From Mycetocola reblochoni REB411 (GTDB lineage Bacteria; Actinomycetota; Actinomycetes; Actinomycetales; Microbacteriaceae): 64,000 nt of DNA. Under the pieces are notes generated by a model. That model searched no databases, had not been told where the DNA came from, and saw only the letters and a program-made list of their open reading frames with translations. Of the stretch, positions 1 to 64,000 are shown piece by piece. Where the stretch lies: NCBI RefSeq assembly GCF_900163835.1, contig NZ_FUKR01000032.1, positions 146,080 through 210,079 on the forward strand. Reading direction: 5' to 3'. The position numbers and the translations under genes were made by a program. Numbering within the stretch: the first letter of the stretch is position 1; every line of letters starts with the position of its first letter.

Positions 1-188
1 GCGCGTCCCCGACGCTGCCGGCCGCGGTCGAGACGACGCTCCGCTCGGTTCGCGAGGCACTCGCCGACGACCTGGACACGCCGCGGGCGCTGGCGATCCT
101 CGATGAGGCGGCCGAGCGCGGCACCGACGACACCGGAGTGCTCCGTCACGCCGTGCTCGCGCTGCTCGGGGTGGCCCTTCCCAGCTGA
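1..188 (+). CDS. mshC: mshC 3' end: L-cysteine:1D-myo-inositol 2-amino-2-deoxy-glucopyranoside ligase (partial)
   Basis: Only the last 61 or so codons are present, read in the frame beginning at base 3 and ending in TGA at 186-188. The tail contains an alpha-helical stretch with the submotif LADDLDTPRAL, typical of the C-terminal helical domain of cysteinyl-tRNA-synthetase-like enzymes, and ends VALPS. MshC joins cysteine to glucosaminyl-inositol in mycothiol synthesis, and in actinobacteria it lies beside a PAC2 gene, as here. Assignment rests on this short tail plus synteny; a true cysteinyl-tRNA synthetase is the main alternative. The gene converges on the PAC2 gene with only 28 bp between the stops. 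Confidence 0.7.
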   Translation, partial: ASPTLPAAVETTLRSVREALADDLDTPRALAILDEAAERGTDDTGVLRHAVLALLGVALPS

Positions 189-216
189 GTGATCGGTGCC
201 GGTGACGGGCTGACGG

Positions 217-1062
217 TCAGGACCCGAGCGGCCCCTCGCCCCTGTCGCCCTTGCCCCTGTCGTCGTCGCGGCGCAGGTAGCGTTCGAACTCCTCGGCGAT
301 GGCCTCACCGCTCGCCTCTGGCGACTCCACCGTGTCCCTGGTGTGCTCGAGCTGCTGGATGTACTCGGCCATCTCCTCGTCGTCGTCGGCGATGGTGTCC
401 ACCCCCTGCTGCCACTGCTCGGCCTCGCGCGCCAGCGCCTCCGGCTCGACGGCCACGCCGACCAGGGAGGCCACCTTGCGCACGAGGGCGAGCGCGGCCT
501 TCGGGTTGGGCGTGCTGTGCACGTAGTGCGGGACCTGGGCCCACATCATCAGCGTCGGGATGCCCGCCGTCTCCGCGCTGTCTGCCAGCACGGAGGACAG
601 CCCGACCGGTCCCTCGTACTGACTGCGCTCCAGCTGCAGCCGGTCCCTGACCTCCTCGTTGTCGGAGCTCAGCGTGATGGGGGTCTCCCTGGTGTGCGGG
701 GCGTCGGCCAGCAGGCTGCCGAGCAGGATCATGTGCTCCACGTCATGGGCGAGCGCGATGTCGAGGATCTCGGCGACGAAGGCCTGCCAGCTGCGCGCCG
801 GCTCCTGCGCGAGCAGGACGAGGAGCCGTCCGTCGTCCGCCGGCGTGTAGAGCTGAGCCCCCGGCCAGACGATCTCTCTGGTGCCGTCGCCGCGGATGCT
901 GATCCGGGGCCGGGAGAACTGGTAGTCGTAGTACGGCTCGGGGTCGATCGAGCGGGCCAGACGGAGGCCGGCCCTGTCCCTCAGCTCCGTGGCGGCGCGC
1001 GTGGACGCCTCGCCGGCGTCGGTCCAGCCGTCGAAGGCCACGATGAGTACCCGGCCGTTCAC
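217..1062 (-). CDS. PAC2 family protein
   Basis: 281 aa, GTG start (VNGRVLIVAFDGW). The protein has the PAC2 (proteasome-assembly-chaperone-like, DUF75) fold signature: an N-terminal strand followed by FDGWTDAGEAS at residues 10-20, and the conserved loop GSLLADAPHTR at about 115-125. The C terminus is acidic and then basic (about 240-281). Actinobacterial PAC2 proteins are widespread and of unknown function; the archaeal and eukaryotic relatives help proteasome assembly, but no proteasome genes are seen here. The longer upstream reading frame lies over the divergent gene and has no PAC2 content, so GTG at 1062 is preferred although its ribosome-binding site is weak. It is divergent from the HAD-TrmI gene, with 72 bp between the two starts. 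Confidence 0.85.
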   Translation of the reverse strand: MNGRVLIVAFDGWTDAGEASTRAATELRDRAGLRLARSIDPEPYYDYQFSRPRISIRGDGTREIVWPGAQLYTPADDGRLLVLLAQEPARSWQAFVAEILDIALAHDVEHMILLGSLLADAPHTRETPITLSSDNEEVRDRLQLERSQYEGPVGLSSVLADSAETAGIPTLMMWAQVPHYVHSTPNPKAALALVRKVASLVGVAVEPEALAREAEQWQQGVDTIADDDEEMAEYIQQLEHTRDTVESPEASGEAIAEEFERYLRRDDDRGKGDRGEGPLGS

Positions 1063-1120
1063 GCAGCCGTCCGCCGAATCCGTTCCCGCATCTGACCAGG
1101 ATAGGCCCCGCGGGACCAGA

Positions 1121-1134
1121 TAGCATGGTGCCCC
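1121..1134 (+). promoter_or_regulatory. Candidate -10 (TAGCAT) of a leaderless HAD-TrmI transcript
   Basis: TAGCAT at 1121-1126 fits the actinobacterial -10 pattern TANNNT and lies 8 nt before the GTG at 1135. No Shine-Dalgarno sequence precedes that GTG, which suggests the mRNA begins at or near the start codon. There is no clear -35. Confidence 0.4.
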
Positions 1135-2844
1135 GTGAGCATTCCCGCACCCGCCGCAGTCCTCTGGGACATGGACGGCACCATCGTCGACACCGAGCCG
1201 TTCTGGATCGAGTGCGAGACCGCGCTCGTTCAGGAGCACGGCGGCACCTGGAGCCACGAGCAGGCCATGCGAATGGTCGGATCGGGGCTGTGGGAGAGCG
1301 CGGAGGTCCTCCGCGCCGCCGGCGTCGACCTGGAGCCGGACGACCTCGTCACCACACTGACCGGACGTGTCATGGGCCTCATCGCCGAGAGGGGACTTCC
1401 GTTCCGTCCCGGCGCACGGGAGCTCATCGCCGAGTTCGCGGAGCGCCGCGTGCCCCAGGCGATCGTCACCATGTCGATCCTGCCGATGGCGCGCGCCGTC
1501 GCGGCGCTGCTGCCGGAGGGCACCTTCGACACGCTCGTCACCGGCGATGCCGTCCCGCTGCCGAAACCCCACCCCGATCCCTATCTGCTCGCGGCGGAGC
1601 GCCTCGGCGTCGACATCGCGGACTGCATCGCGCTCGAGGACTCGCCGACGGGCCTGCGTGCCGCCGTCGCGTCCGGGGCAACGGCCGTCGCCGTGCCGCA
1701 CGCCGTGCCGATCCCCTCCGGCCCCGACCACCACACACTTCCCACGCTCGCCGGCGTGGATGCCGACCGTCTGATCGCCCTGCACACGGGCCGCACGAAC
1801 GAAGGAACCCCCCCGAGCATGACCACCGCTTCACCGGCCAACAGCGGGCCGTTCCGCTACGGCGACCGGGTCCAGCTCACCGGACCCAAGAACAAACTGC
1901 ACACCATCGCCCTCAAGCCGGGCGCGTCGTTCCACACCCATCGCGGGTTCATCAACCACGACGACCTCGTCGGGCTGCCGGACGGCTCCGTGGTCAGCAA
2001 CTCGGTCGGCGTCGAGCACCTCGCGTTGCGTCCGCTGCTGTCGGACTTCGTCATGTCGATGCCGCGCGGCGCCGCGATCATCTACCCGAAGGACGCCGCG
2101 CAGATCATCGCGCAGGCAGACATCTTCCCCGGCGCGCGCGTCGTCGAGGCGGGGGTCGGCTCCGGCGCGCTGTCGATGTGGCTCCTGCGCGCCCTCGGAC
2201 CGCAGGGGCGGCTGTTCTCGTTCGAGCGCCGTGAGGAGTTCGCCGATGTCGCCGTCGACAACGTCACCACGTTCTTCGGGCACGCCCAGGACAACTGGAC
2301 CGTCACGGTCGGCGACCTGGCCGAGGCGTTGCCGGGCACCGTGCCCGACGGCGAGGCCGATCGGGTCGTGCTGGACATGCTCGCGCCCTGGGACTGCATC
2401 GAGGCCGCGGCCGACGCGCTGACGCCCGGAGGGGTGCTGCTGTGCTACATCGCGACCGTCACCCAGCTCTCGAGGGTCGCGGAGGCCATCCGGGCGTCCG
2501 GCAGGTTCACGAACCCGCAGTCGACCGAGACCATGGTGCGGGGGTGGCACGTCGAGGGTCTCGCCGTGCGCCCGGAGCACCGCATGATCGGTCATACCGG
2601 GTTCCTCCTCACGGCCAGGCGCCTCGCCGACGGTGCCGTGCTGCCCGAGCTCAAGCGCAGGGCGAGCAAGTCGTCCTACAGCGACGCGGACGTCGAGATC
2701 TGGACGCCCGGGGCGCTGGGGGAGCGCACCATGAGCGACAAGAGCATCCGGAAGCGTCAGAGGGAGGCCGCGAAGGCAGCCGCCCTGTCGCTGTCGAAGG
2801 AACAGCAGGGCCCCGATGCGGGCTCTGTCCCCTCCGGCGACTAA
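1135..2844 (+). CDS. trmI: In-frame fusion: HAD-family hydrolase + tRNA (adenine-N1)-methyltransferase TrmI
   Basis: A single 569-codon frame from GTG 1135 with no stop between two recognisable proteins. Residues about 1-215 are a HAD phosphatase/beta-phosphoglucomutase-like hydrolase: nucleophile motif DMDGT (Asp12, Asp14), lysine motif PLPKPHPDP and acidic motif EDSPTG. Residues about 229-569 are a full actinobacterial TrmI: N-terminal GDRVQL and FHTHRGF segments, SAM motif I EAGVGSGAL near 338-346, and LDMLAPW near 413-419. TrmI makes m1A at position 58 of tRNA. In most relatives the two are separate adjacent genes. Here ATG 1819 with GAAGGA 12 nt upstream could start a separate TrmI, so the locus may give a fused protein, two proteins, or both. 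The C-terminal tail is lysine/alanine-rich. Confidence 0.85.
   Translation: MSIPAPAAVLWDMDGTIVDTEPFWIECETALVQEHGGTWSHEQAMRMVGSGLWESAEVLRAAGVDLEPDDLVTTLTGRVMGLIAERGLPFRPGARELIAEFAERRVPQAIVTMSILPMARAVAALLPEGTFDTLVTGDAVPLPKPHPDPYLLAAERLGVDIADCIALEDSPTGLRAAVASGATAVAVPHAVPIPSGPDHHTLPTLAGVDADRLIALHTGRTNEGTPPSMTTASPANSGPFRYGDRVQLTGPKNKLHTIALKPGASFHTHRGFINHDDLVGLPDGSVVSNSVGVEHLALRPLLSDFVMSMPRGAAIIYPKDAAQIIAQADIFPGARVVEAGVGSGALSMWLLRALGPQGRLFSFERREEFADVAVDNVTTFFGHAQDNWTVTVGDLAEALPGTVPDGEADRVVLDMLAPWDCIEAAADALTPGGVLLCYIATVTQLSRVAEAIRASGRFTNPQSTETMVRGWHVEGLAVRPEHRMIGHTGFLLTARRLADGAVLPELKRRASKSSYSDADVEIWTPGALGERTMSDKSIRKRQREAAKAAALSLSKEQQGPDAGSVPSGD
1801..1821 (+). promoter_or_regulatory. Possible internal ribosome-binding site and ATG start for TrmI
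   Basis: GAAGGA at 1801-1806 precedes ATG 1819-1821 by 12 nt, a slightly long spacing, exactly where the TrmI homology begins. It would allow TrmI (342 aa, 1819-2844) to be made independently of the HAD domain. Confidence 0.4.
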
Positions 2845-2847
2845 ACT
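2842..2847 (+). promoter_or_regulatory. Candidate -10 (TAAACT) for the FKBP lipoprotein gene
   Basis: TAAACT overlaps the TrmI stop codon and lies 42 nt before the GTG at 2890, allowing a 5' UTR of about 35 nt that includes a GAGG ribosome-binding site. No convincing -35 is visible. Confidence 0.25.
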
Positions 2848-2889
2848 CGTGTCGTCGGTGATCGCCGACCGCCGTCGAAGTGAGGTTAC

Positions 2890-3867
2890 GTGTCCAAGGT
2901 TCCCGCCGTCCTGCTGTCCTCCGTCCTCGTGCTCGCCGGCCTGACCGCGTGCTCGACGGCGCCCGCGACGTCGGCGTCGGACTGCGAGCCCGTCGTCCAG
3001 GGCGGCTCGACCTCGACGGCCGTCCGGGTGTCGTCCGACCTCGCCGAGGAGCCGGACGCGCACTTCAGCGCACCGCTGGACGGCACGGTCACCGAGCGCA
3101 CCGTCGCCGTCGCCGGTGACGGCCCGGTCGTCACCGAGGACACGCTTCCGTCGGTGACGTTCAGCATCTACGACGGGACGACCGGCGACGAGGTCGTCTC
3201 CACCGGCATCGACGCGCCCACGCTGGCGACGGCCCTCGCGGCGCAGGCGCCGGTCATCGACGACGCCCTCCAGTGCGCCACCGGCGGGTCCCGCCTCGTC
3301 GTCACCCTCGGCGGCGAGGACGCGGCACCGTTGGCCCAGGCGTTCGCCGGCTACGGTGTCGCCGCCGACTCGACCATCGTCGTCGCGATCGACGTGCACG
3401 ATGTGCTGCCGCGCGTGGCCTCCGGGTCGCCGCAGGCCGTGTTCGCTTCCGGTCTGCCCGCCGTCGTGCAGGACGCCGAGGGCACACCCGGCATCAACAT
3501 CCCCTCAACCCCCGCCCCGTCCACGCTCCGGGTGGCGGAGCTCATCGCCGGCGACGGCGCACCGGTGGACACCGACCGCCCCGTCCTGGTCAACGCGATG
3601 ATCGTGCTGTGGGACGACGGCCAGATCGTCAGCTCCAGCTGGCAGGACAACACGCCGAGCCTGCTCGACGTCAGCAGCATCGCCGCGGACGATGCCATGG
3701 GCCAGACCTTCACCACCATGCTCAGCGACCGCACCGCGGGCTCCCGCGTCGTCGCGGTCGTCCCGCCGGAGAACGGCTACGGTGCGGAGGGCGCCGGGCA
3801 GATCCCCGGCGGAGCGACCCAGATCATCGTCCTCGACGTCCTGGGCAACCTCGGCGACGGACAGTAG
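2890..3867 (+). CDS. FKBP-type peptidyl-prolyl cis-trans isomerase, lipoprotein
   Basis: 325 aa, GTG start with a GAGG site upstream. Residues 1-21 form a lipoprotein signal peptide with lipobox LTAC (Cys21), so the mature protein should be anchored on the outer face of the membrane. The C-terminal part, about residues 230-320, is an FKBP domain ending in the signature ENGYGAEG...IPGGATQIIVLDVLG; a more degenerate FKBP-like half precedes it (about 40-170). Such extracytoplasmic isomerases are thought to help fold exported proteins. A similar FKBP gene often follows TrmI in Microbacteriaceae. LspA (39.2 kb) and Lnt (9.5 kb) in this window could process it. Catalytic activity of the N-terminal half is doubtful. 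Confidence 0.85.
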   Translation: MSKVPAVLLSSVLVLAGLTACSTAPATSASDCEPVVQGGSTSTAVRVSSDLAEEPDAHFSAPLDGTVTERTVAVAGDGPVVTEDTLPSVTFSIYDGTTGDEVVSTGIDAPTLATALAAQAPVIDDALQCATGGSRLVVTLGGEDAAPLAQAFAGYGVAADSTIVVAIDVHDVLPRVASGSPQAVFASGLPAVVQDAEGTPGINIPSTPAPSTLRVAELIAGDGAPVDTDRPVLVNAMIVLWDDGQIVSSSWQDNTPSLLDVSSIAADDAMGQTFTTMLSDRTAGSRVVAVVPPENGYGAEGAGQIPGGATQIIVLDVLGNLGDGQ

Positions 3868-3885
3868 CAGGGGAGCGGCGACCAG

Positions 3886-4932
3886 ATGGCGGCACGGAGT
3901 CCCGGCATTCCGGCGCAGGAGCGCCTGTTCTCGCTGGTGCTGGCATTGCTGGCCAGTGAGCACGGCCTGAGCAAGTCGGACATCCTGTCGACGGTGCAGG
4001 GATACCGTCAGCGTTATGACTCCTCCGGAGGCAACCAGAGCCTGGAGCGGCAGTTCGAGCGGGACAAGGACGACCTCAGGGAGCTCGGCATCCCCATCGA
4101 GACGACCGAGCCCCCGGGGGAGCAGGGCAACAACCAGTTGTTGCGCTACCGCATTCCACGCGGGGAGTACGAGCTGCCGACCGAGCTCACCTTCACCCCG
4201 GAGGAGATGGCCGTGCTCAGCCTGGCCGGCACCGTCTGGCGCGAGGGGGCGCTGTCATCGCAGTCGCAGCGGGCGCTGCTCAAGCTGCGCTCCCTCGGCG
4301 CCCACACCGCGCAGACGCCGATCAGCTACGCCCCGCGCGTCTCGATCGCCGAGGACTCCTTCGCCCCGCTCTCCAGTGCGCTCGACCGCAAGCGTCTGGC
4401 GGAGTTCCGGTACCTCAAGCCCGGCCGTCTCGACGCCGAGGTGCGCCGGGTCGCTCCGTTGGCACTCGTGCAGCACCACGGCCGCTGGCACCTGTACGCG
4501 CACGACGCGTCCGCGGACGCGCCGCGGACCTTCCTTCTGTCCCGGATCGTCGGTCCGGTTCGCGAGCTCACCACCGCCCACACCTGGCCGCTCGACGGGG
4601 CGGCGGCCGCGGCGCTCGAGGGCCTTGACCGGCTCTGGGAGCGCCAGGAGGCCGTGATCGTCGCGAGCGAGGGAAGCGACGCCCGGCTGCGGCTCGGCGC
4701 GAGGGCCCATGCCGACGACGACGGCACGCTCCGGGTCCATTACACGGACGGTGAGCTTCTCGCCGATGAACTGGCCGGGTACGGGCCCGACATCGTCGTG
4801 CACTCGCCGGCGTCGCTCGTCGACGCGGTGCGGCTGCGCCTCGGACGTGTCCGCGCCCTTCACTCCGCGGGCGCCGGGTCGACGCAGCGCCCTGGTGCTC
4901 CGGCTGCGTCCGAGCAGAGGGGGGACCGCTGA
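3886..4932 (+). CDS. pafB: PafB, WYL-domain transcriptional regulator subunit
   Basis: 348 aa. It has an N-terminal winged-helix segment (about 10-75, with the RQFERDKDDLRELGIPI pattern of the family), a middle linker, a WYL domain at about 150-225 (RVAPLALV...WHLYAHD) and a C-terminal WCX extension. PafB pairs with PafC to form the PafBC activator of the LexA-independent DNA-damage response in mycobacteria; WYL domains are thought to sense nucleic-acid ligands. Its stop overlaps the pafC ATG by one nucleotide (TGATG), implying translational coupling. The Pup-ligase gene pafA that precedes it in mycobacteria is not here; an FKBP gene is. Confidence 0.9.
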   Translation: MAARSPGIPAQERLFSLVLALLASEHGLSKSDILSTVQGYRQRYDSSGGNQSLERQFERDKDDLRELGIPIETTEPPGEQGNNQLLRYRIPRGEYELPTELTFTPEEMAVLSLAGTVWREGALSSQSQRALLKLRSLGAHTAQTPISYAPRVSIAEDSFAPLSSALDRKRLAEFRYLKPGRLDAEVRRVAPLALVQHHGRWHLYAHDASADAPRTFLLSRIVGPVRELTTAHTWPLDGAAAAALEGLDRLWERQEAVIVASEGSDARLRLGARAHADDDGTLRVHYTDGELLADELAGYGPDIVVHSPASLVDAVRLRLGRVRALHSAGAGSTQRPGAPAASEQRGDR

Positions 4933-5936
4933 TGGCCGCGCGCGCACCGCAGGGTGCCAGGGACAAGCTCGCCTTCCTGCTCGCTCTCGTTCCGTACCTT
5001 CTCGACAGGGAGCGGGCCGACGTCGCGGAGGTGGCGGAGCACTTCAGCGTGAGCGAGGCCGAGGTCCGCCAGGCGGTCCGGCTCATCGCGGTGTCGGGCG
5101 TGCCGGGGGAGACCGACGCGTACCTGCCCGGCGATCTCTTCGACATCGACTGGGGAGCGTTCGAGGACGACGACGAGATCGTCATCACGCACCGGGTCGT
5201 CATCAACGAGCCACCGCGTTTCTCCTCGCGGGAGGCCGCGGCGCTGCTGGCCGGGCTCCAGTACCTGTCGGCGCTTCCCTCGGCCGGAGGACACGAGGTC
5301 CTCGACTCCGTGATGACGAAGCTCTCGCGCAGTGCCTCGGCCGAGCCCAGCCAGCTCGCCGTGCAGAGCGCGGGCGATGCCGATCGCATCCTCGCGACCG
5401 TCGCAGCGGCGGTGGACGCCGGCCTCAGCGTCGAGTTCGACTACCGCACCGCACGGGGCACGAGCGAGCGCCGCGTCGTCGACCCGCTCCGCGTCGACTC
5501 GGTCGACTCGGACTGGTACCTGCGCGCGTGGGACAGGCGCCGCGAGGCCGTGCGGACCTTCCGCGTCGACCGGATGTCGGCGGTGACGCAGGGCAGTCAG
5601 GCGATCAGCACGCGCCCCGGCGACGTCGCGGTGCCCGACGCGCTGTTCTCCCCGTCCGATCAGGACACCTGCGTGACGGTCCTCGTCGACGTCCAGATCC
5701 TGCCGTTCCTCGGCGAGTACGTCGACTCCGTGCCTGATGAGGTGCCCGCGGCCGGCCGCGTCGAGATCGGCCTCCGCCTGGCGCACCCGGACGTGGTCTC
5801 GCGGATCGCGGCGCGCTTCGCCGGCCTGATGGAGGTCGTCGACCCGGTCGAGCTTCGCGATGAGGTGCGTTCCTGGGCGCAGTCCGCTCTGGACGCCTAC
5901 GAGACGGTGCCGCCGTCCAGCGACCGGGCGGACTGA
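4932..5936 (+). CDS. pafC: PafC, WYL-domain transcriptional regulator subunit
   Basis: 334 aa. It has an N-terminal helix-turn-helix region (residues about 10-55, VAEVAEHFSVSEAEVRQAV), a WYL domain around 165-215 containing the literal motif DWYLRAWD, and a C-terminal WCX-like domain. It is the partner of PafB, and in some species the two are fused. The ATG overlaps the pafB stop. The downstream neighbours tatA-tatC match the mycobacterial order pafB-pafC-tatA-tatC-helY, which strengthens the call. Confidence 0.9.
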   Translation: MAARAPQGARDKLAFLLALVPYLLDRERADVAEVAEHFSVSEAEVRQAVRLIAVSGVPGETDAYLPGDLFDIDWGAFEDDDEIVITHRVVINEPPRFSSREAAALLAGLQYLSALPSAGGHEVLDSVMTKLSRSASAEPSQLAVQSAGDADRILATVAAAVDAGLSVEFDYRTARGTSERRVVDPLRVDSVDSDWYLRAWDRRREAVRTFRVDRMSAVTQGSQAISTRPGDVAVPDALFSPSDQDTCVTVLVDVQILPFLGEYVDSVPDEVPAAGRVEIGLRLAHPDVVSRIAARFAGLMEVVDPVELRDEVRSWAQSALDAYETVPPSSDRAD

Positions 5937-5941
5937 GCGGG

Positions 5942-5947
5942 TAGACT
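5942..5947 (+). promoter_or_regulatory. Candidate -10 (TAGACT) for tatA-tatC
   Basis: TAGACT lies just after the pafC stop, 24 nt before the tatA ATG, and is followed by a strong GGAGGA ribosome-binding site at 5961-5966. It suggests a promoter of its own for tat genes; no clear -35 was seen. Confidence 0.35.
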
Positions 5948-5971
5948 GCACTGACGACCCGGAGGACTCTC

Positions 5972-6244
5972 ATGTTTAGCAACCTCGGTGGACCCCACCT
6001 GATCATCATCCTGTTCATCATCATCCTGCTGTTCGGCGCGCCCAAGCTGCCGGCGCTGGCGCGCAGCCTCGGCCAGTCGATGAAGATCTTCCGCAGCGAG
6101 GTGAGCACCAAGAACGGTGCCGCATCCGGCACGGACGCCGCTGACGGGACGACGAGCACGCCGGCGGCTCCGACGGAGAACACCGCCCCCGGACCGACCG
6201 CGACGAGCGACACGACCGGCGGCGACACCCGACCCAGCGCCTAG
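5972..6244 (+). CDS. tatA: TatA, twin-arginine translocase pore subunit
   Basis: 90 aa. One N-terminal membrane helix (about 8-24, IIILFIIILLFGAPKLP), the conserved FGAPKLP hinge, an amphipathic helix (ALARSLGQSMKIFRSEV) and a Thr/Ala/Pro-rich tail make this a typical TatA. TatA oligomers form the export path for folded proteins with twin-arginine signals, such as Rieske proteins. It sits 9 nt before tatC. TatB is not encoded nearby, as is normal for these actinobacteria, where it lies elsewhere or is missing. Confidence 0.95.
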   Translation: MFSNLGGPHLIIILFIIILLFGAPKLPALARSLGQSMKIFRSEVSTKNGAASGTDAADGTTSTPAAPTENTAPGPTATSDTTGGDTRPSA

Positions 6245-6253
6245 CGAGCGTCG

Positions 6254-7042
6254 GTGAGTCCCCGCGCCACCCGCAACCGCGAGGGCCGGATGTCCCTCGG
6301 AGCCCACCTGGTCGAGCTCCGCAAACGTCTGGTGCTGGCCGCCATCGGCGTCGGCCTGGGAATGGTCCTCGGTTTCGTCGTCTCCGGCTGGGTGATCGAG
6401 CAGATCACCATCCCGATCGAGACGATCGCCGAGTCCCGCAACGCCTCCCTCAACTTCGACACCGTCACTTCGAGCTTCGACCTCCGGCTCAAGGTGGCGC
6501 TGACGGTCGGGGTCGTGGCGTCCTCACCCGTGTGGCTCTACCAGATCTGGGCGTTCCTCGTCCCCGGTCTGACGCGCAAGGAGGTGCTCTACGCGCTCGG
6601 CTTCCTCGGCAGCGCGGTCCCGCTCTTCCTCATCGGCTGCTCGGCCGGCTGGCTGGTCATGCCGCACATCGTGGAACTCATGGCGGGGTTCACCCCGTCC
6701 GAGAACGCGACCAACCTGTACCAGGCGTCCTACTACTACGACTTCGTCCTGAAGCTCATGCTCGCGGTCGGCATCGCCTTCGTCCTGCCGGTGTTCCTCG
6801 TCCTGCTCAACTTCGTCGGTGTGCTCTCCGCAGCTGCGATCATCGGCGGCTGGCGGATCGCCATCCTCGTGATCGTGCTGTTCTGCGCGCTGGCGACGCC
6901 CGCGGCCGACGTGATCTCGATGTTCCTGCTGGCGATCCCGATGATCGTGCTCTACTTCGCCGCGTACGGCGTCGCCTGGCTGCATGACCGGCGGGCGCGT
7001 CGGCGCTCCGATGCCCTCGCGGCGGAAACGGCCCCCCTGTGA
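6254..7042 (+). CDS. tatC: TatC, twin-arginine translocase receptor subunit
   Basis: 262 aa, GTG start. A polytopic protein with six predicted membrane helices and the TatC N-terminal signature MSLGAHLVELRKRL (about 13-26) that helps bind twin-arginine signals, plus the conserved FLVPGLTRKE segment in the first cytoplasmic loop. It works with TatA in Sec-independent export. Its stop overlaps the helY GTG start by 4 nt (GTGA). Confidence 0.95.
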   Translation: MSPRATRNREGRMSLGAHLVELRKRLVLAAIGVGLGMVLGFVVSGWVIEQITIPIETIAESRNASLNFDTVTSSFDLRLKVALTVGVVASSPVWLYQIWAFLVPGLTRKEVLYALGFLGSAVPLFLIGCSAGWLVMPHIVELMAGFTPSENATNLYQASYYYDFVLKLMLAVGIAFVLPVFLVLLNFVGVLSAAAIIGGWRIAILVIVLFCALATPAADVISMFLLAIPMIVLYFAAYGVAWLHDRRARRRSDALAAETAPL

Positions 7043-9462
7043 CCCCTGACGCCACCCCCAGCCCCGCCGAGCGCTACGCCCGTTCGAGGCTGACGACCCG
7101 GCCGGGCCTCCAGGCGTTCCAGGCCTCGCTCACCGTCGACCTCGACCCCTTCCAGCTCGAGGCGTGTGCACGGCTGGAGGACGGTGACGGCGTCCTCGTC
7201 GCGGCACCGACGGGGGCGGGGAAGACGATCGTCGCCGAGTTCGCGATCTTCCTTGCCCTGCGCACCACGCACGACAAGGTCTTCTACACCGCGCCGATGA
7301 AGGCGATCAGCAACCAGAAGTACCAGGAGTTCGCCGAACGCTTCGGCGCGGCGGAGGTCGGGCTGCTCACGGGGGACACCTCGATCAACCCGCGCGCCCG
7401 CATCGTGGTCATGACGACCGAGGTGCTCCGCAACATGATCTACGCCGACTCCGATCTGCTTGACGACCTGGGATTCGTCGTCATGGACGAGGTGCACTAC
7501 CTCGCCGACCGCTTCCGGGGCGCCGTCTGGGAGGAGATCATCATCCACCTCTCCCCGCAGACCCGCCTCGTCGCCCTCAGCGCCACGGTCTCCAACGCCG
7601 AGGAGTTCGGCGACTGGATCCAAACCGTCCGGGGGGACACGGCGGTCATCGTCTCCGAGCACCGGCCCGTTCCGCTGGAACAGCACGCGCTGTTTGGCAC
7701 CCAGCTCATCGACCTCTTCGACGGCGACCCCGAGGACCGACGGGTGAACCCCGAGCTCGTCCAGCTCAACCGCGGTGCCGCCTCGGCACGCAGCGGCAGG
7801 GGACGGGGCCGCCGGTCCCGCCAGGACACCCGCGAGCGTCGCGGTCCACGCATCGCGCGTGCCCCGCGGTGGCGGGTGGTCGACATCCTCGAGCAGCACG
7901 ATCTCCTGCCCGCGATCTTCTTCGTGTTCAGCCGGGCCGGGTGCGACGACGCCGTGGAGCAGGTGCTTCGCTCCGGCATCGAGCTGACGACGCCGGCCGA
8001 GCGGGAGCGCACCAGGGCGATCGTCAACCGGGTCCGGCTCACGCTGACGGAGTCGGAACTGTCCACTCTGGGGTTCTGGGGGTGGAGGGACGCGCTCGAA
8101 CGGGGTGTCGCGGCACATCACGCCGGCATGCTCCCTCAGTTCAAGTCGGTCGTCGAGGAACTGTTCCAGGAGCGCCTGCTGAAGGTGGTCTTCGCCACGG
8201 AGACGCTGGCGCTCGGCGTCAACATGCCGGCCAGGACGGTCGTGCTCGAACGACTCGACAAGTTCAACGGCGAGTCGCGCGTGCCGATCACGCCGGGGGA
8301 GTACACCCAGCTGACCGGGCGCGCGGGCAGGAGGGGCATCGACGCCGAGGGACACGCCGTCGTGCAGTGGAGGGACTCACTCGCGCCCGAGGCCGTCGCC
8401 CAGCTGGCCTCGCGGCGAAGCTACCCGCTCACCTCCAGTTTCCGCCCCAGCTACAACATGGCGATCAACCTCATCGAGAGGTTCGGCAGGGACCGCTCCC
8501 GCGAGATCCTCGAGTCGTCCTTCGCCCAGTTCCAGGCCGACCGTCAGGTCGTCGGCGTTGCCCGCAAGGTCAGGGAGCAGGAGCGCACGCTCGACGGCTA
8601 TCGCGAGGCGATGCAGTGCCACCTCGGCGACTTCACCGAGTACATCGCTATCCGTTCCCGGCTCTCCGACGCGGAGAAGCGGCTCGGCAGAACGCGCAAC
8701 CGCGGCCAGGCGCAGGAGCTGCAGGCGGAGATCGACCGCGACAGGCGGCGCCTGAAGACCCATCCGTGCCACGCCTGCTCCGAGCGGGAGGACCACGCGC
8801 GCTGGGCCAACCGCTGGAACACGCTGTCCGCGAGCACGGCGCAGCTGCGGCGCGACATCGCCGCACGGACGGGCGCGGTCGCCGCCGTGTTCGACCGGGT
8901 GACCGAGGTGCTTCACGAGGCCGAGTACCTCATCACGACACCGGACGGCGAGGTGGAGGCCAGTCACACCGGTCGCATGCTCGCCCGCATCTACGGCGAG
9001 CGTGACCTCCTCGTCGCCGAGGCACTGCGGCGGCACACCTGGCGCGACCTGGACCCGGCGTCCCTGGCCGCGATGGCGGCGTGCATGGTGTACGAGCCCC
9101 GGCGCGACGACGACGAGGTGCCGGAGCAGTTCCTTCCGAAGGGGGCGTTCCGGGAGGCGCTGGCGACGACCGTGGCCCTCTGGGAGCGGCTCGACGGCAT
9201 CGAGCGAGCCCACAGGCTGCCGGGAACGGCGCCGGTCAACGCCTCGCTCGCCCCGGCGATGCACCGCTGGTCGCGTGGCGGAGACCTCGACGACGTGCTG
9301 CGGCGCGCGAACCTCGCCGCGGGCGACTTCGTGCGGATGACCAAGCAGACCATCGACCTTCTCGACCAGATCGCCCAGGTCGCGCCCGGAGGCGTCGGAC
9401 GCAACGCCCGCACAGCCGTCGACTCCCTGCGGCGAGGCATCGTCGCGTCGAGCTCGCTGTGA
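7039..9462 (+). CDS. helY: HelY, Ski2/Mtr4-like DEAD/DEAH-box helicase
   Basis: 807 aa, GTG start overlapping tatC. It has Walker A AAPTGAGKT at residues 55-63, the Walker B/DExH box MDEVHYL near 150, SAT motif III, helicase C-terminal motif QLTGRAGRRGID (motif VI), and a long C-terminal Ski2-like helical region with a Cys pair (HPCHAC). A basic Arg/Ser-rich loop interrupts the region between the two RecA domains (about 250-275). Family members are thought to unwind RNA in exosome-like decay; the role in actinobacteria is not settled. The position after tatC matches mycobacterial helY. Its stop overlaps the lnt start. Confidence 0.9.
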   Translation: MTPDATPSPAERYARSRLTTRPGLQAFQASLTVDLDPFQLEACARLEDGDGVLVAAPTGAGKTIVAEFAIFLALRTTHDKVFYTAPMKAISNQKYQEFAERFGAAEVGLLTGDTSINPRARIVVMTTEVLRNMIYADSDLLDDLGFVVMDEVHYLADRFRGAVWEEIIIHLSPQTRLVALSATVSNAEEFGDWIQTVRGDTAVIVSEHRPVPLEQHALFGTQLIDLFDGDPEDRRVNPELVQLNRGAASARSGRGRGRRSRQDTRERRGPRIARAPRWRVVDILEQHDLLPAIFFVFSRAGCDDAVEQVLRSGIELTTPAERERTRAIVNRVRLTLTESELSTLGFWGWRDALERGVAAHHAGMLPQFKSVVEELFQERLLKVVFATETLALGVNMPARTVVLERLDKFNGESRVPITPGEYTQLTGRAGRRGIDAEGHAVVQWRDSLAPEAVAQLASRRSYPLTSSFRPSYNMAINLIERFGRDRSREILESSFAQFQADRQVVGVARKVREQERTLDGYREAMQCHLGDFTEYIAIRSRLSDAEKRLGRTRNRGQAQELQAEIDRDRRRLKTHPCHACSEREDHARWANRWNTLSASTAQLRRDIAARTGAVAAVFDRVTEVLHEAEYLITTPDGEVEASHTGRMLARIYGERDLLVAEALRRHTWRDLDPASLAAMAACMVYEPRRDDDEVPEQFLPKGAFREALATTVALWERLDGIERAHRLPGTAPVNASLAPAMHRWSRGGDLDDVLRRANLAAGDFVRMTKQTIDLLDQIAQVAPGGVGRNARTAVDSLRRGIVASSSL

Positions 9463-11195
9463 GCGGCTCCCCGCGCGCGACCGCGCGCCGTTCCGGCCGT
9501 GCCCCGCTCGATGTCCCCGCCGCCGAGGGCGGGCCGATCGTGCCGGTGTGGGCGGCCGTCGTCCTCGCCGTCGGATACGGCCCCCTCACGGACCTCGCCT
9601 TCCCTGACGCGGACCTGTGGCCGCTCATCGTCCCCGGCATCGCCGTCCTGCTGGTCGCGTTGCGCGGTCGGGGATTCTGGGGCGGCATGGGCCTGGGGAC
9701 GCTCGCGGGGGCATCGTTCTACCTCATCCACATCCAGTGGGCGACGCTGTTCCTCGGCGTGGTCCCGTGGGCGGCGCTCAGCATCCTCGAGGCTCTCTTC
9801 GTCGGCGTGGGCTCCGGCCTGATCGCGCTCGCCTACCGCGTGGTCCCGCGCCACTGGCCGGGCAGTGCCGGACGGATGCTGCTTCTGCCTGCCATCGTGG
9901 CCGGGCTCTGGATCGCCAGGGAGTCGGTCAGCGGCGCATGGCCCTACGGCGGGTTCGCCTGGGGTCGGGTAGCGCTGAGTCAGTCGGAGAGCCCGCTCGC
10001 CCCGCTCGTGGCCTGGGTCGGCCTCGACGGACTCGGCTTCCTGCTCGTCTTCCTCACCGCCGCGCTGGTCGAGGCGGCCGTCGGCGGGGCCAGACTGACG
10101 GTCGGCGCGCCGTTCCCCGCGACACGCGTGCCCCGGGTCCCTTTCCCCGACCGCCCCGCCGACGCGGTCGAGCCGGTCCGCTCCCGGAGCACGCCGGGTC
10201 GACTCTGGCGCGTGCTGGTCCCGGCGATCACCGTGGTCGCACTGACCGCCTGGCCCGCCTGGAATGTGGCCGAGGCCGGCTCGCTCCGGGTCGGTGCCGT
10301 CCAGGGCAACGGGCCCGCAGGATACTTCGACCGGGCGGAGCAGGGCGAGGTCAGGGACGCGCAGTTCGAAGCGACGCTCCCTCTGATCGGCGAGGACCTG
10401 GACCTGGTGGTGTGGCCGGAGGCGTCAGCCGAGCTGGACCCGCGACGCGACGCGACGACGGAGGCCATGCTCGGCTACCTCTCCTCGAGCATCGGCGCAC
10501 CGCTGCTCGTCGGCGCCATCACTGAGCGCGACGGCGAGCTGTTCAACTCCTCGCTGCTCGTCGAGAGCGACGACGAGGGCACCGGCGTCAGCGCCCAGTA
10601 CGACAAGCACCGCCCCGTCCCGTTCGGCGAGTACGTTCCGGATCGCGCGTTCTGGGAGCCCTTCGCCCCCGAGCTGATCGGGCTGATCCAGCGTGAGTAC
10701 ACGCCGGGCACCGGTTCGGCGGCGCTGCGGATCGGCCAGCTCACCGCCGCGGTGTCGATCTGCTTCGACATCGTCGACGACGCGCTCACCAGGGACGCGG
10801 TCCGCGACGGCGCATCGGTGATCATCGCCCAGACCAACAACGCGGACTTCGGCGAGACCGACGAGAACCAGCAACAGCTCGCGATCGCACGGATGCGGGC
10901 GATCGAGACGGGCAGGAGCCTGCTCAACCTCTCGACGGTGGGGACGTCGCAGGCGATCGGCCCGGACGGAACGACGATCGCCGCGCTTCCCGCGTACACG
11001 GCCACGCAGATGGCGGTCGATCTCCCGCTGTCACGCAGCACCACCCCCGCGATCGTGATCGGGCCGGCGGTGAGCACGCTCGTCACGGTCGGCGGCCTGT
11101 CCGCCCTCGCCGCGGCAGTGGTCGTCGCCGCACGCCGACGCGGCGACGTGCTGCGAGGCGACCGTCCCCCCGCCGTCGGCGGGGGAGCGGCCTGA
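9459..11195 (+). CDS. lnt: Lnt, apolipoprotein N-acyltransferase
   Basis: 578 aa, GTG start overlapping the helY stop (GTGA). Several N-terminal membrane helices (to about 205) and one near 250-270 are followed by a nitrilase-like domain, with a final helix around 545-565. The catalytic triad is visible: Glu321 in VWPEAS, Lys383 in YDKHRPVPFGEY and Cys435 in SICFDI. Lnt adds the third acyl chain to the N-terminal cysteine of mature lipoproteins. The longer upstream frame lies inside helY and shows no Lnt-like sequence. A strong hairpin terminator follows. Confidence 0.93.
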   Translation: MSGSPRATARRSGRAPLDVPAAEGGPIVPVWAAVVLAVGYGPLTDLAFPDADLWPLIVPGIAVLLVALRGRGFWGGMGLGTLAGASFYLIHIQWATLFLGVVPWAALSILEALFVGVGSGLIALAYRVVPRHWPGSAGRMLLLPAIVAGLWIARESVSGAWPYGGFAWGRVALSQSESPLAPLVAWVGLDGLGFLLVFLTAALVEAAVGGARLTVGAPFPATRVPRVPFPDRPADAVEPVRSRSTPGRLWRVLVPAITVVALTAWPAWNVAEAGSLRVGAVQGNGPAGYFDRAEQGEVRDAQFEATLPLIGEDLDLVVWPEASAELDPRRDATTEAMLGYLSSSIGAPLLVGAITERDGELFNSSLLVESDDEGTGVSAQYDKHRPVPFGEYVPDRAFWEPFAPELIGLIQREYTPGTGSAALRIGQLTAAVSICFDIVDDALTRDAVRDGASVIIAQTNNADFGETDENQQQLAIARMRAIETGRSLLNLSTVGTSQAIGPDGTTIAALPAYTATQMAVDLPLSRSTTPAIVIGPAVSTLVTVGGLSALAAAVVVAARRRGDVLRGDRPPAVGGGAA

Positions 11196-11202
11196 GGAAT
11201 GA

Positions 11203-11240
11203 CGATGCCGCCGACCGCGAGACGGTCGACGGCATCGTTT
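11203..11240. terminator. Bidirectional hairpin between lnt and rbpA
   Basis: CGATGCCGCCGACCG pairs with CGGTCGACGGCATCG (15 bp, one mismatch) around a 5-nt loop, followed by TTT on the plus strand. It sits between convergent lnt and rbpA and can serve both. Confidence 0.85.
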
Positions 11241-11283
11241 CGGCCCCCTCGACGCGGGGCCGGGAATCAGCGGATGACCGCGC

Positions 11284-11643
11284 TCAGGCGCTGGCCTGTC
11301 CGCGACGTTCTCTGAGGTACTGCAACCGCTCCTCGAGCAGCTCCTCGAGCTCCTCGCGGCTTCGGCGCTCCAGGAGCATGTCCCAGTGCGTCCTCGCATG
11401 CTTGCCGTCCTCGTGCGTGACGTCGACCGGCTTCGAATCGACGAGGAGGACGGATTCGGCACCGCAGAATCGGCACGTCCAGGTCTCCGGCGGTTCGGCG
11501 TCGGCCGCGAACATCAGGATCATTTCCCTGGAGCACTCGGGGCACCGGTAGTGCTGTTCCGTCCGCTCAGAGAAGATGACGCCGTCCTCGCTCTGCAGGC
11601 TCTGTGAGCCCAGCCTCATCCCACGCAAACTGCGATCTGCCAT
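11284..11643 (-). CDS. rbpA: RbpA, RNA polymerase-binding protein
   Basis: 119 aa from the ATG at 11643, which has an AGGAG ribosome-binding site 7 nt upstream; a longer frame exists but has no homology. The N terminus MADRSLRGMRLGSQSLQSED matches the RbpA tail, the core has two cysteine pairs (Cys34/37 and Cys57/60), and the C-terminal helix WDMLLERRSREELEELLEER is the sigma-interaction domain. RbpA stabilises the housekeeping holoenzyme and open complexes in actinobacteria. An exact SigR/SigH-type promoter motif lies upstream, consistent with stress control known for streptomycete rbpA. Confidence 0.95.
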   Translation of the reverse strand: MADRSLRGMRLGSQSLQSEDGVIFSERTEQHYRCPECSREMILMFAADAEPPETWTCRFCGAESVLLVDSKPVDVTHEDGKHARTHWDMLLERRSREELEELLEERLQYLRERRGQASA

Positions 11644-11763
11644 TGTGTGACTCCTCTCGCCTCGCCTCTTAACAATGACGCGACGGACGCGAAAACGTCG
11701 GTTCGACCAGCGGTTCTCACAGTCAAGTACCAGGACGGCGCGCGTCAGCCCCTCATCTGTCAC

Positions 11764-11789
11764 AACGAGCGGACCGGACGAAAGATTCC
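11764..11789 (-). promoter_or_regulatory. SigR/SigH-type promoter (GGAAT-N18-GTT) of rbpA
   Basis: On the minus strand GGAAT (11789-11785) is followed after exactly 18 nt by GTT (11766-11764), matching the redox-stress ECF consensus GGAAY-N18/19-GTT. Transcription would start near 11756, leaving an rbpA leader of about 110 nt. Confidence 0.55.
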
Positions 11790-11805
11790 GTGGCCGTCCG
11801 GAACG

Positions 11806-11839
11806 GTCGCCGCCCCGTCCGGACGGACGGGGCGGCGAC
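11806..11839 (-). terminator. Perfect 16-bp inverted repeat after the SPFH gene
   Basis: GTCGCCGCCCCGTCCG is followed, 2 nt later, by its exact reverse complement. It lies downstream of the minus-strand SPFH gene. There is no U-tract, so it would be the U-less type common in actinobacteria. Confidence 0.65.
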
Positions 11840-11876
11840 GGAACCCGCTCATGGGCTCACGGCGGGGGAGCGGAGG

Positions 11877-13037
11877 TCAGTCCGTCGGACGATCCTCCGC
11901 AGGGGCGTCCGTCGTGGGACCGGCCGCGCCGGGAGTGGGCTCGGCCGCGTCGCGTGCCGCCGCGTCGTTCCGCGCGGAACGGCGACCCGAGATCAGCTGT
12001 CGCGCGATCTCCTGCAGCCGGTCGGCGTTCAGCCCCGGACCGGCGTCGTCGGCGGCGGGCCCGGCCGAACCGGTGTCGTGATCCGTGGCACCGGCCGGGG
12101 AGGGGGACCTGTGCGGTCCGGCGTCGGGTCCGGCGGCCGGCCCTCCGGGCAGGAAGCCCTTGCCGATGCCCTTGAGCGCCTCGGTCAGCTCCGAGGGGAT
12201 GATCCACAGCTTGTTCGCGCTGCCGTCGGCCAGCTGCGGCAGGGTCTGCAGGTACTGGTAGGCGAGGAGCTTCTCGTCCGGCTTGCCCTCGTGGATCGAG
12301 GCGAACACGGTCGTGATGGCCTCCGCCTCACCGTTCGCACGGAGCACCTGCGCCTTGGCGTCTCCCTCGGCCCGGAGGATGGCCGACTCGCGGGCTCCCT
12401 CTGCCTCCAGGATCGCGGACTGCTTGGTCCCCTCCGCGATGAGGATGGCCGCGCGGCGGTCCCGCTCGGCGCGCATCTGCTTCTCCATCGAGTCCTGGAT
12501 GGACACGGGCGGCTCGATCGCCTTCAGCTCGACGCGTCCCACACGGATGCCCCACTTGCCGGTCGCCTCGTCGAGCACCACCCGCAGCTGACCGTTGATG
12601 TTGTCCCGGCTGGTCAGCGCCTCTTCGAGGTTTAGGCCACCGACGACGTTGCGCAGTGTCGTCGTGGTCAGCTGCTCGACGGCGCCGAGGTAGCTCGCGA
12701 TCTCGTAGGTGGCGTCCTTGGCGTTGGTCACCTGGAAGTACACAACGGTGTCGATCGACACGACGAGGTTGTCCTCCGTGATCACCGGCTGGGGCGGGAA
12801 GGACACCACCTGCTCGCGCATGTCGATGAGGGGACGCAGCCGGTCGATGAACGGCACGACGATGTTCAGCCCCGGCTGCAGCGTCTTGTGGTACTTGCCG
12901 AGCCGCTCGACGATCCCTGCGTTCGCCTGCGGGATGATCCTGACCGACTTGAACAGGGCGACGATCACCAGCACGACGACGATCGCGACGACGATCCAGC
13001 CGACGACGGCCGCGATGTTGACGGGTTGCTCGACCAT
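11877..13037 (-). CDS. SPFH/band 7 domain membrane protein (QmcA/stomatin-like)
   Basis: 386 aa. One N-terminal membrane helix (about 9-29) is followed by an SPFH domain starting at SVRIIPQANAGIVERLGKY and containing the family segments GLNIVVPFIDRL and DTVVYFQV; a coiled alanine/glutamate-rich stretch (about 185-240, repeated ILEAEGARESAI pattern) promotes oligomer assembly. The last 90 residues are a Pro/Ala/Asp-rich tail. SPFH proteins scaffold membrane microdomains. It is co-transcribed with the upstream NfeD gene (6-bp gap), a classic pair. Confidence 0.92.
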   Translation of the reverse strand: MVEQPVNIAAVVGWIVVAIVVVLVIVALFKSVRIIPQANAGIVERLGKYHKTLQPGLNIVVPFIDRLRPLIDMREQVVSFPPQPVITEDNLVVSIDTVVYFQVTNAKDATYEIASYLGAVEQLTTTTLRNVVGGLNLEEALTSRDNINGQLRVVLDEATGKWGIRVGRVELKAIEPPVSIQDSMEKQMRAERDRRAAILIAEGTKQSAILEAEGARESAILRAEGDAKAQVLRANGEAEAITTVFASIHEGKPDEKLLAYQYLQTLPQLADGSANKLWIIPSELTEALKGIGKGFLPGGPAAGPDAGPHRSPSPAGATDHDTGSAGPAADDAGPGLNADRLQEIARQLISGRRSARNDAAARDAAEPTPGAAGPTTDAPAEDRPTD

Positions 13038-13043
13038 GTACTC

Positions 13044-13505
13044 CTACTTTCCTTGCGGGCGGGCTCGAACGATGACGTGGGCGCCGGAGACGGACTCCAC
13101 GACGACGACGCCACCGGCGGCGATGTCGTCGCCTGCACTGCGCGCCGTCCAGGTCTCGCCGTTGCCGAGCCTGGCCTGGCCCGACAGTGACGTGATGGGG
13201 GAGACGGCGACCCCGACGGAACCGACGAGAGCATCGACGTTGGACGTCGGATCGTCTCCGTTCCGATGCAGCGCGCGGCGCAGCGGTCGGCGCAGGAAGA
13301 GGATGAGCAGCAGGGCGGTGACCGCAGCGATCGTGATCGCCAGCCACCAGGGCGCGCCGAGGATGTCGGCGAGCAGGCCGACGGCGGAGCCGGTCGCCAT
13401 CATGACGAAGATGAAGTCGAGCGTCAGCATCTCGACGATGAGCAGGATGAGGATCAGGCCGACCCAGACGATCCAGCTGTGCTCGGTAAGGAATTCGATC
13501 AACAC
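13044..13505 (-). CDS. NfeD-like membrane protein
   Basis: 153 aa. It has two to three N-terminal membrane helices (about 10-70), then a soluble OB-fold domain (about 95-150, LVGSVGVAVSPI... GETWTARS) typical of short NfeD proteins. NfeD partners with SPFH proteins, here encoded immediately downstream, and is thought to modulate their assembly. It is divergent from the SDR gene across a 137-bp region that must hold both promoters; no clear boxes were found there. Confidence 0.88.
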   Translation of the reverse strand: MLIEFLTEHSWIVWVGLILILLIVEMLTLDFIFVMMATGSAVGLLADILGAPWWLAITIAAVTALLLILFLRRPLRRALHRNGDDPTSNVDALVGSVGVAVSPITSLSGQARLGNGETWTARSAGDDIAAGGVVVVESVSGAHVIVRARPQGK

Positions 13506-13642
13506 AGCCTCCGTCGCCCCACGTCTCGCCCTATGCGTCTGCCTCGACGCTAGCAGTTCGGCGGGGGCATGGGGGAGTTGTTAGGCTCGTACGGCGCTCG
13601 AATCCGGGCCGCAGCACCCCTACACAGACCCCAGGAGATCAC

Positions 13643-14404
13643 GTGACGTCACCTCTGCCCGTCGGATCCTTGACCGGCAAGACCGCCCTTGTCACCGGCT
13701 CGTCACGCGGCATCGGCGCCGACACCGTGAGCAACCTCGCCGCGGCGGGCGCACGCGTGGCCATCAACTACCGCAACAAGGAGGCCAGGGCGAGGAAGCT
13801 CGCCGACAGTATCGTCGCGGACGGCGGCGAGGCGATCATCGTCGGGGGAGACCTCACCGACCCGGCCTCCGTCGCCGACATCTTCGGCACCGTCGCCGAC
13901 GCGTTCGGCTCGCTCGACATCCTCGTCCTCAATGCCTCGGGCGGTATGGAGTCGGGCATGGCGGAGGACTACGCCATGGTGCTGAACAGGGACGCACAGC
14001 TGAACGTCCTCGATGCCGCGCTGCCCTTGCTGCACGAGGGCTCGCGTGTCGTGTTCGTCACCAGCCACCAGGCCCACTTCATCCGCGAGGTCGAGACGAT
14101 GCCGGAGTACCTCCCGGTCGCCCTGTCCAAGCGGGCGGGCGAGGATGCCCTGCGCGAGCGCATTCCTGCGCTGGCCGAGCGGGGTATCGGGTTCGTCGTC
14201 GTGTCCGGTGACATGATCGAGGGCACCATCACGGCGACGCTGCTGGAGCGGGCGAACCCCGGCGCCATCGGCGCCCGCAAGGAGTCGGCCGGCCGCCTCT
14301 ACAACGTGAACGAGTTCGCTGCAGAGGTGTCCCTCGCCGCGGTCGAGCCCGTCCCCGCGGACAACACACGCTACGTCGGTGACGTCACGGACTTCCGCGG
14401 CTGA
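13643..14404 (+). CDS. SDR-family oxidoreductase
   Basis: 253 aa, GTG start with an AGGAG site upstream. It has a Rossmann fold with the nucleotide motif TGSSRGIG (about 18-25), an NASGG strand in place of the usual NNAG, and a catalytic region in which a serine (VTSHQAHF) is present but the standard YxxxK is altered to a YLPVALSKRAGE arrangement. The substrate is unknown. The modified active site suggests either an atypical dehydrogenase or altered chemistry. It ends at a very strong terminator. Confidence 0.8.
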   Translation: MTSPLPVGSLTGKTALVTGSSRGIGADTVSNLAAAGARVAINYRNKEARARKLADSIVADGGEAIIVGGDLTDPASVADIFGTVADAFGSLDILVLNASGGMESGMAEDYAMVLNRDAQLNVLDAALPLLHEGSRVVFVTSHQAHFIREVETMPEYLPVALSKRAGEDALRERIPALAERGIGFVVVSGDMIEGTITATLLERANPGAIGARKESAGRLYNVNEFAAEVSLAAVEPVPADNTRYVGDVTDFRG

Positions 14405-14415
14405 CCACCACACCG

Positions 14416-14467
14416 GACGCCACGCGGGCGGGAACCTCGTCGGCGAGGTTCCCGCCCGCGTGGCGTC
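14416..14467. terminator. 24-bp perfect hairpin, bidirectional
   Basis: A 24-bp perfect stem (14416-14439 with 14444-14467) closes on a TCGG loop; TGTTGCT follows on the plus strand. It separates the convergent SDR and HdeD-like genes. Confidence 0.92.
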
Positions 14468-14479
14468 TGTTGCTGTGCG

Positions 14480-15064
14480 TCAGGCACCACGCCCGAGGGT
14501 GATGGCGCGCACCAGCTGGGCGATTCCGATCACGATGAGGGAGATGCCGCCGACGAGCGCGAGGGTGAGCAGGGACAGCCCCGGCGTGAACAGGACGACG
14601 AGGCCGGCGATCACGCTGACGACACCGAAGGCGACGGACCATCCCCACGACGCGCTGCGTCCGGCGACCGTGATGGCGAGCACGCCCTCGACGATCCAGC
14701 CGATGCCGACCATCAGGACGATCGCCAGCAGGGTGGCCTCGATGTTCTTGATCGCGATCACGCCGACGATCACGAGGAGGATGCCGAGGATCACGTTAAG
14801 CGCTCGCGTCCCGCCGCTCGTGCCCGTCACGAACGCTCCGATGGCGACGTAGACCACGCCGGTCACGACGAAGTACAGGCCGAACAGGATTGCGACCGCG
14901 GTCAGACTCGCCCCGGGCCAGAACGTCAGCAACACTCCGATGACCAGAGCGGCGATTCCCGATAGTGCGAGGCCGAGTCGAATTCCTTGCCGGACGCCGC
15001 CGACCAGATTGCCGAGGCCGAGGTCATCGGCGATCGTCTGACGTTCGTGCTGTGTGTCACTCAT
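14480..15064 (-). CDS. HdeD/DUF308-family membrane protein
   Basis: 194 aa from ATG 15064, which has a strong AGGAGGG ribosome-binding site. After a 35-residue hydrophilic N terminus the protein is almost entirely six short membrane helices in three similar pairs (for example GIAALVIGVLLTFWPG, GILLVIVGVIAIKN and VVSVIAGLVVLFTPG), the pattern of the DUF308/HdeD family. E. coli HdeD is linked to acid resistance; in actinobacteria the role is unknown. The gene is monocistronic, between terminators. Confidence 0.85.
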   Translation of the reverse strand: MSDTQHERQTIADDLGLGNLVGGVRQGIRLGLALSGIAALVIGVLLTFWPGASLTAVAILFGLYFVVTGVVYVAIGAFVTGTSGGTRALNVILGILLVIVGVIAIKNIEATLLAIVLMVGIGWIVEGVLAITVAGRSASWGWSVAFGVVSVIAGLVVLFTPGLSLLTLALVGGISLIVIGIAQLVRAITLGRGA

Positions 15065-15216
15065 GTCTGAACCCTCCTGATTTCTGGGACGGCGATCGGC
15101 CGTCCTCTGCCAACCGTAGCGAGTCACAGGCTCGGGAGTTGCTCCGTGCGACGCACGACGACGGATACGCCGGGATCGGTCCGCCGTCGGCGGCGCTCCA
15201 TCGTGCGCGTTGTCCG

Positions 15217-15230
15217 ATAATGCACATTAT
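15217..15230. promoter_or_regulatory. AT-rich palindrome, possible operator upstream of the HdeD-like gene
   Basis: ATAATGCACATTAT is a near-perfect 14-bp palindrome (TAATG-CA-CATTA) in GC-rich DNA, next to a TTGACA-like hexamer on the minus strand. It lies about 155 bp upstream of the HdeD-like start and could bind a MarR- or TetR-type repressor. No regulator gene is adjacent. Confidence 0.3.
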
Positions 15231-15280
15231 GTCAACTACGCGATCGGGAAACGGGTCCTTCCCCTCCCCGAGCTCCGCAG

Positions 15281-15318
15281 ATCCGTGGTCCGCGACGCGG
15301 CCGTCGCGGACCACGGAT
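15281..15318 (-). terminator. 17-bp perfect hairpin at the end of the dha operon
   Basis: ATCCGTGGTCCGCGACG and its exact reverse complement flank a CGGC loop, 3 bp beyond the dhaM stop. No U-tract. Confidence 0.8.
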
Positions 15319-15321
15319 GCG

Positions 15322-16068
15322 TCACGCCTCGCCGAAACCGGAGGAGATCAGCTCGCACAACGCGTCGACCGCGTCGGCGGCCTGCGGGCCGGTGGCCTCG
15401 ATCGACGCCGTCGCCCCGGAGACGAGCCCCAGGCCCATGATGCCGAGCAGACTCCTGGCGTTGACCCCGTTGATCGTCACATCGGCGTCGAAGGTGCTCG
15501 CCAGGCGCACGAAATCCGCGGCAGGGCGCGCGTGCAATCCCTCGGAGTTGACCAGGGTCGCCTCACCGTGCACGGCCCCAGACGAATCCGACGCCGAACC
15601 AGTCGATGCCGCGCCCGTCGGAGTCGGTTGCGGCCCAACCGCCGCCGATTCAACAGCCGATGCCGTCGGCTTCCCCTGCGCGTCGTCCCCTGCGGTGCGC
15701 CGCAGGGAGCTCTCCGCCGCCGCGACGACCTCGGCCAAGCCCTGCCCCGTCTGCGCGGCGACGGCCGCCGCCACGGCACCCTCGACGAAGGCGGCGTCCG
15801 CGATCACGAACCTCTCGGGACGGTCGATGAGCTCCAGCACCGACTCCGCGGTCATCACGGCGGAGCCGAGGTCGGCGATGATCACCGCTTCGCCGTCGCC
15901 GATGCTCTCGCAGGCGGCCTCGATCAGTGCGTAGTCCGTGCCGATCCCCCCGTCGGCTCTGCCTCCGGCCGGGATCAGGCGGACATCGGCCGCCATCTGC
16001 GCGGCGATGTCCCGCGTCCCCTCGGCCACCAGAGCCGAATGCGAGACCAGGATGACGGAGACGCTCAC
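15322..16068 (-). CDS. dhaM: DhaM: PTS EIIA-like phosphotransferase fused to HPr
   Basis: 248 aa, GTG start overlapping the dhaL stop by 4 nt. Residues 1-125 are the DhaM EIIA-like (mannose-type) domain with the phospho-accepting His10 in ILVSHSALVAEG and the SAVMTAES motif. An Ala/Ser/Thr-rich linker (about 126-165) joins it to an HPr domain (about 167-248) carrying EGLHARPAA with active His179. DhaM passes phosphate from the PTS to ADP held on DhaL for dihydroxyacetone phosphorylation. No EI domain is attached, so a general PTS EI encoded elsewhere is needed. Confidence 0.92.
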   Translation of the reverse strand: MSVSVILVSHSALVAEGTRDIAAQMAADVRLIPAGGRADGGIGTDYALIEAACESIGDGEAVIIADLGSAVMTAESVLELIDRPERFVIADAAFVEGAVAAAVAAQTGQGLAEVVAAAESSLRRTAGDDAQGKPTASAVESAAVGPQPTPTGAASTGSASDSSGAVHGEATLVNSEGLHARPAADFVRLASTFDADVTINGVNARSLLGIMGLGLVSGATASIEATGPQAADAVDALCELISSGFGEA

Positions 16069-16697
16069 GACACAGCCGTCACGGCGGCAGCCAGAAGCAG
16101 AGCGGTGGACTCGGCACCCGGATCCCTGTGGCCGGCCGAGCGGTCACCGAGATAGCTGGCCCTCCCCTTCGTCGCGACGAGGGGCTCGGTCGCCTCTGCG
16201 CCGGCGCGCGCTGCGTCCGCGGCGGCGACGAGCGCCTTCTCCGCGGACTCCCCCGCCCCCGACGCAGCCGATGCCGCATCGGCTGCCGGACCCCAGGCGT
16301 CATTCATGGTCTTCTCCCCCCGCGTGGATTTTCCACGCTCGGCGACACCCTCGGCTGCAGCGGTGAGTGCGGTCGCGAGGGTCTCGGCACTCCACTCCGG
16401 CTCCCCCGCCGTCGCCCGGGAGGCCCGCGCGAAGGCCGTGCCGTACAGCGGGCCGGCGGCGCCCCCGACCGTCGAGATCAAGGCCGAGGCGACGACCTTG
16501 AGAACCTCGGCGGGAGTCGTCGCGTCGGCCAGTCCGGAGACACGGTCCGCCGCCGCCTGGAAGCCTCGGTCCAGGTTCTCCCCGTGGTCCCCGTCACCGA
16601 TCGCGCGGTCGAGACCGTTCAGGCGATCCCTCTCCCCCACCAGTGTCGCTGCCGCCTCCGCGATCCAGCGTCGAGCCCATGCCGTGTCAAGTGTCAT
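16065..16697 (-). CDS. dhaL: DhaL, ADP-binding subunit of PTS-dependent dihydroxyacetone kinase
   Basis: 210 aa from ATG 16697 with an AGGCAGGGA site upstream; the longer frame upstream lacks homology and overlaps dhaK. The magnesium/nucleotide motif GDGDHGENLDRG (34-45) with Asp30, Asp35 and Asp37 matches the E. coli DhaL spacing, followed by GGAAGPLYGTAF and the MNDAW and GRASYLGDRS segments. DhaL holds ADP, which DhaM rephosphorylates, and hands phosphate to dihydroxyacetone on DhaK. It lies 38 bp after dhaK. Confidence 0.95.
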   Translation of the reverse strand: MTLDTAWARRWIAEAAATLVGERDRLNGLDRAIGDGDHGENLDRGFQAAADRVSGLADATTPAEVLKVVASALISTVGGAAGPLYGTAFARASRATAGEPEWSAETLATALTAAAEGVAERGKSTRGEKTMNDAWGPAADAASAASGAGESAEKALVAAADAARAGAEATEPLVATKGRASYLGDRSAGHRDPGAESTALLLAAAVTAVS

Positions 16698-16735
16698 CGT
16701 TCCCTGCCTCTTCTCTGTCCCTGATCGGTGATCGG

Positions 16736-17749
16736 TCATTCCCCGTGCGGGCCGCGCCGGACCAGAGCGGGCGTATCGACGGGTGCATCCCACAGCTCGG
16801 TGAGCTCCGGGTCAAGGTGGAGGATCGTCACGGACGCGCCCTGCATCTCCAGGGCCGTCACGTAGTTGCCGACGAGCGAGCGGTCGATGATGATGCCGCG
16901 CTCGTCGAGGAGCGCGGCGACCGAGCCGAACAACAGGTGCAACTCGGACAACGGCGTCCCGCCCATGCCGTTCACCAGCACCAGGACACGCTCACCCTTC
17001 GCGACCTCGAGGTCCTCCAGGATCGGGGCGAGCAGTCGCGCCGCGATGTGGTCGGCGTCCTCAGCGGGGATGCGAGCCCGTCCGGGCTCGCCATGAATGC
17101 CGATGCCGATCTCGATCTCGTCGTCGGCGAGGTCGAAGCTCGGCACCCCGGCGTGCGGCACCGTGCAGGCACTGAGCGCCACCCCCATGCTTCGCACCCT
17201 GGACACGACCGTGCGCGCGACCGAGGCGACGGCCTCGAGGTCGTCTCCCCGTTCCGCCGCCGCACCGGCGATCTTCTCGACGAGAAGCGTCCCGGCGACG
17301 CCGCGCCTGCCCGCCGTGTACAGCGAGTCGCGGACGGCCACGTCGTCGTCGACGAGCACGCTCTCCACCGTGACGCCTTCGAGCTCGGCGAGCTCGGCCG
17401 CGGTCTCGAAGTTCAGCACATCACCCGTGTAGTTCTTGACGATGAACAGGACACCGCGCCCGGAGTCGACGCTCTGCGCCGCGGCGACGATCGGGTCGGG
17501 CGTCGGCGAGGTGAACACCGGACCGGGGACAGCGGCGTCGAGCATCCCGCGCCCGACGAAGCCGGCATGGAGCGGCTCATGTCCACTCCCTCCCCCGCTG
17601 AGGAGCGCGACCTTGCCCTGGACGGGGGCGTCGACGCGCCGGACCGCCAGGGTGTCCCCCACCCGTGCGACCCGGCCGGACTCGGCCCGCAGGAACCCCG
17701 CGATCGACTCCGCGACAACGTTGTGAGGATCGTTGATCAGCTTCTTCAT
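16736..17749 (-). CDS. dhaK: DhaK, dihydroxyacetone-binding kinase subunit
   Basis: 337 aa, ATG with a GGGAGTGGAG site upstream. It contains the glycine-rich SGGGSGHEP (51-59), KNYTGD with Asp110, and GIGIHGEPG with His219, the residue that covalently binds dihydroxyacetone. First gene of dhaK-dhaL-dhaM, which feeds dihydroxyacetone (often from glycerol) into glycolysis as DHAP. No DhaR regulator or glycerol dehydrogenase gene is adjacent. Confidence 0.95.
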   Translation of the reverse strand: MKKLINDPHNVVAESIAGFLRAESGRVARVGDTLAVRRVDAPVQGKVALLSGGGSGHEPLHAGFVGRGMLDAAVPGPVFTSPTPDPIVAAAQSVDSGRGVLFIVKNYTGDVLNFETAAELAELEGVTVESVLVDDDVAVRDSLYTAGRRGVAGTLLVEKIAGAAAERGDDLEAVASVARTVVSRVRSMGVALSACTVPHAGVPSFDLADDEIEIGIGIHGEPGRARIPAEDADHIAARLLAPILEDLEVAKGERVLVLVNGMGGTPLSELHLLFGSVAALLDERGIIIDRSLVGNYVTALEMQGASVTILHLDPELTELWDAPVDTPALVRRGPHGE

Positions 17750-17807
17750 GCTCCACTCCCTGGGTCAGGTCCCACCGGAGGGCGCCACTGCCCGTCCGGG
17801 CGGGCCG

Positions 17808-18860
17808 TCAGCTCTGGACCGAACGCACCCACGAGTCCAGTTTGGCCTGCGCCGCGCCACTGTCAATCGACCCGGCCGCCGTCGCCATCGCCGCGACGAA
17901 GCGATCACGCATGGGCTCCTGCGCGAGCGTCGCGTCGAGCGACAGCTCGTACGCGATGATCCCGGCGGCCGCGTTGAGTAGGACGATGTCCCTGACCGGC
18001 CCCTTCTCCCCGTCCAGCACCCGCCGGACCACGGCGGCGTTCTCGTCCGGAGTCCCCCCGATCAGCGCGGAGATGTCGACCAGCGGGATGCCGAGATCCC
18101 TCGGGTCAAGGTCGTGCTCGGTGACCGAGCCGCGGTTGACCTCCCAGATGTGGCTGTGCCCCGTTGTGGTCAGTTCGTCGAGGCCGTCGTCGCCGCGGAA
18201 CACCAGAGCGGTCGCCCCCCTGGTCTGGAACACGCCGACCATGAGCGGCACGACCGAGAGCTTGGCGACGCCGATCGCCGAGGCCTCCGGACGCGCCGGG
18301 TTGCACAGCGGACCAAGGAAGTTGAAGACGGTCGGTACGCCAAGCTCCGCCCTGACCGCTGCCGCGTGCCGGAATCCCGGGTGGAAGGCCGAGGCGTTGA
18401 CGAAGGTGATCCCGATGTCCTCGAGAACGGCTGCGACCCTCTCCGCCGGTAGCTGCGCGGGGATGCCCAGCGCCCCGAGGACGTCCGACGATCCCGACAG
18501 CGAACTCGCCGCACGGTTGCCGTGCTTGATCACCGGCACGCCGGACCCCGCAACGACCAGAGCGGCCATGGTCGAGACGTTCACCGTTCCGAACCGGTCT
18601 CCCCCGGTTCCGACGATGTCGACGCCCCACGGTGAGACGGGAAGCGGCACCGCGTGGTCGAGCGCCGCGTCGCGGAACCCCACGATCTCGTCGACGGTCT
18701 CGCCCTTCGCGCTCAGGGCGACGAGGAACGCGGCGAGCTGAGCCGGCGTGACCTCGCCCCTCATGACCTGCTCCATGGCCCAGCTCGCTTCGGAGACAGT
18801 GAGATCAGTGCCGTCGAGAAGCGCGAGAAGAACAGAGGACCACGTGGGAGCAGCAATCAT
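17808..18860 (-). CDS. trpD: TrpD, anthranilate phosphoribosyltransferase
   Basis: 350 aa. The PRPP-binding loop GTGGD (84-88), KHGNRAASS (112-120) and the anthranilate-binding SAFHPGFRHA and FNFLGPLCNP segments are all present. It makes N-(5-phosphoribosyl)anthranilate in tryptophan synthesis. The gene stands alone, away from other trp genes, and is divergent from ctaE-qcrCAB, the same arrangement as in mycobacteria. A TAGACT box 6 nt before the ATG and no ribosome-binding site suggest a leaderless mRNA. Confidence 0.95.
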   Translation of the reverse strand: MIAAPTWSSVLLALLDGTDLTVSEASWAMEQVMRGEVTPAQLAAFLVALSAKGETVDEIVGFRDAALDHAVPLPVSPWGVDIVGTGGDRFGTVNVSTMAALVVAGSGVPVIKHGNRAASSLSGSSDVLGALGIPAQLPAERVAAVLEDIGITFVNASAFHPGFRHAAAVRAELGVPTVFNFLGPLCNPARPEASAIGVAKLSVVPLMVGVFQTRGATALVFRGDDGLDELTTTGHSHIWEVNRGSVTEHDLDPRDLGIPLVDISALIGGTPDENAAVVRRVLDGEKGPVRDIVLLNAAAGIIAYELSLDATLAQEPMRDRFVAAMATAAGSIDSGAAQAKLDSWVRSVQS

Positions 18861-18872
18861 GTGCCCAGTCTA
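18861..18872 (-). promoter_or_regulatory. Candidate -10 (TAGACT) of leaderless trpD
   Basis: On the minus strand TAGACT (18872-18867) is followed by GGGCAC and the trpD ATG. The 6-nt spacing puts the transcription start at the A of the start codon. Confidence 0.45.
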
Positions 18873-18925
18873 TCGAGCCACTCCCCCGGTCCTCGCGCAC
18901 CACGACGGGCGGAAACGGCCCAAAC

Positions 18926-18944
18926 TTAGGTGAGCCTAATCCAG
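18926..18944. promoter_or_regulatory. DtxR/IdeR-like iron box between trpD and ctaE
   Basis: TTAGGTGAGCCTAATCCAG matches the DtxR-family 19-bp box (TTAGGTGAGCCTAACCTAA in one orientation of the streptomycete consensus) at 16 of 19 positions, with a perfect TTAGG...CCTAA core. It lies about 66 bp upstream of trpD and about 65 bp upstream of the ctaE GTG. Confidence 0.5.
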
Positions 18945-18995
18945 AGAACAGCGAAACGCGAGAGCCAGGTGCAAAAACCACGTCGAACTATCAGC

Positions 18996-19008
18996 CATAA
19001 TGGAGCAT
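18996..19008 (+). promoter_or_regulatory. Candidate -10 (CATAAT) of ctaE-qcrCAB
   Basis: CATAAT at 18996-19001 lies 7 nt before the GTG at 19009, so transcription would start at that GTG. It overlaps the alternative ATG at 19000, which argues against that start. Confidence 0.35.
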
Positions 19009-19638
19009 GTGACGAGCACTTCAGTGAACTATGCGACAAGAGCGCCCAAGATCAACAGGCCCAACACCGTTGCGGTCGGGACGATCGTGTGGCTCGGCAG
19101 CGAGGTTATGTTCTTCGCCGGGCTGTTCGCGATCTACTTCACCCTCAGGTCGGTCGCCCCCGAGCTCTGGGAGCACAACACCGCGTTGCTGAACGTGCCG
19201 TTCGCTCTCGTGAACACCACGATCCTCGTGCTGTCCTCCGTCACCTGCCAGTTCGGCGTCTTCGCCGCCGAGCGCCTGCAGGCGCGTTCGACGGGCCCGA
19301 AGCCCTCGCAGTGGGGCATGGTCGAGTGGTTCTTCCTCACCTACACGCTCGGCGCGATGTTCGTCGCCGGTCAGATCTGGGAGTACGCCACCCTGGTCTC
19401 GGAGGGCGTCACGATCGCCTCCGACGCGTACGGCTCCGCCTTCTACCTGACGACCGGGTTCCACGGCCTCCACGTCGCCGGTGGCCTCATCGCCTTCCTC
19501 CTCGTCATCGGTCGCGCCTTCGCGGTGAAGAACTTCGGTCACAAGGAGGCCACGAGCGCGATCGTCGTGTCGTACTACTGGCACTTCGTCGACGTGGTCT
19601 GGATCGGCCTCTTCCTCGTCATCTACTTCCTGCAATAA
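19009..19638 (+). CDS. ctaE: CtaE, cytochrome c oxidase subunit III
   Basis: 209 aa from GTG 19009; an ATG three codons earlier (19000) is possible but would overlap the likely -10. Five membrane helices follow the N-terminal [20 protein letters not shown] segment; the family motifs [13 protein letters not shown] and [12 protein letters not shown], ending [15 protein letters not shown], are clear. It is a core subunit of the aa3 oxidase. Clustering with qcrCAB is typical of actinobacteria, whose bc1 and aa3 complexes form a supercomplex. Confidence 0.95.
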
Positions 19639-19656
19639 CACCGGAGCACATCAACC

Positions 19657-20466
19657 ATGTTTACGAAGAAGAAGCGCCAGGACTCCGCTGCCAAGAGGGG
19701 CCGACGTCACCCCCTGGCCAACGTCGCTCTGATCGCCATCGGGCTCATCGCCACCGGAGGCGCCTACGCCGGCATCTCCTCGGCCACCGCGCAGACCGAG
19801 TCGACCGTCGTCAGCCAGGCCAGCGTCGAGGACGGCGAGAAGCTGTTCCAGGCCAACTGCGCGACGTGCCACGGCTTCAACCTCGAGGGCTCGGACGAGG
19901 CGCCCAGCCTGATCGGCGTCGGCGCCGCCGCCGTCGACTTCCAGGTCGGGACGGGACGCATGCCGATGCAGGCGCACAACGTACAGGCACCGGAGAAGCC
20001 GGTGCAGTTCACCGACGACCAGATCTCGTCGCTGGCCGAGTACGTGGCCTCGGTGGCCCCCGGCCCCGCGATCCCGGAGGAGCAGTACCTCGACGCCGAC
20101 GGCGACGCCGCGAACGGTGCCGAGCTGTTCCGCATCAACTGCGCGATGTGCCACAACGTGGCCGGCGCCGGTGGCGCACTGACCGAGGGCAAGTACGCCC
20201 CCTCGCTCATGGGCGTGTCCGAGGCACACATCTACGAGGCCATGATCACCGCCCCGCAGAACATGCCCGTCTTCAACGACATGAACCTCTCCCCCGAAGA
20301 CAAGCGCGACATCATCACCGCGCTCAAGTTCATGGAGAACGAGGTCTCGGTCGGTGGGCACCCCCTCAGCTCTCTCGGCCCCGTCGCCGAGGGTCTGTTC
20401 ATCTGGATCTTCGGTCTGGGCTCGATCATCGCCGTCACGGTGTGGATCACCGCGAAGTCGAACTAG
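19657..20466 (+). CDS. qcrC: QcrC, diheme cytochrome c subunit of the bc1 complex
   Basis: 269 aa. An N-terminal signal anchor (about 21-40), two c-type haem sites CATCH (68-72) and CAMCH (162-166), and a C-terminal membrane helix (about 245-263). The two haems relay electrons directly from the Rieske centre to the oxidase, replacing a mobile cytochrome c. Candidate methionine ligands are in GRMPMQ and QNMPVF. Second gene of the ctaE-qcrC-qcrA-qcrB operon. Confidence 0.96.
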   Translation: MFTKKKRQDSAAKRGRRHPLANVALIAIGLIATGGAYAGISSATAQTESTVVSQASVEDGEKLFQANCATCHGFNLEGSDEAPSLIGVGAAAVDFQVGTGRMPMQAHNVQAPEKPVQFTDDQISSLAEYVASVAPGPAIPEEQYLDADGDAANGAELFRINCAMCHNVAGAGGALTEGKYAPSLMGVSEAHIYEAMITAPQNMPVFNDMNLSPEDKRDIITALKFMENEVSVGGHPLSSLGPVAEGLFIWIFGLGSIIAVTVWITAKSN

Positions 20467-20511
20467 ATCCCCCAGACACCCACACACAGCACAGCAGGAG
20501 TAAGGAGCACA

Positions 20512-21585
20512 ATGGCACACGACGACAACAGCGGCGCGGAGCTCGCCGCTGCCGCCTCGTCAGACCACGGCCCCGAGAACAACGTTTCCACGGGCACGGC
20601 GGTCGTCGCCAACGATGCAGTCGAGAACCCCGGGTTCCCCCCGCACCGTCAGCGGGTCACGGACCTCAACCCGAAGAAGGAGCGGACCGCCGAGCGGACC
20701 GTCTACACCCTCTTCTACCTCTCGATCATCGGCAGCGTCTGGGCCATCGCGGCGTACATGCTGTTCCCGATCGAGCCGGAGAACCTGCTCTCCGTCCGGT
20801 TGAACAACCTCTTCATCGGTGTCGGCGTCGCGCTGGCCCTTCTCGGCATCGGCATCGGTGCCGTGCACTGGGCGAAGGCGCTCATGGCCGATCACGAGAC
20901 GATCGACGAGCGCCACCCCGTGCGCGGCACCGATGAGACCCGCGCGCGCGCCGTCGAGATCTTCGAGACCGCGAACGAGGAGTCCGGCTTCGGCCGTCGC
21001 ACCCTGATCCGCAACAGCCTGCTCGGCGCGCTCGTGGCGTTCCCGCTCCCCGCCGTCGTGCTCTTCCGCGGCCTTGCGCCCGAGGGCCAGGACCCGGTCG
21101 CACTGCTCAACGAGACCGCTTGGGAGGCCGGCACCCGGCTGGCGCGCGACCCCTCCGGTGTGCCCATCAAGGCATCGGACGTGACGCTCGGCTCCGCGTT
21201 CCACGTCATCCCCGAGGGCCTCAGCGAGATGGACCACATGCTCGAGGAGAAGGCCAAGGCGATCGTCCTCCTCATGCGGCTCAAGCCGGAGGACCTCAAC
21301 GAGCGCGAGGACCGCAAGGGCTGGTCGTACGACGGCATCGTCGCCTACTCGAAGGTCTGCACGCACGTCGGATGCCCCGTCGCCCTGTACGAGCAGCAGA
21401 CGCACCACCTGCTGTGCCCGTGCCACCAGTCACAGTTCGATGTCACCAACCACTGCGCCGTCATCTTCGGACCGGCCGCCCGTCCCCTTCCGCAGCTTCC
21501 GATCGCCGTCGACGATGAGGGCTACCTCATCGCGCAGAGCGACTTCCAGGAGGCCGTCGGACCGAGCTTCTGGGAGCGTCATTGA
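20512..21585 (+). CDS. qcrA: QcrA, Rieske iron-sulfur subunit
   Basis: 357 aa. A long hydrophilic N terminus is followed by three membrane helices (about 68-85, 100-118 and 165-185), as in actinobacterial QcrA, then the [2Fe-2S] ligand boxes CTHVGC and CPCHQS at about 283 and 303. An RRTLIRN twin-arginine-like stretch before the third helix fits Tat-assisted insertion; tatA/tatC are in this window. A GGAG ribosome-binding site precedes the ATG. Its stop overlaps the qcrB TTG start by 4 nt. Confidence 0.95.
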   Translation: MAHDDNSGAELAAAASSDHGPENNVSTGTAVVANDAVENPGFPPHRQRVTDLNPKKERTAERTVYTLFYLSIIGSVWAIAAYMLFPIEPENLLSVRLNNLFIGVGVALALLGIGIGAVHWAKALMADHETIDERHPVRGTDETRARAVEIFETANEESGFGRRTLIRNSLLGALVAFPLPAVVLFRGLAPEGQDPVALLNETAWEAGTRLARDPSGVPIKASDVTLGSAFHVIPEGLSEMDHMLEEKAKAIVLLMRLKPEDLNEREDRKGWSYDGIVAYSKVCTHVGCPVALYEQQTHHLLCPCHQSQFDVTNHCAVIFGPAARPLPQLPIAVDDEGYLIAQSDFQEAVGPSFWERH

Positions 21586-23201
21586 GTACCGCCACAGCAT
21601 CACAGGCGTCAGCCTCGACCGCGAAGAAGTCGGGTGGCTTCACCGGCAAGGCCGCGAACTACCTCGACGAGCGGACGAGCATCTCCGGTGCGGTCAAGGA
21701 GTTCGGCCGTAAGGTCTTCCCCGACCACTGGTCCTTCCTCCTCGGCGAGGTCGCGCTGTTCAGCTTCGTCGTCATCCTCCTGACCGGCTCGTTCCTGACG
21801 TTCTTCTTCCAGGCGTCCATGGCCGAGGTGCACTACGACGGGTCGTACGTGCCGCTCAAGGGCGTCGAGATGTCGATCGCCATGGCCTCGACCCTCGACA
21901 TCTCCTTCGACATCCGCGGCGGGCTCCTCGTGCGCCAGATGCACCACTGGGCGGCCCTGCTGTTCGTCGCGTCGATCGGCCTGCACATGCTGCGGGTGTT
22001 CTTCACGGGTGCGTTCCGCAAGCCGCGCGAGCTCAACTGGGTGATCGGCTTCGTCCTGTTCATCCTGGCCATGGCTGAGGGCTTCACCGGGTACTCGCTC
22101 CCCGACGACGTGCTCTCCGGAAACGGCCTGCGCATCATCGACGGCATCATCAAGGGCATCCCCCTCGTCGGTACCTGGATCTCGTTCCTGCTCTTCGGCG
22201 GCGAGTTCCCCGGGACGGCGATCGTCGGACGCCTCTACACCCTGCACATCCTGTTGCTACCGGCGATCCTCGTCCTGTTCCTCGCCCTGCACCTCGTGTT
22301 CGTGATCGTGCACAAGCACACGCAGTACGCCGGGCCGGGCCGCACCGAGAAGAACGTCGTCGGTTTCCCGATCCTCCCGGTGTACGCGGCGAAGGCCGGC
22401 GGCTTCTTCTTCATCGTCTTCGGTGTGATCGCGCTCATCGCGTCGTTCTTCACCATCAACCCGATTTGGAACTACGGCCCGTACGACCCCTCCCCCGTGT
22501 CAGCCGGTACGCAGCCGGACTGGTACATCGGGTTCGCGGATGGCGCGCTCCGACTCGTACCGCCGCACTGGGAGTTCGTGCTGTTCGACCGGACCTGGTC
22601 GTTCAACATCCTCGCCCCGCTGATCATCATCGGCATCTTCATCGTGCTTGTGCTGATCTACCCGTTCATCGAGGCCTGGATCACCGGTGACAAGCGCGAG
22701 CACCACATCCTCGATCGTCCCCGCAACGCCCCGACCCGTACGGCCATCGGTGCAGCCGGTGTCACGTTCTACGCGGCCATGTGGGCGGCGGCCAGCTCCG
22801 ACCTGATCGCGACACACTTCCATCTGACGATGGAGGGCGTGATCCATGCGCTGCAGGCGATGCTGATCCTCGGACCGTTCGTGGCGTACTTCATCACGAA
22901 GCGCGTCTGCCTCGCACTGCAGAAGAAGGACCGCGAGATCGCTCTGCACGGCTTCGAGTCGGGCCGCATCGTTCGCCTGCCCGGAGGCGAATTCATCGAG
23001 GTGCACGAGCCCCTCGACGAGTACGAGAGGTGGCGCCTGGTCAGCTTCGAGTCGCACGCACCCGTGATCCTCCGGCCCAACGCCGAGGGCAAGATCACGA
23101 ACAAGGCGCGGCTGCGTTCGGCCCTGTCCCGCTGGTTCTTCGAGGACCGGATCGCGCCGGCCACCAAGAAGGAGCTCGAGAGCGGCCACGACGGCCACTG
23201 A
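21582..23201 (+). CDS. qcrB: QcrB, cytochrome b subunit of the bc1 complex
   Basis: 539 aa with a TTG start inside the qcrA stop (TTGA). Nine or so membrane helices, with haem-b histidines in QMHHWAALLF...IGLHMLR and HILLLPAILVLFLALHLVFVIVHKH. The Qo-site loop reads PDWYIGF, the actinobacterial variant of PEW. The C-terminal extension of about 110 residues (ALQKKDREIALHGFESGRIVRLP) is characteristic of this phylum. Last gene of the operon, followed by a terminator. Confidence 0.96.
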   Translation: MSTATASQASASTAKKSGGFTGKAANYLDERTSISGAVKEFGRKVFPDHWSFLLGEVALFSFVVILLTGSFLTFFFQASMAEVHYDGSYVPLKGVEMSIAMASTLDISFDIRGGLLVRQMHHWAALLFVASIGLHMLRVFFTGAFRKPRELNWVIGFVLFILAMAEGFTGYSLPDDVLSGNGLRIIDGIIKGIPLVGTWISFLLFGGEFPGTAIVGRLYTLHILLLPAILVLFLALHLVFVIVHKHTQYAGPGRTEKNVVGFPILPVYAAKAGGFFFIVFGVIALIASFFTINPIWNYGPYDPSPVSAGTQPDWYIGFADGALRLVPPHWEFVLFDRTWSFNILAPLIIIGIFIVLVLIYPFIEAWITGDKREHHILDRPRNAPTRTAIGAAGVTFYAAMWAAASSDLIATHFHLTMEGVIHALQAMLILGPFVAYFITKRVCLALQKKDREIALHGFESGRIVRLPGGEFIEVHEPLDEYERWRLVSFESHAPVILRPNAEGKITNKARLRSALSRWFFEDRIAPATKKELESGHDGH

Positions 23202-23220
23202 TCGCCACCGCAGGAGCACC

Positions 23221-23259
23221 GCTGGGCCCCGACCGTCTGTGAGACGGCCGGGGCCCAGC
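23221..23259 (+). terminator. Terminator of ctaE-qcrCAB
   Basis: An 18-bp stem with one mismatch (GCTGGGCCCCGACCGTCT with its complement) and a 3-nt loop, followed by CGGGTTTGT, 20 bp after the qcrB stop. Confidence 0.88.
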
Positions 23260-24087
23260 CGGGTTTGTGGGTGCGAGCACATCGATGTAACTGGAGCGAG
23301 CTCCTGTGCCACGGATGCGAGCACGGGGTCGGAGCCGTCTGACGACGAGCGCGAGGCCCTGTCCCTGCGACGACGGTGAACGTGACATCGTGGCGTCCGA
23401 CCCTGGCGAGCTGCACCAGTGCGAGCCTCCCGACGATGCAGGGTTCCACCGCACGGCGGCTTCATCGTCGCTGCTGACACCGCATCACACCACGGGCACC
23501 GTCGCGGTCTCCGTCATGAGGGTGAAAGCCCGCGCGGGCACTCCCCGTCCGAGGCGCGGACGGTCGTGAGCCCTGACGGTCGAGAGCCCGGTCCGTCGGC
23601 CGAACGGTCCCTGTCTGCACTCCCGGTGCGAGCCACGCACACCCGTCTGCCGCGAGGAGCCTGGTTCTTGGCGCTCGTCGCTTGGCGCGGCATGCCCGAC
23701 GCCAGACGTCAGAACGCTGAGCTCACGGCTCCGCGCGTCGACGACGCCAGGAAGAACCCGGCAGATCCCGCCCGGAGAACTCGGGCCGGCACGAGGACGA
23801 GGACGAGGACGAGCACGACGAGGACAGGATCACAGACATGGCCACAGGCACGACCACGAGCACGCCCATGACCGCGGGCGCCGCCAGACTCGCTTCGAGA
23901 GTTGGGCCCGCCCGGACCGTGATGCATCCCGGCCGGTGTCGCTGCGAAGATGCTCTCGCACCGGGCACCCGGCACCGGGCACCGGGCGCCGGGCTCCGAG
24001 ATGCCCCCTGCCTGCGGCGCCTGCCGGCAGACGCCGCCGCCGTCTGGGCTCGCGTTGGTCCGTGGTCAACACCGTCGCACCGGTCAT
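23260..24087. other. 828-bp gene-free interval with short tandem repeats
   Basis: Between two terminators. No frame shows family motifs, a good start or the usual third-position bias over its full length. It holds GACGAG-type hexamer repeats at about 23790-23824 and CACCGGG-type heptamer repeats at about 23960-23994. No tRNA, RNase P, tmRNA or 6S RNA signature was recognised. A decayed gene is possible. Confidence 0.6.
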
Positions 24088-24128
24088 ACACGCAGGGACC
24101 CGCTCGTTTCGAGCGGGTCCCTGCGTGT
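24088..24128 (-). terminator. 19-bp perfect hairpin ending the ctaC-ctaD-ctaF-GNAT operon
   Basis: A 19-bp perfect stem with a TTT loop lies 23 bp past the GNAT stop on the minus strand. Confidence 0.88.
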
Positions 24129-24151
24129 GGCTCCGGCGATCGGGCGAGGTA

Positions 24152-24598
24152 TCAGCCGATGGGCAGTTGTTTGCTGTAGAACTCGGCCGTCACCTGGTAT
24201 CCGAGCCGGCGGTAGAATCCACCGAGCCGTGCAGTCCCCATGGTGATCCGACGGATCCCGCGCTGCTGCGCATAGCTTTCGTTGGTTCGAACCAGTGCGG
24301 AACCGACACCGCGGCCGCGGGCGGACTCGTCGACCACGAGCTCCTGGATCTGCGCCGTGAGACCGGGTGTGTGCAGGAGCCGCGACACCGTCATCAGGGT
24401 GTAGCCGATGACCACCTCGTCCTCCTCGGCGACGTACAGCACGTTGGTCTCGTTCTCACGCCACCGGACGACGTTGTTGAACACCGTCACGAAGTCGTCT
24501 AGCTGGGGACCCTGCGGACCGGTGACCAGCTGGGTGCTCAAGCCGAACACGGCCTCCAGATCGCTCTGGAGACCGCGTCGGACCACGATGTCGGCCAC
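24152..24598 (-). CDS. GNAT-family N-acetyltransferase
   Basis: 148 aa from a GTG two nucleotides past the ctaF stop; the longer upstream frame lies inside ctaF. The acetyl-CoA motif A is clear (IQELVVDESARGRGVGSALV, with R/QxxGxG/A as RGRGVG), followed by the GFYRRLGY motif B region typical of GNATs. The substrate cannot be told from sequence. Tight spacing to ctaF implies the gene is translated from the oxidase transcript, but a functional link is not established. Confidence 0.85.
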   Translation of the reverse strand: MADIVVRRGLQSDLEAVFGLSTQLVTGPQGPQLDDFVTVFNNVVRWRENETNVLYVAEEDEVVIGYTLMTVSRLLHTPGLTAQIQELVVDESARGRGVGSALVRTNESYAQQRGIRRITMGTARLGGFYRRLGYQVTAEFYSKQLPIG

Positions 24599-24600
24599 GC

Positions 24601-25023
24601 TCAGCGCCCGAAGTTCCCGCGGTAGTACTCGTAGGTCCAGCCCACAACGGAGACGACCAGGAAGACCACTCCGATGATCGACAGCCAGAAGTTTCCGGCG
24701 AGACCGAGGAAGACCACGGCCGCGGACCCACCGAGCATGAGCGGCCACCAGCTCCACGGGCTGAAGTGCCCGATCTCGGGGTCGCCGTCATCGATGTCCG
24801 CGGTGAGCGAATCCTCGGGAAGCGTCCCGCCCTGCTTGCGCTGCACCAACTCCAGGTAGAACGCGAGGAACGCCGCGAGGACGGCCGTCAGCGTCAGCGT
24901 GACCGTCCCGGCCCACTCCACGCGACCGTACTCCGGGTCGATCAGGTTCCAGACCGTGTAGATCGCACCGACGACCAGGCAGAAGACAGCCAGGACCCAG
25001 AGGATCACCGTGTTCGAACGCAT
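24601..25023 (-). CDS. ctaF: CtaF, cytochrome c oxidase subunit IV (actinobacterial type)
   Basis: 140 aa with four membrane helices (about 5-27, 37-60, 91-110 and 112-130) and the family sequence GHFSPWSWWPLMLG at the centre. CtaF is an accessory subunit found in actinobacterial aa3 oxidases. The start ATG shares one nucleotide with the ctaD stop (TAATG), so translation is coupled. Confidence 0.93.
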   Translation of the reverse strand: MRSNTVILWVLAVFCLVVGAIYTVWNLIDPEYGRVEWAGTVTLTLTAVLAAFLAFYLELVQRKQGGTLPEDSLTADIDDGDPEIGHFSPWSWWPLMLGGSAAVVFLGLAGNFWLSIIGVVFLVVSVVGWTYEYYRGNFGR

Positions 25024-26756
25024 TACTTGACCTCTCCGGTTTCCTTGTCGGTGACGGGCGCATCGGGGGCGTCCTTCGCCGGGCCGATCCCGTGTGTCGC
25101 CGCGGCGGCCTCCGGGTGGTTCAGATCGAACGCGGGACGCTCAGAACGGATACGCGGGATAGAGGTGAAGTTGTGTCGCGGCGGCGGGCAGCTGGTCGCC
25201 CACTCGAGCGACGCGCCGTAACCCCACGGGTCGTCGACGGTCACCTTCGGTGCCTTGCGCGCCGTGATGTACACGTTCAGGAAGAACGGGATCATCGACG
25301 CGGCCAGGACCATGGATCCCACCGTGGAGAGCTGGTTCATCCAGGTGAAGCCGTCCTCGGGAGCGTAGGACTCGTAGCGGCGCGGCATGCCCATCACACC
25401 GAGCCAGTGCTGGATGAGGAAGGTCATGTGGAAGCCGATGAACAGGATCCAGAAGTGCCAGTATCCCAAGCGCTCGTTGAGCATCTTGCCGGTCCACTTC
25501 GGCCACCAGAAGTAGAAGCCGGCGAACATCGCGAACACGACGGTTCCGAAGACCACGTAGTGGAAGTGGGCGACGACGAAGTAGGTGTCGGACACGTGGA
25601 AGTCGAGCGGCGGCGACGCCAGGATGACTCCGGTCAGACCGCCGAAGACGAACGTGATGAGGAAGCCGATGGTCCAGAGCATCGGCGTCTCGAACGTCAC
25701 CGATCCCCGCCACATCGTTCCGATCCAGTTGAAGATCTTCACACCCGTCGGCACGGCGATCAGCATCGTCATCAACGAGAAGAACGGCAACAGCACCGAT
25801 CCGGTCACGTACATGTGGTGAGCCCACACCGTCACGGACAGCGCCGCGATGGCGATGGTCGCGTAGATCAGGGTCTTGTAACCGAAGATCGGCTTGCGGC
25901 TGAACACCGGAAGGATCTCGGAGACGATTCCGAAGAACGGCAGCGCGATGATGTACACCTCGGGGTGGCCGAAGAACCAGAACAGATGCTGCCAGAGGAT
26001 CGCTCCCCCGTTCTCGGCGTCGTAGATATGCGCGCCGAAGATGCGGTCGGCGCCGAGGCCGAACATCGCCGCCGCGAGGACGGGGAAGGCCATGAGGATG
26101 AGCAGCGAGGTGACGAGGGCGTTCCACGTGAAGATCGGCATGCGGAACATCGTCATTCCGGGCGCACGCATAGTGATGATCGTGGTGATGAAGTTCACAC
26201 CACCGAGGATCGTGCCGAATCCGCTGAGGCCGAGACCGAGGACCCAGAGGTTCCCTCCCATGCCGGGCGAGAACGTCTGACTCGACAGTGGCGCGTAGGC
26301 GAACCAGCCGAAGGACGCCGCACCGGACGGCGTCAGGAACCCGCCGATGGCGATCAGCGATCCGAACATGAACAGCCAGTACGCGAAGGCGTTCAGTCGC
26401 GGGAACGCCACGTCGGGCGCACCGATCTGCAGCGGAACGAGGATGTTGGCGAAGCCGGCGAACAGCGGCGTCGCGAACATCAGCAGCATGATCGTGCCGT
26501 GCATCGTGAACATCTGGTTGTACTGCTCACGCGAGGCCAGCAGGTGCAGGCCGGGCTCGAACAGCTGGGCGCGGATGATGAGGGCCATCACGCCGCCGAT
26601 GCAGAAGAACGTGAACGAGCCGATCAGGTACATGTACCCGATCGTCTTGTGGTCGGTCGAGGTGATCCAGTTGACGAAGACGTTGCCCTTGCGGGCGACC
26701 TTCGATCGGTTGAGCACCGACTTCTGGCCCTCGGGGATATCAGTGATTACAGACAT
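25023..26756 (-). CDS. ctaD: CtaD, cytochrome c oxidase subunit I
   Basis: 577 aa from ATG 26756 (AAGGA about 11 nt upstream; upstream in-frame sequence belongs to ctaC in another frame). Twelve membrane helices, with haem ligand MFTMHGTIM, the CuB/Tyr crosslink segment [18 protein letters not shown] and the haem a/a3 pair [10 protein letters not shown]. The start [17 protein letters not shown] is typical. Together with CtaC, CtaE and CtaF it forms the aa3 oxidase that reduces oxygen and pumps protons. Confidence 0.97.
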
Positions 26757-26770
26757 GAACTGAGGTGTCC

Positions 26771-27667
26771 TTAGCCTTCGTGGCTCTCGCCGGCCGGAGC
26801 GGTCACGCCCGGCAGGTTCTGGTTGCGGTTGTAGTCGGAGCCGAAGTCGCCCTTGTTGCCCTCGGCAGCGAGCGACTCGAGGTAGTCCTCGTACTCGCCC
26901 TCGGAAACGACCTTGACGTTGAACAGCATGAGGGAGTGGTACTCGCCGCAGAGCTCGGCGCACTTGCCCGCAAACGTCCCCTCCCTGGTCGGGATGAACG
27001 ACATGTAGTTGGTCTTGCCGGGGATCATGTCCTTCTTGTAGAGGAAGTCGATCACCCAGAACGAGTGCGCCACGTCGCGCGACTCCAGCTGGATCTTGAC
27101 GGTCTGGTCCACGGGGAGGACGAGTGTCGGCAGGGAGTCCTGGTCGACGGAGCCGTCCTCGGCCGGCTCCGCCTGCTTGCCGGCGTACCAGACGTCGTCG
27201 CCGTCGACCGAGTCGTTGTAGACGAAGTCCCACGCCCACTGCTTGCCGTACGCGGTGATGCTGACGTCAGGGTCCTCGTACTGCGTCTCGATCGCCTGCT
27301 GGTCCCTGGCGGTGAAGGCGAAGAAGCCGACGACGAGGATGAGCGGCACGACCGTGTAGAAGATCTCGATCGGCATGTTGTAACGCATCTGTGGCGGCAG
27401 GCCCGTCTGGCCCTTACGGCGGCGGTACGCGACCATGGCCCAGATCGTCAGCCCCCAGGTGAGGATGCCGACACCGAGCAGGACGACCCAGGCGCCGACC
27501 CAGAGCGAGCGCACAGTCTCGGTGTGATTGGTCACCGGCGAGGCGTTCACATCCTCGAAACCGGGGAGGAAGCCACTGAGCTCCGTTTGTGTACAACCGG
27601 CCAGGAACACGGTGAGCGTTGCTGCTACCGGGATCGCTGCCCATCGAAGTCGACGATTCGTACGCAC
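26771..27667 (-). CDS. ctaC: CtaC, cytochrome c oxidase subunit II
   Basis: 298 aa, GTG start. Lipobox LAGC (Cys25) ends the signal peptide, then two membrane helices (about 53-76 and 100-120) and a cupredoxin domain with the CuA ligands in [12 protein letters not shown] and the early H in DVAHSFWV. The protein accepts electrons from QcrC. First gene of ctaC-ctaD-ctaF-GNAT; ctaE is encoded in the convergent operon 8 kb away. Lipoprotein processing would use LspA. Confidence 0.96.
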
Positions 27668-27800
27668 CTGGGACCTTTCGAAAACGCTGTTCGTTCCCTA
27701 GCAGTCTAGCCGGAAGCGAACACCCCGTCGTGACCACCCGCTAGGCGGGTCGCCGCATTGGGCCCGGGTGCGGCGATCCGAACGTGGGTCCCCACGACGA

Positions 27801-27838
27801 CGGCGGGCCCAGGGGCCATCAGCCCCCGGACCCGCCGC
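27801..27838 (-). terminator. Terminator of the erpA-like gene
   Basis: CGGCGGGCCCAGGGGCC at 27801-27817 pairs with 27822-27837 through a 16-bp stem with two G-U pairs and a 4-nt loop, 14 bp past the erpA stop. A second small hairpin (CGCCGCA...TGCGGCG) lies at 27751-27775. Confidence 0.7.
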
Positions 27839-27851
27839 TTCTGCGCGTTCC

Positions 27852-28205
27852 CTAGTGGAAACTGTCCCCGCACGCACAGCTGCCCTGCGCGTTCGGGTTG
27901 TCGATCGTGAAGCCCTGCTTCTGGATGGTATCCTCGAAGTCGATGGAGGCCCCGTCCAGGTACGGGACGCTCATCTTGTCGACGACGACCTCGACCCCGT
28001 CGAAGTCGACGGCCACGTCGCCGTCGAGGAAACGCTCGTCGAAGTAGAGCTGGTAGATGAGCCCAGAGCACCCGCCGGGCTGGACGGCGACGCGCAGGCG
28101 CAGGTCGTCACGTCCCTCCTGGGTGAGAAGCGAGCGGACCTTGTCCGCGGCTGCGTCGCTCAGGAGCACGCCGTGCGCACGCTCCTCGATCACGGTGTCG
28201 GTCAT
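27852..28205 (-). CDS. erpA: ErpA/IscA-type iron-sulfur cluster carrier
   Basis: 117 aa, ATG with a strong GAGGAGG site. The A-type carrier cysteines are present: Cys46 in QPGGCSGL and Cys110/Cys112 in GSCACGDSF. These proteins deliver [Fe-S] clusters to apo-enzymes; the neighbouring Rieske gene group suggests a plausible client but this is inference. Encoded alone, 51 bp upstream in transcription order from no other gene and followed by a terminator. Confidence 0.92.
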   Translation of the reverse strand: MTDTVIEERAHGVLLSDAAADKVRSLLTQEGRDDLRLRVAVQPGGCSGLIYQLYFDERFLDGDVAVDFDGVEVVVDKMSVPYLDGASIDFEDTIQKQGFTIDNPNAQGSCACGDSFH

Positions 28206-28255
28206 GCTGCCTCCTCTGTCACGGTGCGGATGTCCCGCGCCCCTGTGGATCGATC

Positions 28256-29686
28256 CTACGCGTCCGCGGCCGACGCGTCAGCACCCCGTGCACGCAACGC
28301 GGCCAGGAACAGCGCCTCGGCCGTGACCGACTTGCGGAAACCCTCGACGTGCAACGACTCGTTCGGCGAATGGGCCCTGGAGTTGGGGTCCTCCACACCC
28401 GTGACCAGGATCTCCGCCGACGGGAACGTCTGAACCAGGTCGGCGATGAACGGAATCGAACCGCCGATGCCGAGCTCGACGGGCTCGACGCCCCAGGCGC
28501 TCGTCATCGCCGTCGTGATGGCGGCGACGGCTGGCCCCGTCGTGTCAACGAGGAAGGGGTCGCCGAGATCGACGTCGGCGAACTCCAGCTGCGCTCCGAA
28601 CGCGGCGTTCGCCTCGAGGTGCCGTCGGATGTGCGCGTACGCCTCGGCCGCCGGCTGGCCCGGTGCGACGCGTACGCTCACCCTGACCGTCACGGCGGGG
28701 AGCAGAGTGTTGGACGCCTGGTCGACGCTCGGCGCATTGATTCCCGTGACGGTGACGCTCGGCTGGAACCACAGGCGCGACGCCACCGATCCCCGACCAA
28801 TCTCGCTGACGCCCTCCGGAAGACCCGCCTCGTCCCGCAGCCGCTCAGATGCGTAGTCGGGCGTGTCGGCCTCGTGCCGGGTGAGGCCGTCGATCGCCAC
28901 CGCCCCCTCGGCGTCCCACATCGTGTCGAGGGTGCGGACCGCGGCGAGCATCGCGTCCGGCACCGCGCCGCCGAACATCCCCGAGTGCGAGGCGTGCGCG
29001 AGCGTGCGGACGGTGAGGGCGAAGGTCACGTTGCCCCGCAGCGCCACGGTGAGCCCTGGAGTCTGCTCGTCCCAGTTGCCCGAGTCGGCGACGACGATCG
29101 CATCTGCCTCGAGGTCGTCCGCGTTCTGCTCGAGGAACGCCGCGAAGGAGCGCGATCCGAACTCCTCCTCCCCCTCGATGAAGAGTCGGATGCCGACGCG
29201 CAGATCGTCACCGAACACGCTCACGAGCGACCGGATCGCGCCGATGTGCGCCATGACGCCCGCCTTGTCGTCGGCGGCGCCCCTGCCGTAGATCCGGCCG
29301 TCGATCAGCGTCGGCTCGTAGACCTCCGTGTCCCAGTGGTCTCTGTCGCCCGGCGGCTGAACGTCGTGGTGCGCGTACAGCAGCACCGTCGGGTAACCGG
29401 GTGCGGCGTCACGGCGGGCGACCACAGCCGGCTGCCCCAGCTCGTCACCGTCCCCGACAGGGGCACGCCTGATGTCGACCATCGAGAAGGCGCCGGTGTC
29501 GCGGGCGAGACGGGCCACCGCCTCGGCGCTTCGCTGCACCTCGGCGGGGTCGAAGGCGCTCCATGCGACGCTGGGGATCCGCACGAGGTCGCCGAGGTCG
29601 TTCACGATGCGGGGGAACTCGTCCCTGACCGCCGCGCCCAGCACAGAGGAGTCGAACGGTTCGGGGTTCGAAGCTACGTCGTTCAT
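28256..29686 (-). CDS. M20-family metallo-dipeptidase
   Basis: 476 aa from ATG 29686; the longer frame overlaps the divergent DUF3043 gene. Metal-site motifs of the M20/M25/M40 family are clear: YAHHDVQPPGD, YGRGAADDKAGV and EGEEEFGS, with the dimerisation (lid) domain between about 200 and 340 and a final histidine in NSRAHSPNE. Such enzymes split dipeptides or related N-acyl amino acids with two zinc ions. The exact substrate is not predictable. The start is 40 bp from the GTG of the divergent gene. Confidence 0.9.
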   Translation of the reverse strand: MNDVASNPEPFDSSVLGAAVRDEFPRIVNDLGDLVRIPSVAWSAFDPAEVQRSAEAVARLARDTGAFSMVDIRRAPVGDGDELGQPAVVARRDAAPGYPTVLLYAHHDVQPPGDRDHWDTEVYEPTLIDGRIYGRGAADDKAGVMAHIGAIRSLVSVFGDDLRVGIRLFIEGEEEFGSRSFAAFLEQNADDLEADAIVVADSGNWDEQTPGLTVALRGNVTFALTVRTLAHASHSGMFGGAVPDAMLAAVRTLDTMWDAEGAVAIDGLTRHEADTPDYASERLRDEAGLPEGVSEIGRGSVASRLWFQPSVTVTGINAPSVDQASNTLLPAVTVRVSVRVAPGQPAAEAYAHIRRHLEANAAFGAQLEFADVDLGDPFLVDTTGPAVAAITTAMTSAWGVEPVELGIGGSIPFIADLVQTFPSAEILVTGVEDPNSRAHSPNESLHVEGFRKSVTAEALFLAALRARGADASAADA

Positions 29687-29726
29687 GCGAGTAATCTTAG
29701 AAGGACCGCGAAAACGAGGACCACAC

Positions 29727-30332
29727 GTGAGCAGACGAAGCACCGACGACAGCGCCCCCGAGACCGTCCAGCCGGACGGCATCGCCAGCACGGGTCACGA
29801 GGCCCAGGGCAAGGGCAAGGCGACGCCCACCCGCAAGGAGAGGGAGGCGGCGAACAGGCGCCCGCTCGTCCCCTCCGACCGCAAGGAGGCGAGCAAGCAG
29901 GCGAAGGCCCAGCTCGCCGAGGAGCGCGAGCGTGCGCGGGTCGGTCTCGCGGCGGGTGACGAGCGCTACCTTCCGGCACGGGACAAGGGGCCGCAGAAGA
30001 AGTGGATCAGGGACTACGTCGACTCGAGGTTCAACGTCGGCGAGTACCTCATCCCCGTGATGTTCGTCGTGATTCTGGCGACAGTGATCCCCTCCCCCCA
30101 GTTCCAGTCGATCGTCATGCTCGTACTGTGGGCGTACTTCCTGCTCTCCGTGCTCGACGCGGTGTTCCTCGGTCGACGCGTCAAGCGGAGGATCGCCCAG
30201 GCGGTGGGCGTTGATCGCGTGGAGAAGGGCGTGCGCTGGTACGCGGCGATGCGCGCGTTCCAGCTGCGCCTGCTCCGGCTGCCCAAGCCCCGCGTGAAGC
30301 GTTTCAAGCCCATCGAGGACCTCAAGGCCTGA
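29727..30332 (+). CDS. DUF3043 family membrane protein
   Basis: 201 aa from GTG 29727 (GAGGA site 6 nt upstream). A charged, lysine/arginine-rich N-terminal half includes the conserved KGKATPTRKEREAANRRPL segment and RDYVDSRFNVGEY, followed by two membrane helices (about 110-130 and 132-150) and a basic C terminus. The family is restricted to actinobacteria and uncharacterised. It is divergent from the dipeptidase and ends at a strong terminator. Confidence 0.85.
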   Translation: MSRRSTDDSAPETVQPDGIASTGHEAQGKGKATPTRKEREAANRRPLVPSDRKEASKQAKAQLAEERERARVGLAAGDERYLPARDKGPQKKWIRDYVDSRFNVGEYLIPVMFVVILATVIPSPQFQSIVMLVLWAYFLLSVLDAVFLGRRVKRRIAQAVGVDRVEKGVRWYAAMRAFQLRLLRLPKPRVKRFKPIEDLKA

Positions 30333-30355
30333 TCGGGCCGGCCCGAGAGAACCAC

Positions 30356-30396
30356 ACGGCGGGACAGACCACTCGGTCTGTCCCGCCGTATCGTTT
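30356..30396. terminator. 15-bp perfect hairpin with T-rich tail
   Basis: ACGGCGGGACAGACC and its exact complement enclose ACTC; ATCGTTT follows on the plus strand. It lies between convergent DUF3043 and pyrD genes. Confidence 0.9.
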
Positions 30397-30471
30397 GCCC
30401 CGCGGAGTCGTGTGACGCGTCAAATCCCCTGCCCCGCGGCGGTGCACCCCGCTGTCGATCGTCCGCCGAGG

Positions 30472-31521
30472 TCAGGCGCTCCCGGCGGCGGTGCCGGATG
30501 CCCGGACGGCGAGCCCCCTGTTGATGCGGCGAGCCCAGAACGGCCCGCGGTACAGGAACGCGGTGTAGCCCTGGACCAGCGTCGCCCCGGCGTCAAGCCG
30601 CTCGGCGACGTCCGCCGCGGAGTCGACACCGCCGACCGAGATCACGCAGAGCTCGGCGGGAACGCGAGCCCTGACACGACGGAGGACCTGCAGGGACCGG
30701 TCAGCGAGAGGCGCGCCGGACAGCCCCCCGTCGCCCGCCGCCTCGACAACCGACTCGTCCGTCTCGAGTCCCTCGCGGGAGATCGTGGTGTTCGTCGCGA
30801 TGATGCCGTCGAGTCCGATCCGGACGACGAGCTCGGCGATCCGATCGATCTGCTCGTCGAGCACGTCGGGGGCGATCTTCACCAGCAGCGGCGTGGCCCC
30901 GGAGGCCTCGGCGACGGCCCTGAGCAGCGGCTCGAGCCGATCGAGTTCCTGGAGGCCGCGGAGGCCGGGAGTGTTGGGCGAGCTGACGTTCACCACCAGA
31001 TAGTCCGCGTGGGGCGCAAGCAGCCGCGCACTGGCGACGTAGTCGCCGAGCGCATCCTCGACATCGGTGACCCTGCTCTTGCCGATGTTGACCCCAAGCA
31101 CGGTCCGCGGACGACGCCGCCTGAGCGCCGCGAGACGGTCGGCGACCGCAGGTGCGCCGTCGTTGTTGAAGCCCATCCGGTTGATGACCGCACGATCGGG
31201 CACCAGCCGGAACAGCCGCGGCTTCGGGTTGCCCGGCTGAGCATGGGCGGTGATCGTACCCACCTCGACGTGCCCGAAGCCGAGCGCGGCGAGCCCCTCC
31301 ACTCCCCTGCCCTCCTTGTCGAAGCCCGCCGCCATGCCGAAGGGCGTCTCGAAGCGCAGACCGAGCGCGTCGACGTGCAGATCTGCGCGGGGCACCGTCA
31401 GCCGGCGCACCAGCGAGCCAGCGCCGACGCGCGGAATCGCGCGGATCACGGAGAACGCCAGGTGGTGTGCACGCTCCGGATCGATACGCGTGAGGACGTG
31501 GCGGAAGAAGAACTCGTACAT
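30472..31521 (-). CDS. pyrD: PyrD, quinone-dependent dihydroorotate dehydrogenase (class 2)
   Basis: 349 aa from ATG 31521; upstream frame lies within nrdR. The membrane-associating N-terminal helix MYEFFFRHVLTRIDPERAHH marks class 2 enzymes. FMN-site segments GMAAGFDKEG, INRMGFNNDG, the catalytic serine in NVSSPNTPGL, IATNTTISR and ISVGGVDSAADV are present. It oxidises dihydroorotate to orotate and passes electrons to menaquinone, linking pyrimidine synthesis to the bc1-aa3 chain. A 20-bp gap follows nrdR. Confidence 0.95.
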   Translation of the reverse strand: MYEFFFRHVLTRIDPERAHHLAFSVIRAIPRVGAGSLVRRLTVPRADLHVDALGLRFETPFGMAAGFDKEGRGVEGLAALGFGHVEVGTITAHAQPGNPKPRLFRLVPDRAVINRMGFNNDGAPAVADRLAALRRRRPRTVLGVNIGKSRVTDVEDALGDYVASARLLAPHADYLVVNVSSPNTPGLRGLQELDRLEPLLRAVAEASGATPLLVKIAPDVLDEQIDRIAELVVRIGLDGIIATNTTISREGLETDESVVEAAGDGGLSGAPLADRSLQVLRRVRARVPAELCVISVGGVDSAADVAERLDAGATLVQGYTAFLYRGPFWARRINRGLAVRASGTAAGSA

Positions 31522-31541
31522 GCCAGCGGGATCCTTAGGGG

Positions 31542-32015
31542 TCAGGCGTCGGACACGGCATCGGACGCGGTGTGCGACGCTCGGAGTGCTCCGATCGCCG
31601 CCTCGAAGTCGTCGAGCGAGTCGAATGCCTGGTAGACGCTCGCGAAGCGGAGGTAGGCGACCTCGTCCAGCTCGCGCAGCGGGGTGAGGATCGCAAGACC
31701 GATCTCGTTCGCATCGATCTGCGAGGCACCGGTCTGACGGATGCTCTCCTCGACCCGTTGAGCGAGGATGGCCAGGTCCGAGTCCGTGACCGGGCGACCC
31801 TGACAGGCCTTTCGCACACCGGCGACGACCTTGTCCCTGCTGAAGAGCTCGCCGACGCCGCTGCGCTTGATGACACTGAGGCTCGCGGTCTCGGTCGTGC
31901 TGAACCGCCGCCCGCACTCGGGGCACTGACGCCGTCGTCGGATGGAGAGGCCGTCGTCGCTCGTCCGCGAGTCGATGACGCGGGAGTCGGGATGGCGGCA
32001 GAAGGGGCAATGCAC
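31542..32015 (-). CDS. nrdR: NrdR, repressor of ribonucleotide reductase genes
   Basis: 157 aa, GTG start. A zinc ribbon (Cys3, Cys6, Cys31, Cys34) with the DNA-contact DSRTSDDG is followed by the ATP-cone (about 46-136, SVIKRSG...[14 protein letters not shown]). NrdR senses dATP/ATP and binds NrdR boxes at nrd promoters. No nrd gene or evident NrdR box is in this window. It lies 4 bp after hisD. Confidence 0.96.
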
Positions 32016-32019
32016 GGTG

Positions 32020-33345
32020 CTACTCCGTTCGCTGTTCTCGTCCGGCTCCGCCGAAACGTTCGGTGACGGCCTCGCCGTGAGCGGGAAGGCCCTCCGCGTC
32101 GGCCAGCGCCGTGATGAGCCCCGCGCTGGAGCGCAGGCCGTCGCGCGAGTACTCGATCACCTGCTGGGAGCGGAGGAAGCTCATGGCTCCGAGCCCGGCG
32201 GAGAAGCGCGCCTGTCCCCCCGTCGGCAGGACGTGGTTCGATCCAGCCATGTAGTCGCCGAGGCTGACCGGCGAGTAGGCACCGAGGAAGATCGCGCCGG
32301 CGTTGGTGATGCGCTCGAGCACCGCCGCATCGTCCCTGGTCTGGATCTCGAGGTGCTCAGGAGCGTAGTGGTTGCTGACCGTCGCCGCGGTGTCGAGGTC
32401 GTCGACGAGCACGATCGCGGACTGGGGACCCGACAGGGCGGCAGCGACACGGTCCGCGTGGGCGGTACGGCGCTGACGGGGCGCCAGCTCGGCGCGGACC
32501 CGCTCGGCGAACTCGGCCGAGTCGGTGACGAGAACCGACGCGGCGGCCTCGTCGTGCTCGGCCTGGGAGACGAGGTCGGCCGCGACAAAGCCCGCATCGG
32601 CGCTGTCGTCGGCGATCACGAGAATCTCCGTGGTCCCCGCCTCGGAGTCGATGCCCACCGTTCCCCTGACCAGGCGCTTGGCGGCCGCGACGAAGATGTT
32701 GCCCGGGCCCGTGACGACGTCCACAGGGGCGAGCCCGAGCTCGGGCACGCCGTGGGCGAAGGCGCCGATCGCGCTGGCCCCCCCGATGGCGTACACCTCG
32801 TCGACGCCGAGGATCCCCGCGACCGCGAGGATGGTCGGGTGGACGGAGCCGCCGTACTCCGACTGCGCCGGTGACGCCAGAGCGATCGACGAGACGCCGG
32901 CCACCTGTGCGGGAACGACGTTCATGACGACGCTCGAGGGGTAGACCGCCTTCCCGCCGGGGACGTAGAGACCGACCCGGCCGACCGGCTGCCAGCGCTG
33001 ACGCACCACCTGGCCGTCCCCGATCACGGTCGTGCTGGCCGGCGGGACCTGGGCAGCGCTGACCGCGCGGACGCGCTCGACGGCGACGCGCACGGCGTCG
33101 GCGACCTCGGGGTCGAGGGACGCGACCGCCTCGGCGATCTCGCTCGTCGGCACCCTGAGGTGCTCGGGGGCGCCGCCGTCGAAACGGGCCGCATGCCGCC
33201 GGAGCGCGGTAACGCCCTCCGAGCTGACCTCGTCGATCAACTCGGCCGCCGCGGCGGAGGCGGCGGCGACGTCGAGCTCTGGTCGAGGAAGGGACAACGC
33301 GAGCGTGTGGGCCGGCGCGGAACGCAGATCGATGAGATTCATCAT
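32020..33345 (-). CDS. hisD: HisD, histidinol dehydrogenase
   Basis: 441 aa; two adjacent ATG codons allow a start at 33345 or 33342. The family signature around [29 protein letters not shown], the zinc/catalytic HDE in SQAEHDEAA, and [10 protein letters not shown] are intact. The enzyme makes the last two oxidations of histidine synthesis. Other his genes, usually downstream of hisD, are absent: nrdR and pyrD follow instead. Confidence 0.95.
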
Positions 33346-33423
33346 GACCGGCCCATCTTATCGTGCCGCGTGCGCGCGACCGGGCCTCGCCCGCGCTGGA
33401 GGGCGGCCCGGTCCGTCCTTCAC

Positions 33424-33464
33424 ACGGCTGTCCGGCGACACGGTTCGCGCCGCCGGACAGCCGT
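33424..33464 (-). terminator. 14-bp hairpin after the membrane-protein gene
   Basis: ACGGCTGTCCGGCG (33424-33437) pairs perfectly with 33451-33464, loop 13 nt, 16 bp past the stop of the minus-strand gene at 33481 and upstream of hisD. Confidence 0.75.
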
Positions 33465-33480
33465 CCGCGCCGCGACGGGG

Positions 33481-34476
33481 TCAGGCGCGGACGAACCCGT
33501 CCAGCTCGTCGACGACACCGACCTGACCGTCCTCGCTCCGGATGACGAACTCGTTCCCCCGCTCGGCGACGACGAGCGCCCACGCGGCGGGAGTGATCAT
33601 GAACAACGGCCGCCCCGTCGCCTCGTCGACCACCTGCCGGGGAACGGGGGGAAGCACCCAGAACGGCTCCGGCGGCAGCACCGACGGGGCCGCCGACTCG
33701 GAGACGTCCGCGAGTCCGGTCGTGCCCGACTCGGCCGAGACGTGACCGCCCGCGGGCATCGGCGCCGGACCGTCGACCTCGCCGTCGAAGATCTCGCCGT
33801 CGTCGCCCGCACCGCTGTGGGCCGCCGCGTCTGCCGCCATGCGGGCGTCGGCCTCGGCGAGGACACGCACCGACTCCTCCGCCGTCAAGCCGTCGCTCGC
33901 GCGGCGCCGATAGCGCGGCGCCGGCTGACGCCAGCGCCCGCCGGGAACGAGCCCCGCACCACGGACGATCGACCCCGACGCGGCGCGCCTGGCCACCGGG
34001 TGCGCCTGCGAGGCGGGACGGGACGCGAACTCCGCCCGGAACGCCGGGAGCACCGGCGCGACGACGGTGACCGTCAGGAGCACGACCGCGAGAACCGCTC
34101 GCGCCGTGAGCAGTCCCCCCGCAGACCGCCCGTCGCCCGCGTCGAGGGCGACGGCGACCGTGGCGACGGACGCCGCGACCGACATCATCTGGTCGGGAGA
34201 GAACGACCCCCACCGCCAGCTCCTGTTCGGTCTGATCCGACGGAGCACCAGCATCGACGCCGCCAGCGCCAGCAGGACGACGGAGACGATCGCGGCACCG
34301 GCATCCGTGCCGTGCGCATCGACGACCGTGAACACCCCGAGACCGATCAGCACCGCGGAGGCGAACACGGCCACCGTCTCACGCGGGGTGAGCCCATCAC
34401 CACGCCGTGTGCCCTGCCCGACTCCGCCCGCGACGACGGCCGCCACGGGCGCCTCCGACGTCGATACGTCCGCCAT
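33481..34476 (-). CDS. Unknown four-helix membrane protein
   Basis: 331 aa from ATG 34476; a GTG immediately before is possible. Four membrane helices lie in the first 150 residues (VAVFASAVLIGLGVFTVVD, IVSVVLLALAASMLVL, MMSVAASVATVAVAL and a Leu/Val-rich fourth). The rest is cytoplasmic, with a basic patch (VARRAAS...RYRRRAS) and then an acidic Ala/Gly-rich part, ending in a compact segment with ATGRPLFMITPAAWALV. No known family is recognised. It sits between dnaE and hisD. Confidence 0.7.
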   Translation of the reverse strand: MADVSTSEAPVAAVVAGGVGQGTRRGDGLTPRETVAVFASAVLIGLGVFTVVDAHGTDAGAAIVSVVLLALAASMLVLRRIRPNRSWRWGSFSPDQMMSVAASVATVAVALDAGDGRSAGGLLTARAVLAVVLLTVTVVAPVLPAFRAEFASRPASQAHPVARRAASGSIVRGAGLVPGGRWRQPAPRYRRRASDGLTAEESVRVLAEADARMAADAAAHSGAGDDGEIFDGEVDGPAPMPAGGHVSAESGTTGLADVSESAAPSVLPPEPFWVLPPVPRQVVDEATGRPLFMITPAAWALVVAERGNEFVIRSEDGQVGVVDELDGFVRA

Positions 34477-34599
34477 CACCACGATTGTCCCCCCGAAAAA
34501 CCCTGACGTTCCGCAGCCCCGGGAACACCGCACGGTGACACGCTGCACACCCCGACACACTGCGACGGCGACCCCCCGGTCGCCCACCCAGATCCTAGC

Positions 34600-37500
34600 T
34601 CAGCCCAGGCAGTTCGGGCCGAGCAGAGACTTCAGCTCCCCGAACAAATCGGCACTGACCTTGACCGGATGCGGGATCTCGAACACGCGGGCCGTCTCGC
34701 CCTTCACCAGCTTGAGCCTGACCTCGGTCGGGCCGCTGTGCCGATCGAGGATCTCTGCCAACGCCGACACGGTCGCGTGGGTGGCGCGGGTCTCGGACAC
34801 GTAGAAACTGACCTGCGCGACGTCGCCCTGCTGCTCGATGACCGGGGTGGAGATGCTGTTCGCGTGCAGGTTCATCCCGTCGTCACGTCGGCTCACCCGT
34901 CCGCGCACGACGACGATGTTGTCCGCGACGAGCGCGTGCTGGAACTCCTGGTACGCCTTGCCCATGAACATCACGGTGATCTCGCCGCCGAAGTCCTCGA
35001 CCTGGATCATGCCGTACTGGTTGCCCGAGGTCTTCGCCGTCCGGTGCTGCACGGAGGTGACGAGCCCCGCGATCGTGACCTGCTCGCCGTCCGCCACGGT
35101 CTCCGAGGCGAGCAGCTCCGCCAGGCCCGTCGAGGCCGCCTTCGCCAGCTGCACCTCCAGACCCGCCAGGGGGTGATCGGAGACGTAGAGCCCGAGCATG
35201 TCCCGCTCGAAGGCGAGCTTGTCGCGCTTGCTCCACTCGGGACGGACGGGGATGGCGGACATCGCCTCGTCCTTCTCGCCCTCGTCGAAGAGGCTGTCGA
35301 AGTCGAAGCCGACCTGCCCCTTCGCCTCGTTGCGCTTCTCCGACACGGCCGACTCCACCATGCCCTCGTGCACCTCGACCAGCGCCCGACGCGATGAGCC
35401 CATGTCGTCGAAGGCTCCCGCCTTGATCAGCGATTCGACCGTGCGCTTGTTGGCCGCCTGGAGCGGCACCTTCTTGAGGAAGTCGGAGAAGGAGTCGAAC
35501 CGCCCCTTCTCCGTCCGCGCCTGGACGATGCCGTCGACGACGTTGTAGCCGACGTTGCGGACGGCGCCCATTCCGAAACGGATGTCCTCACCGACGGCGC
35601 GGAAGAAGCCGATGGACTCGTTGACGTCCGGCGGCAGCACCTGGATTCCCATCCGGCGGCACTCGTTCAGGTAGAGCGCCATCTTGTCCTTGGAATCGGC
35701 GACGCTGGTCAGCAGTGCGGCCATGTACTCGGCGGGGAAGTGCGCCTTCAGGTACGCGGTCCAGTAGGAGACCAGGCCATAGGCCGCGGAGTGCGCCTTG
35801 TTGAACGCGTAATCCGAGAACGGGAGCAGGATGTCCCAGAGCATCTTCACGGCCTCGTCGGAGTAGCCGTTGCTCTTCATCCCACCCTCGAAGCCGGCGA
35901 ACTGCTTGTCCAGCTCCGACTTCTTCTTCTTTCCCATGGCACGACGCAGGATGTCGGCCTGGCCGAGCGAGAAGCCGGCGACCTTCTGCGCGATCGCCAT
36001 CACCTGCTCCTGGTAGATGATGAGGCCGTAGCTGGTCGACAGGATGTCCTTGAGCGGCTCGGCCAGCTGCGGATGGATCGGCGTGATGTCCTGCTGGCCG
36101 TTCTTGCGCAGCGCGTAGTTGATGTGCGAGTTCGCCCCCATCGGGCCCGGACGGTACAGCGCGATGACGGCGGAGATGTCCTCGAAGTTGTCCGGTTTCA
36201 TCAGTCGGAGCAGCGACCGCATCGGCCCGCCGTCGAGCTGGAACACGCCGAGCGTGTCACCGCGGGACAGCAGCTCGTACGCCGGGCGGTCGTCGAGCTC
36301 GAGCTCCTCGAGCACGGGGCGGAAGCCGCGGTTGGACTCGATGTTGTTCAGCGCGTCCTCGATGATCGTCAGGTTGCGCAGCCCGAGGAAGTCCATCTTG
36401 ATCAGCCCGAGCGACTCGCAGGCCGGGTAGTCGAACTGGGTGACGATCTGGCCGTCCTGCTCCCGCTTCATGATCGGGATGATGTCGATGAGCGGATCGG
36501 AGGACATGATGACGCCCGCCGCGTGGACGCCCCACTGCCTCTTGAGGTTCTCGATGCCCAGAGCCGTGTCGAAGACGGTCTTCGCCTCGGGGTCCGTCTC
36601 GACGACGGTCCGGATGTCGACCGCCTCCTTGTACCTCGGGTGGGAGGGGTCGAAGATCCCTGTCAGCGGGATGTCCTTGCCCATGACGGGCGGCGGCATC
36701 GCCTTCGTCAGCTTCTCCCCCATGCCGAAGGGGAACCCGAGAACGCGGGAGGAGTCCTTCAGTGCCTGCTTGGCCTTGATCGTGCCGTAGGTGACGATCT
36801 GGGCGACGCGGGCGTCGCCGTACTTGTCGGTGACGTAGCGGATGACCTCGCCGCGCCGCCGGTCATCGAAGTCGACGTCGAAGTCGGGCATGGAGACACG
36901 GTCGGGGTTGAGGAAGCGCTCGAAGATCAGACCGTGCTCGAGCGGGTCGAGGTCGGTGATGCGCATCGCGTACGCCGCCATCGAGCCCGCACCCGAACCA
37001 CGACCGGGTCCGACGCGGATGCCGTTGTCCTTGGACCAGTTGATGAAGTCGGCGACGACGAGGAAGTAGCCGGGGAACCCCATCTGCACGATCACGCCAA
37101 CCTCGTAGTCGGCCTGCCGCCTCACCGCGTCGGGGATGCCGTTGGGGTAGCGGAAGTGCAGCCCCTTCTCGACCTCCTTGACGAACCAGCTCTCCTCGTT
37201 CTCGCCCTCGGGGACGGGGAAGCGGGGCATGAAGTTCGCCTTGGTGTTGAAGCTGACGTTGCAGCGCTCGGCGATCGCGAGGGTGTTGTCGCAGGCGTCG
37301 GGGAAGTCCCTGAACAGGTGCCGCATCTGCTCGGCCGACTTGAGGTAGAACTCGTCCGCGTCGAACTTGAAGCGGTTGGGGTCGTCGAGGGTGCTCCCCG
37401 ACTGGACGCACAGCAGTGCCGCGTGGCTCTTCGCGTCCTCCGCGTGCGTGTAGTGCAGGTCGTTCGTGGCGACGAGCGGGAGCCGCAGGTCCTTCGCCAA

Positions 37501-38127
37501 CGTCAGCAGGTCCGCCCTGACGCGCTTCTCGATGCCGATCCCGTGGTCCATGAGCTCGCAGAAGAAGTTCTCCCGCCCGAAGATGTCCCGGAAGTCGGCG
37601 GCCGCCTGACGCGCCTCCGCGTACTGTCCCAGACGCAGCCGGGTCTGGATCTCGCCACCAGGACACCCCGTCGTAGCGATGAGCCCGTTGGAGTACGTGC
37701 TGAGCAGGTCACGATCCATGCGGGGCTTGAAGTAGTACCCCTCGATCGACGCGAGCGACGACATCCGGAACAGGTTGTGCATGCCCTCGTTCGTCGAGGA
37801 CAGCAGCGTCATGTGCGTGTAGGCGCCGCTGCCGGAGACGTCGTCTCCCCCGCCGTCTCCCCAGCGCACCCGGGTCCTGTCGCCGCGCGCGGTTCCGGGT
37901 GTGAGGTAGGCCTCCGTCCCGATGATCGGTTTGAGGCCCGCGTTCGTCGCCGTGCGCCAGAAGTCGAAGGCGCCGAACATGTTGCCGTGGTCGGTCACGG
38001 CGACGGCGGGCATCCCCTGGGCGACGGCGGCGTCGACGAGCGGCGAGATCCGCGCCGCCCCATCGAGCATCGAGTACTCACTGTGGACGTGCAGATGCAC
38101 GAAAGACTGGGAAGACGTGGCCACCAC
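34600..38127 (-). CDS. dnaE: DnaE, DNA polymerase III alpha subunit
   Basis: 1175 aa, GTG start. The N-terminal PHP domain (FVHLHVHSEYSMLDG, residues about 10-24; AVTDHGNMFGAFDF) is followed by the polymerase palm with catalytic aspartates in MPDFDVDFDDRRR, then HhH, OB-fold (EDFGGEITVMFMGK) and C-terminal domains. DnaE1-type length and domain order indicate the main replicative polymerase. Downstream of rluD by 121 bp, with a possible own promoter. Confidence 0.97.
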   Translation of the reverse strand: MVATSSQSFVHLHVHSEYSMLDGAARISPLVDAAVAQGMPAVAVTDHGNMFGAFDFWRTATNAGLKPIIGTEAYLTPGTARGDRTRVRWGDGGGDDVSGSGAYTHMTLLSSTNEGMHNLFRMSSLASIEGYYFKPRMDRDLLSTYSNGLIATTGCPGGEIQTRLRLGQYAEARQAAADFRDIFGRENFFCELMDHGIGIEKRVRADLLTLAKDLRLPLVATNDLHYTHAEDAKSHAALLCVQSGSTLDDPNRFKFDADEFYLKSAEQMRHLFRDFPDACDNTLAIAERCNVSFNTKANFMPRFPVPEGENEESWFVKEVEKGLHFRYPNGIPDAVRRQADYEVGVIVQMGFPGYFLVVADFINWSKDNGIRVGPGRGSGAGSMAAYAMRITDLDPLEHGLIFERFLNPDRVSMPDFDVDFDDRRRGEVIRYVTDKYGDARVAQIVTYGTIKAKQALKDSSRVLGFPFGMGEKLTKAMPPPVMGKDIPLTGIFDPSHPRYKEAVDIRTVVETDPEAKTVFDTALGIENLKRQWGVHAAGVIMSSDPLIDIIPIMKREQDGQIVTQFDYPACESLGLIKMDFLGLRNLTIIEDALNNIESNRGFRPVLEELELDDRPAYELLSRGDTLGVFQLDGGPMRSLLRLMKPDNFEDISAVIALYRPGPMGANSHINYALRKNGQQDITPIHPQLAEPLKDILSTSYGLIIYQEQVMAIAQKVAGFSLGQADILRRAMGKKKKSELDKQFAGFEGGMKSNGYSDEAVKMLWDILLPFSDYAFNKAHSAAYGLVSYWTAYLKAHFPAEYMAALLTSVADSKDKMALYLNECRRMGIQVLPPDVNESIGFFRAVGEDIRFGMGAVRNVGYNVVDGIVQARTEKGRFDSFSDFLKKVPLQAANKRTVESLIKAGAFDDMGSSRRALVEVHEGMVESAVSEKRNEAKGQVGFDFDSLFDEGEKDEAMSAIPVRPEWSKRDKLAFERDMLGLYVSDHPLAGLEVQLAKAASTGLAELLASETVADGEQVTIAGLVTSVQHRTAKTSGNQYGMIQVEDFGGEITVMFMGKAYQEFQHALVADNIVVVRGRVSRRDDGMNLHANSISTPVIEQQGDVAQVSFYVSETRATHATVSALAEILDRHSGPTEVRLKLVKGETARVFEIPHPVKVSADLFGELKSLLGPNCLG

Positions 38128-38156
38128 ACTCCGAATTCAGCTCGCGGTAAGTGTCA

Positions 38157-38162
38157 ATCCTA
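38157..38162 (-). promoter_or_regulatory. Candidate -10 (TAGGAT) for dnaE
   Basis: TAGGAT on the minus strand lies about 30 nt before the dnaE GTG, leaving a short leader with a GGAG site. No clear -35 is present. Confidence 0.25.
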
Positions 38163-38248
38163 ACCGCTCGCCCCGGTCGTCGGCGAGGCGAGCACACCGG
38201 TCCGCGCGCCGGATGCCGTGCCCCGTCGACGCGATCGGGCCGGAGGGC

Positions 38249-39169
38249 TCAGTCGCGTTCGAGAATCGTCAGGGCGTCCCTGAGATCCACGGGGTAGGGC
38301 GACTCGAAGACGACGTCCTCGCCCGTGCCCGGGTGCACGAAGCCGAGCCGGTGGGCGTGCAGCCATTGCCGGTGTAGCCCGAGACGCTCCGCCAGGCTCG
38401 GGTCGGAACCGTAGAGAGGATCGCCGACGCAGGGATGCCGCTGCGCTGCCATGTGCACCCTGATCTGGTGGGTACGGCCGGTCTCCAGGTGGACCTCGAG
38501 GAGGGTGGCGTACGGGAACGCCTCCAGCGTCTCGTAGTGCGTCACCGAGGGCTTGCCCTGTGCCGTGACCGCGAACTTCCAGTCGTGGCGCGGATGACGC
38601 CCGATCGGCGCGTCGATCGTCCCGCTGAACGGGTCGGGGTGCCCCTGGACGACCGCGTGGTAGATCTTGTCGACCTCGCGGTCGTGAAACGCCCGCTTGA
38701 GCCCGATGAAGGCACGCTCGCTCTTAGCGACGACCATCAGCCCGCTCGTGCCCGCGTCGAGCCGATGCACGATTCCCGCGCGCTCGGACGGCCCCAGCTG
38801 AGCCACCTGATACCCGCCGGCCGCGAGGGCACCGAGGACGGTCGGGCCCGACCAGCCGACGCTGGGGTGGGCAGCCACGCCGGCCGGCTTGTCGACGACG
38901 ACGATGTCGTCGTCGTCGTACACGACGCCGAACCCGGCGACCGACTCCGCGACGACCTCCGGCTCTCGTCGCGGCTCCCACGCGACGTCGAGGGTGTCGC
39001 CGCTGTGAACCCTGTCCGACTTGACGGCCAGCCTGCCGGCAATCGCCGCGCCGTCCGATACCAGGATCTCCGCGGCGAAACTGCGCGACAGACCGGTCAG
39101 GTGGGCGATCGCCTGGTCGGCACGCGCGCCGTCCAGCTCGTCGGGCACGACGAAGGATCTGCTCTCCAT
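38249..39169 (-). CDS. rluD: RluD-family ribosomal large-subunit pseudouridine synthase
   Basis: 306 aa from the ATG that shares its A with the lspA stop (TGATG). An S4-like N-terminal RNA-binding domain (about 15-70) is followed by the catalytic core with the HRLD motif in [19 protein letters not shown] (catalytic Asp) and [12 protein letters not shown]. The family modifies 23S rRNA uridines; which positions cannot be told. lspA-rluD order is conserved in many bacteria. Confidence 0.92.
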
Positions 39170-39753
39170 CAGGAGGACACGTCCGTCCCCGTGCCGGGAC
39201 GCTCGTCGTCTCCGGCGGCAGGAGATGCAGTCTGTCGCGACGTCTCGCGACTGCCGTCCAGATTGACGCCGCGCAGCGTGAGCAGCACGAGCAGGATCAT
39301 GCTCGACACGATGCAGATGTCGGCCACGTTGTAGATCGCCGGCATCATCCACGGTGTCGAGATGAAGTCGATGACGTGTCCGAGACCGAACGACGGCTCG
39401 CGGACGAGCCGGTCGGTGAGGTTGCCCAGCACTCCCCCGAGCAAGAGACCGAAAACGACCGCCCACGCCGGCGAGGCGATCCTGCGGGCGAAGACGATGA
39501 TGAACACGACCACGGCCGACGCCAGGATCGAGAAGATCCAGGTGGAGCCCGACGCCATCGAGAACGCTGCTCCGGGATTGCGGACGAAGTGGAGGACGAG
39601 CGCCTCACCGAGAACAGGGATCCTCTCCCCCTCGGTCATCGACGTGACGACGGCCTGCTTGGTCAGCTGGTCGACGAGGTACGCGACGACGGCGACAACG
39701 CCGAGGAGGGCGAGGGCTACACGCCCCGCCCTCCTCTGTGAAGCTTCGGTCAC
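39169..39753 (-). CDS. lspA: LspA, prolipoprotein signal peptidase II
   Basis: 194 aa. Four membrane helices, with the catalytic aspartates in GNLTDRL and YNVADICI and the conserved [11 protein letters not shown]. The C-terminal 30 residues are a Ser/Thr/Gly-rich tail longer than in most relatives. LspA removes signal peptides of lipoproteins such as CtaC and the FKBP protein encoded here. The gene overlaps divIVA by 4 nt at its start. Confidence 0.95.
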
Positions 39754-40352
39754 GCCGAGGCGGAGTCGCTGCCCGCGAAGGCGGACGGCGACTGCTTGTC
39801 CTCGTCGAGCTCGCTCAGCTGCGACTCGATGTAGGAGCGCAGCTTCTGACGGTACTCCCGCTCGAACTGACGCAGCTGATCGATCTTCTTCTCGAGAACA
39901 CCACGCTGCTCGTTGAGCTTGGCCATCTGCTCGCGCTGCGTGGCCTCGGCCTCCGCGATCACGCGTGCGGCGGTCGCGTGCCCCTCGGCCACGAGCTGGT
40001 CGCGCTTCTCGGCGCCCTCGCGGACGTGCTCGTCGTGCAGACGGCGGGCCAGCTGCAGCAGGCTGGCGGAGCTCTCGGAGTCGTCCTCGCCCGAGGAAGC
40101 GGCGACCGGAGCCGCGGCCACGGGGGCGGGCGTGGCGGGAACGGCGGAGACCGGCGCGGGGGTCTCGGCGGTGCCCGTCGACTGCTCGGCCTGCGCGAGG
40201 CGCTCGGTCAGCTCCTGGTTCTCCTGGTTGAGTCGACGGAGTTCGACGACCACCTCGTCGAGGAAGTCGTCCACCTCGTCCTGGTCGTATCCCTCACGGA
40301 ACTTGGTCTGCTGGAACTGCCTGTTAACGACATCTTCCGGAGTCAGCGCCAT
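39750..40352 (-). CDS. divIVA: DivIVA/Wag31, polar growth scaffold
   Basis: 200 aa. The membrane-binding N-terminal module (ALTPEDVVNRQF...FREGYDQDEVDDFLDEV, residues 2-35) is followed by a coiled coil, a Pro/Ala-rich flexible linker (about 60-88) and a second long coiled coil (about 95-180). In actinobacteria this protein localises to cell poles and directs apical wall growth. It lies downstream of yggT-sepF and overlaps lspA. Confidence 0.95.
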   Translation of the reverse strand: MALTPEDVVNRQFQQTKFREGYDQDEVDDFLDEVVVELRRLNQENQELTERLAQAEQSTGTAETPAPVSAVPATPAPVAAAPVAASSGEDDSESSASLLQLARRLHDEHVREGAEKRDQLVAEGHATAARVIAEAEATQREQMAKLNEQRGVLEKKIDQLRQFEREYRQKLRSYIESQLSELDEDKQSPSAFAGSDSASA

Positions 40353-40397
40353 GGCTTTGCCACCCTTTACTTCGATTGACTTGTTGCAAACGCGTTC

Positions 40398-40403
40398 ACG
40401 CTA
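40398..40403 (-). promoter_or_regulatory. Candidate -10 (TAGCGT) for divIVA
   Basis: TAGCGT lies about 45 nt upstream of the divIVA ATG in the 115-bp yggT-divIVA gap. Supporting -35 is unclear. Confidence 0.2.
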
Positions 40404-40422
40404 GCAAACGGTACGCATGACC

Positions 40423-40442
40423 GGCTGAACCCGGGTTCAACC
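40423..40442. promoter_or_regulatory. 20-bp palindrome in the yggT-divIVA gap
   Basis: GGCTGAACCCGGGTTCAACC is palindromic apart from one pair. It has no loop, unlike the terminators here, and lies about 20-40 bp upstream of the putative divIVA -10, so an operator is as likely as a terminator of yggT. Confidence 0.4.
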
Positions 40443-40467
40443 AGCCACCTCTTACATTACTACCCGG

Positions 40468-40776
40468 TCACACACCGCTTCTGATCACGTTGGCGATGGT
40501 CATCGCGACGATAACACCGAGCATTGTGATACTCCAACCGAAGTCCAACGCCACCTGGCCGAAGCGCATCGGCGGGAGGAGCTTGCGGAAGAACCTGATC
40601 GGAGGATCGGTCACCGTGAAGACGATCTCGGCTGCCACGACGCCGGCGCCCTTGGGCCGCCAGCCGGGGTTCACCGAACGCATCAGCTCGAGGATGAACC
40701 TCGCCCACATGATGAAGAAGTACAGGAGCAACGCGAAATACAGGACGTTGCCCAGAAGGACCCGCACGAGTGTCAC
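40468..40776 (-). CDS. YggT family membrane protein
   Basis: 102 aa with two membrane helices (about 9-28 and 75-97) and the family motif VTDPPIRFFRKLLPPMRFG. Conserved between sepF and divIVA in Gram-positive bacteria; probably part of the division machinery, exact role unknown. Confidence 0.92.
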   Translation of the reverse strand: MTLVRVLLGNVLYFALLLYFFIMWARFILELMRSVNPGWRPKGAGVVAAEIVFTVTDPPIRFFRKLLPPMRFGQVALDFGWSITMLGVIVAMTIANVIRSGV

Positions 40777-40788
40777 AGCGGCGCGGCG

Positions 40789-41286
40789 CTACTGCGCGAA
40801 GAAGGTGCTGGGGTCCTGCGCGTCGGCCGGAGCGGCCTCGTCGCCGAGCACGGAGATGTGCTCGGGAGACAGCAGGAAGACCTTACCCGTGACGCGCTCG
40901 ATCTTGCCGTTGAGCCCCTGCGACAGTCCGCTGGCGAAGTCGATCAGGCGACGCGCATCGCCCTCGCTCATCTGCGACAGGTTGATGATGACGGGAATGC
41001 CGTCGCGGAAGGTCGCGGCGATGCCCTGCGCGTCCTTGTACTGCTTGGGGTGCACCGTGAGGATCTCGTTGAGACCGGCCGGGGCCGCCTGACGGGTGAC
41101 CGTCGTCTTACGCAGCGGCGTGACGGACGCGCGCGGCGCAGGCGCGGGCACCGCGGCGGGCGCAGCCGCCGGCTGCTCGGCGACGGGCTGCTTCGCCGCG
41201 GGGCGTTCGGCAGCCTCCTGCTGCTCGACCAGCTCCTCCTCGGCAAGTCCCAGGTACACCATCGTCTTCTTCAGCGGGTTGCTCAT
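40789..41286 (-). CDS. sepF: SepF, FtsZ membrane anchor
   Basis: 165 aa. The N-terminal membrane-targeting helix ([18 protein letters not shown]) is followed by a Pro/Ala-rich linker (about 28-55) and the SepF globular domain (about 70-150: [26 protein letters not shown] and [10 protein letters not shown]). SepF tethers FtsZ filaments to the membrane in bacteria lacking ftsA, as in this cluster. Confidence 0.95.
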
Positions 41287-41321
41287 CGCGTCCTCCGTGT
41301 TTGCAGGTCTTCGTTTCGAGG

Positions 41322-42002
41322 CTATCGGCGCTCGGGCCGGTTGCCGGTAATGGCGCTCCCGATCCGCAGGTGTGTCGCGCCCTCCGCGATGGCGTCTTCG
41401 AAGTCAGCCGACATGCCGGCCGAGATCGAGGCCGCACCGGGATGACTCCGCACGAGCGCGTCGGAGAGTGCTTTGAGCCGGGCGAAGGCTCGACGCGGCT
41501 CCTCGTCGAGCGGCGCGACGCCCATGACGCCGACGAGGTCGAGCCCGGGGGTGCCCGCGACGCGATCGGCGAACGCCGACAGCTCGCCGGACGACAGTCC
41601 GCCCCGACCGGGGTCGCTCGTCAGGTTCACCTGGATGAACACGCTCGTCGACGGCCCGTCATCATGCGCGAGCGCGGTTCGCAGGCTCTCGCGGTCGAGG
41701 GAGTGGATCCACCGGCTGAACCTCTGGACGCGCCGCGCTTTCTTGGACTGCAGCTGGCCGATGAAGTGCCAGCGCAGATCCAGATCCTCGAGCTCCTGCG
41801 ACTTCGCGGTCGCCTCCTGCTCCCTGTTCTCGCCGACGTCGAGGAGCCCGGCCTCGGCGAGTTCACGGACCAGTGATGCGGGATGGAACTTGGTGACCGC
41901 GATGGTCGTCAGCTCGGATGGGTCGCGACCGGCGAGACGCGCAGCGGCGGAGACGCGCTGGCGGACATCCGCCAGGCGCTCCGCCACCGTGCCGGAGGTC
42001 AC
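41322..42002 (-). CDS. YggS/PLPBP-family pyridoxal-phosphate homeostasis protein
   Basis: 226 aa. The PLP lysine lies in AVTKFHPA, with the family features [20 protein letters not shown] and a phosphate-binding [12 protein letters not shown] loop. These proteins bind PLP and influence vitamin B6 balance. Its ATG overlaps the ftsZ stop by 4 nt. The laccase-domain gene (pgeF/ylmD) often found between ftsZ and yggS is absent. Confidence 0.93.
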
Positions 42003-43150
42003 TTCAGGAAGTCGGGGATGTCGAGATCGTCGTCGTCCGCGAAGCCGGGGTCGGCCGCAGCCTGCGGGGTCGACGAGCGCTCCTCGCGAACGCTCCAGGT
42101 CTTCGCCGGGGCGGCCTGCTCAGACGACTCCCCCGCCTCGTCGGCGGGGGTCTCGATGGCACCGGACACGGTCTCCTCGACCACGACGTGACGGCTCTGC
42201 GGCTCGCCGCCGTCGAAGCCCGCAGCGATGACCGTGACGCGGACCTCGTCGCCGAGGGTGTCGTCGATGACGGCACCGAAGATGATGTTCGCCTCGGGGT
42301 GCACCGCCTCCTGGACCAGACGCGCCGCGTCGTTGATCTCGAAGATTCCGAGGTTCGATCCGCCCTGGATCGCCAGAAGCACACCGTGTGCGCCCTCGAT
42401 GCTGTCCTCGAGCAGGGGCGAGGCGACGGCGAGTTCCGCGGCCTTGATCGCACGGTCGGCGCCACGCGACGAGCCGATTCCCATCAGGGCCGAGCCTGCG
42501 CCCTGCATGACCGACTTCACGTCGGCGAAGTCCAGGTTGATCAGGCCGGGAGTGGTGATGAGGTCGGTGATTCCCTGAACACCGGCGAGTAGCACCTGGT
42601 CGGCGGTGGAGAAGGCCTCGAGCATGCTGATGCCGCGGTCGCTGATCTCGAGGAGCCGGTCGTTCGGCACCACGATGAGGGTGTCGACCTCTTCCTTCAG
42701 CGTGGCGACGCCCTGCTCGGCCTGTGCCTGACGGCGACGGCCCTCGAAACCGAACGGCTTGGTGACGACACCGATGGTCAGCGCGCCGATCGACTTGGCG
42801 ATGCGTGCGACGACCGGCGCACCACCGGTGCCGGTCCCGCCGCCCTCACCCGCGGTGACGAAGACCATGTCGGCACCGGCGAGGGCCTCCTCGATCTCCT
42901 CCGCGTGGTCCTCTGCCGCACGGCGCCCGACCTCGGGGTCCGCACCGGCGCCGAGCCCTCGTGTGAGCTCCTTGCCGACGTCGAGCTTGACGTCGGCGTC
43001 GCTCATGAGCAGCGCCTGCGCATCGGTGTTGATGGCGATGAACTCCACACCCCGGAGGCCGAGCTCGATCATTCGGTTGACCGCGTTGACACCACCGCCG
43101 CCGATGCCGACGACTTTGATGACCGCAAGGTAGTTCTGATTGTTTGTCAC
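41999..43150 (-). CDS. ftsZ: FtsZ, tubulin-like division protein
   Basis: 383 aa, GTG start with a GGAGG site 8 nt upstream. The GTP-binding tubulin signature GGGTGTG (103-109), the T7 loop [11 protein letters not shown] and a C-terminal conserved peptide [10 protein letters not shown] for SepF/other partners are present. A variable acidic linker of about 55 residues precedes the tail. No ftsA lies upstream, as is normal for actinobacteria. Confidence 0.98.
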
Positions 43151-43215
43151 GTCGGGCCTCCGTAGATAACCTTCAACCTTTACCTAAGGCTTAAAGTTAT
43201 GCTGAGTATGCATTT
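43151..43215 (-). promoter_or_regulatory. AT-rich leader/promoter region of ftsZ
   Basis: The DNA before the ftsZ ribosome-binding site is much richer in A/T than its surroundings and carries two copies of AACCTT (plus strand, 43168 and 43175), TTATCT, CATACT and CATAAC hexamers. A dedicated ftsZ promoter is likely; exact -10/-35 not assigned. Confidence 0.4.
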
Positions 43216-43296
43216 CCATAACCGACGGTAGGGCCAGCGTGACCACCGCGGCAGGCGCGAGTAGGCGTGTCGCGAATATTGCGGCGCAACTCGCCC

Positions 43297-44406
43297 CTAC
43301 GAGGTCAGCGGCACGTCCGGAGACGAGACGTCGTAGCCCTTCGCATCCGGGAAGTTCGCCTGCAGCGCCTCGAGCACGCGCCCCTTCAGCGCCGACTCCT
43401 CCGCGCTCCCCCACGCCACGGTCTGCCCGCCGTCCAGACTCAGCGTCACGCTGTCCGTCGTCGCCGCCTGGACACGATCGACACGGGACGCCACATCCTC
43501 GGGCAGGGAACGAAGCACCTCGGACGCCGCGACGAAGCCACGCCCCTGCGTCCCCCCGTCGACCACGATGAGCGGGACGCCCTCCGGCCTGTCCCCTGTC
43601 ACCTCGACGACGACGCCGGCCCCATCGACGACCGAGAAACGCGAGTCCGATTCGAGCGCGCCGATCGGCGTGCGCTCGACGATCCGGACCACGAGCTCGC
43701 TCGGAGGGCGGGCCTCCAACTGGTAGGTCTCGATCAGGGGGAAGGAGATGAGCGCGGCCTTCACCTCGGCCTCGTCCACGAACGGGAAGGGGCGACCGAG
43801 CTGGTCCGACAGCGCTGCCTCGACTCGCGAGACGTCGACACGGTCCGCGCCGATGACACTGACCTCGCGCACCGAGAAGATCGGCGTGTAGCTGAGCGCC
43901 AGCGCCAGCGCGCCGACCCCCGCGACGGCAGCGGCACCCACCAGCCACCAGCGGCGCGGGCCCCTCGACCGCGAGGTGAACCGTCGCGCCTCCCGGCGGA
44001 CCGGGCGCGGCGCACGAGACGCACGGCGCCTCCGGGGAAGGCGGGGCGCGTCCGTGGGCCCGCTGAACCGCTCATCCGCGGTGTGCCCCCGACCCGCGTC
44101 GACGACGATCGGATCGGTGGTCGGTTCACTCCGCCCGATACGCGTTCCGGACGGCGACTCTCCCCGCGGCAAGCGGGCAGACGCGTCGCTCGTCGAGCCG
44201 GACGCCCCCGGCGACCGGTCGGCATCGGGCGACGTCGGAACGGTCGGGATCGCCGACGCCGCACGTCGTGACCTGGCCCTGGCCGAGAGCAGGTCGACCG
44301 GCGCCTGCTCAGGCGCCTGATCCGGCGCCGACCCGGAGGGTGCACTCTGCTCCTCGTCACCGGGCTCGTCGCCGGGGCGGGGTCCGAAACCGGGGGGACG
44401 CTTCAC
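43297..44406 (-). CDS. ftsQ: FtsQ, divisome protein
   Basis: 369 aa. The first 150 residues are a disordered Pro/Ser/Arg-rich cytoplasmic region ending in a very basic stretch, unusually long for FtsQ. One membrane helix (about 153-172) leads to the POTRA domain (YTPIFSVREVSVIGADRVD) and a beta domain. FtsQ connects early and late division proteins via FtsL/FtsB. It follows murC by 3 bp. ftsA and ddl are absent from the interval. Confidence 0.9.
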   Translation of the reverse strand: MKRPPGFGPRPGDEPGDEEQSAPSGSAPDQAPEQAPVDLLSARARSRRAASAIPTVPTSPDADRSPGASGSTSDASARLPRGESPSGTRIGRSEPTTDPIVVDAGRGHTADERFSGPTDAPRLPRRRRASRAPRPVRREARRFTSRSRGPRRWWLVGAAAVAGVGALALALSYTPIFSVREVSVIGADRVDVSRVEAALSDQLGRPFPFVDEAEVKAALISFPLIETYQLEARPPSELVVRIVERTPIGALESDSRFSVVDGAGVVVEVTGDRPEGVPLIVVDGGTQGRGFVAASEVLRSLPEDVASRVDRVQAATTDSVTLSLDGGQTVAWGSAEESALKGRVLEALQANFPDAKGYDVSSPDVPLTS

Positions 44407-44409
44407 CGA

Positions 44410-45807
44410 TCAGGCCCCGTCGGTGCCGAGGGCCTGCAGCAGCTGAGGCACGATGCGGTAGACGTCACCGCAGCCGAGGGTGATCACGAAGTCGCCGTCC
44501 CCGGCGACCTCGGCGGTACGGACCGCCGCCTCGTCCCAGTCGGGGACGAAGGAGACCCGGTCCTGGTCGACGAAACGCTCGGACACCAGGCGGCCCGTCA
44601 CTCCGGGCACCGGGTCCTCCCTGGCACCGTAGACGTCGAGAACGATCGTGTGGTCGGCGTAGCGCTCGAGCACCTCCGCGAACTCCGCGGACATCGCCTG
44701 CGTGCGCGAGTAGGTATGCGGCTGGTGCACCGCGATGATCCGTCCCGAGCCGATCACGTCCCGTGCGGCGGACAGCGCGGCCGCGACCTCGGTCGGGTGG
44801 TGGGCGTAATCGTCGTAGACGCTGACCCCTCGGCGGACACCGTGGAGCTCGAAACGCCGCTTGGTGCCGCCGAAACCGGCGATCGCCTCGAGTGCGGGCT
44901 CGGCGTCGAAGCCGAGACCGACGAGAACCGCCAGCGCACCGACGGCGTTCACCGCATTGTGACGGCCAGGCACACGGAGTGTCGCGCTCAGCCGGCGACC
45001 GCCGATCTCCACCGTGAAGGACGCCAGGCCGGAGTCAGCGACCTCGACGAGGCGCACGTCTGCCCCCTCCGCCTCGCCGAAGGTGACCACGTTGCGGTGC
45101 GTGAGCCGCTCGCGCACACGCGTGGCCCCCGCGTCATCCGCGGAGATCACCACGAGCTCGCTCGCGTGGTCGGCGAAACGGACGAAGGCGTCGTCGAACG
45201 CCTCGCGCGTGCCGTAGTGGTCCAGGTGGTCGGCGTCCACGTTCGTGATCAACGCGATCGCGGTGTGGTAGAGCAGGAACGAGCCGTCCGACTCGTCGGC
45301 CTCGATCACATAGAGCGGGTCGGTTCCGGCGCCGCTGGACACCCCGAGCGACTCGATCACGCCGCCGTTGACGAAGCTGGGCGAGGCACCGAGACCGAGC
45401 AGCCCGGTCACGATCATCCCCGTCGATGTCGTCTTGCCGTGGGCGCCGGCGACGGAGACCAGCCGGGTGCGGCCGATGAGCCAGGCGAGCGCCTGCGAGC
45501 GGTGCAGCACGGGGATCCCGCGGCGAAGCGCCTCCACGTACTCGGGGTTGTCCAGCCAGAGGGCCCCGGTGACGACCAGGGTGTCGGCGTCGCCGAGGTT
45601 CTCGGTCGCGTGCCCGATCGCAACCGGAACGCCGTCGGCGCGCAGCGCCTGAACCGCCGCGGAGTCGCGGGTGTCGGAGCCGGTGACGACGATGCCCGCG
45701 CGATGGAACATCTGCGCGATGCCGCTCATCCCCGACCCGCCGATACCGGCGAAGTGCACACGTCCGAGATCGTCGGGGATCGTCATCTCAAGGTCTGGTT
45801 TGATCAT
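44410..45807 (-). CDS. murC: MurC, UDP-N-acetylmuramate--L-alanine ligase
   Basis: 465 aa. An N-terminal Rossmann part with [15 protein letters not shown] (about 19-33), the P-loop [11 protein letters not shown], and Mur-ligase middle and C-terminal domains with [11 protein letters not shown] are intact. It adds the first amino acid of the stem peptide. 72 bp after murG. Confidence 0.97.
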
Positions 45808-45879
45808 GGTCTAGCTCTCTGCTCGTGCTCGTCGCCGTTGTGTCCCAGGGTATTACGCGGGTCTGGGAGCCCCGTTCGC

Positions 45880-46959
45880 TCAGCGGCCGGCGATACTGTC
45901 TGCGATCAGATCGGCCATGAGCTCCGACCCGTGCCGTGTGCCGGTCGAGGCAGCCCTCTCCCCCATCACTCGGAGACGGTCGGGGTCGGTCAGCATCGGG
46001 ACGACCGTCCCGCGCAGCCACTCCGGAGTGAAGTTGGCGTCGTCGACGAGCACCGCGCCGCCCGCGGCAACCGACTCCGCCGCGTTGAACCGCTGCTCGC
46101 CGTTGCCGACGGGGTACGGGATGTAGACCGCGGGGATGCCGAGGGCCGACAGCTCGCTCACCGTCGACGCCCCCGCCCGCGAGATCACCAGGTCGGCGAG
46201 GGCCAGGGCGAGGTCCATGCGATCGCAGTACGACAGGACGCGGTAGTCGTCATCCCCCTCCGGCTGGCGGATGTCGCTGCGCCCGCCCACGATGTGCAGC
46301 ACCTGATATCCGGCCGCCATCAGATCGCCCCGCCCGGTGAACACCGTGGAGTTGACGCTGCGCGCGCCCAGTGAGCCCCCGGTGACAAGCACGACGGGTC
46401 GCGACGGATCGAGGCCGAAGGCCGCGGCCGCCTCTCCGCGCACCGACGCACGATCGAGACCGGTGATCTCCGGACGGAGCGGCATCCCGACGAAGCGGGC
46501 GTTGCGCAGAGGCGTGCCGCGGAAGGCCACGCCGACGAAGGGCGTGTACCGCTGCCCCAGCTTGTTGCCGAGGCCGGGCTTCGCGTTGGCCTCGTGGATG
46601 CTCAGCGGGACGCCCGTGCGTTTGGCGGCGGCGTACGCCGGAACGGCGGCGTAGCCGCCGAACCCGGCGACCGCGTCGATCCCGCGATCGCGGATCAGTG
46701 CGGAGACGGTCGCCACCGCCCGCCGGTAACGACCGGGGAAACGCAGGGCGTCTCCGTTCAGCCTGCGGGGGAACGGCAGCTTGGGAATCGTCGCCAGCTC
46801 GTAGCCCCGCTCGGGGACGAGTCGCGCCTCGAGGCCCTCCGCCGTCCCGAGCACCACGACCTCCGCACCCGGCTCCCTGCGCATCAGCTCGTCGGCCGTG
46901 GCGAGGAGGGGGTTGACGTGGCCGGCAGTTCCGCCGCCCGCGAGGAGGTATCTGGTCAC
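45880..46959 (-). CDS. murG: MurG, lipid II synthase
   Basis: 359 aa from the GTG inside the ftsW stop (GTGA overlap); the longer frame upstream is inside ftsW. The first glycine loop LLAGGGTAGHVNPLL, HEANAKPGLGN, TGGSLGARSVNS and SRAGASTVSEL are GT28 features. It adds GlcNAc to lipid I on the inner membrane face. Confidence 0.97.
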   Translation of the reverse strand: MTRYLLAGGGTAGHVNPLLATADELMRREPGAEVVVLGTAEGLEARLVPERGYELATIPKLPFPRRLNGDALRFPGRYRRAVATVSALIRDRGIDAVAGFGGYAAVPAYAAAKRTGVPLSIHEANAKPGLGNKLGQRYTPFVGVAFRGTPLRNARFVGMPLRPEITGLDRASVRGEAAAAFGLDPSRPVVLVTGGSLGARSVNSTVFTGRGDLMAAGYQVLHIVGGRSDIRQPEGDDDYRVLSYCDRMDLALALADLVISRAGASTVSELSALGIPAVYIPYPVGNGEQRFNAAESVAAGGAVLVDDANFTPEWLRGTVVPMLTDPDRLRVMGERAASTGTRHGSELMADLIADSIAGR

Positions 46960-48173
46960 TCGGTGGCCTTCCGTGTCGTCGACGTGACGGTGATCGTGTC
47001 GTGGTCGGGCGTCGATCTCTCCCTGGTGAACGAGAGCACGATCCCGATGGCCAGCGCCGTCGTCAGCAGCGCGGTCCCACCCGACGACAATAGCGGCAGC
47101 GGGACGCCGAGGACCGGCAGCAAACCGAGCACGACGGCGATGTTCACCGCCGCCTGACTCAGCAGCCACACGGACACGCCGCCGGTCACGATCCGGACGA
47201 ACGGGTCGGACGACCGCGTGATGATGCGCATGAAGACGACGGCGAGCAGGCCGAACAGCAGCAGCACGGCGACCGCCCCGATCAGGCCGAGTTCCTCGCC
47301 GATCAGCGCGAAGATGTAGTCGTTGTGGATCGCGGGCAGCCAGTACTTCTCGCGCGAGTTGCCCAGCCCCAGGCCGAACACTCCCCCGCTGGCCAGCGCC
47401 CAGGTCCCGTGCAGCGGCTGGAAGCAGAGGTTCGTGTAGTCGGAGCACCCCTCCTGCAGGAAGGTGCTGATGCGGTTGAGGCGGTTGGGGCTGGTCATCA
47501 CGAAATACGCCGCGACAATGCCGCCGAGGACGACGGGGATGAGCAGGTGCCTGACCTTGACCCCGGCGAAGATCAGACAACCGAACACCACGAACGTCAT
47601 GACGATCACCGTGCCGAGGTCGTGCCCGGCCAGGACGAGACCGAGCGCGAGGGCCGCGACCGGAACGACGGGGATGAGCACGTGCCGGAACTGCCCGATC
47701 AACGGCTGCTTCGCCGCGAGGACCGCTCCGATCCAGACGGCGAGAGCGACTTTGACCAGCTCGGCCGGCTGCAGGCTGAAGGAGTCGCCGATCGTGATCC
47801 AGGCCCTGTTGCCGTCGATCTCCTCGCCGAGCGGCGTGAAAACGAGCAGCTGGAGCAGGAGGGCGAATCCGAGCATCGGCCACGCGATGCGCTTCCAGAA
47901 GCGGACAGGGGCCAGCGAGGAGACGACGAGGACGATGAGTGCGCCGACCACGAACGCGATCTGCCTGACGATGGTCAAGACGAAGCCGCCCGTGTTGCCG
48001 TAGCTGCGGCCGGTGCTCGCCGAGATCCCCATGATCAGGCCGATCACCAGCAGCAGGCCGGTCACGCCGAGCAGCAGGTAGAAGTCGACCGACTGAACCC
48101 GGAACAGCCGGTCGACCCGGACCTTCACCGCCGAGGCGACGCTGCGCTTAGAGGTCGTCTGCTGCTCGGTCAT
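46956..48173 (-). CDS. ftsW: FtsW, septal SEDS peptidoglycan polymerase
   Basis: 405 aa with ten membrane helices. SEDS signatures include GNRAWITIGDSFSLQPAE, AGHDLGTVIV (catalytic-type Asp) and PVLGVPLPLLSSGGTALL near the C terminus. It polymerises glycan strands with FtsI, encoded nearby. Its start lies inside the murD 3' end: murD ends at 48148, so the two overlap by 26 nt. Confidence 0.96.
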   Translation of the reverse strand: MTEQQTTSKRSVASAVKVRVDRLFRVQSVDFYLLLGVTGLLLVIGLIMGISASTGRSYGNTGGFVLTIVRQIAFVVGALIVLVVSSLAPVRFWKRIAWPMLGFALLLQLLVFTPLGEEIDGNRAWITIGDSFSLQPAELVKVALAVWIGAVLAAKQPLIGQFRHVLIPVVPVAALALGLVLAGHDLGTVIVMTFVVFGCLIFAGVKVRHLLIPVVLGGIVAAYFVMTSPNRLNRISTFLQEGCSDYTNLCFQPLHGTWALASGGVFGLGLGNSREKYWLPAIHNDYIFALIGEELGLIGAVAVLLLFGLLAVVFMRIITRSSDPFVRIVTGGVSVWLLSQAAVNIAVVLGLLPVLGVPLPLLSSGGTALLTTALAIGIVLSFTRERSTPDHDTITVTSTTRKATE

Positions 48174-49662
48174 CGCCGTCCTTCCGCGTGCGCGACCGCA
48201 CGGCGTCGGCGAAGCGCTCGCCCCGGTCTGCGTAGTCGCGGAACTGGTCCATGGACGCGGCCGAGGGCGCCAGGAGAACGACGTCGCCCGGCGCGGCCAG
48301 ACCCGATGCGATCGAGACCGCCTCCGCCATCACGTCGACGCCGTCGGCGCCGATGACCTCGGCGACGGGAACGCCCGGCGCGTTGTCCGCGAAGGCGCGC
48401 AGGATCCCGTCCCGCTCGATGCCGATGACGACCGCGCCCTTCAGCCGGGAGCGGTGCCGGGCGATGAGCTCGTCCAGTTCCACGCCCTTGAGCAGACCGC
48501 CGAGCACCCACACCACCGAGGGGTAGGCCGACAGCGAGGCGTGCGCGGCGTGGGGGTTCGTCGCCTTGGAATCATCCACCCAGCGGACGCCGTCCGCGTC
48601 GGCGACGAGCTCGATGCGGTGCGGGTCGAGCCGGAACGTCTCCAGTGCCTGGGCGATCGCCTGCACCGGCACGCCCGCGGCCCGTGCCAGGGCGCTGGCG
48701 GCGAGGATGTTGGCGACGATATGGGGCGCGGCGAGGCCGAGCCTGTCGAGCTCCGCCAGGGTGGTGATCTCCAGCGCACTCGTGCGCCTGTCGTCGAGGA
48801 ACGCCCGATCGACGAGGATGCCGTCGACCAGTCCCATGCCGCTCGGGCCGGGGACGTCGAGGCCGAATCCGATCGCCCTCGCCCCCTCGACCACGTCCGC
48901 CTCGGCGACCATCCGCTCGGTCGCCGCGTCGGCACGGTTGTAGACGCACGCGACGCGGGTGTTGCGGTACACGAGGGCTTTGGCGTCGCGATAGGCGGCC
49001 GCGCCGCCGTGCCACTCGAGGTGGTCGTCGGCGAGGTTGAGGCAGACGGAGGCCAGCGGCGTCACGGCGATCGCGCTCGGCGAGCTGCCCAGGTAGTGCA
49101 GCTGGTGACTGGAGAGCTCGACGACGAAGACGTCGAAGCCTGCCGGGTCGCGCACCGCGTCGAGCACGGGGACGCCGATGTTGCCGCACGGCGCCGGGCG
49201 CAGTCCCGCCGCGGCGATCATGCTCGCCGTCAGCTCGGTCGTCGAGGTCTTGCCGTTCGTGCCGGTGACGAGGATCCACTCGGCGGGGTCTCCATGCTTG
49301 TCGCGCACCCGCCAGGCCAGCTCGATGTCGCCCCAGACGGGCACACCCGACTCCGCCGCCCAGCGCACGACCCCGTGCCGCGGGGTGAAGCCGGGGCTGA
49401 CGACGAGGACCTCGGGCGCGAAGTCGATGAGCCCGGCCGGCACGACGTCGCCGAGCGGGTCGACGAGCAGCTCCGCCCCAATCACCGGTACGAGGCGCGC
49501 ACGCTCCGACTCGCCCTCGGGGGCGACGACCAGCACCTCGGCACCCAGCTCGGTCAGGGTGTCGGCGACCGAGAAACCGGTCACGCCGAGGCCGATCACG
49601 CCGACCCGCAGACCCGACCAGTCGGCGTGCCAGCTATCGAGCGCGCCGAGGTCGCGGCTCAT
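48148..49662 (-). CDS. murD: MurD, UDP-N-acetylmuramoyl-L-alanine--D-glutamate ligase
   Basis: 504 aa from the ATG overlapping the mraY stop by 4 nt. Features: N-terminal nucleotide fold [12 protein letters not shown]-loop [22 protein letters not shown], and C-terminal [13 protein letters not shown]. It adds D-glutamate to the stem. A 26-nt overlap with ftsW suggests strong coupling. Confidence 0.97.
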
Positions 49663-50756
49663 CGGGAGATCCACTCGACGTAGAAGGCTCCGACACCGGC
49701 GCAGACGAACAGCCCGGCGACGATCCAGAACCGCACGACGACGGTGACCTCGGCCCAGCCCTTCAGCTCGAAGTGGTGGTGGATCGGGCTCATGCGGAAG
49801 ATGCGCTTGCCGTGGGTGACCTTGAAGTACGCCCGCTGCACGATGACCGATCCGGCCTCGATGATGAACAGTCCGCCGATGAGCAGCAGCAGCAGCTCGG
49901 TGCGGGTCACCATCGCCAGCGCCACCACCGCGCCGCCGAGGGCCATCGAGCCGGTGTCGCCGAGGAAGATCTGGGCGGGAGAGGTGTTCCACCACAGGAA
50001 GCCGACGAGGGCGCCGCAGATGGCCGCGGCGACGACGGCGACGGAGAGCGGGTCGCGGACGTCGTAGCACTTGTACGCCAGCTCCTCGGCGAGGGCGGGC
50101 GAGAAGCACGACTGGTTGTACTGCCAGAACCCGATGATCACGTAGGAGCCGACCGCGAGGATCGACGCGCCGGTCGCGAGGCCGTCGAGCCCGTCGGTCA
50201 GGTTGACCGCGTTCGAGGTGGCCGTCACGAGCAGGGTCGTCCAAAGCAGGTAGACGACGATGCCGATCGCGATCGGGCTGATCAGGAGCAGGTTGAGGTC
50301 GAGGTCGCGGGTGAACGAGATCGCCCCGCTGACCGGTGTCGCGCCCTGAGCGTTGGGGAAGTTGATCGCGAGCAAACCGAAGACGACCGCCACGAGCACC
50401 TGCCCGACGATCTTCGCCCAGCCGCCGAGACCGAGGCTCTGCTGCTTGCGCGTCTTCATGAAGTCGTCGATGAAGCCGACGAGACCGAGTCCGACCATCA
50501 TCAGGAGCACGAGCAGGGCGGACACCGTGAACGAGTCGCCGGTGATGAGGATCGCCGCGACGTAGCCGAAGATGGAGGCCAGGATGACGACGATGCCGCC
50601 CATCGTGGCGGTGCCCCGCTTGGAGTAGTGCGACTTGGGGCCGTCGGAGCGGATGAACTGGCCCCACTGCAGCTTGTGGAACAGATTGATGAACACCGGG
50701 GTGAGCGTCAGCGTGAACAGCAGCGCGAGCCCGGCGGCGGTGAGCAGTGCGATCAC
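49659..50756 (-). CDS. mraY: MraY, phospho-MurNAc-pentapeptide translocase
   Basis: 365 aa, GTG start overlapping the murF stop (GTGA). Ten membrane helices; motifs [23 protein letters not shown] (Asp pair), [12 protein letters not shown] and [11 protein letters not shown] are complete. It makes lipid I on undecaprenyl phosphate. Confidence 0.98.
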
Positions 50757-52165
50757 GCGAACGCCTCCCCGAGCCGGTCACCGAGGAAACGGAGCCCGGC
50801 GGAGTTGGACGACTTCACCAGCACGGTGTCGCCGGGGCGGAGGATGCGTCGGAGCAGCTCGAAGGCCTCGTCCTGAGTGTCTGTGTACACCGACTCACCA
50901 TCCCACGAACCCTCGTTGATGGCCGTGATATGCAGTCGGCGAGCCTCGGGTCCGACGACCACGAGCTGGTCGATTCCGAGACGGACGAGCTGGAGCGCGA
51001 CGCGGTCGTGCTCCTCGCCGGAGAACTCGCCGAGCTCGCTCATCACGCCGAGCACGGCGATGCTGCGGCGGTCGGGCCCGGTGATCTGCGCGAGCGTGCG
51101 CAGGGCGGCGGCCATCGAGTCGGGGCTCGCGTTGTACGCGTCGTTGATGACGGTGACGCCGTCGGCGCCCCCGCCGAGCACCTCCATCCGCCAGCGTTCG
51201 GCTCGGGTGATCTCGGACAGGGTCGCCGCGATGTCGGCGGTGGGAACCCCGAGCTCGGTTGCCGCCGCCGCCGCCGCGATGGCGTTGTAGACGTGGTGCT
51301 CGCCGAGCACCCGCAGGTGGACGGGTGCGGTCTGGTCATCGATCACGAGCGTGAAACGGGTGCCGTCCCTGCCCGAGACGACGTCCTCCGCTCGCACAGA
51401 GGCGTCGGCGCCGAGCCCGAACAGGCGCACGCGTGCCGAGGTGGCGTCACGCATCGCCAGAACGCGGCGGTCGTCGGCGTTGAGGACGGCGACCGCGTCC
51501 TCAGCCAGGTCGGCCACCATCTCGGTCTTCGCCTTCGCCGTCGCCTCGATGCCGCCGAAGCCGCCGGCGTGGGCCAGGCCGACCTTGAGCACGACTCCGA
51601 TGTCGGGGACGGCCATCCGCACGAGCTTCGCGATCTCGCCCGGTGCGCTCGCCCCCATCTCGGCGACGAGGTAGCGGGTCGACTCGGTGATGCGCAGCAT
51701 CGTCAGGGGTGCGCCGACCCAGTTGTTGAACGAGGCCTTCGCGGCCACGGTCTCGCCGTGGCGCTCGAGGATCGCGGCGAGCATGTTCTTCGTCGTGGTC
51801 TTGCCGTTCGACCCGGTGATCCCCACGACGCGGAGCGCACCCCCCGCGTGCACCCTGGCGACGACCGCCCGGGCGAACTCGCCGAGCGCGAGCACGACGT
51901 CGGCGACGACGATCTGCGCGATCTCCTCGTCCAGCTCGCGTTCGACGATCGCGAGCACGGCGCCGGCCTCGCGGGCGGCGCCGACGAACAGGTGACCGTC
52001 GGTCTCCTCCCCCGGCTTGGCGACGAAGATCCCCCCGGGCCGCATGAGCCGGGAGTCGGTGTCCACGACCCCGTCGACGACGGCGTCCGCAGGGAGGGTG
52101 CTCTCACTGGTGACGAGGGTTCCGCCGACGATCTCGGCGATCTCGGCGATGCTCAGTTGTATCAT
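50753..52165 (-). CDS. murF: MurF, UDP-MurNAc-tripeptide--D-alanyl-D-alanine ligase
   Basis: 470 aa. P-loop [11 protein letters not shown] (about 116-126), the MurF-specific [10 protein letters not shown] and KSSNSAGL segments, and the N-terminal [16 protein letters not shown] fold identify MurF rather than MurE. It adds D-Ala-D-Ala. The gene follows ftsI after only 75 bp, where murE normally lies, so this is the only tripeptide-stage ligase in the cluster. Confidence 0.96.
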
Positions 52166-52240
52166 TTCCGTTCTTCCCGTCCGGTGCGCCGTGCGCGCCC
52201 GGACGTCAGGGGCGGTGCTGTGGTCCGCCCGCTCATCATG

Positions 52241-54031
52241 CTATTTCCAATAGCCGGGATAGTCAGATCCCGGGGTGGTCGAGGGCGGGATCTCGTAGTG
52301 CTTGATCACCTGGGTCACGGCCTGCTTGAACACGGGCGCCGCCGCCGCGGAGGACAGCAGGGTGAGGGGGTCTTTGAGGTGAACCGTGACCACGTACTCC
52401 GGATCGTCGGCGGGGACCATGCCCGCCATCGAGGCGAAGAACGTCGTCTTCAGGGTACCGGCCTCGTCGAACTGCTCGCCGGTCCCCGACTTGGCGGCGA
52501 CACGGTAGCCGGGAAGCGTCAGGTCGTCGGCGAGGAACCCGTCAGTAACCACCGTCTCCATCATCTTGCGGGTCTCCTGCGCGGCCGCCGCGGAGATGAC
52601 CCGCTCGCCGTCGGAGTCGTCCGTGGTCATGCTCGTCTCACCGTCGGCCGTCTCGCAGCCCTCGATGAGCTGCAGGGGCAGCTTGACGCCGTCGTTGGCG
52701 ACGGCCTGGAAGGCGTTCGCCACCTGCATCGCCGACGTCGAGACGCCCTGCCCGAACATCGGAGTGTAGTAGCTCTGCCCCGTCCACTCGGAGACGGGCC
52801 GGAGGATCCCCGAGGCCTCACCGGGGAATCCGATCGCCGTCGGCTGGCCGAAGCCGAACTTCGTCAGGTACTCGTAGCGCTTCTCCGGGCTGAGCTTCTC
52901 ACCGAGCTGGCTGAGCCCCGTGTTCGAGGACTGCTGGAGCACGCCGGCGAGCGTGAGGTTCTCCGGATCGTGCGGCAGCGCGTCCTTGATGTTCGCGCCG
53001 TTGGGGGCGTGGTACCAGTAGTCGGCCACGACGCGGGAGCTGTGGTCGGCCACGCCGGCGTCGACCAGCGATGCCGCCGTCAGCGCCTTGAACACGGAGC
53101 CGGGCTCGAAGGTGCCTTGGAAGGCCAGCGAGCCCTGGTACTTGCTGTCCGTGGCGGTGAAGTCGTTGGGGTCGACGGCACTCGACTCGGCGATGGCCCT
53201 GACCTTGCCCGTCTTCGCCTCGGTGACGACGATGATGCCGTACTCGGCCTTCGTCTGCTCGACCTGCGAGGACACCAGCTGCTGCATGTACCAGTTGAGG
53301 TCGCTATCGATGGTCAGCGTGACCGTTCCGCCATCGACCGGCTCGTGGTCGATCTGCGTGGTGCCCGGCAGGGCGACGTTGTCGGTCGTGCGCTGGAAGC
53401 TGGTCTGGCCGTTGGTCCCCGACAGGCAGGAGTCGGCCATGAGTTCGACCCCGGCGAGGGACTCCTCGTTGTCACCCGAGCGGAACCCCACCACGTTCCC
53501 CGCCACCGCCCCGTCGGGGTAGACGCGCTTGTCGGCCTGCTCGTAGTACAGCCACGGGATTCCCAGCTCGGGCAGCGCGAGCCGTTGCTCGGAGTCGAGG
53601 CCCGTCGCCAGGACGGCGTAGTTCGACGCGGGGTCCTTCTCCAGCGCCGCGTCGATCGTGTCCCGCATGTCGGACGCAGAGGTGCCCGTGATCTCGGCGA
53701 CCGAGTCGAGCATCTCGTCGACGGTCACCGTCGTCGTGGTGCCGTCGGCGTTGCGCACCTTCTGGTCGGCGACGTCCTTGGGCGAGGTGGTCAGGCTGAA
53801 CTGGGTCACCGACTCGGCGAGCACCTCGCCGTTCGTGTCCACGATGTCGCCCCTGTGCGCTTGGATCCTTGTCACCCCGGTCGTCTTCTCGTGGGCTGCC
53901 GCGACCAGCGCGTCGGCCCTGACCACCTGCAGGTCGAACAGCCGGAACGAGAACACGAGGATCATCGCCATCACGCCGGCGATGATCAGGAATCCCCGGC
54001 GCCTGGCGGTGACGAGCGCGGATCGTGCCAT
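52241..54031 (-). CDS. ftsI: FtsI, septal class B penicillin-binding protein
   Basis: 596 aa from ATG 54031 with a strong GGAGGAAGG site. N-terminal membrane helix (about 12-32), class B dimerisation module (HRGDIVDTNGEVLAES), transpeptidase with Ser312-x-x-Lys315 (GSVFK), SSN (368-370) and KSG (514-516). It crosslinks septal wall with FtsW. Between it and murF there is no murE. Confidence 0.96.
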   Translation of the reverse strand: MARSALVTARRRGFLIIAGVMAMILVFSFRLFDLQVVRADALVAAAHEKTTGVTRIQAHRGDIVDTNGEVLAESVTQFSLTTSPKDVADQKVRNADGTTTTVTVDEMLDSVAEITGTSASDMRDTIDAALEKDPASNYAVLATGLDSEQRLALPELGIPWLYYEQADKRVYPDGAVAGNVVGFRSGDNEESLAGVELMADSCLSGTNGQTSFQRTTDNVALPGTTQIDHEPVDGGTVTLTIDSDLNWYMQQLVSSQVEQTKAEYGIIVVTEAKTGKVRAIAESSAVDPNDFTATDSKYQGSLAFQGTFEPGSVFKALTAASLVDAGVADHSSRVVADYWYHAPNGANIKDALPHDPENLTLAGVLQQSSNTGLSQLGEKLSPEKRYEYLTKFGFGQPTAIGFPGEASGILRPVSEWTGQSYYTPMFGQGVSTSAMQVANAFQAVANDGVKLPLQLIEGCETADGETSMTTDDSDGERVISAAAAQETRKMMETVVTDGFLADDLTLPGYRVAAKSGTGEQFDEAGTLKTTFFASMAGMVPADDPEYVVTVHLKDPLTLLSSAAAAPVFKQAVTQVIKHYEIPPSTTPGSDYPGYWK

Positions 54032-54068
54032 GGCGGTACCTTCCTCCCCCTGCCCTCGATCGCGCTGA

Positions 54069-54644
54069 TCAGCGCGTGACGGGAGTGGGCAGACCGTCGT
54101 CCAACGATACGTCTCCGCTGGCGGTGGCCGTCGACGACGAGCCGTCGACCGGCGCCGTCTTCGCCGAATCCTCGGCGTCGAGGAGGGAGTTGCCGACCAT
54201 GCCGGCGTCACCGAACGGCACGGCGGCGTCGTCGGTCGCCGCTCCGGGCACGCCGAGCACCGCGCTGTCGCTCAGGCGGAGGTAGGCGGGAGAGCCGTCG
54301 ACGATCATGCCCATCTCCTGGGCCTGCCTGGCGATGTTCTGCGGCGAGGAGATCGTCTGAACGTCCTCGTTGAGGTCTTGCAGCGTCCAGCCCAGGTTGC
54401 GCTCCTGCGTCTGCAGCGCGGAGATCTCGTAGGCCCCGTGGCTGAGCGCCGTCCCGAGCACGAGCTGCGCGACGATGATCAGTCCGAGCCCGCCGAGCGC
54501 GGTCAGCGTCGCGGTGAGCCGGGGCCGTCGGCGTGAGCCGGGCGCGTCGGGCACGGCGGTGATGTGCCGTTCGGGCGCGGGGTTGTCGACCGGAAGCCCG
54601 CCGGGAAGCAGCTCGGGTGCGAGAGCGGTGGATGTGGCGCTCAT
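54069..54644 (-). CDS. ftsL: FtsL-like divisome protein
   Basis: 191 aa from the ATG overlapping the rsmH stop by 4 nt. A Pro/Arg-rich cytoplasmic N terminus, one membrane helix (about 45-68) and a short coiled-coil-like segment (QTQERNLGWTLQDLNEDVQ), then SSPQNIARQAQEMGMIVDGSPAYLRL. The acidic Ser/Ala-rich tail extends past the usual end. Position between rsmH and ftsI identifies it as FtsL; sequence conservation is low by nature. Confidence 0.85.
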   Translation of the reverse strand: MSATSTALAPELLPGGLPVDNPAPERHITAVPDAPGSRRRPRLTATLTALGGLGLIIVAQLVLGTALSHGAYEISALQTQERNLGWTLQDLNEDVQTISSPQNIARQAQEMGMIVDGSPAYLRLSDSAVLGVPGAATDDAAVPFGDAGMVGNSLLDAEDSAKTAPVDGSSSTATASGDVSLDDGLPTPVTR

Positions 54645-55597
54645 GCGCGGTCCTTCCTGACTCGTTCGACGGCGCGCAGGCGCACCGGCTTCGATCGTGG
54701 GTTCCTGTCCTGCTCGTCCTGATCGGCCAGCTCGGCTCCTCTGACCAGCGCCCGGAACCGGGGCGCGTGCTCGGGAAGCTCCACTGGGAGGTCGCGCGGT
54801 CCCGTCGAGGCCGTCGCGGCCGCGAAGGCCCGCTTGACGATCCGGTCCTCGAGGGACTGGTACGACATGACGACCACCCGGCCGCCGAGCACGGTCCGCT
54901 CGAGCGCGAGCGGGATGGCGGTCTCGAGGACCTCGAGCTCGCGGTTCACCTCGATGCGCACCGCCTGGAACACCCGCTTCGCCGGGTGCCCCGCACGCTG
55001 AACGGCGCGAGGGGTGGCGTTCTGGATGATGTCGACGAGCGCCGCCGAGTCCGCAATGGGAGCGGTACGACGCGCGGAGACGATCGCCCTGGCGTAGCGC
55101 GGGGCGAGCTTCTCCTCGCCGTACTCGTAGAAGATGCGCCGCAACTCGTGCTCGTCGTAGCCGTTGACCACCTCGTGGGCGGTGAGCTCGGCCGTGCGGT
55201 CCATGCGCATGTCCAACGGCGCGTTCCGGGAGTAGGAGAACCCTCTGCCGTCCTCGTCGAGCTGGAAGGAGGAGACGCCGAGGTCGAAGAGGTACCCGTC
55301 GGCCTCGCCGACGCCGGCGACCTCGAGTGCCTCGTCGATGCCGTCGTACACCGTGTGCACGGGGATCAGCCGGTCGCCGAAGCGCTCCAGACGCCGCGAG
55401 GCGATGTCGAGCGCGTCCGTGTCCCGGTCGAGGCCGACGACCCGGAGCGAGGGGAAACGCTCGAGCAGCACCTCGGTGTGACCGCCCATGCCGAGCGTGG
55501 CGTCGACGACGACGGCGCCCTCGTGCCCGATCGCGGGGGCGAGGAGCTCGATGCAGCGCTCGAGCATGACGGGGATGTGGATGTCTGAGAGAGCCAT
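54641..55597 (-). CDS. rsmH: RsmH, 16S rRNA m4C1402 methyltransferase
   Basis: 318 aa from ATG 55597 (MALSDIHIPVML, the conserved beginning); an ATG at 55648 would add 17 unsupported residues, and neither has a clear ribosome-binding site. Motifs: VDATLGMGGHTEV, FDLGVSSFQLDE, RNAPLDMRMD and YQSLEDRIVKR. It N4-methylates C1402 of 16S rRNA. The gap to mraZ contains an inverted repeat (GATCTGG-TC-CCAGATC at 55611-55626). Confidence 0.95.
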   Translation of the reverse strand: MALSDIHIPVMLERCIELLAPAIGHEGAVVVDATLGMGGHTEVLLERFPSLRVVGLDRDTDALDIASRRLERFGDRLIPVHTVYDGIDEALEVAGVGEADGYLFDLGVSSFQLDEDGRGFSYSRNAPLDMRMDRTAELTAHEVVNGYDEHELRRIFYEYGEEKLAPRYARAIVSARRTAPIADSAALVDIIQNATPRAVQRAGHPAKRVFQAVRIEVNRELEVLETAIPLALERTVLGGRVVVMSYQSLEDRIVKRAFAAATASTGPRDLPVELPEHAPRFRALVRGAELADQDEQDRNPRSKPVRLRAVERVRKDRA

Positions 55598-55692
55598 GGT
55601 CGTTCGGACCGATCTGGTCCCAGATCCCCATCCATCCCGACCTGGCATCGGGGAAGAGTGCCAGGGCGTATGGCTGGGCGTCTGAGTCCAGA

Positions 55693-56124
55693 TCAGAACA
55701 GTCCGGGGATCACCTCCTCATCGGTGTTGGAGAACGCCGCCTCCTGGGCGGCCAGGTAGGTGTCCCATGCCTCGCTGTCCCAGATCTCGGCGCGGTTGCC
55801 CGCCCCGATCACGGTCAGTTCGCGGTCGAGCCCGGCGTAGCCGCGCAGGGCGGAGGGGACGGTGATCCGGTTCTGCTTGTCGGGGCTCTCGGAGTGCGCA
55901 CCGGAAAGGAACACGCGCAGGTAGTCGCGTGCCTGCTTGCTCGTGACGGGCGCCTGGCGGATCTTCTCGTGCATCTGCTCGAACTCGCGCTGGCTGAACA
56001 CGTAGATGCAGTTCTCCTGCCCTCGCGTCATCACCACTCCCCCAGCCAACTCGTCACGGAACTTGGCGGGAAGGATGATGCGCCCCTTCTCGTCGAGCTT
56101 GGGCGAGTACGTGCCGAGCAGCAT
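55693..56124 (-). CDS. mraZ: MraZ, transcriptional regulator of the dcw cluster
   Basis: 143 aa from ATG 56124, which has GAGAGG 7 nt upstream; a GTG two codons earlier is too close to that site. Two AbrB-like domains contain [21 protein letters not shown] and ...[16 protein letters not shown], with two DxxGR/DKxNR loops. MraZ binds direct repeats with about 10-bp period upstream of its own gene and represses the dcw operon in other bacteria. GTGGAG repeats with that spacing lie just upstream. Confidence 0.96.
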
Positions 56125-56138
56125 GTCCACCCCTCTCG

Positions 56139-56175
56139 CTCCACCAAGCTTCCCGTTGGCTCCACTTTACTCCAC
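56139..56175 (-). promoter_or_regulatory. MraZ-box-like repeats before mraZ (minus strand)
   Basis: On the minus strand GTGGAG occurs at 56175-56170, 56165-56160 (pair with exactly 4 nt between, 10-nt period: GTGGAGTAAAGTGGAG) and again at 56144-56139, directly before the mraZ ribosome-binding site. The arrangement matches the direct-repeat architecture known for MraZ sites (TGGGN repeats, 10-bp period, in E. coli). TAAAGT between the boxes may serve as a -10. Confidence 0.6.
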
Positions 56176-56257
56176 CTCATGGGAAAAAGCTCGACAAACG
56201 CGCAGAAAAACGCGAGCCGTCCGATCATGATCGCTGTATTTACGGGCGAGAATGCCG

Positions 56258-56273
56258 GTGGAGATAAGTGGAG
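56258..56273 (+). promoter_or_regulatory. MraZ-box-like pair, plus strand (first)
   Basis: GTGGAGATAAGTGGAG: two GTGGAG copies 10 nt apart, mirror-oriented to the mraZ-proximal pair 83 bp away. A TTTACG...GATAAG combination here could be a divergent promoter. Confidence 0.45.
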
Positions 56274-56434
56274 TGAAAAAGCAGCCTCCACCACTCGACG
56301 CCGCGCCGCGCCGAGGGTCGGTGCCGCGGCGGCCCGGTTCCGGCCGCAGAAATCGCGGATCACGGCGACGACGACCGTCGATCGCTCCACCGCCGGGGCG
56401 AACGGAGTCTTTGCCGCGCCCGGCGCCGACCGCC

Positions 56435-56475
56435 GTGGAGCGCAGTGGAGGACGGCGCGGTGGAGCGCAGTGGAG
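56435..56475 (+). promoter_or_regulatory. MraZ-box-like double pair, plus strand
   Basis: GTGGAGCGCAGTGGAG is present twice (56435-56450 and 56460-56475), each with the 10-nt period, 25 bp apart. No plus-strand gene follows for 670 bp. Confidence 0.45.
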
Positions 56476-56644
56476 GAGCTCGCGCGACGAGCGGAGCGGC
56501 CTGCACCGCACCGAGCGCGGTCAGCGACAGTCCACGGGGCCAGCGGCCTCGGCGGCGTCCGCACCGGAAGTCGGACCGGCGGGAGCGGCGGCGTCCGCAC
56601 CGGGAGGTAGGCCCGTTGGAACGGCGGCACCGCCGTCCGGGCAG

Positions 56645-56673
56645 AAAAAACGGGCCCGCCGAAGCGGGCCCGT
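56645..56673 (-). terminator. Intrinsic terminator of the DUF3040 gene
   Basis: ACGGGCCCGC-CGAA-GCGGGCCCGT (10-bp stem) followed on the minus strand by six T residues, 21 bp past the stop. The only classical U-tract terminator in the window. Confidence 0.92.
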
Positions 56674-56693
56674 CTCAGAGGTGGGGTTCGGGA

Positions 56694-57068
56694 TCAGCGC
56701 TCGTTGCGGCGGTCCCAGCGGTCGTTCATCCGGTCCATGAAGGTGGCCGACGATGCGGCCCGAGCGGCGGCGCGCGGCTTCTCCGACTGTGCCGGCGTCG
56801 ACGACGACGACTTCGAGGGGGTGATGGCGAAGAGCACACCGCCGAGCATGAGGACGAAGGCGACGATCCCGATGATGGGGCTGGAGAGCCCGACACCGGC
56901 GATGAGCCCGCCGATGCCGACGAGGACGATGAGAGCGCCGATGACGATGTTGCGGTAGCTGGGCCGACCGCGTCCCGAGCCCATCGGAGAGACGACGTCG
57001 GCGTCGCTGCTGTAGAAGTTGCGCTCCATCTCGTTCAGAAGTCGCTGCTCCTGCTCTGACAGTGGCAT
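56694..57068 (-). CDS. DUF3040 family membrane protein
   Basis: 124 aa from ATG 57068 with an AGAGGGAG site. The family start MPLSEQEQRLLNEMERNFY is followed by two membrane helices (about 40-60 and 63-82), and a Ser/Ala/Arg-rich tail. Conserved in actinobacteria next to mraZ; function unknown. Divergent from the prenyl synthase gene. Confidence 0.9.
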   Translation of the reverse strand: MPLSEQEQRLLNEMERNFYSSDADVVSPMGSGRGRPSYRNIVIGALIVLVGIGGLIAGVGLSSPIIGIVAFVLMLGGVLFAITPSKSSSSTPAQSEKPRAAARAASSATFMDRMNDRWDRRNER

Positions 57069-57131
57069 GGTCTCCCTCTTCCCGATGCGGTCCGTGCCGA
57101 TCGCACCAATTCTACCGTTCCCGCCGGAGGC

Positions 57132-57143
57132 TAGGCTAGCCAC
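57132..57143 (+). promoter_or_regulatory. Candidate -10 (TAGGCT) of a leaderless prenyl synthase gene
   Basis: TAGGCT at 57132-57137 lies 6 nt before GTG 57144, with no ribosome-binding site between. Confidence 0.45.
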
Positions 57144-58241
57144 GTGACCGAAAGCAGCCTCCTCCGCCAGCGCGTCGACTCGACCATCACCGAACTGATC
57201 GACGCGCGCACCCCCATTCTCCGCGCGATGAGCGACGAACTCGACGCCGTGTCCGCCGTTTCCCTGCGCTTTCTCAGCGGTGGCAAGAGGCTGCGCGCCC
57301 TGTTCTGCTACCGCGGCTGGGAGGCCGTCACCGGCGACGTCCCCGAGGCGGGCACCCCGGAGGGCAGAGTCCTCGACCAGCTCGCCGCTGCCCTGGAGCT
57401 CTTCCACGCCGCCGCCCTGGTTCACGACGACCTCATCGACAACTCGGACACCCGCCGAGGCCACCCCGCCGCGCACGTTCAGCTCGCCGACGAGCACAGG
57501 GCTCGGGGCTGGGCCGGGGACGCGAACGCCTTCGGCCGCTCGGCCGCCCTGCTCCTCGGCGACGTGATCCTGGCGTGGAGCAACGACGCCCTTGATGCCG
57601 CCGCGAGCACGCTCGGCGCGGTCCGCGCCACCTCCGTCCGCGAGGAGTACTCGACCATGCGCCAGGGCGTCACCCTGGGGCAGTACCTCGACATCGTCGA
57701 GGAGCAGGCCTGGCCCACACGCGTCGATGGGGAACGCGTGCCCCGGGCGCTCGACGTCCTCACCCACAAGTCCGCCAGGTACAGCATCGAGCACCCGCTG
57801 GTTCTCGGCGCACTCGCCGCGGGCGCGGAGGATTCACAGGTAACGGCGCTCCGGGACTACGCGCTCCCGCTCGGCATCGCCTTCCAGCTCAGGGACGACC
57901 AGCTCGGTGTGTTCGGCGACAGTGCGCTGACGGGCAAGCCGAGCGGCGACGACCTCACGGAGGGAAAGCGCACGGTGCTCATCGCACGGGCCATCGAGCA
58001 GGGCGACGCCGCGACGCGGTCGCGACTGAACACGGCGCTCGGCGACCGGTCTCTCGACGACGCTGCCGTCGCCGAGCTCACGCAGCTCATCCGCTCCACC
58101 GGCGCCGCCTCCGACGTCGAGACCATGATCGCCGACGAGCTGGACACCGCCCTGGCCGCCGTGCCGCGAGCGACCACGCACAGGTCGAGCGCGCTCTGGC
58201 TCACCGAGCTCGCCCACGAGGCTACGCGTCGCGAGGCCTGA
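57144..58241 (+). CDS. idsA: Polyprenyl diphosphate synthase (IdsA-like)
   Basis: 365 aa, GTG. First aspartate-rich motif VHDDLIDNSDTRRG (Asp95, Asp96, Asp99), GGKRLR at 47-52, and second motif FQLRDDQLGVFGD near 246. The enzyme joins isopentenyl units; the chain length cannot be fixed from sequence, though geranylgeranyl-range products are usual for idsA2-type neighbours of pknL. The product could supply menaquinone or carotenoid side chains. The gap to the next gene is 134 bp and has nothing recognisable. Confidence 0.92.
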   Translation: MTESSLLRQRVDSTITELIDARTPILRAMSDELDAVSAVSLRFLSGGKRLRALFCYRGWEAVTGDVPEAGTPEGRVLDQLAAALELFHAAALVHDDLIDNSDTRRGHPAAHVQLADEHRARGWAGDANAFGRSAALLLGDVILAWSNDALDAAASTLGAVRATSVREEYSTMRQGVTLGQYLDIVEEQAWPTRVDGERVPRALDVLTHKSARYSIEHPLVLGALAAGAEDSQVTALRDYALPLGIAFQLRDDQLGVFGDSALTGKPSGDDLTEGKRTVLIARAIEQGDAATRSRLNTALGDRSLDDAAVAELTQLIRSTGAASDVETMIADELDTALAAVPRATTHRSSALWLTELAHEATRREA

Positions 58242-58375
58242 GCTCCCCGCGTTCTGCGGAGCCGAGCGGCGACCGCCTGCCCGGCGGGCGCGGCACGGCC
58301 GCTGATCGCCGAGCGTTCCCGCCGGCACCCGCCGACGCCGACGGAGCCGGGGACGGCCGAGCTACCGGCAGCCCG

Positions 58376-58720
58376 TCACGCCAGGGCCTGGGCGATCCGG
58401 CGAATCTCCGTCTTGCGCCCCGCACGGATCGCCGCGATCGGGGTGTCCCCGACGCTGTCCTCGACGCTCAGCAGCCACTCGACGGCCTCCTCGTCGGAGA
58501 AGCCGACGTCGGAGAGCACGATGATGGTGCCCCGCAGTGCCGACAGCGGTTCACCGTCGAGGAAGAACAGCTCCGGCACGGCGAAGACACCGTCGCGCTT
58601 GACACCGATGAACTGACGGTCCTCGATCAGCCGACGAACACGGGACACGCTCTCGCCGAGCAGGTCGGCGATCTCGGGAACGGTCAACCAGCGGACGGGG
58701 GCATCAGAAGAATCACTCAC
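58376..58720 (-). CDS. Rv2175c-like DNA-binding protein
   Basis: 114 aa. N-terminal winged HTH (WLTVPEIADLLGESVSRVRRLIEDRQFIGVKRDG), then a C-terminal domain with DVGFSDEEAVEWLL. In M. tuberculosis the Rv2175c protein is a substrate of PknL, encoded divergently next to it, exactly as here: the starts of this gene and pknL are 115 bp apart. Targets on DNA are unknown. An N-terminal Ser/Asp patch is a possible phosphosite, by analogy only. Confidence 0.85.
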   Translation of the reverse strand: MSDSSDAPVRWLTVPEIADLLGESVSRVRRLIEDRQFIGVKRDGVFAVPELFFLDGEPLSALRGTIIVLSDVGFSDEEAVEWLLSVEDSVGDTPIAAIRAGRKTEIRRIAQALA

Positions 58721-58822
58721 CCGTCAATGATGGCACGTCGGCTCCGGAGACGGCGACCTCGCGCGACCGGGAACATCGCCGCGTTCACGGTGTTTTGCCG
58801 CGTCCAGCCGCACCGCCGACCA

Positions 58823-58835
58823 TAGACTCGCTAGC
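58823..58835 (+). promoter_or_regulatory. Candidate -10 (TAGACT) of leaderless pknL
   Basis: TAGACT at 58823-58828 lies 7 nt before the GTG at 58836; no ribosome-binding site lies between. Confidence 0.45.
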
Positions 58836-60761
58836 GTGACCAGCACCTCCTCAGGCGACCCCGTCATCGGTCGGCTCATCGACGACCGCTACGAGGTGCG
58901 CTCGCGCATCGCGCGCGGTGGCATGGCCACGGTCTACCTGGCCACGGACATCCGCCTGGAGCGACGGGTCGCGATCAAGGTCATGCACGGCCACCTCTCC
59001 GACGACTCCACCTTCACCACGCGGTTCATCCAGGAGGCCCGCTCGGCCGCGCGGCTGGCGCACCCCAACGTGGTCAGCGTCTTCGACCAGGGGCAGGACG
59101 ACGACATCGCCTACCTGGTCATGGAGTACCTCCCCGGCATCACACTGAGGGAGCTCATCCGGGACCACGGCCGGCTCACGCCGACGCAGGTGGTCGACAT
59201 CATGGACGCCGTCACCAGCGGACTCGCCGCTGCGCACCGGGCCGGCATCGTGCACAGGGACCTGAAGCCGGAGAACGTCCTCCTCGCCGACGACGGCAGG
59301 ATCAAGATCGGCGACTTCGGGCTGGCCCGTGCGGCCAGTGCGCACACGTCCACGGGCCAGGCGCTGCTGGGCACCATCGCCTACCTCTCCCCCGAGCTCG
59401 TCACCCGCGGTGTCGCCGACGCGCGCAGCGACATCTACGCGCTCGGCATCATGATGTACGAGATGATGACCGGCGTTCAGCCGTTCCGTGGCGAGCAGCC
59501 GATGCAGATCGCCTACCAGCACGCCAACGAGTCCGTCCCCCGCCCGAGCGCCACGGTGCCGTCCATCCCCGACTCGCTCGACGACCTCGTGCTGTGGACG
59601 ACGGAGCGTGAGCCCGACGAGCGCCCCGCCGATGCGACCGTTCTGCTCGACCGGTTGCGCGAGATCGAGCAGATGCTCGGGCTCACCTCTGCGGCGAGCA
59701 GGCACACCGTCGCCCTCCCGCCCGAGGTGCGTCAGCACGCCGGCGACGAGACGCAGATCCTCACCCCACGGACCGGCGCGACCGAGGAGATCGACCCGGA
59801 CGACGCCGTCACCACCCTGACCGCGACGGCCAACCGTCGCAGACGGCGCGGGGGGCTGCTCCTCGCGCTCGTGCTCGCACTCGGCGGCATCGCCGCCGGC
59901 ACGGGCTGGTACTTCGGCTTCGGCCCCGGCGCCCAGGTGGCGCTGCCCGAGCTCACGGGACTCGAGCAGTCCGCGGCCGAGGAGCAGCTGGCCTCGCTGG
60001 GCCTGCGCGCCGACGTCGACGAGGACTACAGCAGCGAGGTCGCCGAGGGCGTGGTCATGGCGACATCGCCTGACACCGGCAGCCATCTACCGGCCGGCTC
60101 GTCCGTCACCCTCGTCGTCTCACAGGGCGCACGCCCCGTCGACATCCCCGCGCTCGGCGGACGCAGCCACTCCGACGCGACCGCGGCCTTGACGAAGGCG
60201 GGCCTGGTCGAAGGCACGGTCGACCGGGCGTTCGACGACTCCGTCTCTGTGGACAGTGTGGTGTCGGCGCGCTTCGGGGACGACACCGTCACGGACGGCG
60301 GCACGGCGCACGAGGGCGACAGCATCGACCTCACGCTGTCCGCCGGCGCACTCCCCTCCGTCGTCGCGCTGCCCACCGACGACGCCAGGGCCCGGCTGAC
60401 CGAGGCGGGGCTCACCGTCAACGACGACGTCAAGCGCTGGTACAGCGACACGCGCGCGGACGGAGAGGTCATCGGGATCTCTGAGCTCATCGACGACGAC
60501 TCCCTCGTGCTCAAGCCGGGGGACAGCGTGACGCTGATCGTGTCGATCGGGCCCGAGCCGGTCGAGGTGCCCGACGTCGTCGGTGACACGATCTCCGATG
60601 CGAAGAAGACGCTCGAGGACGCCGGCTTCACGGTGAGCATCGACTCGGCGCTTCCCCAGTCCTTCTGGGACGTGGCGCGGCTGACCGTCGAGAAGATGAG
60701 CCCCGACGCCGGAGAGGACGCGCCGACCGGGTCCACGATCACGCTGACCGCCAACATCTGA
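58836..60761 (+). CDS. pknL: PknL-like serine/threonine kinase with PASTA repeats
   Basis: 641 aa, GTG. Kinase domain about 18-280: glycine loop RGGMATVY, VAIKVM (Lys), HRDLKPENVLL (RD type), DFGLARA, TPELVT-like SPELVT. A basic juxtamembrane stretch and one helix (about 333-352) lead to four extracytoplasmic PASTA repeats (from about 358), which in relatives bind muropeptides or lipid II. The gene pairs with an Rv2175c-like substrate gene. It likely couples wall status to phosphorylation of division or growth proteins. Confidence 0.93.
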   Translation: MTSTSSGDPVIGRLIDDRYEVRSRIARGGMATVYLATDIRLERRVAIKVMHGHLSDDSTFTTRFIQEARSAARLAHPNVVSVFDQGQDDDIAYLVMEYLPGITLRELIRDHGRLTPTQVVDIMDAVTSGLAAAHRAGIVHRDLKPENVLLADDGRIKIGDFGLARAASAHTSTGQALLGTIAYLSPELVTRGVADARSDIYALGIMMYEMMTGVQPFRGEQPMQIAYQHANESVPRPSATVPSIPDSLDDLVLWTTEREPDERPADATVLLDRLREIEQMLGLTSAASRHTVALPPEVRQHAGDETQILTPRTGATEEIDPDDAVTTLTATANRRRRRGGLLLALVLALGGIAAGTGWYFGFGPGAQVALPELTGLEQSAAEEQLASLGLRADVDEDYSSEVAEGVVMATSPDTGSHLPAGSSVTLVVSQGARPVDIPALGGRSHSDATAALTKAGLVEGTVDRAFDDSVSVDSVVSARFGDDTVTDGGTAHEGDSIDLTLSAGALPSVVALPTDDARARLTEAGLTVNDDVKRWYSDTRADGEVIGISELIDDDSLVLKPGDSVTLIVSIGPEPVEVPDVVGDTISDAKKTLEDAGFTVSIDSALPQSFWDVARLTVEKMSPDAGEDAPTGSTITLTANI

Positions 60762-60791
60762 TCCCGACGGCGCGGTCGCGCCGCCGACGCC

Positions 60792-62159
60792 TCAGGCGCT
60801 CAGCTGCTCCGCGACGAGGAACGCGAGCTCGAGCGACTGCTTGTGGTTGAGGCGCGGGTCGCAGAGCGACTCGTAGCGCGTGGACAGCGTCTCCTCGTCG
60901 ATGTGCTCGGAGCCGCCGAGGCACTCCGTGACGTCGTCTCCGGTCAGCTCCACGTGGATGCCACCCGGGTGAGTTCCGGCCGCGCGGTGCGACTCGAAGA
61001 ACCCGGTGACCTCGTCGACGACGTCGTCGAAGCGTCGGGTCTTGTAGCCGCTCGGCGTGGTGATGCCGTTGCCGTGCATCGGGTCCGTGACCCACAGCGG
61101 GGTCGACTCCAGACCGGCGGCCGCCTCGAGCAGCGGGGGCAGGGCGTCGCGGATCTTCCCTGCGCCCATCCGGGTGATGAACGTGAGCCTTCCCGGCTCG
61201 CGGTGCGGGTCGAGGCGCTCGACGAGCTCGCGCATCGTGTCGGGAGTGGTGCTCGGGCCGAGCTTGACGCCGATCGGGTTCCGCACCCTGGACAGGAAGT
61301 CCACGTGCGCGCCGTCCAGGTCGCGGGTCCGCTCGCCGATCCAGAGGAAGTGCGACGAGGTGTTGTACGGCTGGTGCGTGCGCGAGTCGACGCGCGTCAT
61401 CGGGCGCTCGTAGTCCATCAGCAGGGCCTCGTGACCGGTGTAGAACTCCACGCGCTTGAGCGCGTCGAAGTCGGCGCCGGCCGCCTCCATGAACTTGATG
61501 GCCCTGTCGATCTCCTTCGCCACCCGCTCGTAGCGCTGGTTGGCCGGGGTCGCGGCGAAACCGGAGTTCCAACTGTGCACCTCGCGCAGATCGGCGAAGC
61601 CGCCCTGCGTGAACGCACGCACCAGGTTGAGCGTGGACGAGGCCATGTGGTAGCCGTCGAGGATGCGCTGCGGGTCGGGGGTGCGGGACTGCTCGGTGAA
61701 GTCGTAGCCGTTCACGATGTCGCCGCGGTACGCGGGCAGCGTCACGCCGTCGCGCGTCTCGGAGTCGCTGGATCGCGGCTTCGCGAACTGACCGGCCATG
61801 CGGCCCATCTTCACGACGGGCGTCGATGCTCCGTAGGTGAGGATCACGGCCATCTGCAGGATCGTCTTCACCCGGTTGCGGATGTTGTCCGCCGTGGCGC
61901 CCTCGAACGTCTCCGCGCAGTCACCGCCCTGGAGGACGAACGCCTTGCCCGCGGCCGCGGCCGCGAGACGCTCCCTGAGCTGATCGACCTCACCGGCGAA
62001 CACCAGGGGCGGCTGCGTGGCCAGCTCCTGCCGGACGCGGGCGACGCGGACGGGGTCGGGCCAGTTCGGCTGCTGCTTGATCGGGAGGGACATCCACTCG
62101 TCGAGTCCGGCAAGCACGTCGGACAGGGGCACGTCGGACAGCGGTGCATTGTGAGACAC
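60792..62159 (-). CDS. aroG: AroG, class II 3-deoxy-D-arabino-heptulosonate 7-phosphate synthase
   Basis: 455 aa from GTG 62159 (AAGGA site 7 nt upstream; upstream frame belongs to plsC). Class II (plant/actinobacterial) features: VFAGEVDQLRERL, VLQGGDCAETF, RMAGQFAKPRS, RTHQPYNTSSHFLWIGERT, GVKLGPSTTP, and the metal-site HGNG and ECLGGSEHIDE segments. First step of the shikimate pathway, feeding tryptophan (trpD at 18 kb) and menaquinone. Confidence 0.95.
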   Translation of the reverse strand: MSHNAPLSDVPLSDVLAGLDEWMSLPIKQQPNWPDPVRVARVRQELATQPPLVFAGEVDQLRERLAAAAAGKAFVLQGGDCAETFEGATADNIRNRVKTILQMAVILTYGASTPVVKMGRMAGQFAKPRSSDSETRDGVTLPAYRGDIVNGYDFTEQSRTPDPQRILDGYHMASSTLNLVRAFTQGGFADLREVHSWNSGFAATPANQRYERVAKEIDRAIKFMEAAGADFDALKRVEFYTGHEALLMDYERPMTRVDSRTHQPYNTSSHFLWIGERTRDLDGAHVDFLSRVRNPIGVKLGPSTTPDTMRELVERLDPHREPGRLTFITRMGAGKIRDALPPLLEAAAGLESTPLWVTDPMHGNGITTPSGYKTRRFDDVVDEVTGFFESHRAAGTHPGGIHVELTGDDVTECLGGSEHIDEETLSTRYESLCDPRLNHKQSLELAFLVAEQLSA

Positions 62160-62209
62160 GGAGATTCCTTCACCCTCGAGGCCCGCTCCGGGCCCAACCG
62201 AAAACCAGC

Positions 62210-62899
62210 CTAGCGGAGTCCCACCGGGCGCAGATGCCGGACGCTCGAGGCGTAGACGTCCACGTACTCCTGTGCACCGAGGTCCTGCAGATCGTGGATG
62301 ATCTCGTCGGTGATGGCCCGGAGGATGAAGCGGTCGTTCTCCATGCCGGCGAAGCGGCTGAACTCGATCGGCTCGCCGAAGACGATCCCCATCCGGCGGA
62401 TCCGCGGGAGCCTGCTGCCGAGGGGCATGACCTTCTCCGTGTCGACCATCGCCACGGGGACGACGGTCGCCCCCGACTCGAGCGCCATACGGGCGATCCC
62501 CGTGCGGCCGCGGTAGAGCCGGCCGTCGGGGCTCCTGGTGCCCTCGGGGTAGATGCCGAGGACCTCGTTGCGCCCCAGCACCTGCAGCGCGGTGTTGAGC
62601 GACGCCTCCGAGGCCTTGCCGCCCGAGCGGTCGATGGGCAGCTGCCCCGTGGCGGTCATGAACGCCTTCGTGGCCCACCCCTTGAGACCCGTGCCCGAGT
62701 AGTACTCGCTCTTGGCGAGGAAGGACACCCGACGCCGCAGGTACAGCGGCAGGATGACCGAGTCAATGAAGGAGAGGTGGTTGCTCGCCAGGATCACCGC
62801 GCCCCGCTCGGGGACCCGGTCCGCGCCGACCACCCAGACGCGGAACAGCGCCTTGACCAGCGGTCCGGCGACCACGTACTTCATCAACCAGTAGAACAC
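62210..62899 (-). CDS. PlsC-type 1-acyl-sn-glycerol-3-phosphate acyltransferase
   Basis: 229 aa. Acyltransferase motifs: NHLSFID (HX4D, His/Asp pair), FPEGTRS-like YPEGTRSPDG, and VPVAMVDTEKVMP. The N terminus (MFYWLMKYVVAGPLVKALF) is membrane-associating. It probably acylates lysophosphatidate in phospholipid synthesis, though a more specialised acyl acceptor cannot be excluded. 42 bp after the glucokinase gene. Confidence 0.9.
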   Translation of the reverse strand: MFYWLMKYVVAGPLVKALFRVWVVGADRVPERGAVILASNHLSFIDSVILPLYLRRRVSFLAKSEYYSGTGLKGWATKAFMTATGQLPIDRSGGKASEASLNTALQVLGRNEVLGIYPEGTRSPDGRLYRGRTGIARMALESGATVVPVAMVDTEKVMPLGSRLPRIRRMGIVFGEPIEFSRFAGMENDRFILRAITDEIIHDLQDLGAQEYVDVYASSVRHLRPVGLR

Positions 62900-62941
62900 T
62901 CGCGCCCTCCCCTCCTCTTCGCTGTTCGGCCGTTCGGCCGT

Positions 62942-63898
62942 TCAGCCGCGCCCGGTCCCGCGCGAGCGCGCCAGGTCGGCCGCCCCCACCACGCCGGCGT
63001 CGTTGACGAGCTGCGCGATCTCGAAGCGCGGCTCCGGGTGGTGGCCCCGCGCCGGCAGGCTCGCCTCGAAGGCCTCGACGATCGGGCCGAGCAGGAGGGC
63101 GTCCGACTGCGCCACTCCCCCTCCGATGACGAACATCTGCGGGTCGAGCACCGCGCTCAGGCTCGCGCAGCCCTCGCCGATCCACGTGCCGAGCTCCCGG
63201 AGAGCCCGGATCGCGCCCGGGTCGCCCGCCGAGGTGAGCTGTGCGATCAGACCGCCGTTCAGCGAGCCGTTCGCCTCGATCGCCGCGCGGAAGCCACGGC
63301 CGTCCTCGCCCGGCTCGGCCGCGATCTGCTCTGCGTAGCGTTGCAGGGCCCGCCCGGATCCGTACTGCTCGAAGCAGCCGAAGCGGCCGCAGCCGCAGGG
63401 CAGTCCGCCCGGCACGACCCGCATGTGGCCGATCTCCGCCGCCGCGCCGAAGCCGCCGCGGAAGAGCCGGTCCTCGGTGATGATGGCACCGCCGACGCCC
63501 GTGCCGATGGTGACCATGACCATGTCGCTGACGAGCTGGCCCGCGCCGAAACGGAACTCCGCCCAGCCGGCCGCGTTCGCATCGTTCTCGACGACGACGG
63601 GCAGCCCGGTCCGCGCCTCGACGCGGTCGGCGATCGGCTCGTTGCGCCAGCTGATGTTGGGGGCGTAGTACACGCTCGACCTGGCGGCGTCGACGAACCC
63701 GGCCGCCGCGATCCCCACGGAGCTGACCGGCGTCGACACGCGCAGCGACTCGATCATCTCGACGACGGCGTCCTCGACGGCCGCCGCGTCCCCCGCGGGG
63801 GTCGGCGTGCGCCTCTGGTCGAGGATCGCACCGTCCTCGTCGATGACGGCTCCGGCGATCTTGGTCCCGCCGATGTCAATGCCGACTGCGTGCACCAT
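62942..63898 (-). CDS. glk: ROK-family glucokinase
   Basis: 318 aa (ATG 63898; GTG 63895 has better spacing from AAAGGAG and is an alternative). ATP motif GIDIGGTKIAGA (residues about 6-17), ENDANAAGWAEF with the catalytic Asp, and the ROK zinc motif CGCGRFGCFEQYGSG. Phosphorylates glucose with ATP in most actinobacterial relatives. The window's last 100 bp upstream hold no recognised gene. Confidence 0.9.
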   Translation of the reverse strand: MVHAVGIDIGGTKIAGAVIDEDGAILDQRRTPTPAGDAAAVEDAVVEMIESLRVSTPVSSVGIAAAGFVDAARSSVYYAPNISWRNEPIADRVEARTGLPVVVENDANAAGWAEFRFGAGQLVSDMVMVTIGTGVGGAIITEDRLFRGGFGAAAEIGHMRVVPGGLPCGCGRFGCFEQYGSGRALQRYAEQIAAEPGEDGRGFRAAIEANGSLNGGLIAQLTSAGDPGAIRALRELGTWIGEGCASLSAVLDPQMFVIGGGVAQSDALLLGPIVEAFEASLPARGHHPEPRFEIAQLVNDAGVVGAADLARSRGTGRG

Positions 63899-64000
63899 GC
63901 TCCTTTCGGGGGTCACCGGGACACACGTGGTCTCCGGTCTGCCGGTGAAGGCACACATCAGTGTAGTTGTCGGCCGGCCCGCCCCCGACAAGGACCCGCC

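Follow-up and report, generated by a model that had tools for sequence, protein, structure and literature searches.

A putative auxiliary MraZ operator, inverted and in helical phase, upstream of mraZ in Mycetocola reblochoni and its relatives

In the available sections of the published accounts, the MraZ boxes of Escherichia coli, Burkholderia cenocepacia, and Mollicutes are GTG repeats that recur every 10 bp at the mraZ promoter (PMC7761207; PMC8475190). The Burkholderia site consists of four 7-nt GTG-containing repeats with 3-nt spacers, giving a 10-bp period (PMC7761207), and the Mollicutes box is made of direct repeats (PMC8475190). MraZ is described there as an octameric ring that recognises GTG repeats with this period (PMC7761207, citing Fisunov et al.), and the PDB contains MraZ structures. 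The locus studied here has repeats of the same kind, period, and location. Whereas the boxes in these sections are promoter-proximal arrays only (PMC7761207; PMC8475190), a second, inverted array lies here about 100 bp upstream in helical register. No account of a second or looping MraZ operator was found in the open-access literature searched.

At lac O1–O3 and gal OE–OI, two sites of one repressor lie tens to about 100 bp apart and keep their helical phase, as is known from mutagenesis. The present locus is similar in having two sites of comparable separation with the phase kept, which here was inferred from natural spacing. It differs in that the lac and gal sites are palindromes bound by a tetramer or a pair of dimers, while direct-repeat arrays and a ring-shaped AbrB-type protein are concerned here. 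Class I activator sites such as CRP sites share the helically quantised distance to the promoter; unlike them, the distal site at this locus is built from the units found in the promoter-overlapping box. Neither a MraZ box nor a looping operator is new as a kind; the new part would be their combination and its conservation.

GTGGAG pairs and the promoter-proximal box

The window, the whole 64-kb stretch of M. reblochoni DNA that was analysed, contained mraZ on the minus strand at 55693–56130, with 145 codons from the GTG at 56130 and an alternative ATG start at 56124. The product matched Pfam PF02381 (E 4.5e-39) and, above cut-off, NCBIfam TIGR00242. Its named near relatives, with 82–87% identity, were from Herbiconiux, Microbacterium sp. 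MPKO10, Cryobacterium, and Labedella. Pfam placed rsmH/mraW after mraZ, and the Rfam mraW RNA motif (RF01746) was seen at the mraZ–rsmH junction (55602–55699, minus strand; 50.3 bits, gathering score 50). The gene to the right of the interval (56697–57069, minus strand, 124 aa) had been assigned to DUF3040 in an earlier note on this DNA; this name was not upheld, as no Pfam family and no meaningful NCBIfam match was obtained. After this gene, a G+C-rich hairpin followed by a run of T (56650–56686, minus strand) appeared terminator-like by eye and was unreported by the consensus scan.

A motif count on both strands of 56139–56475 gave 11 GTGGAG copies, beginning at 56139, 56160, 56170, 56286, and 56385 on the minus strand and at 56258, 56268, 56435, 56445, 56460, and 56470 on the plus strand. 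The earlier note had counted 11 with less than one expected, and the recount agreed, the window-wide shuffle rate giving about 0.26 copies per 340 bp. Over the whole window, 47 copies were observed and the shuffle mean was 48.9. The copies at 56286–56291 and 56385–56390 (both minus strand) were single units without a partner. Rescanning returned precisely the four GTGGAG-N4-GTGGAG pairs of 10-nt period claimed before, all exact: 56160–56175 (minus strand) and 56258–56273, 56435–56450, and 56460–56475 (plus strand). The outer two were not independent: a single 25-bp unit is present there twice (56435–56484). With one mismatch allowed, the same four pairs were the sole matches in the window (shuffle mean 0.81), and four or more pairs were given by 2 of 100 shuffles. 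The exact pair occurred five times in the whole genome (2.9 Mb), four times upstream of mraZ here; its reversed control pattern occurred 0 times. The fifth pair, on contig C37 (28831–28846), was the only one outside the mraZ region.

The promoter-proximal MraZ box had two exact units at 56160–56175 (minus strand). TAAAGT between them (56164–56169, minus strand) is likely the −10 element of the mraZ promoter; a consensus promoter scan of the window region called no promoter, the proximal box included. Conservation was investigated in 107 non-redundant loci, mostly of Microbacteriaceae with some Micrococcaceae, from which identical upstream regions had been removed. GTGGAG was at the proximal anchor position in 103 of the 107 and again 10 bp on in 81. 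The single downstream copy adjoining the mraZ ribosome-binding region (56139–56144, minus strand), whose offset was occupied in 3 of the 107 loci, could be part of the proximal box or separate from it. The profile of 100 order and 60 class loci showed TTGAC followed by GTGG-type units, which surround TANNGT and lie at −10, 0, +10, and about +20, in agreement with the Burkholderia four-repeat and Mollicutes direct-repeat sites. Only two adjacent units were exact in the box of the window.

The proximal three-unit array was found exactly once, less than 200 bp from mraZ, in each of 11 mraZ-bearing genomes picked from the class set (11/11). In one genus (g205), no mraZ match was obtained in any of 10 genomes, although rsmH was present. 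The array was found in 0/10 of these genomes, and their 1500 bp before rsmH contained no unit pairs in either orientation. This co-occurrence, as seen in the genome sequences, links the proximal array with MraZ. It is of little use for judging the distal box, which is also missing from many mraZ-bearing class loci and from several mraZ-bearing families. A genome-wide scan for a MraZ regulon elsewhere, with the three-unit pattern and one mismatch, gave nothing usable: it returned 7 matches, fewer than the 21 of the reversed control, and the mraZ locus was not among them.

The distal inverted box and its spacing

The distal two-unit box at 56258–56273 (plus strand) was an exact pair, inverted relative to the proximal box and separated from it by a gap of 82 bp (98 minus 16). 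Both boxes consisted of tandem GTG-containing units of 10-bp period, the proximal one at the mraZ promoter, as in known MraZ boxes, and the distal one beside it. The sequence features suggested that 56258–56273 is likely an auxiliary MraZ operator. Among the 107 loci, CTCCAC (read on the mraZ-sense strand) was found at a gap of 79–84 bp in 77, in 40 of them at exactly 81 bp; in the remaining loci it was elsewhere within 40–130 bp (22) or had no occurrence there (8). Little DNA was conserved beyond the distal box in this set. The unit adjoining the interior motif was CCTCCACC-rich, and the outer unit was looser than the proximal units, with CTCCAT common. The pattern CTCCACN{66,96}GTGGAGTAAAGTGG was present in at least 245 of 398 genomes and at least 63 of 85 genera of the family, with no control match among the matches listed, and in 84 of 396 genomes of the order.

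An order set of 100 further regions from 19 other families was compared; these were hand-picked from the better-E-value mraZ matches listed and were not a random draw. A two-unit inverted box (score of at least 10 of 12) was present in 155 of the 207 loci of both sets, and direct-orientation GTGGAG pairs were present in 2 of 207. In a shuffle-controlled scan with a slightly different anchor, 263 of 267 loci were usable, and the box was found in 86/106 loci (mostly Microbacteriaceae), 67/98 loci of other families of the order, and 16/59 loci of other orders. Dinucleotide shuffles gave 1.6, 2.1, and 1.0 boxes for these sets, respectively; counts vary slightly between scans because the anchors do. 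The shuffles were the control relied on, rather than hexamer controls, which in the 207 loci gave 55 matches for CACTCC, 25 for CACCTC, 4 for CTCACC, and 0 each for GAGGTG and CCTACC. We think that the CACTCC and CACCTC matches are off-register overlaps with real C-rich arrays. By this comparison, the distal box is not needed everywhere for MraZ control, since no two-unit box reached the threshold in 31/98 order loci and 43/59 class loci.

The gaps of the 155 boxes fell into steps of 69–73 bp (n = 42), 79–84 bp (n = 89), 90–95 bp (n = 12), and 102–105 bp (n = 8), with 4 beyond. Thus 151 of 155 boxes lay within the four steps, and none lay at 74–78, 85–89, or 96–101 bp. The best-fit period was 11.2–11.6 bp, with R of 0.66–0.79 depending on the subset. 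With the second anchor, 83/86, 65/67, and 9/16 boxes of the three sets were in steps, and one box was at 74 bp. At least 225 unit matches listed in 198 genomes of the family and order, which overlap the earlier loci, left gaps of 74–78 and 86–88 bp empty. The class set was retrieved only after the steps had been noted; all 9 of its boxes nearer than 110 bp were in steps, eight of them in the 70 step, and 7 others lay beyond 110 bp. Shared ancestry of the loci inflates these counts, and the Rayleigh values treat the loci as independent.

Judged by these spacings, the stepped gaps with a period near 11 bp are helical phasing, and stepping by helix turns, as expected of a looping operator pair, was found comparatively. 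As the units repeat every 10 bp, a register slip by one unit could imitate part of the stepping. Slip alone is disfavoured because stepping is also seen for the interior motif TGACC[TA]G, which lacks a repeat of this kind, and because the box keeps its phase: it stayed in step when the distance from motif to box changed (motif 65/box 71; motif 75/box 91; motif 77/box 103–104). Part of what would have refuted the proposal of the earlier note was a lack of conserved pair spacing in close relatives. For 56258–56273, the orientation and the helix-phased distance were kept over many families, and the spacing of the near pair withstood the comparison.

The interior motif and the outer pairs

A motif was also conserved between the two boxes. 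In the 107 loci, the Microbacteriaceae interior was TTCC..GTAATT..GGG, with the dyad TTCC..GGGA, and the window had the dyad TCGC-N11-GCGA at 56231–56249, whose equivalence was inferred from position. In the order and class loci, other families had TGACCTGCG, also TGACCTGCGnnnA(T/C)G, which is not a dyad. The common position suggests that the Microbacteriaceae dyad and TGACCTGCG are one element. Of 71 motif matches in 160 regions, 49 fell inside the 31-bp stretch examined, and TGACC[TA]G lay 64–67 bp before the proximal box in 42 of these 49 and 75–77 bp before it in 7. Among 100 order loci, 30 had motif and box, 12 the motif alone, 35 the box alone, and 23 neither. In this comparison, the TGACCTGCG motif is conserved, keeps a helical phase to the promoter, and can be separated from the distal box. 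A third protein may bind there and either bend the DNA or compete with a loop. In four Salinibacterium loci, a TGTGGATAA stretch was seen by eye between the two boxes; it resembles a DnaA box.

The outer inverted pairs, 56435–56450 and 56460–56475 (both plus strand), are the first and second copies of the 25-bp unit. A scan from 126 bp outward with up to one mismatch found 53 far inverted boxes in 42 of 102 loci and 0 in direct orientation. Of ten control units, two close permutations gave 7 and 8 matches and the others 0–2. The far boxes were at most weakly phased (R 0.38 at 10.5 bp, n = 53), and their distance was not conserved. By sequence, the pairs of 56435–56475 belong to this variably placed class, and they are predicted to act as additional sites like the distal box.

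Looping and alternative explanations

We consider it on balance probable that 56258–56273 is an auxiliary operator from which a MraZ oligomer would bridge both boxes, looping about 100 bp over the division-cluster promoter. MraZ would bind the distal box as it binds the known direct-repeat box, and the multi-site ring would hold both arms. A ring that binds DNA on several faces could grip inverted arrays with centres about 86–119 bp apart, making a small loop across the promoter, and mraZ and the dcw genes would then be autorepressed more strongly. Such bridging would require a fixed orientation and helical register. A sponge, a looping operator, and a divergent transcript had all been suggested earlier; looping fits the conserved and phased near pair best, and the divergent transcript is disfavoured. 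A sponge does not explain the near pair, since it needs no fixed phase, and is possible for the outer pairs, since their distance is not conserved.

The main rival is an activation site, where upstream MraZ, or a factor on the interior motif, would touch RNA polymerase from the right helix face without a loop. Helical phasing is likewise expected of such an activator, and the box and the motif both have the phase to the promoter that class I sites show; the same phase is compatible with looping and activation. The motif distances of 64–67 and 75–77 bp correspond to about −80 and −91 relative to the predicted start, positions from which class I activators work, and the motif without the distal box in 12/100 order loci is also in keeping with activation. 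We nevertheless regard activation as unlikely, since the promoter-overlapping box and the distal units share their sequence and the distal box holds its phase when the motif-to-box distance changes. Ownership of the distal box by another protein would account for its CCTCCACC-rich inner unit and looser outer unit. It is less probable again, as the hexamer and 10-bp period are shared with the MraZ box, the phase is fixed to that box, and the far boxes use the same unit.

The mirror image that the distal box makes of the promoter box would suit a divergent, unannotated transcript on the plus strand whose promoter or leader is under MraZ control. Its units are separated by GGAAAT-type bases instead of the proximal TANNGT, however, and neither a consensus promoter nor conserved transcribed sequence was found beyond the box, where conservation was slight. 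An Rfam scan of 56130–57300 gave no family at gathering score, and the plus-strand ORFs appeared chance-like by eye; a divergent small RNA or ORF was rejected on these grounds, and the divergent reading is highly improbable. The same slight probability is given to an RNA-level signal on the mraZ-sense strand, such as a terminator, a C-rich small RNA, or a Rho site. A strong hairpin lay beside the box in 29/77 loci (z below −1.5, mononucleotide shuffles), T4 or longer followed in 17/77, and nine or more dyad pairs occurred in 10.4% versus 3.8% of controls. Yet there was no average covariation (5.22 pairs versus 5.11 in mixed halves), and helical phase to the promoter is unexpected for RNA. The hairpin between the boxes was therefore rejected, its dyad fitting Microbacteriaceae and not the TGACCTGCG families. 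Chance in a G+C-rich repetitive tract, within which the outer pairs do sit, is next to impossible: shuffles gave 1.0–2.1 boxes per set versus 16–86 observed, and four of the five exact pairs of the genome lie here. Chance is thereby untenable for 56258–56273, while it may account for the outer pairs considered by themselves.

Returning to the looping operator, we propose tentatively, with confidence somewhat short of even, that actinobacterial MraZ is in general a looping repressor. Its ring would clamp a pair of inverted operators so that the loop spans the dcw promoter and encloses a conserved factor, and the arrangement would be older than the order and have stayed in helical register since. 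A second operator in register over many actinobacterial families suggests that the ring shape of MraZ serves to fold promoter DNA. The old puzzle of why MraZ forms rings would become testable by one phasing experiment, and a further conserved site would be added at a division-gene promoter.
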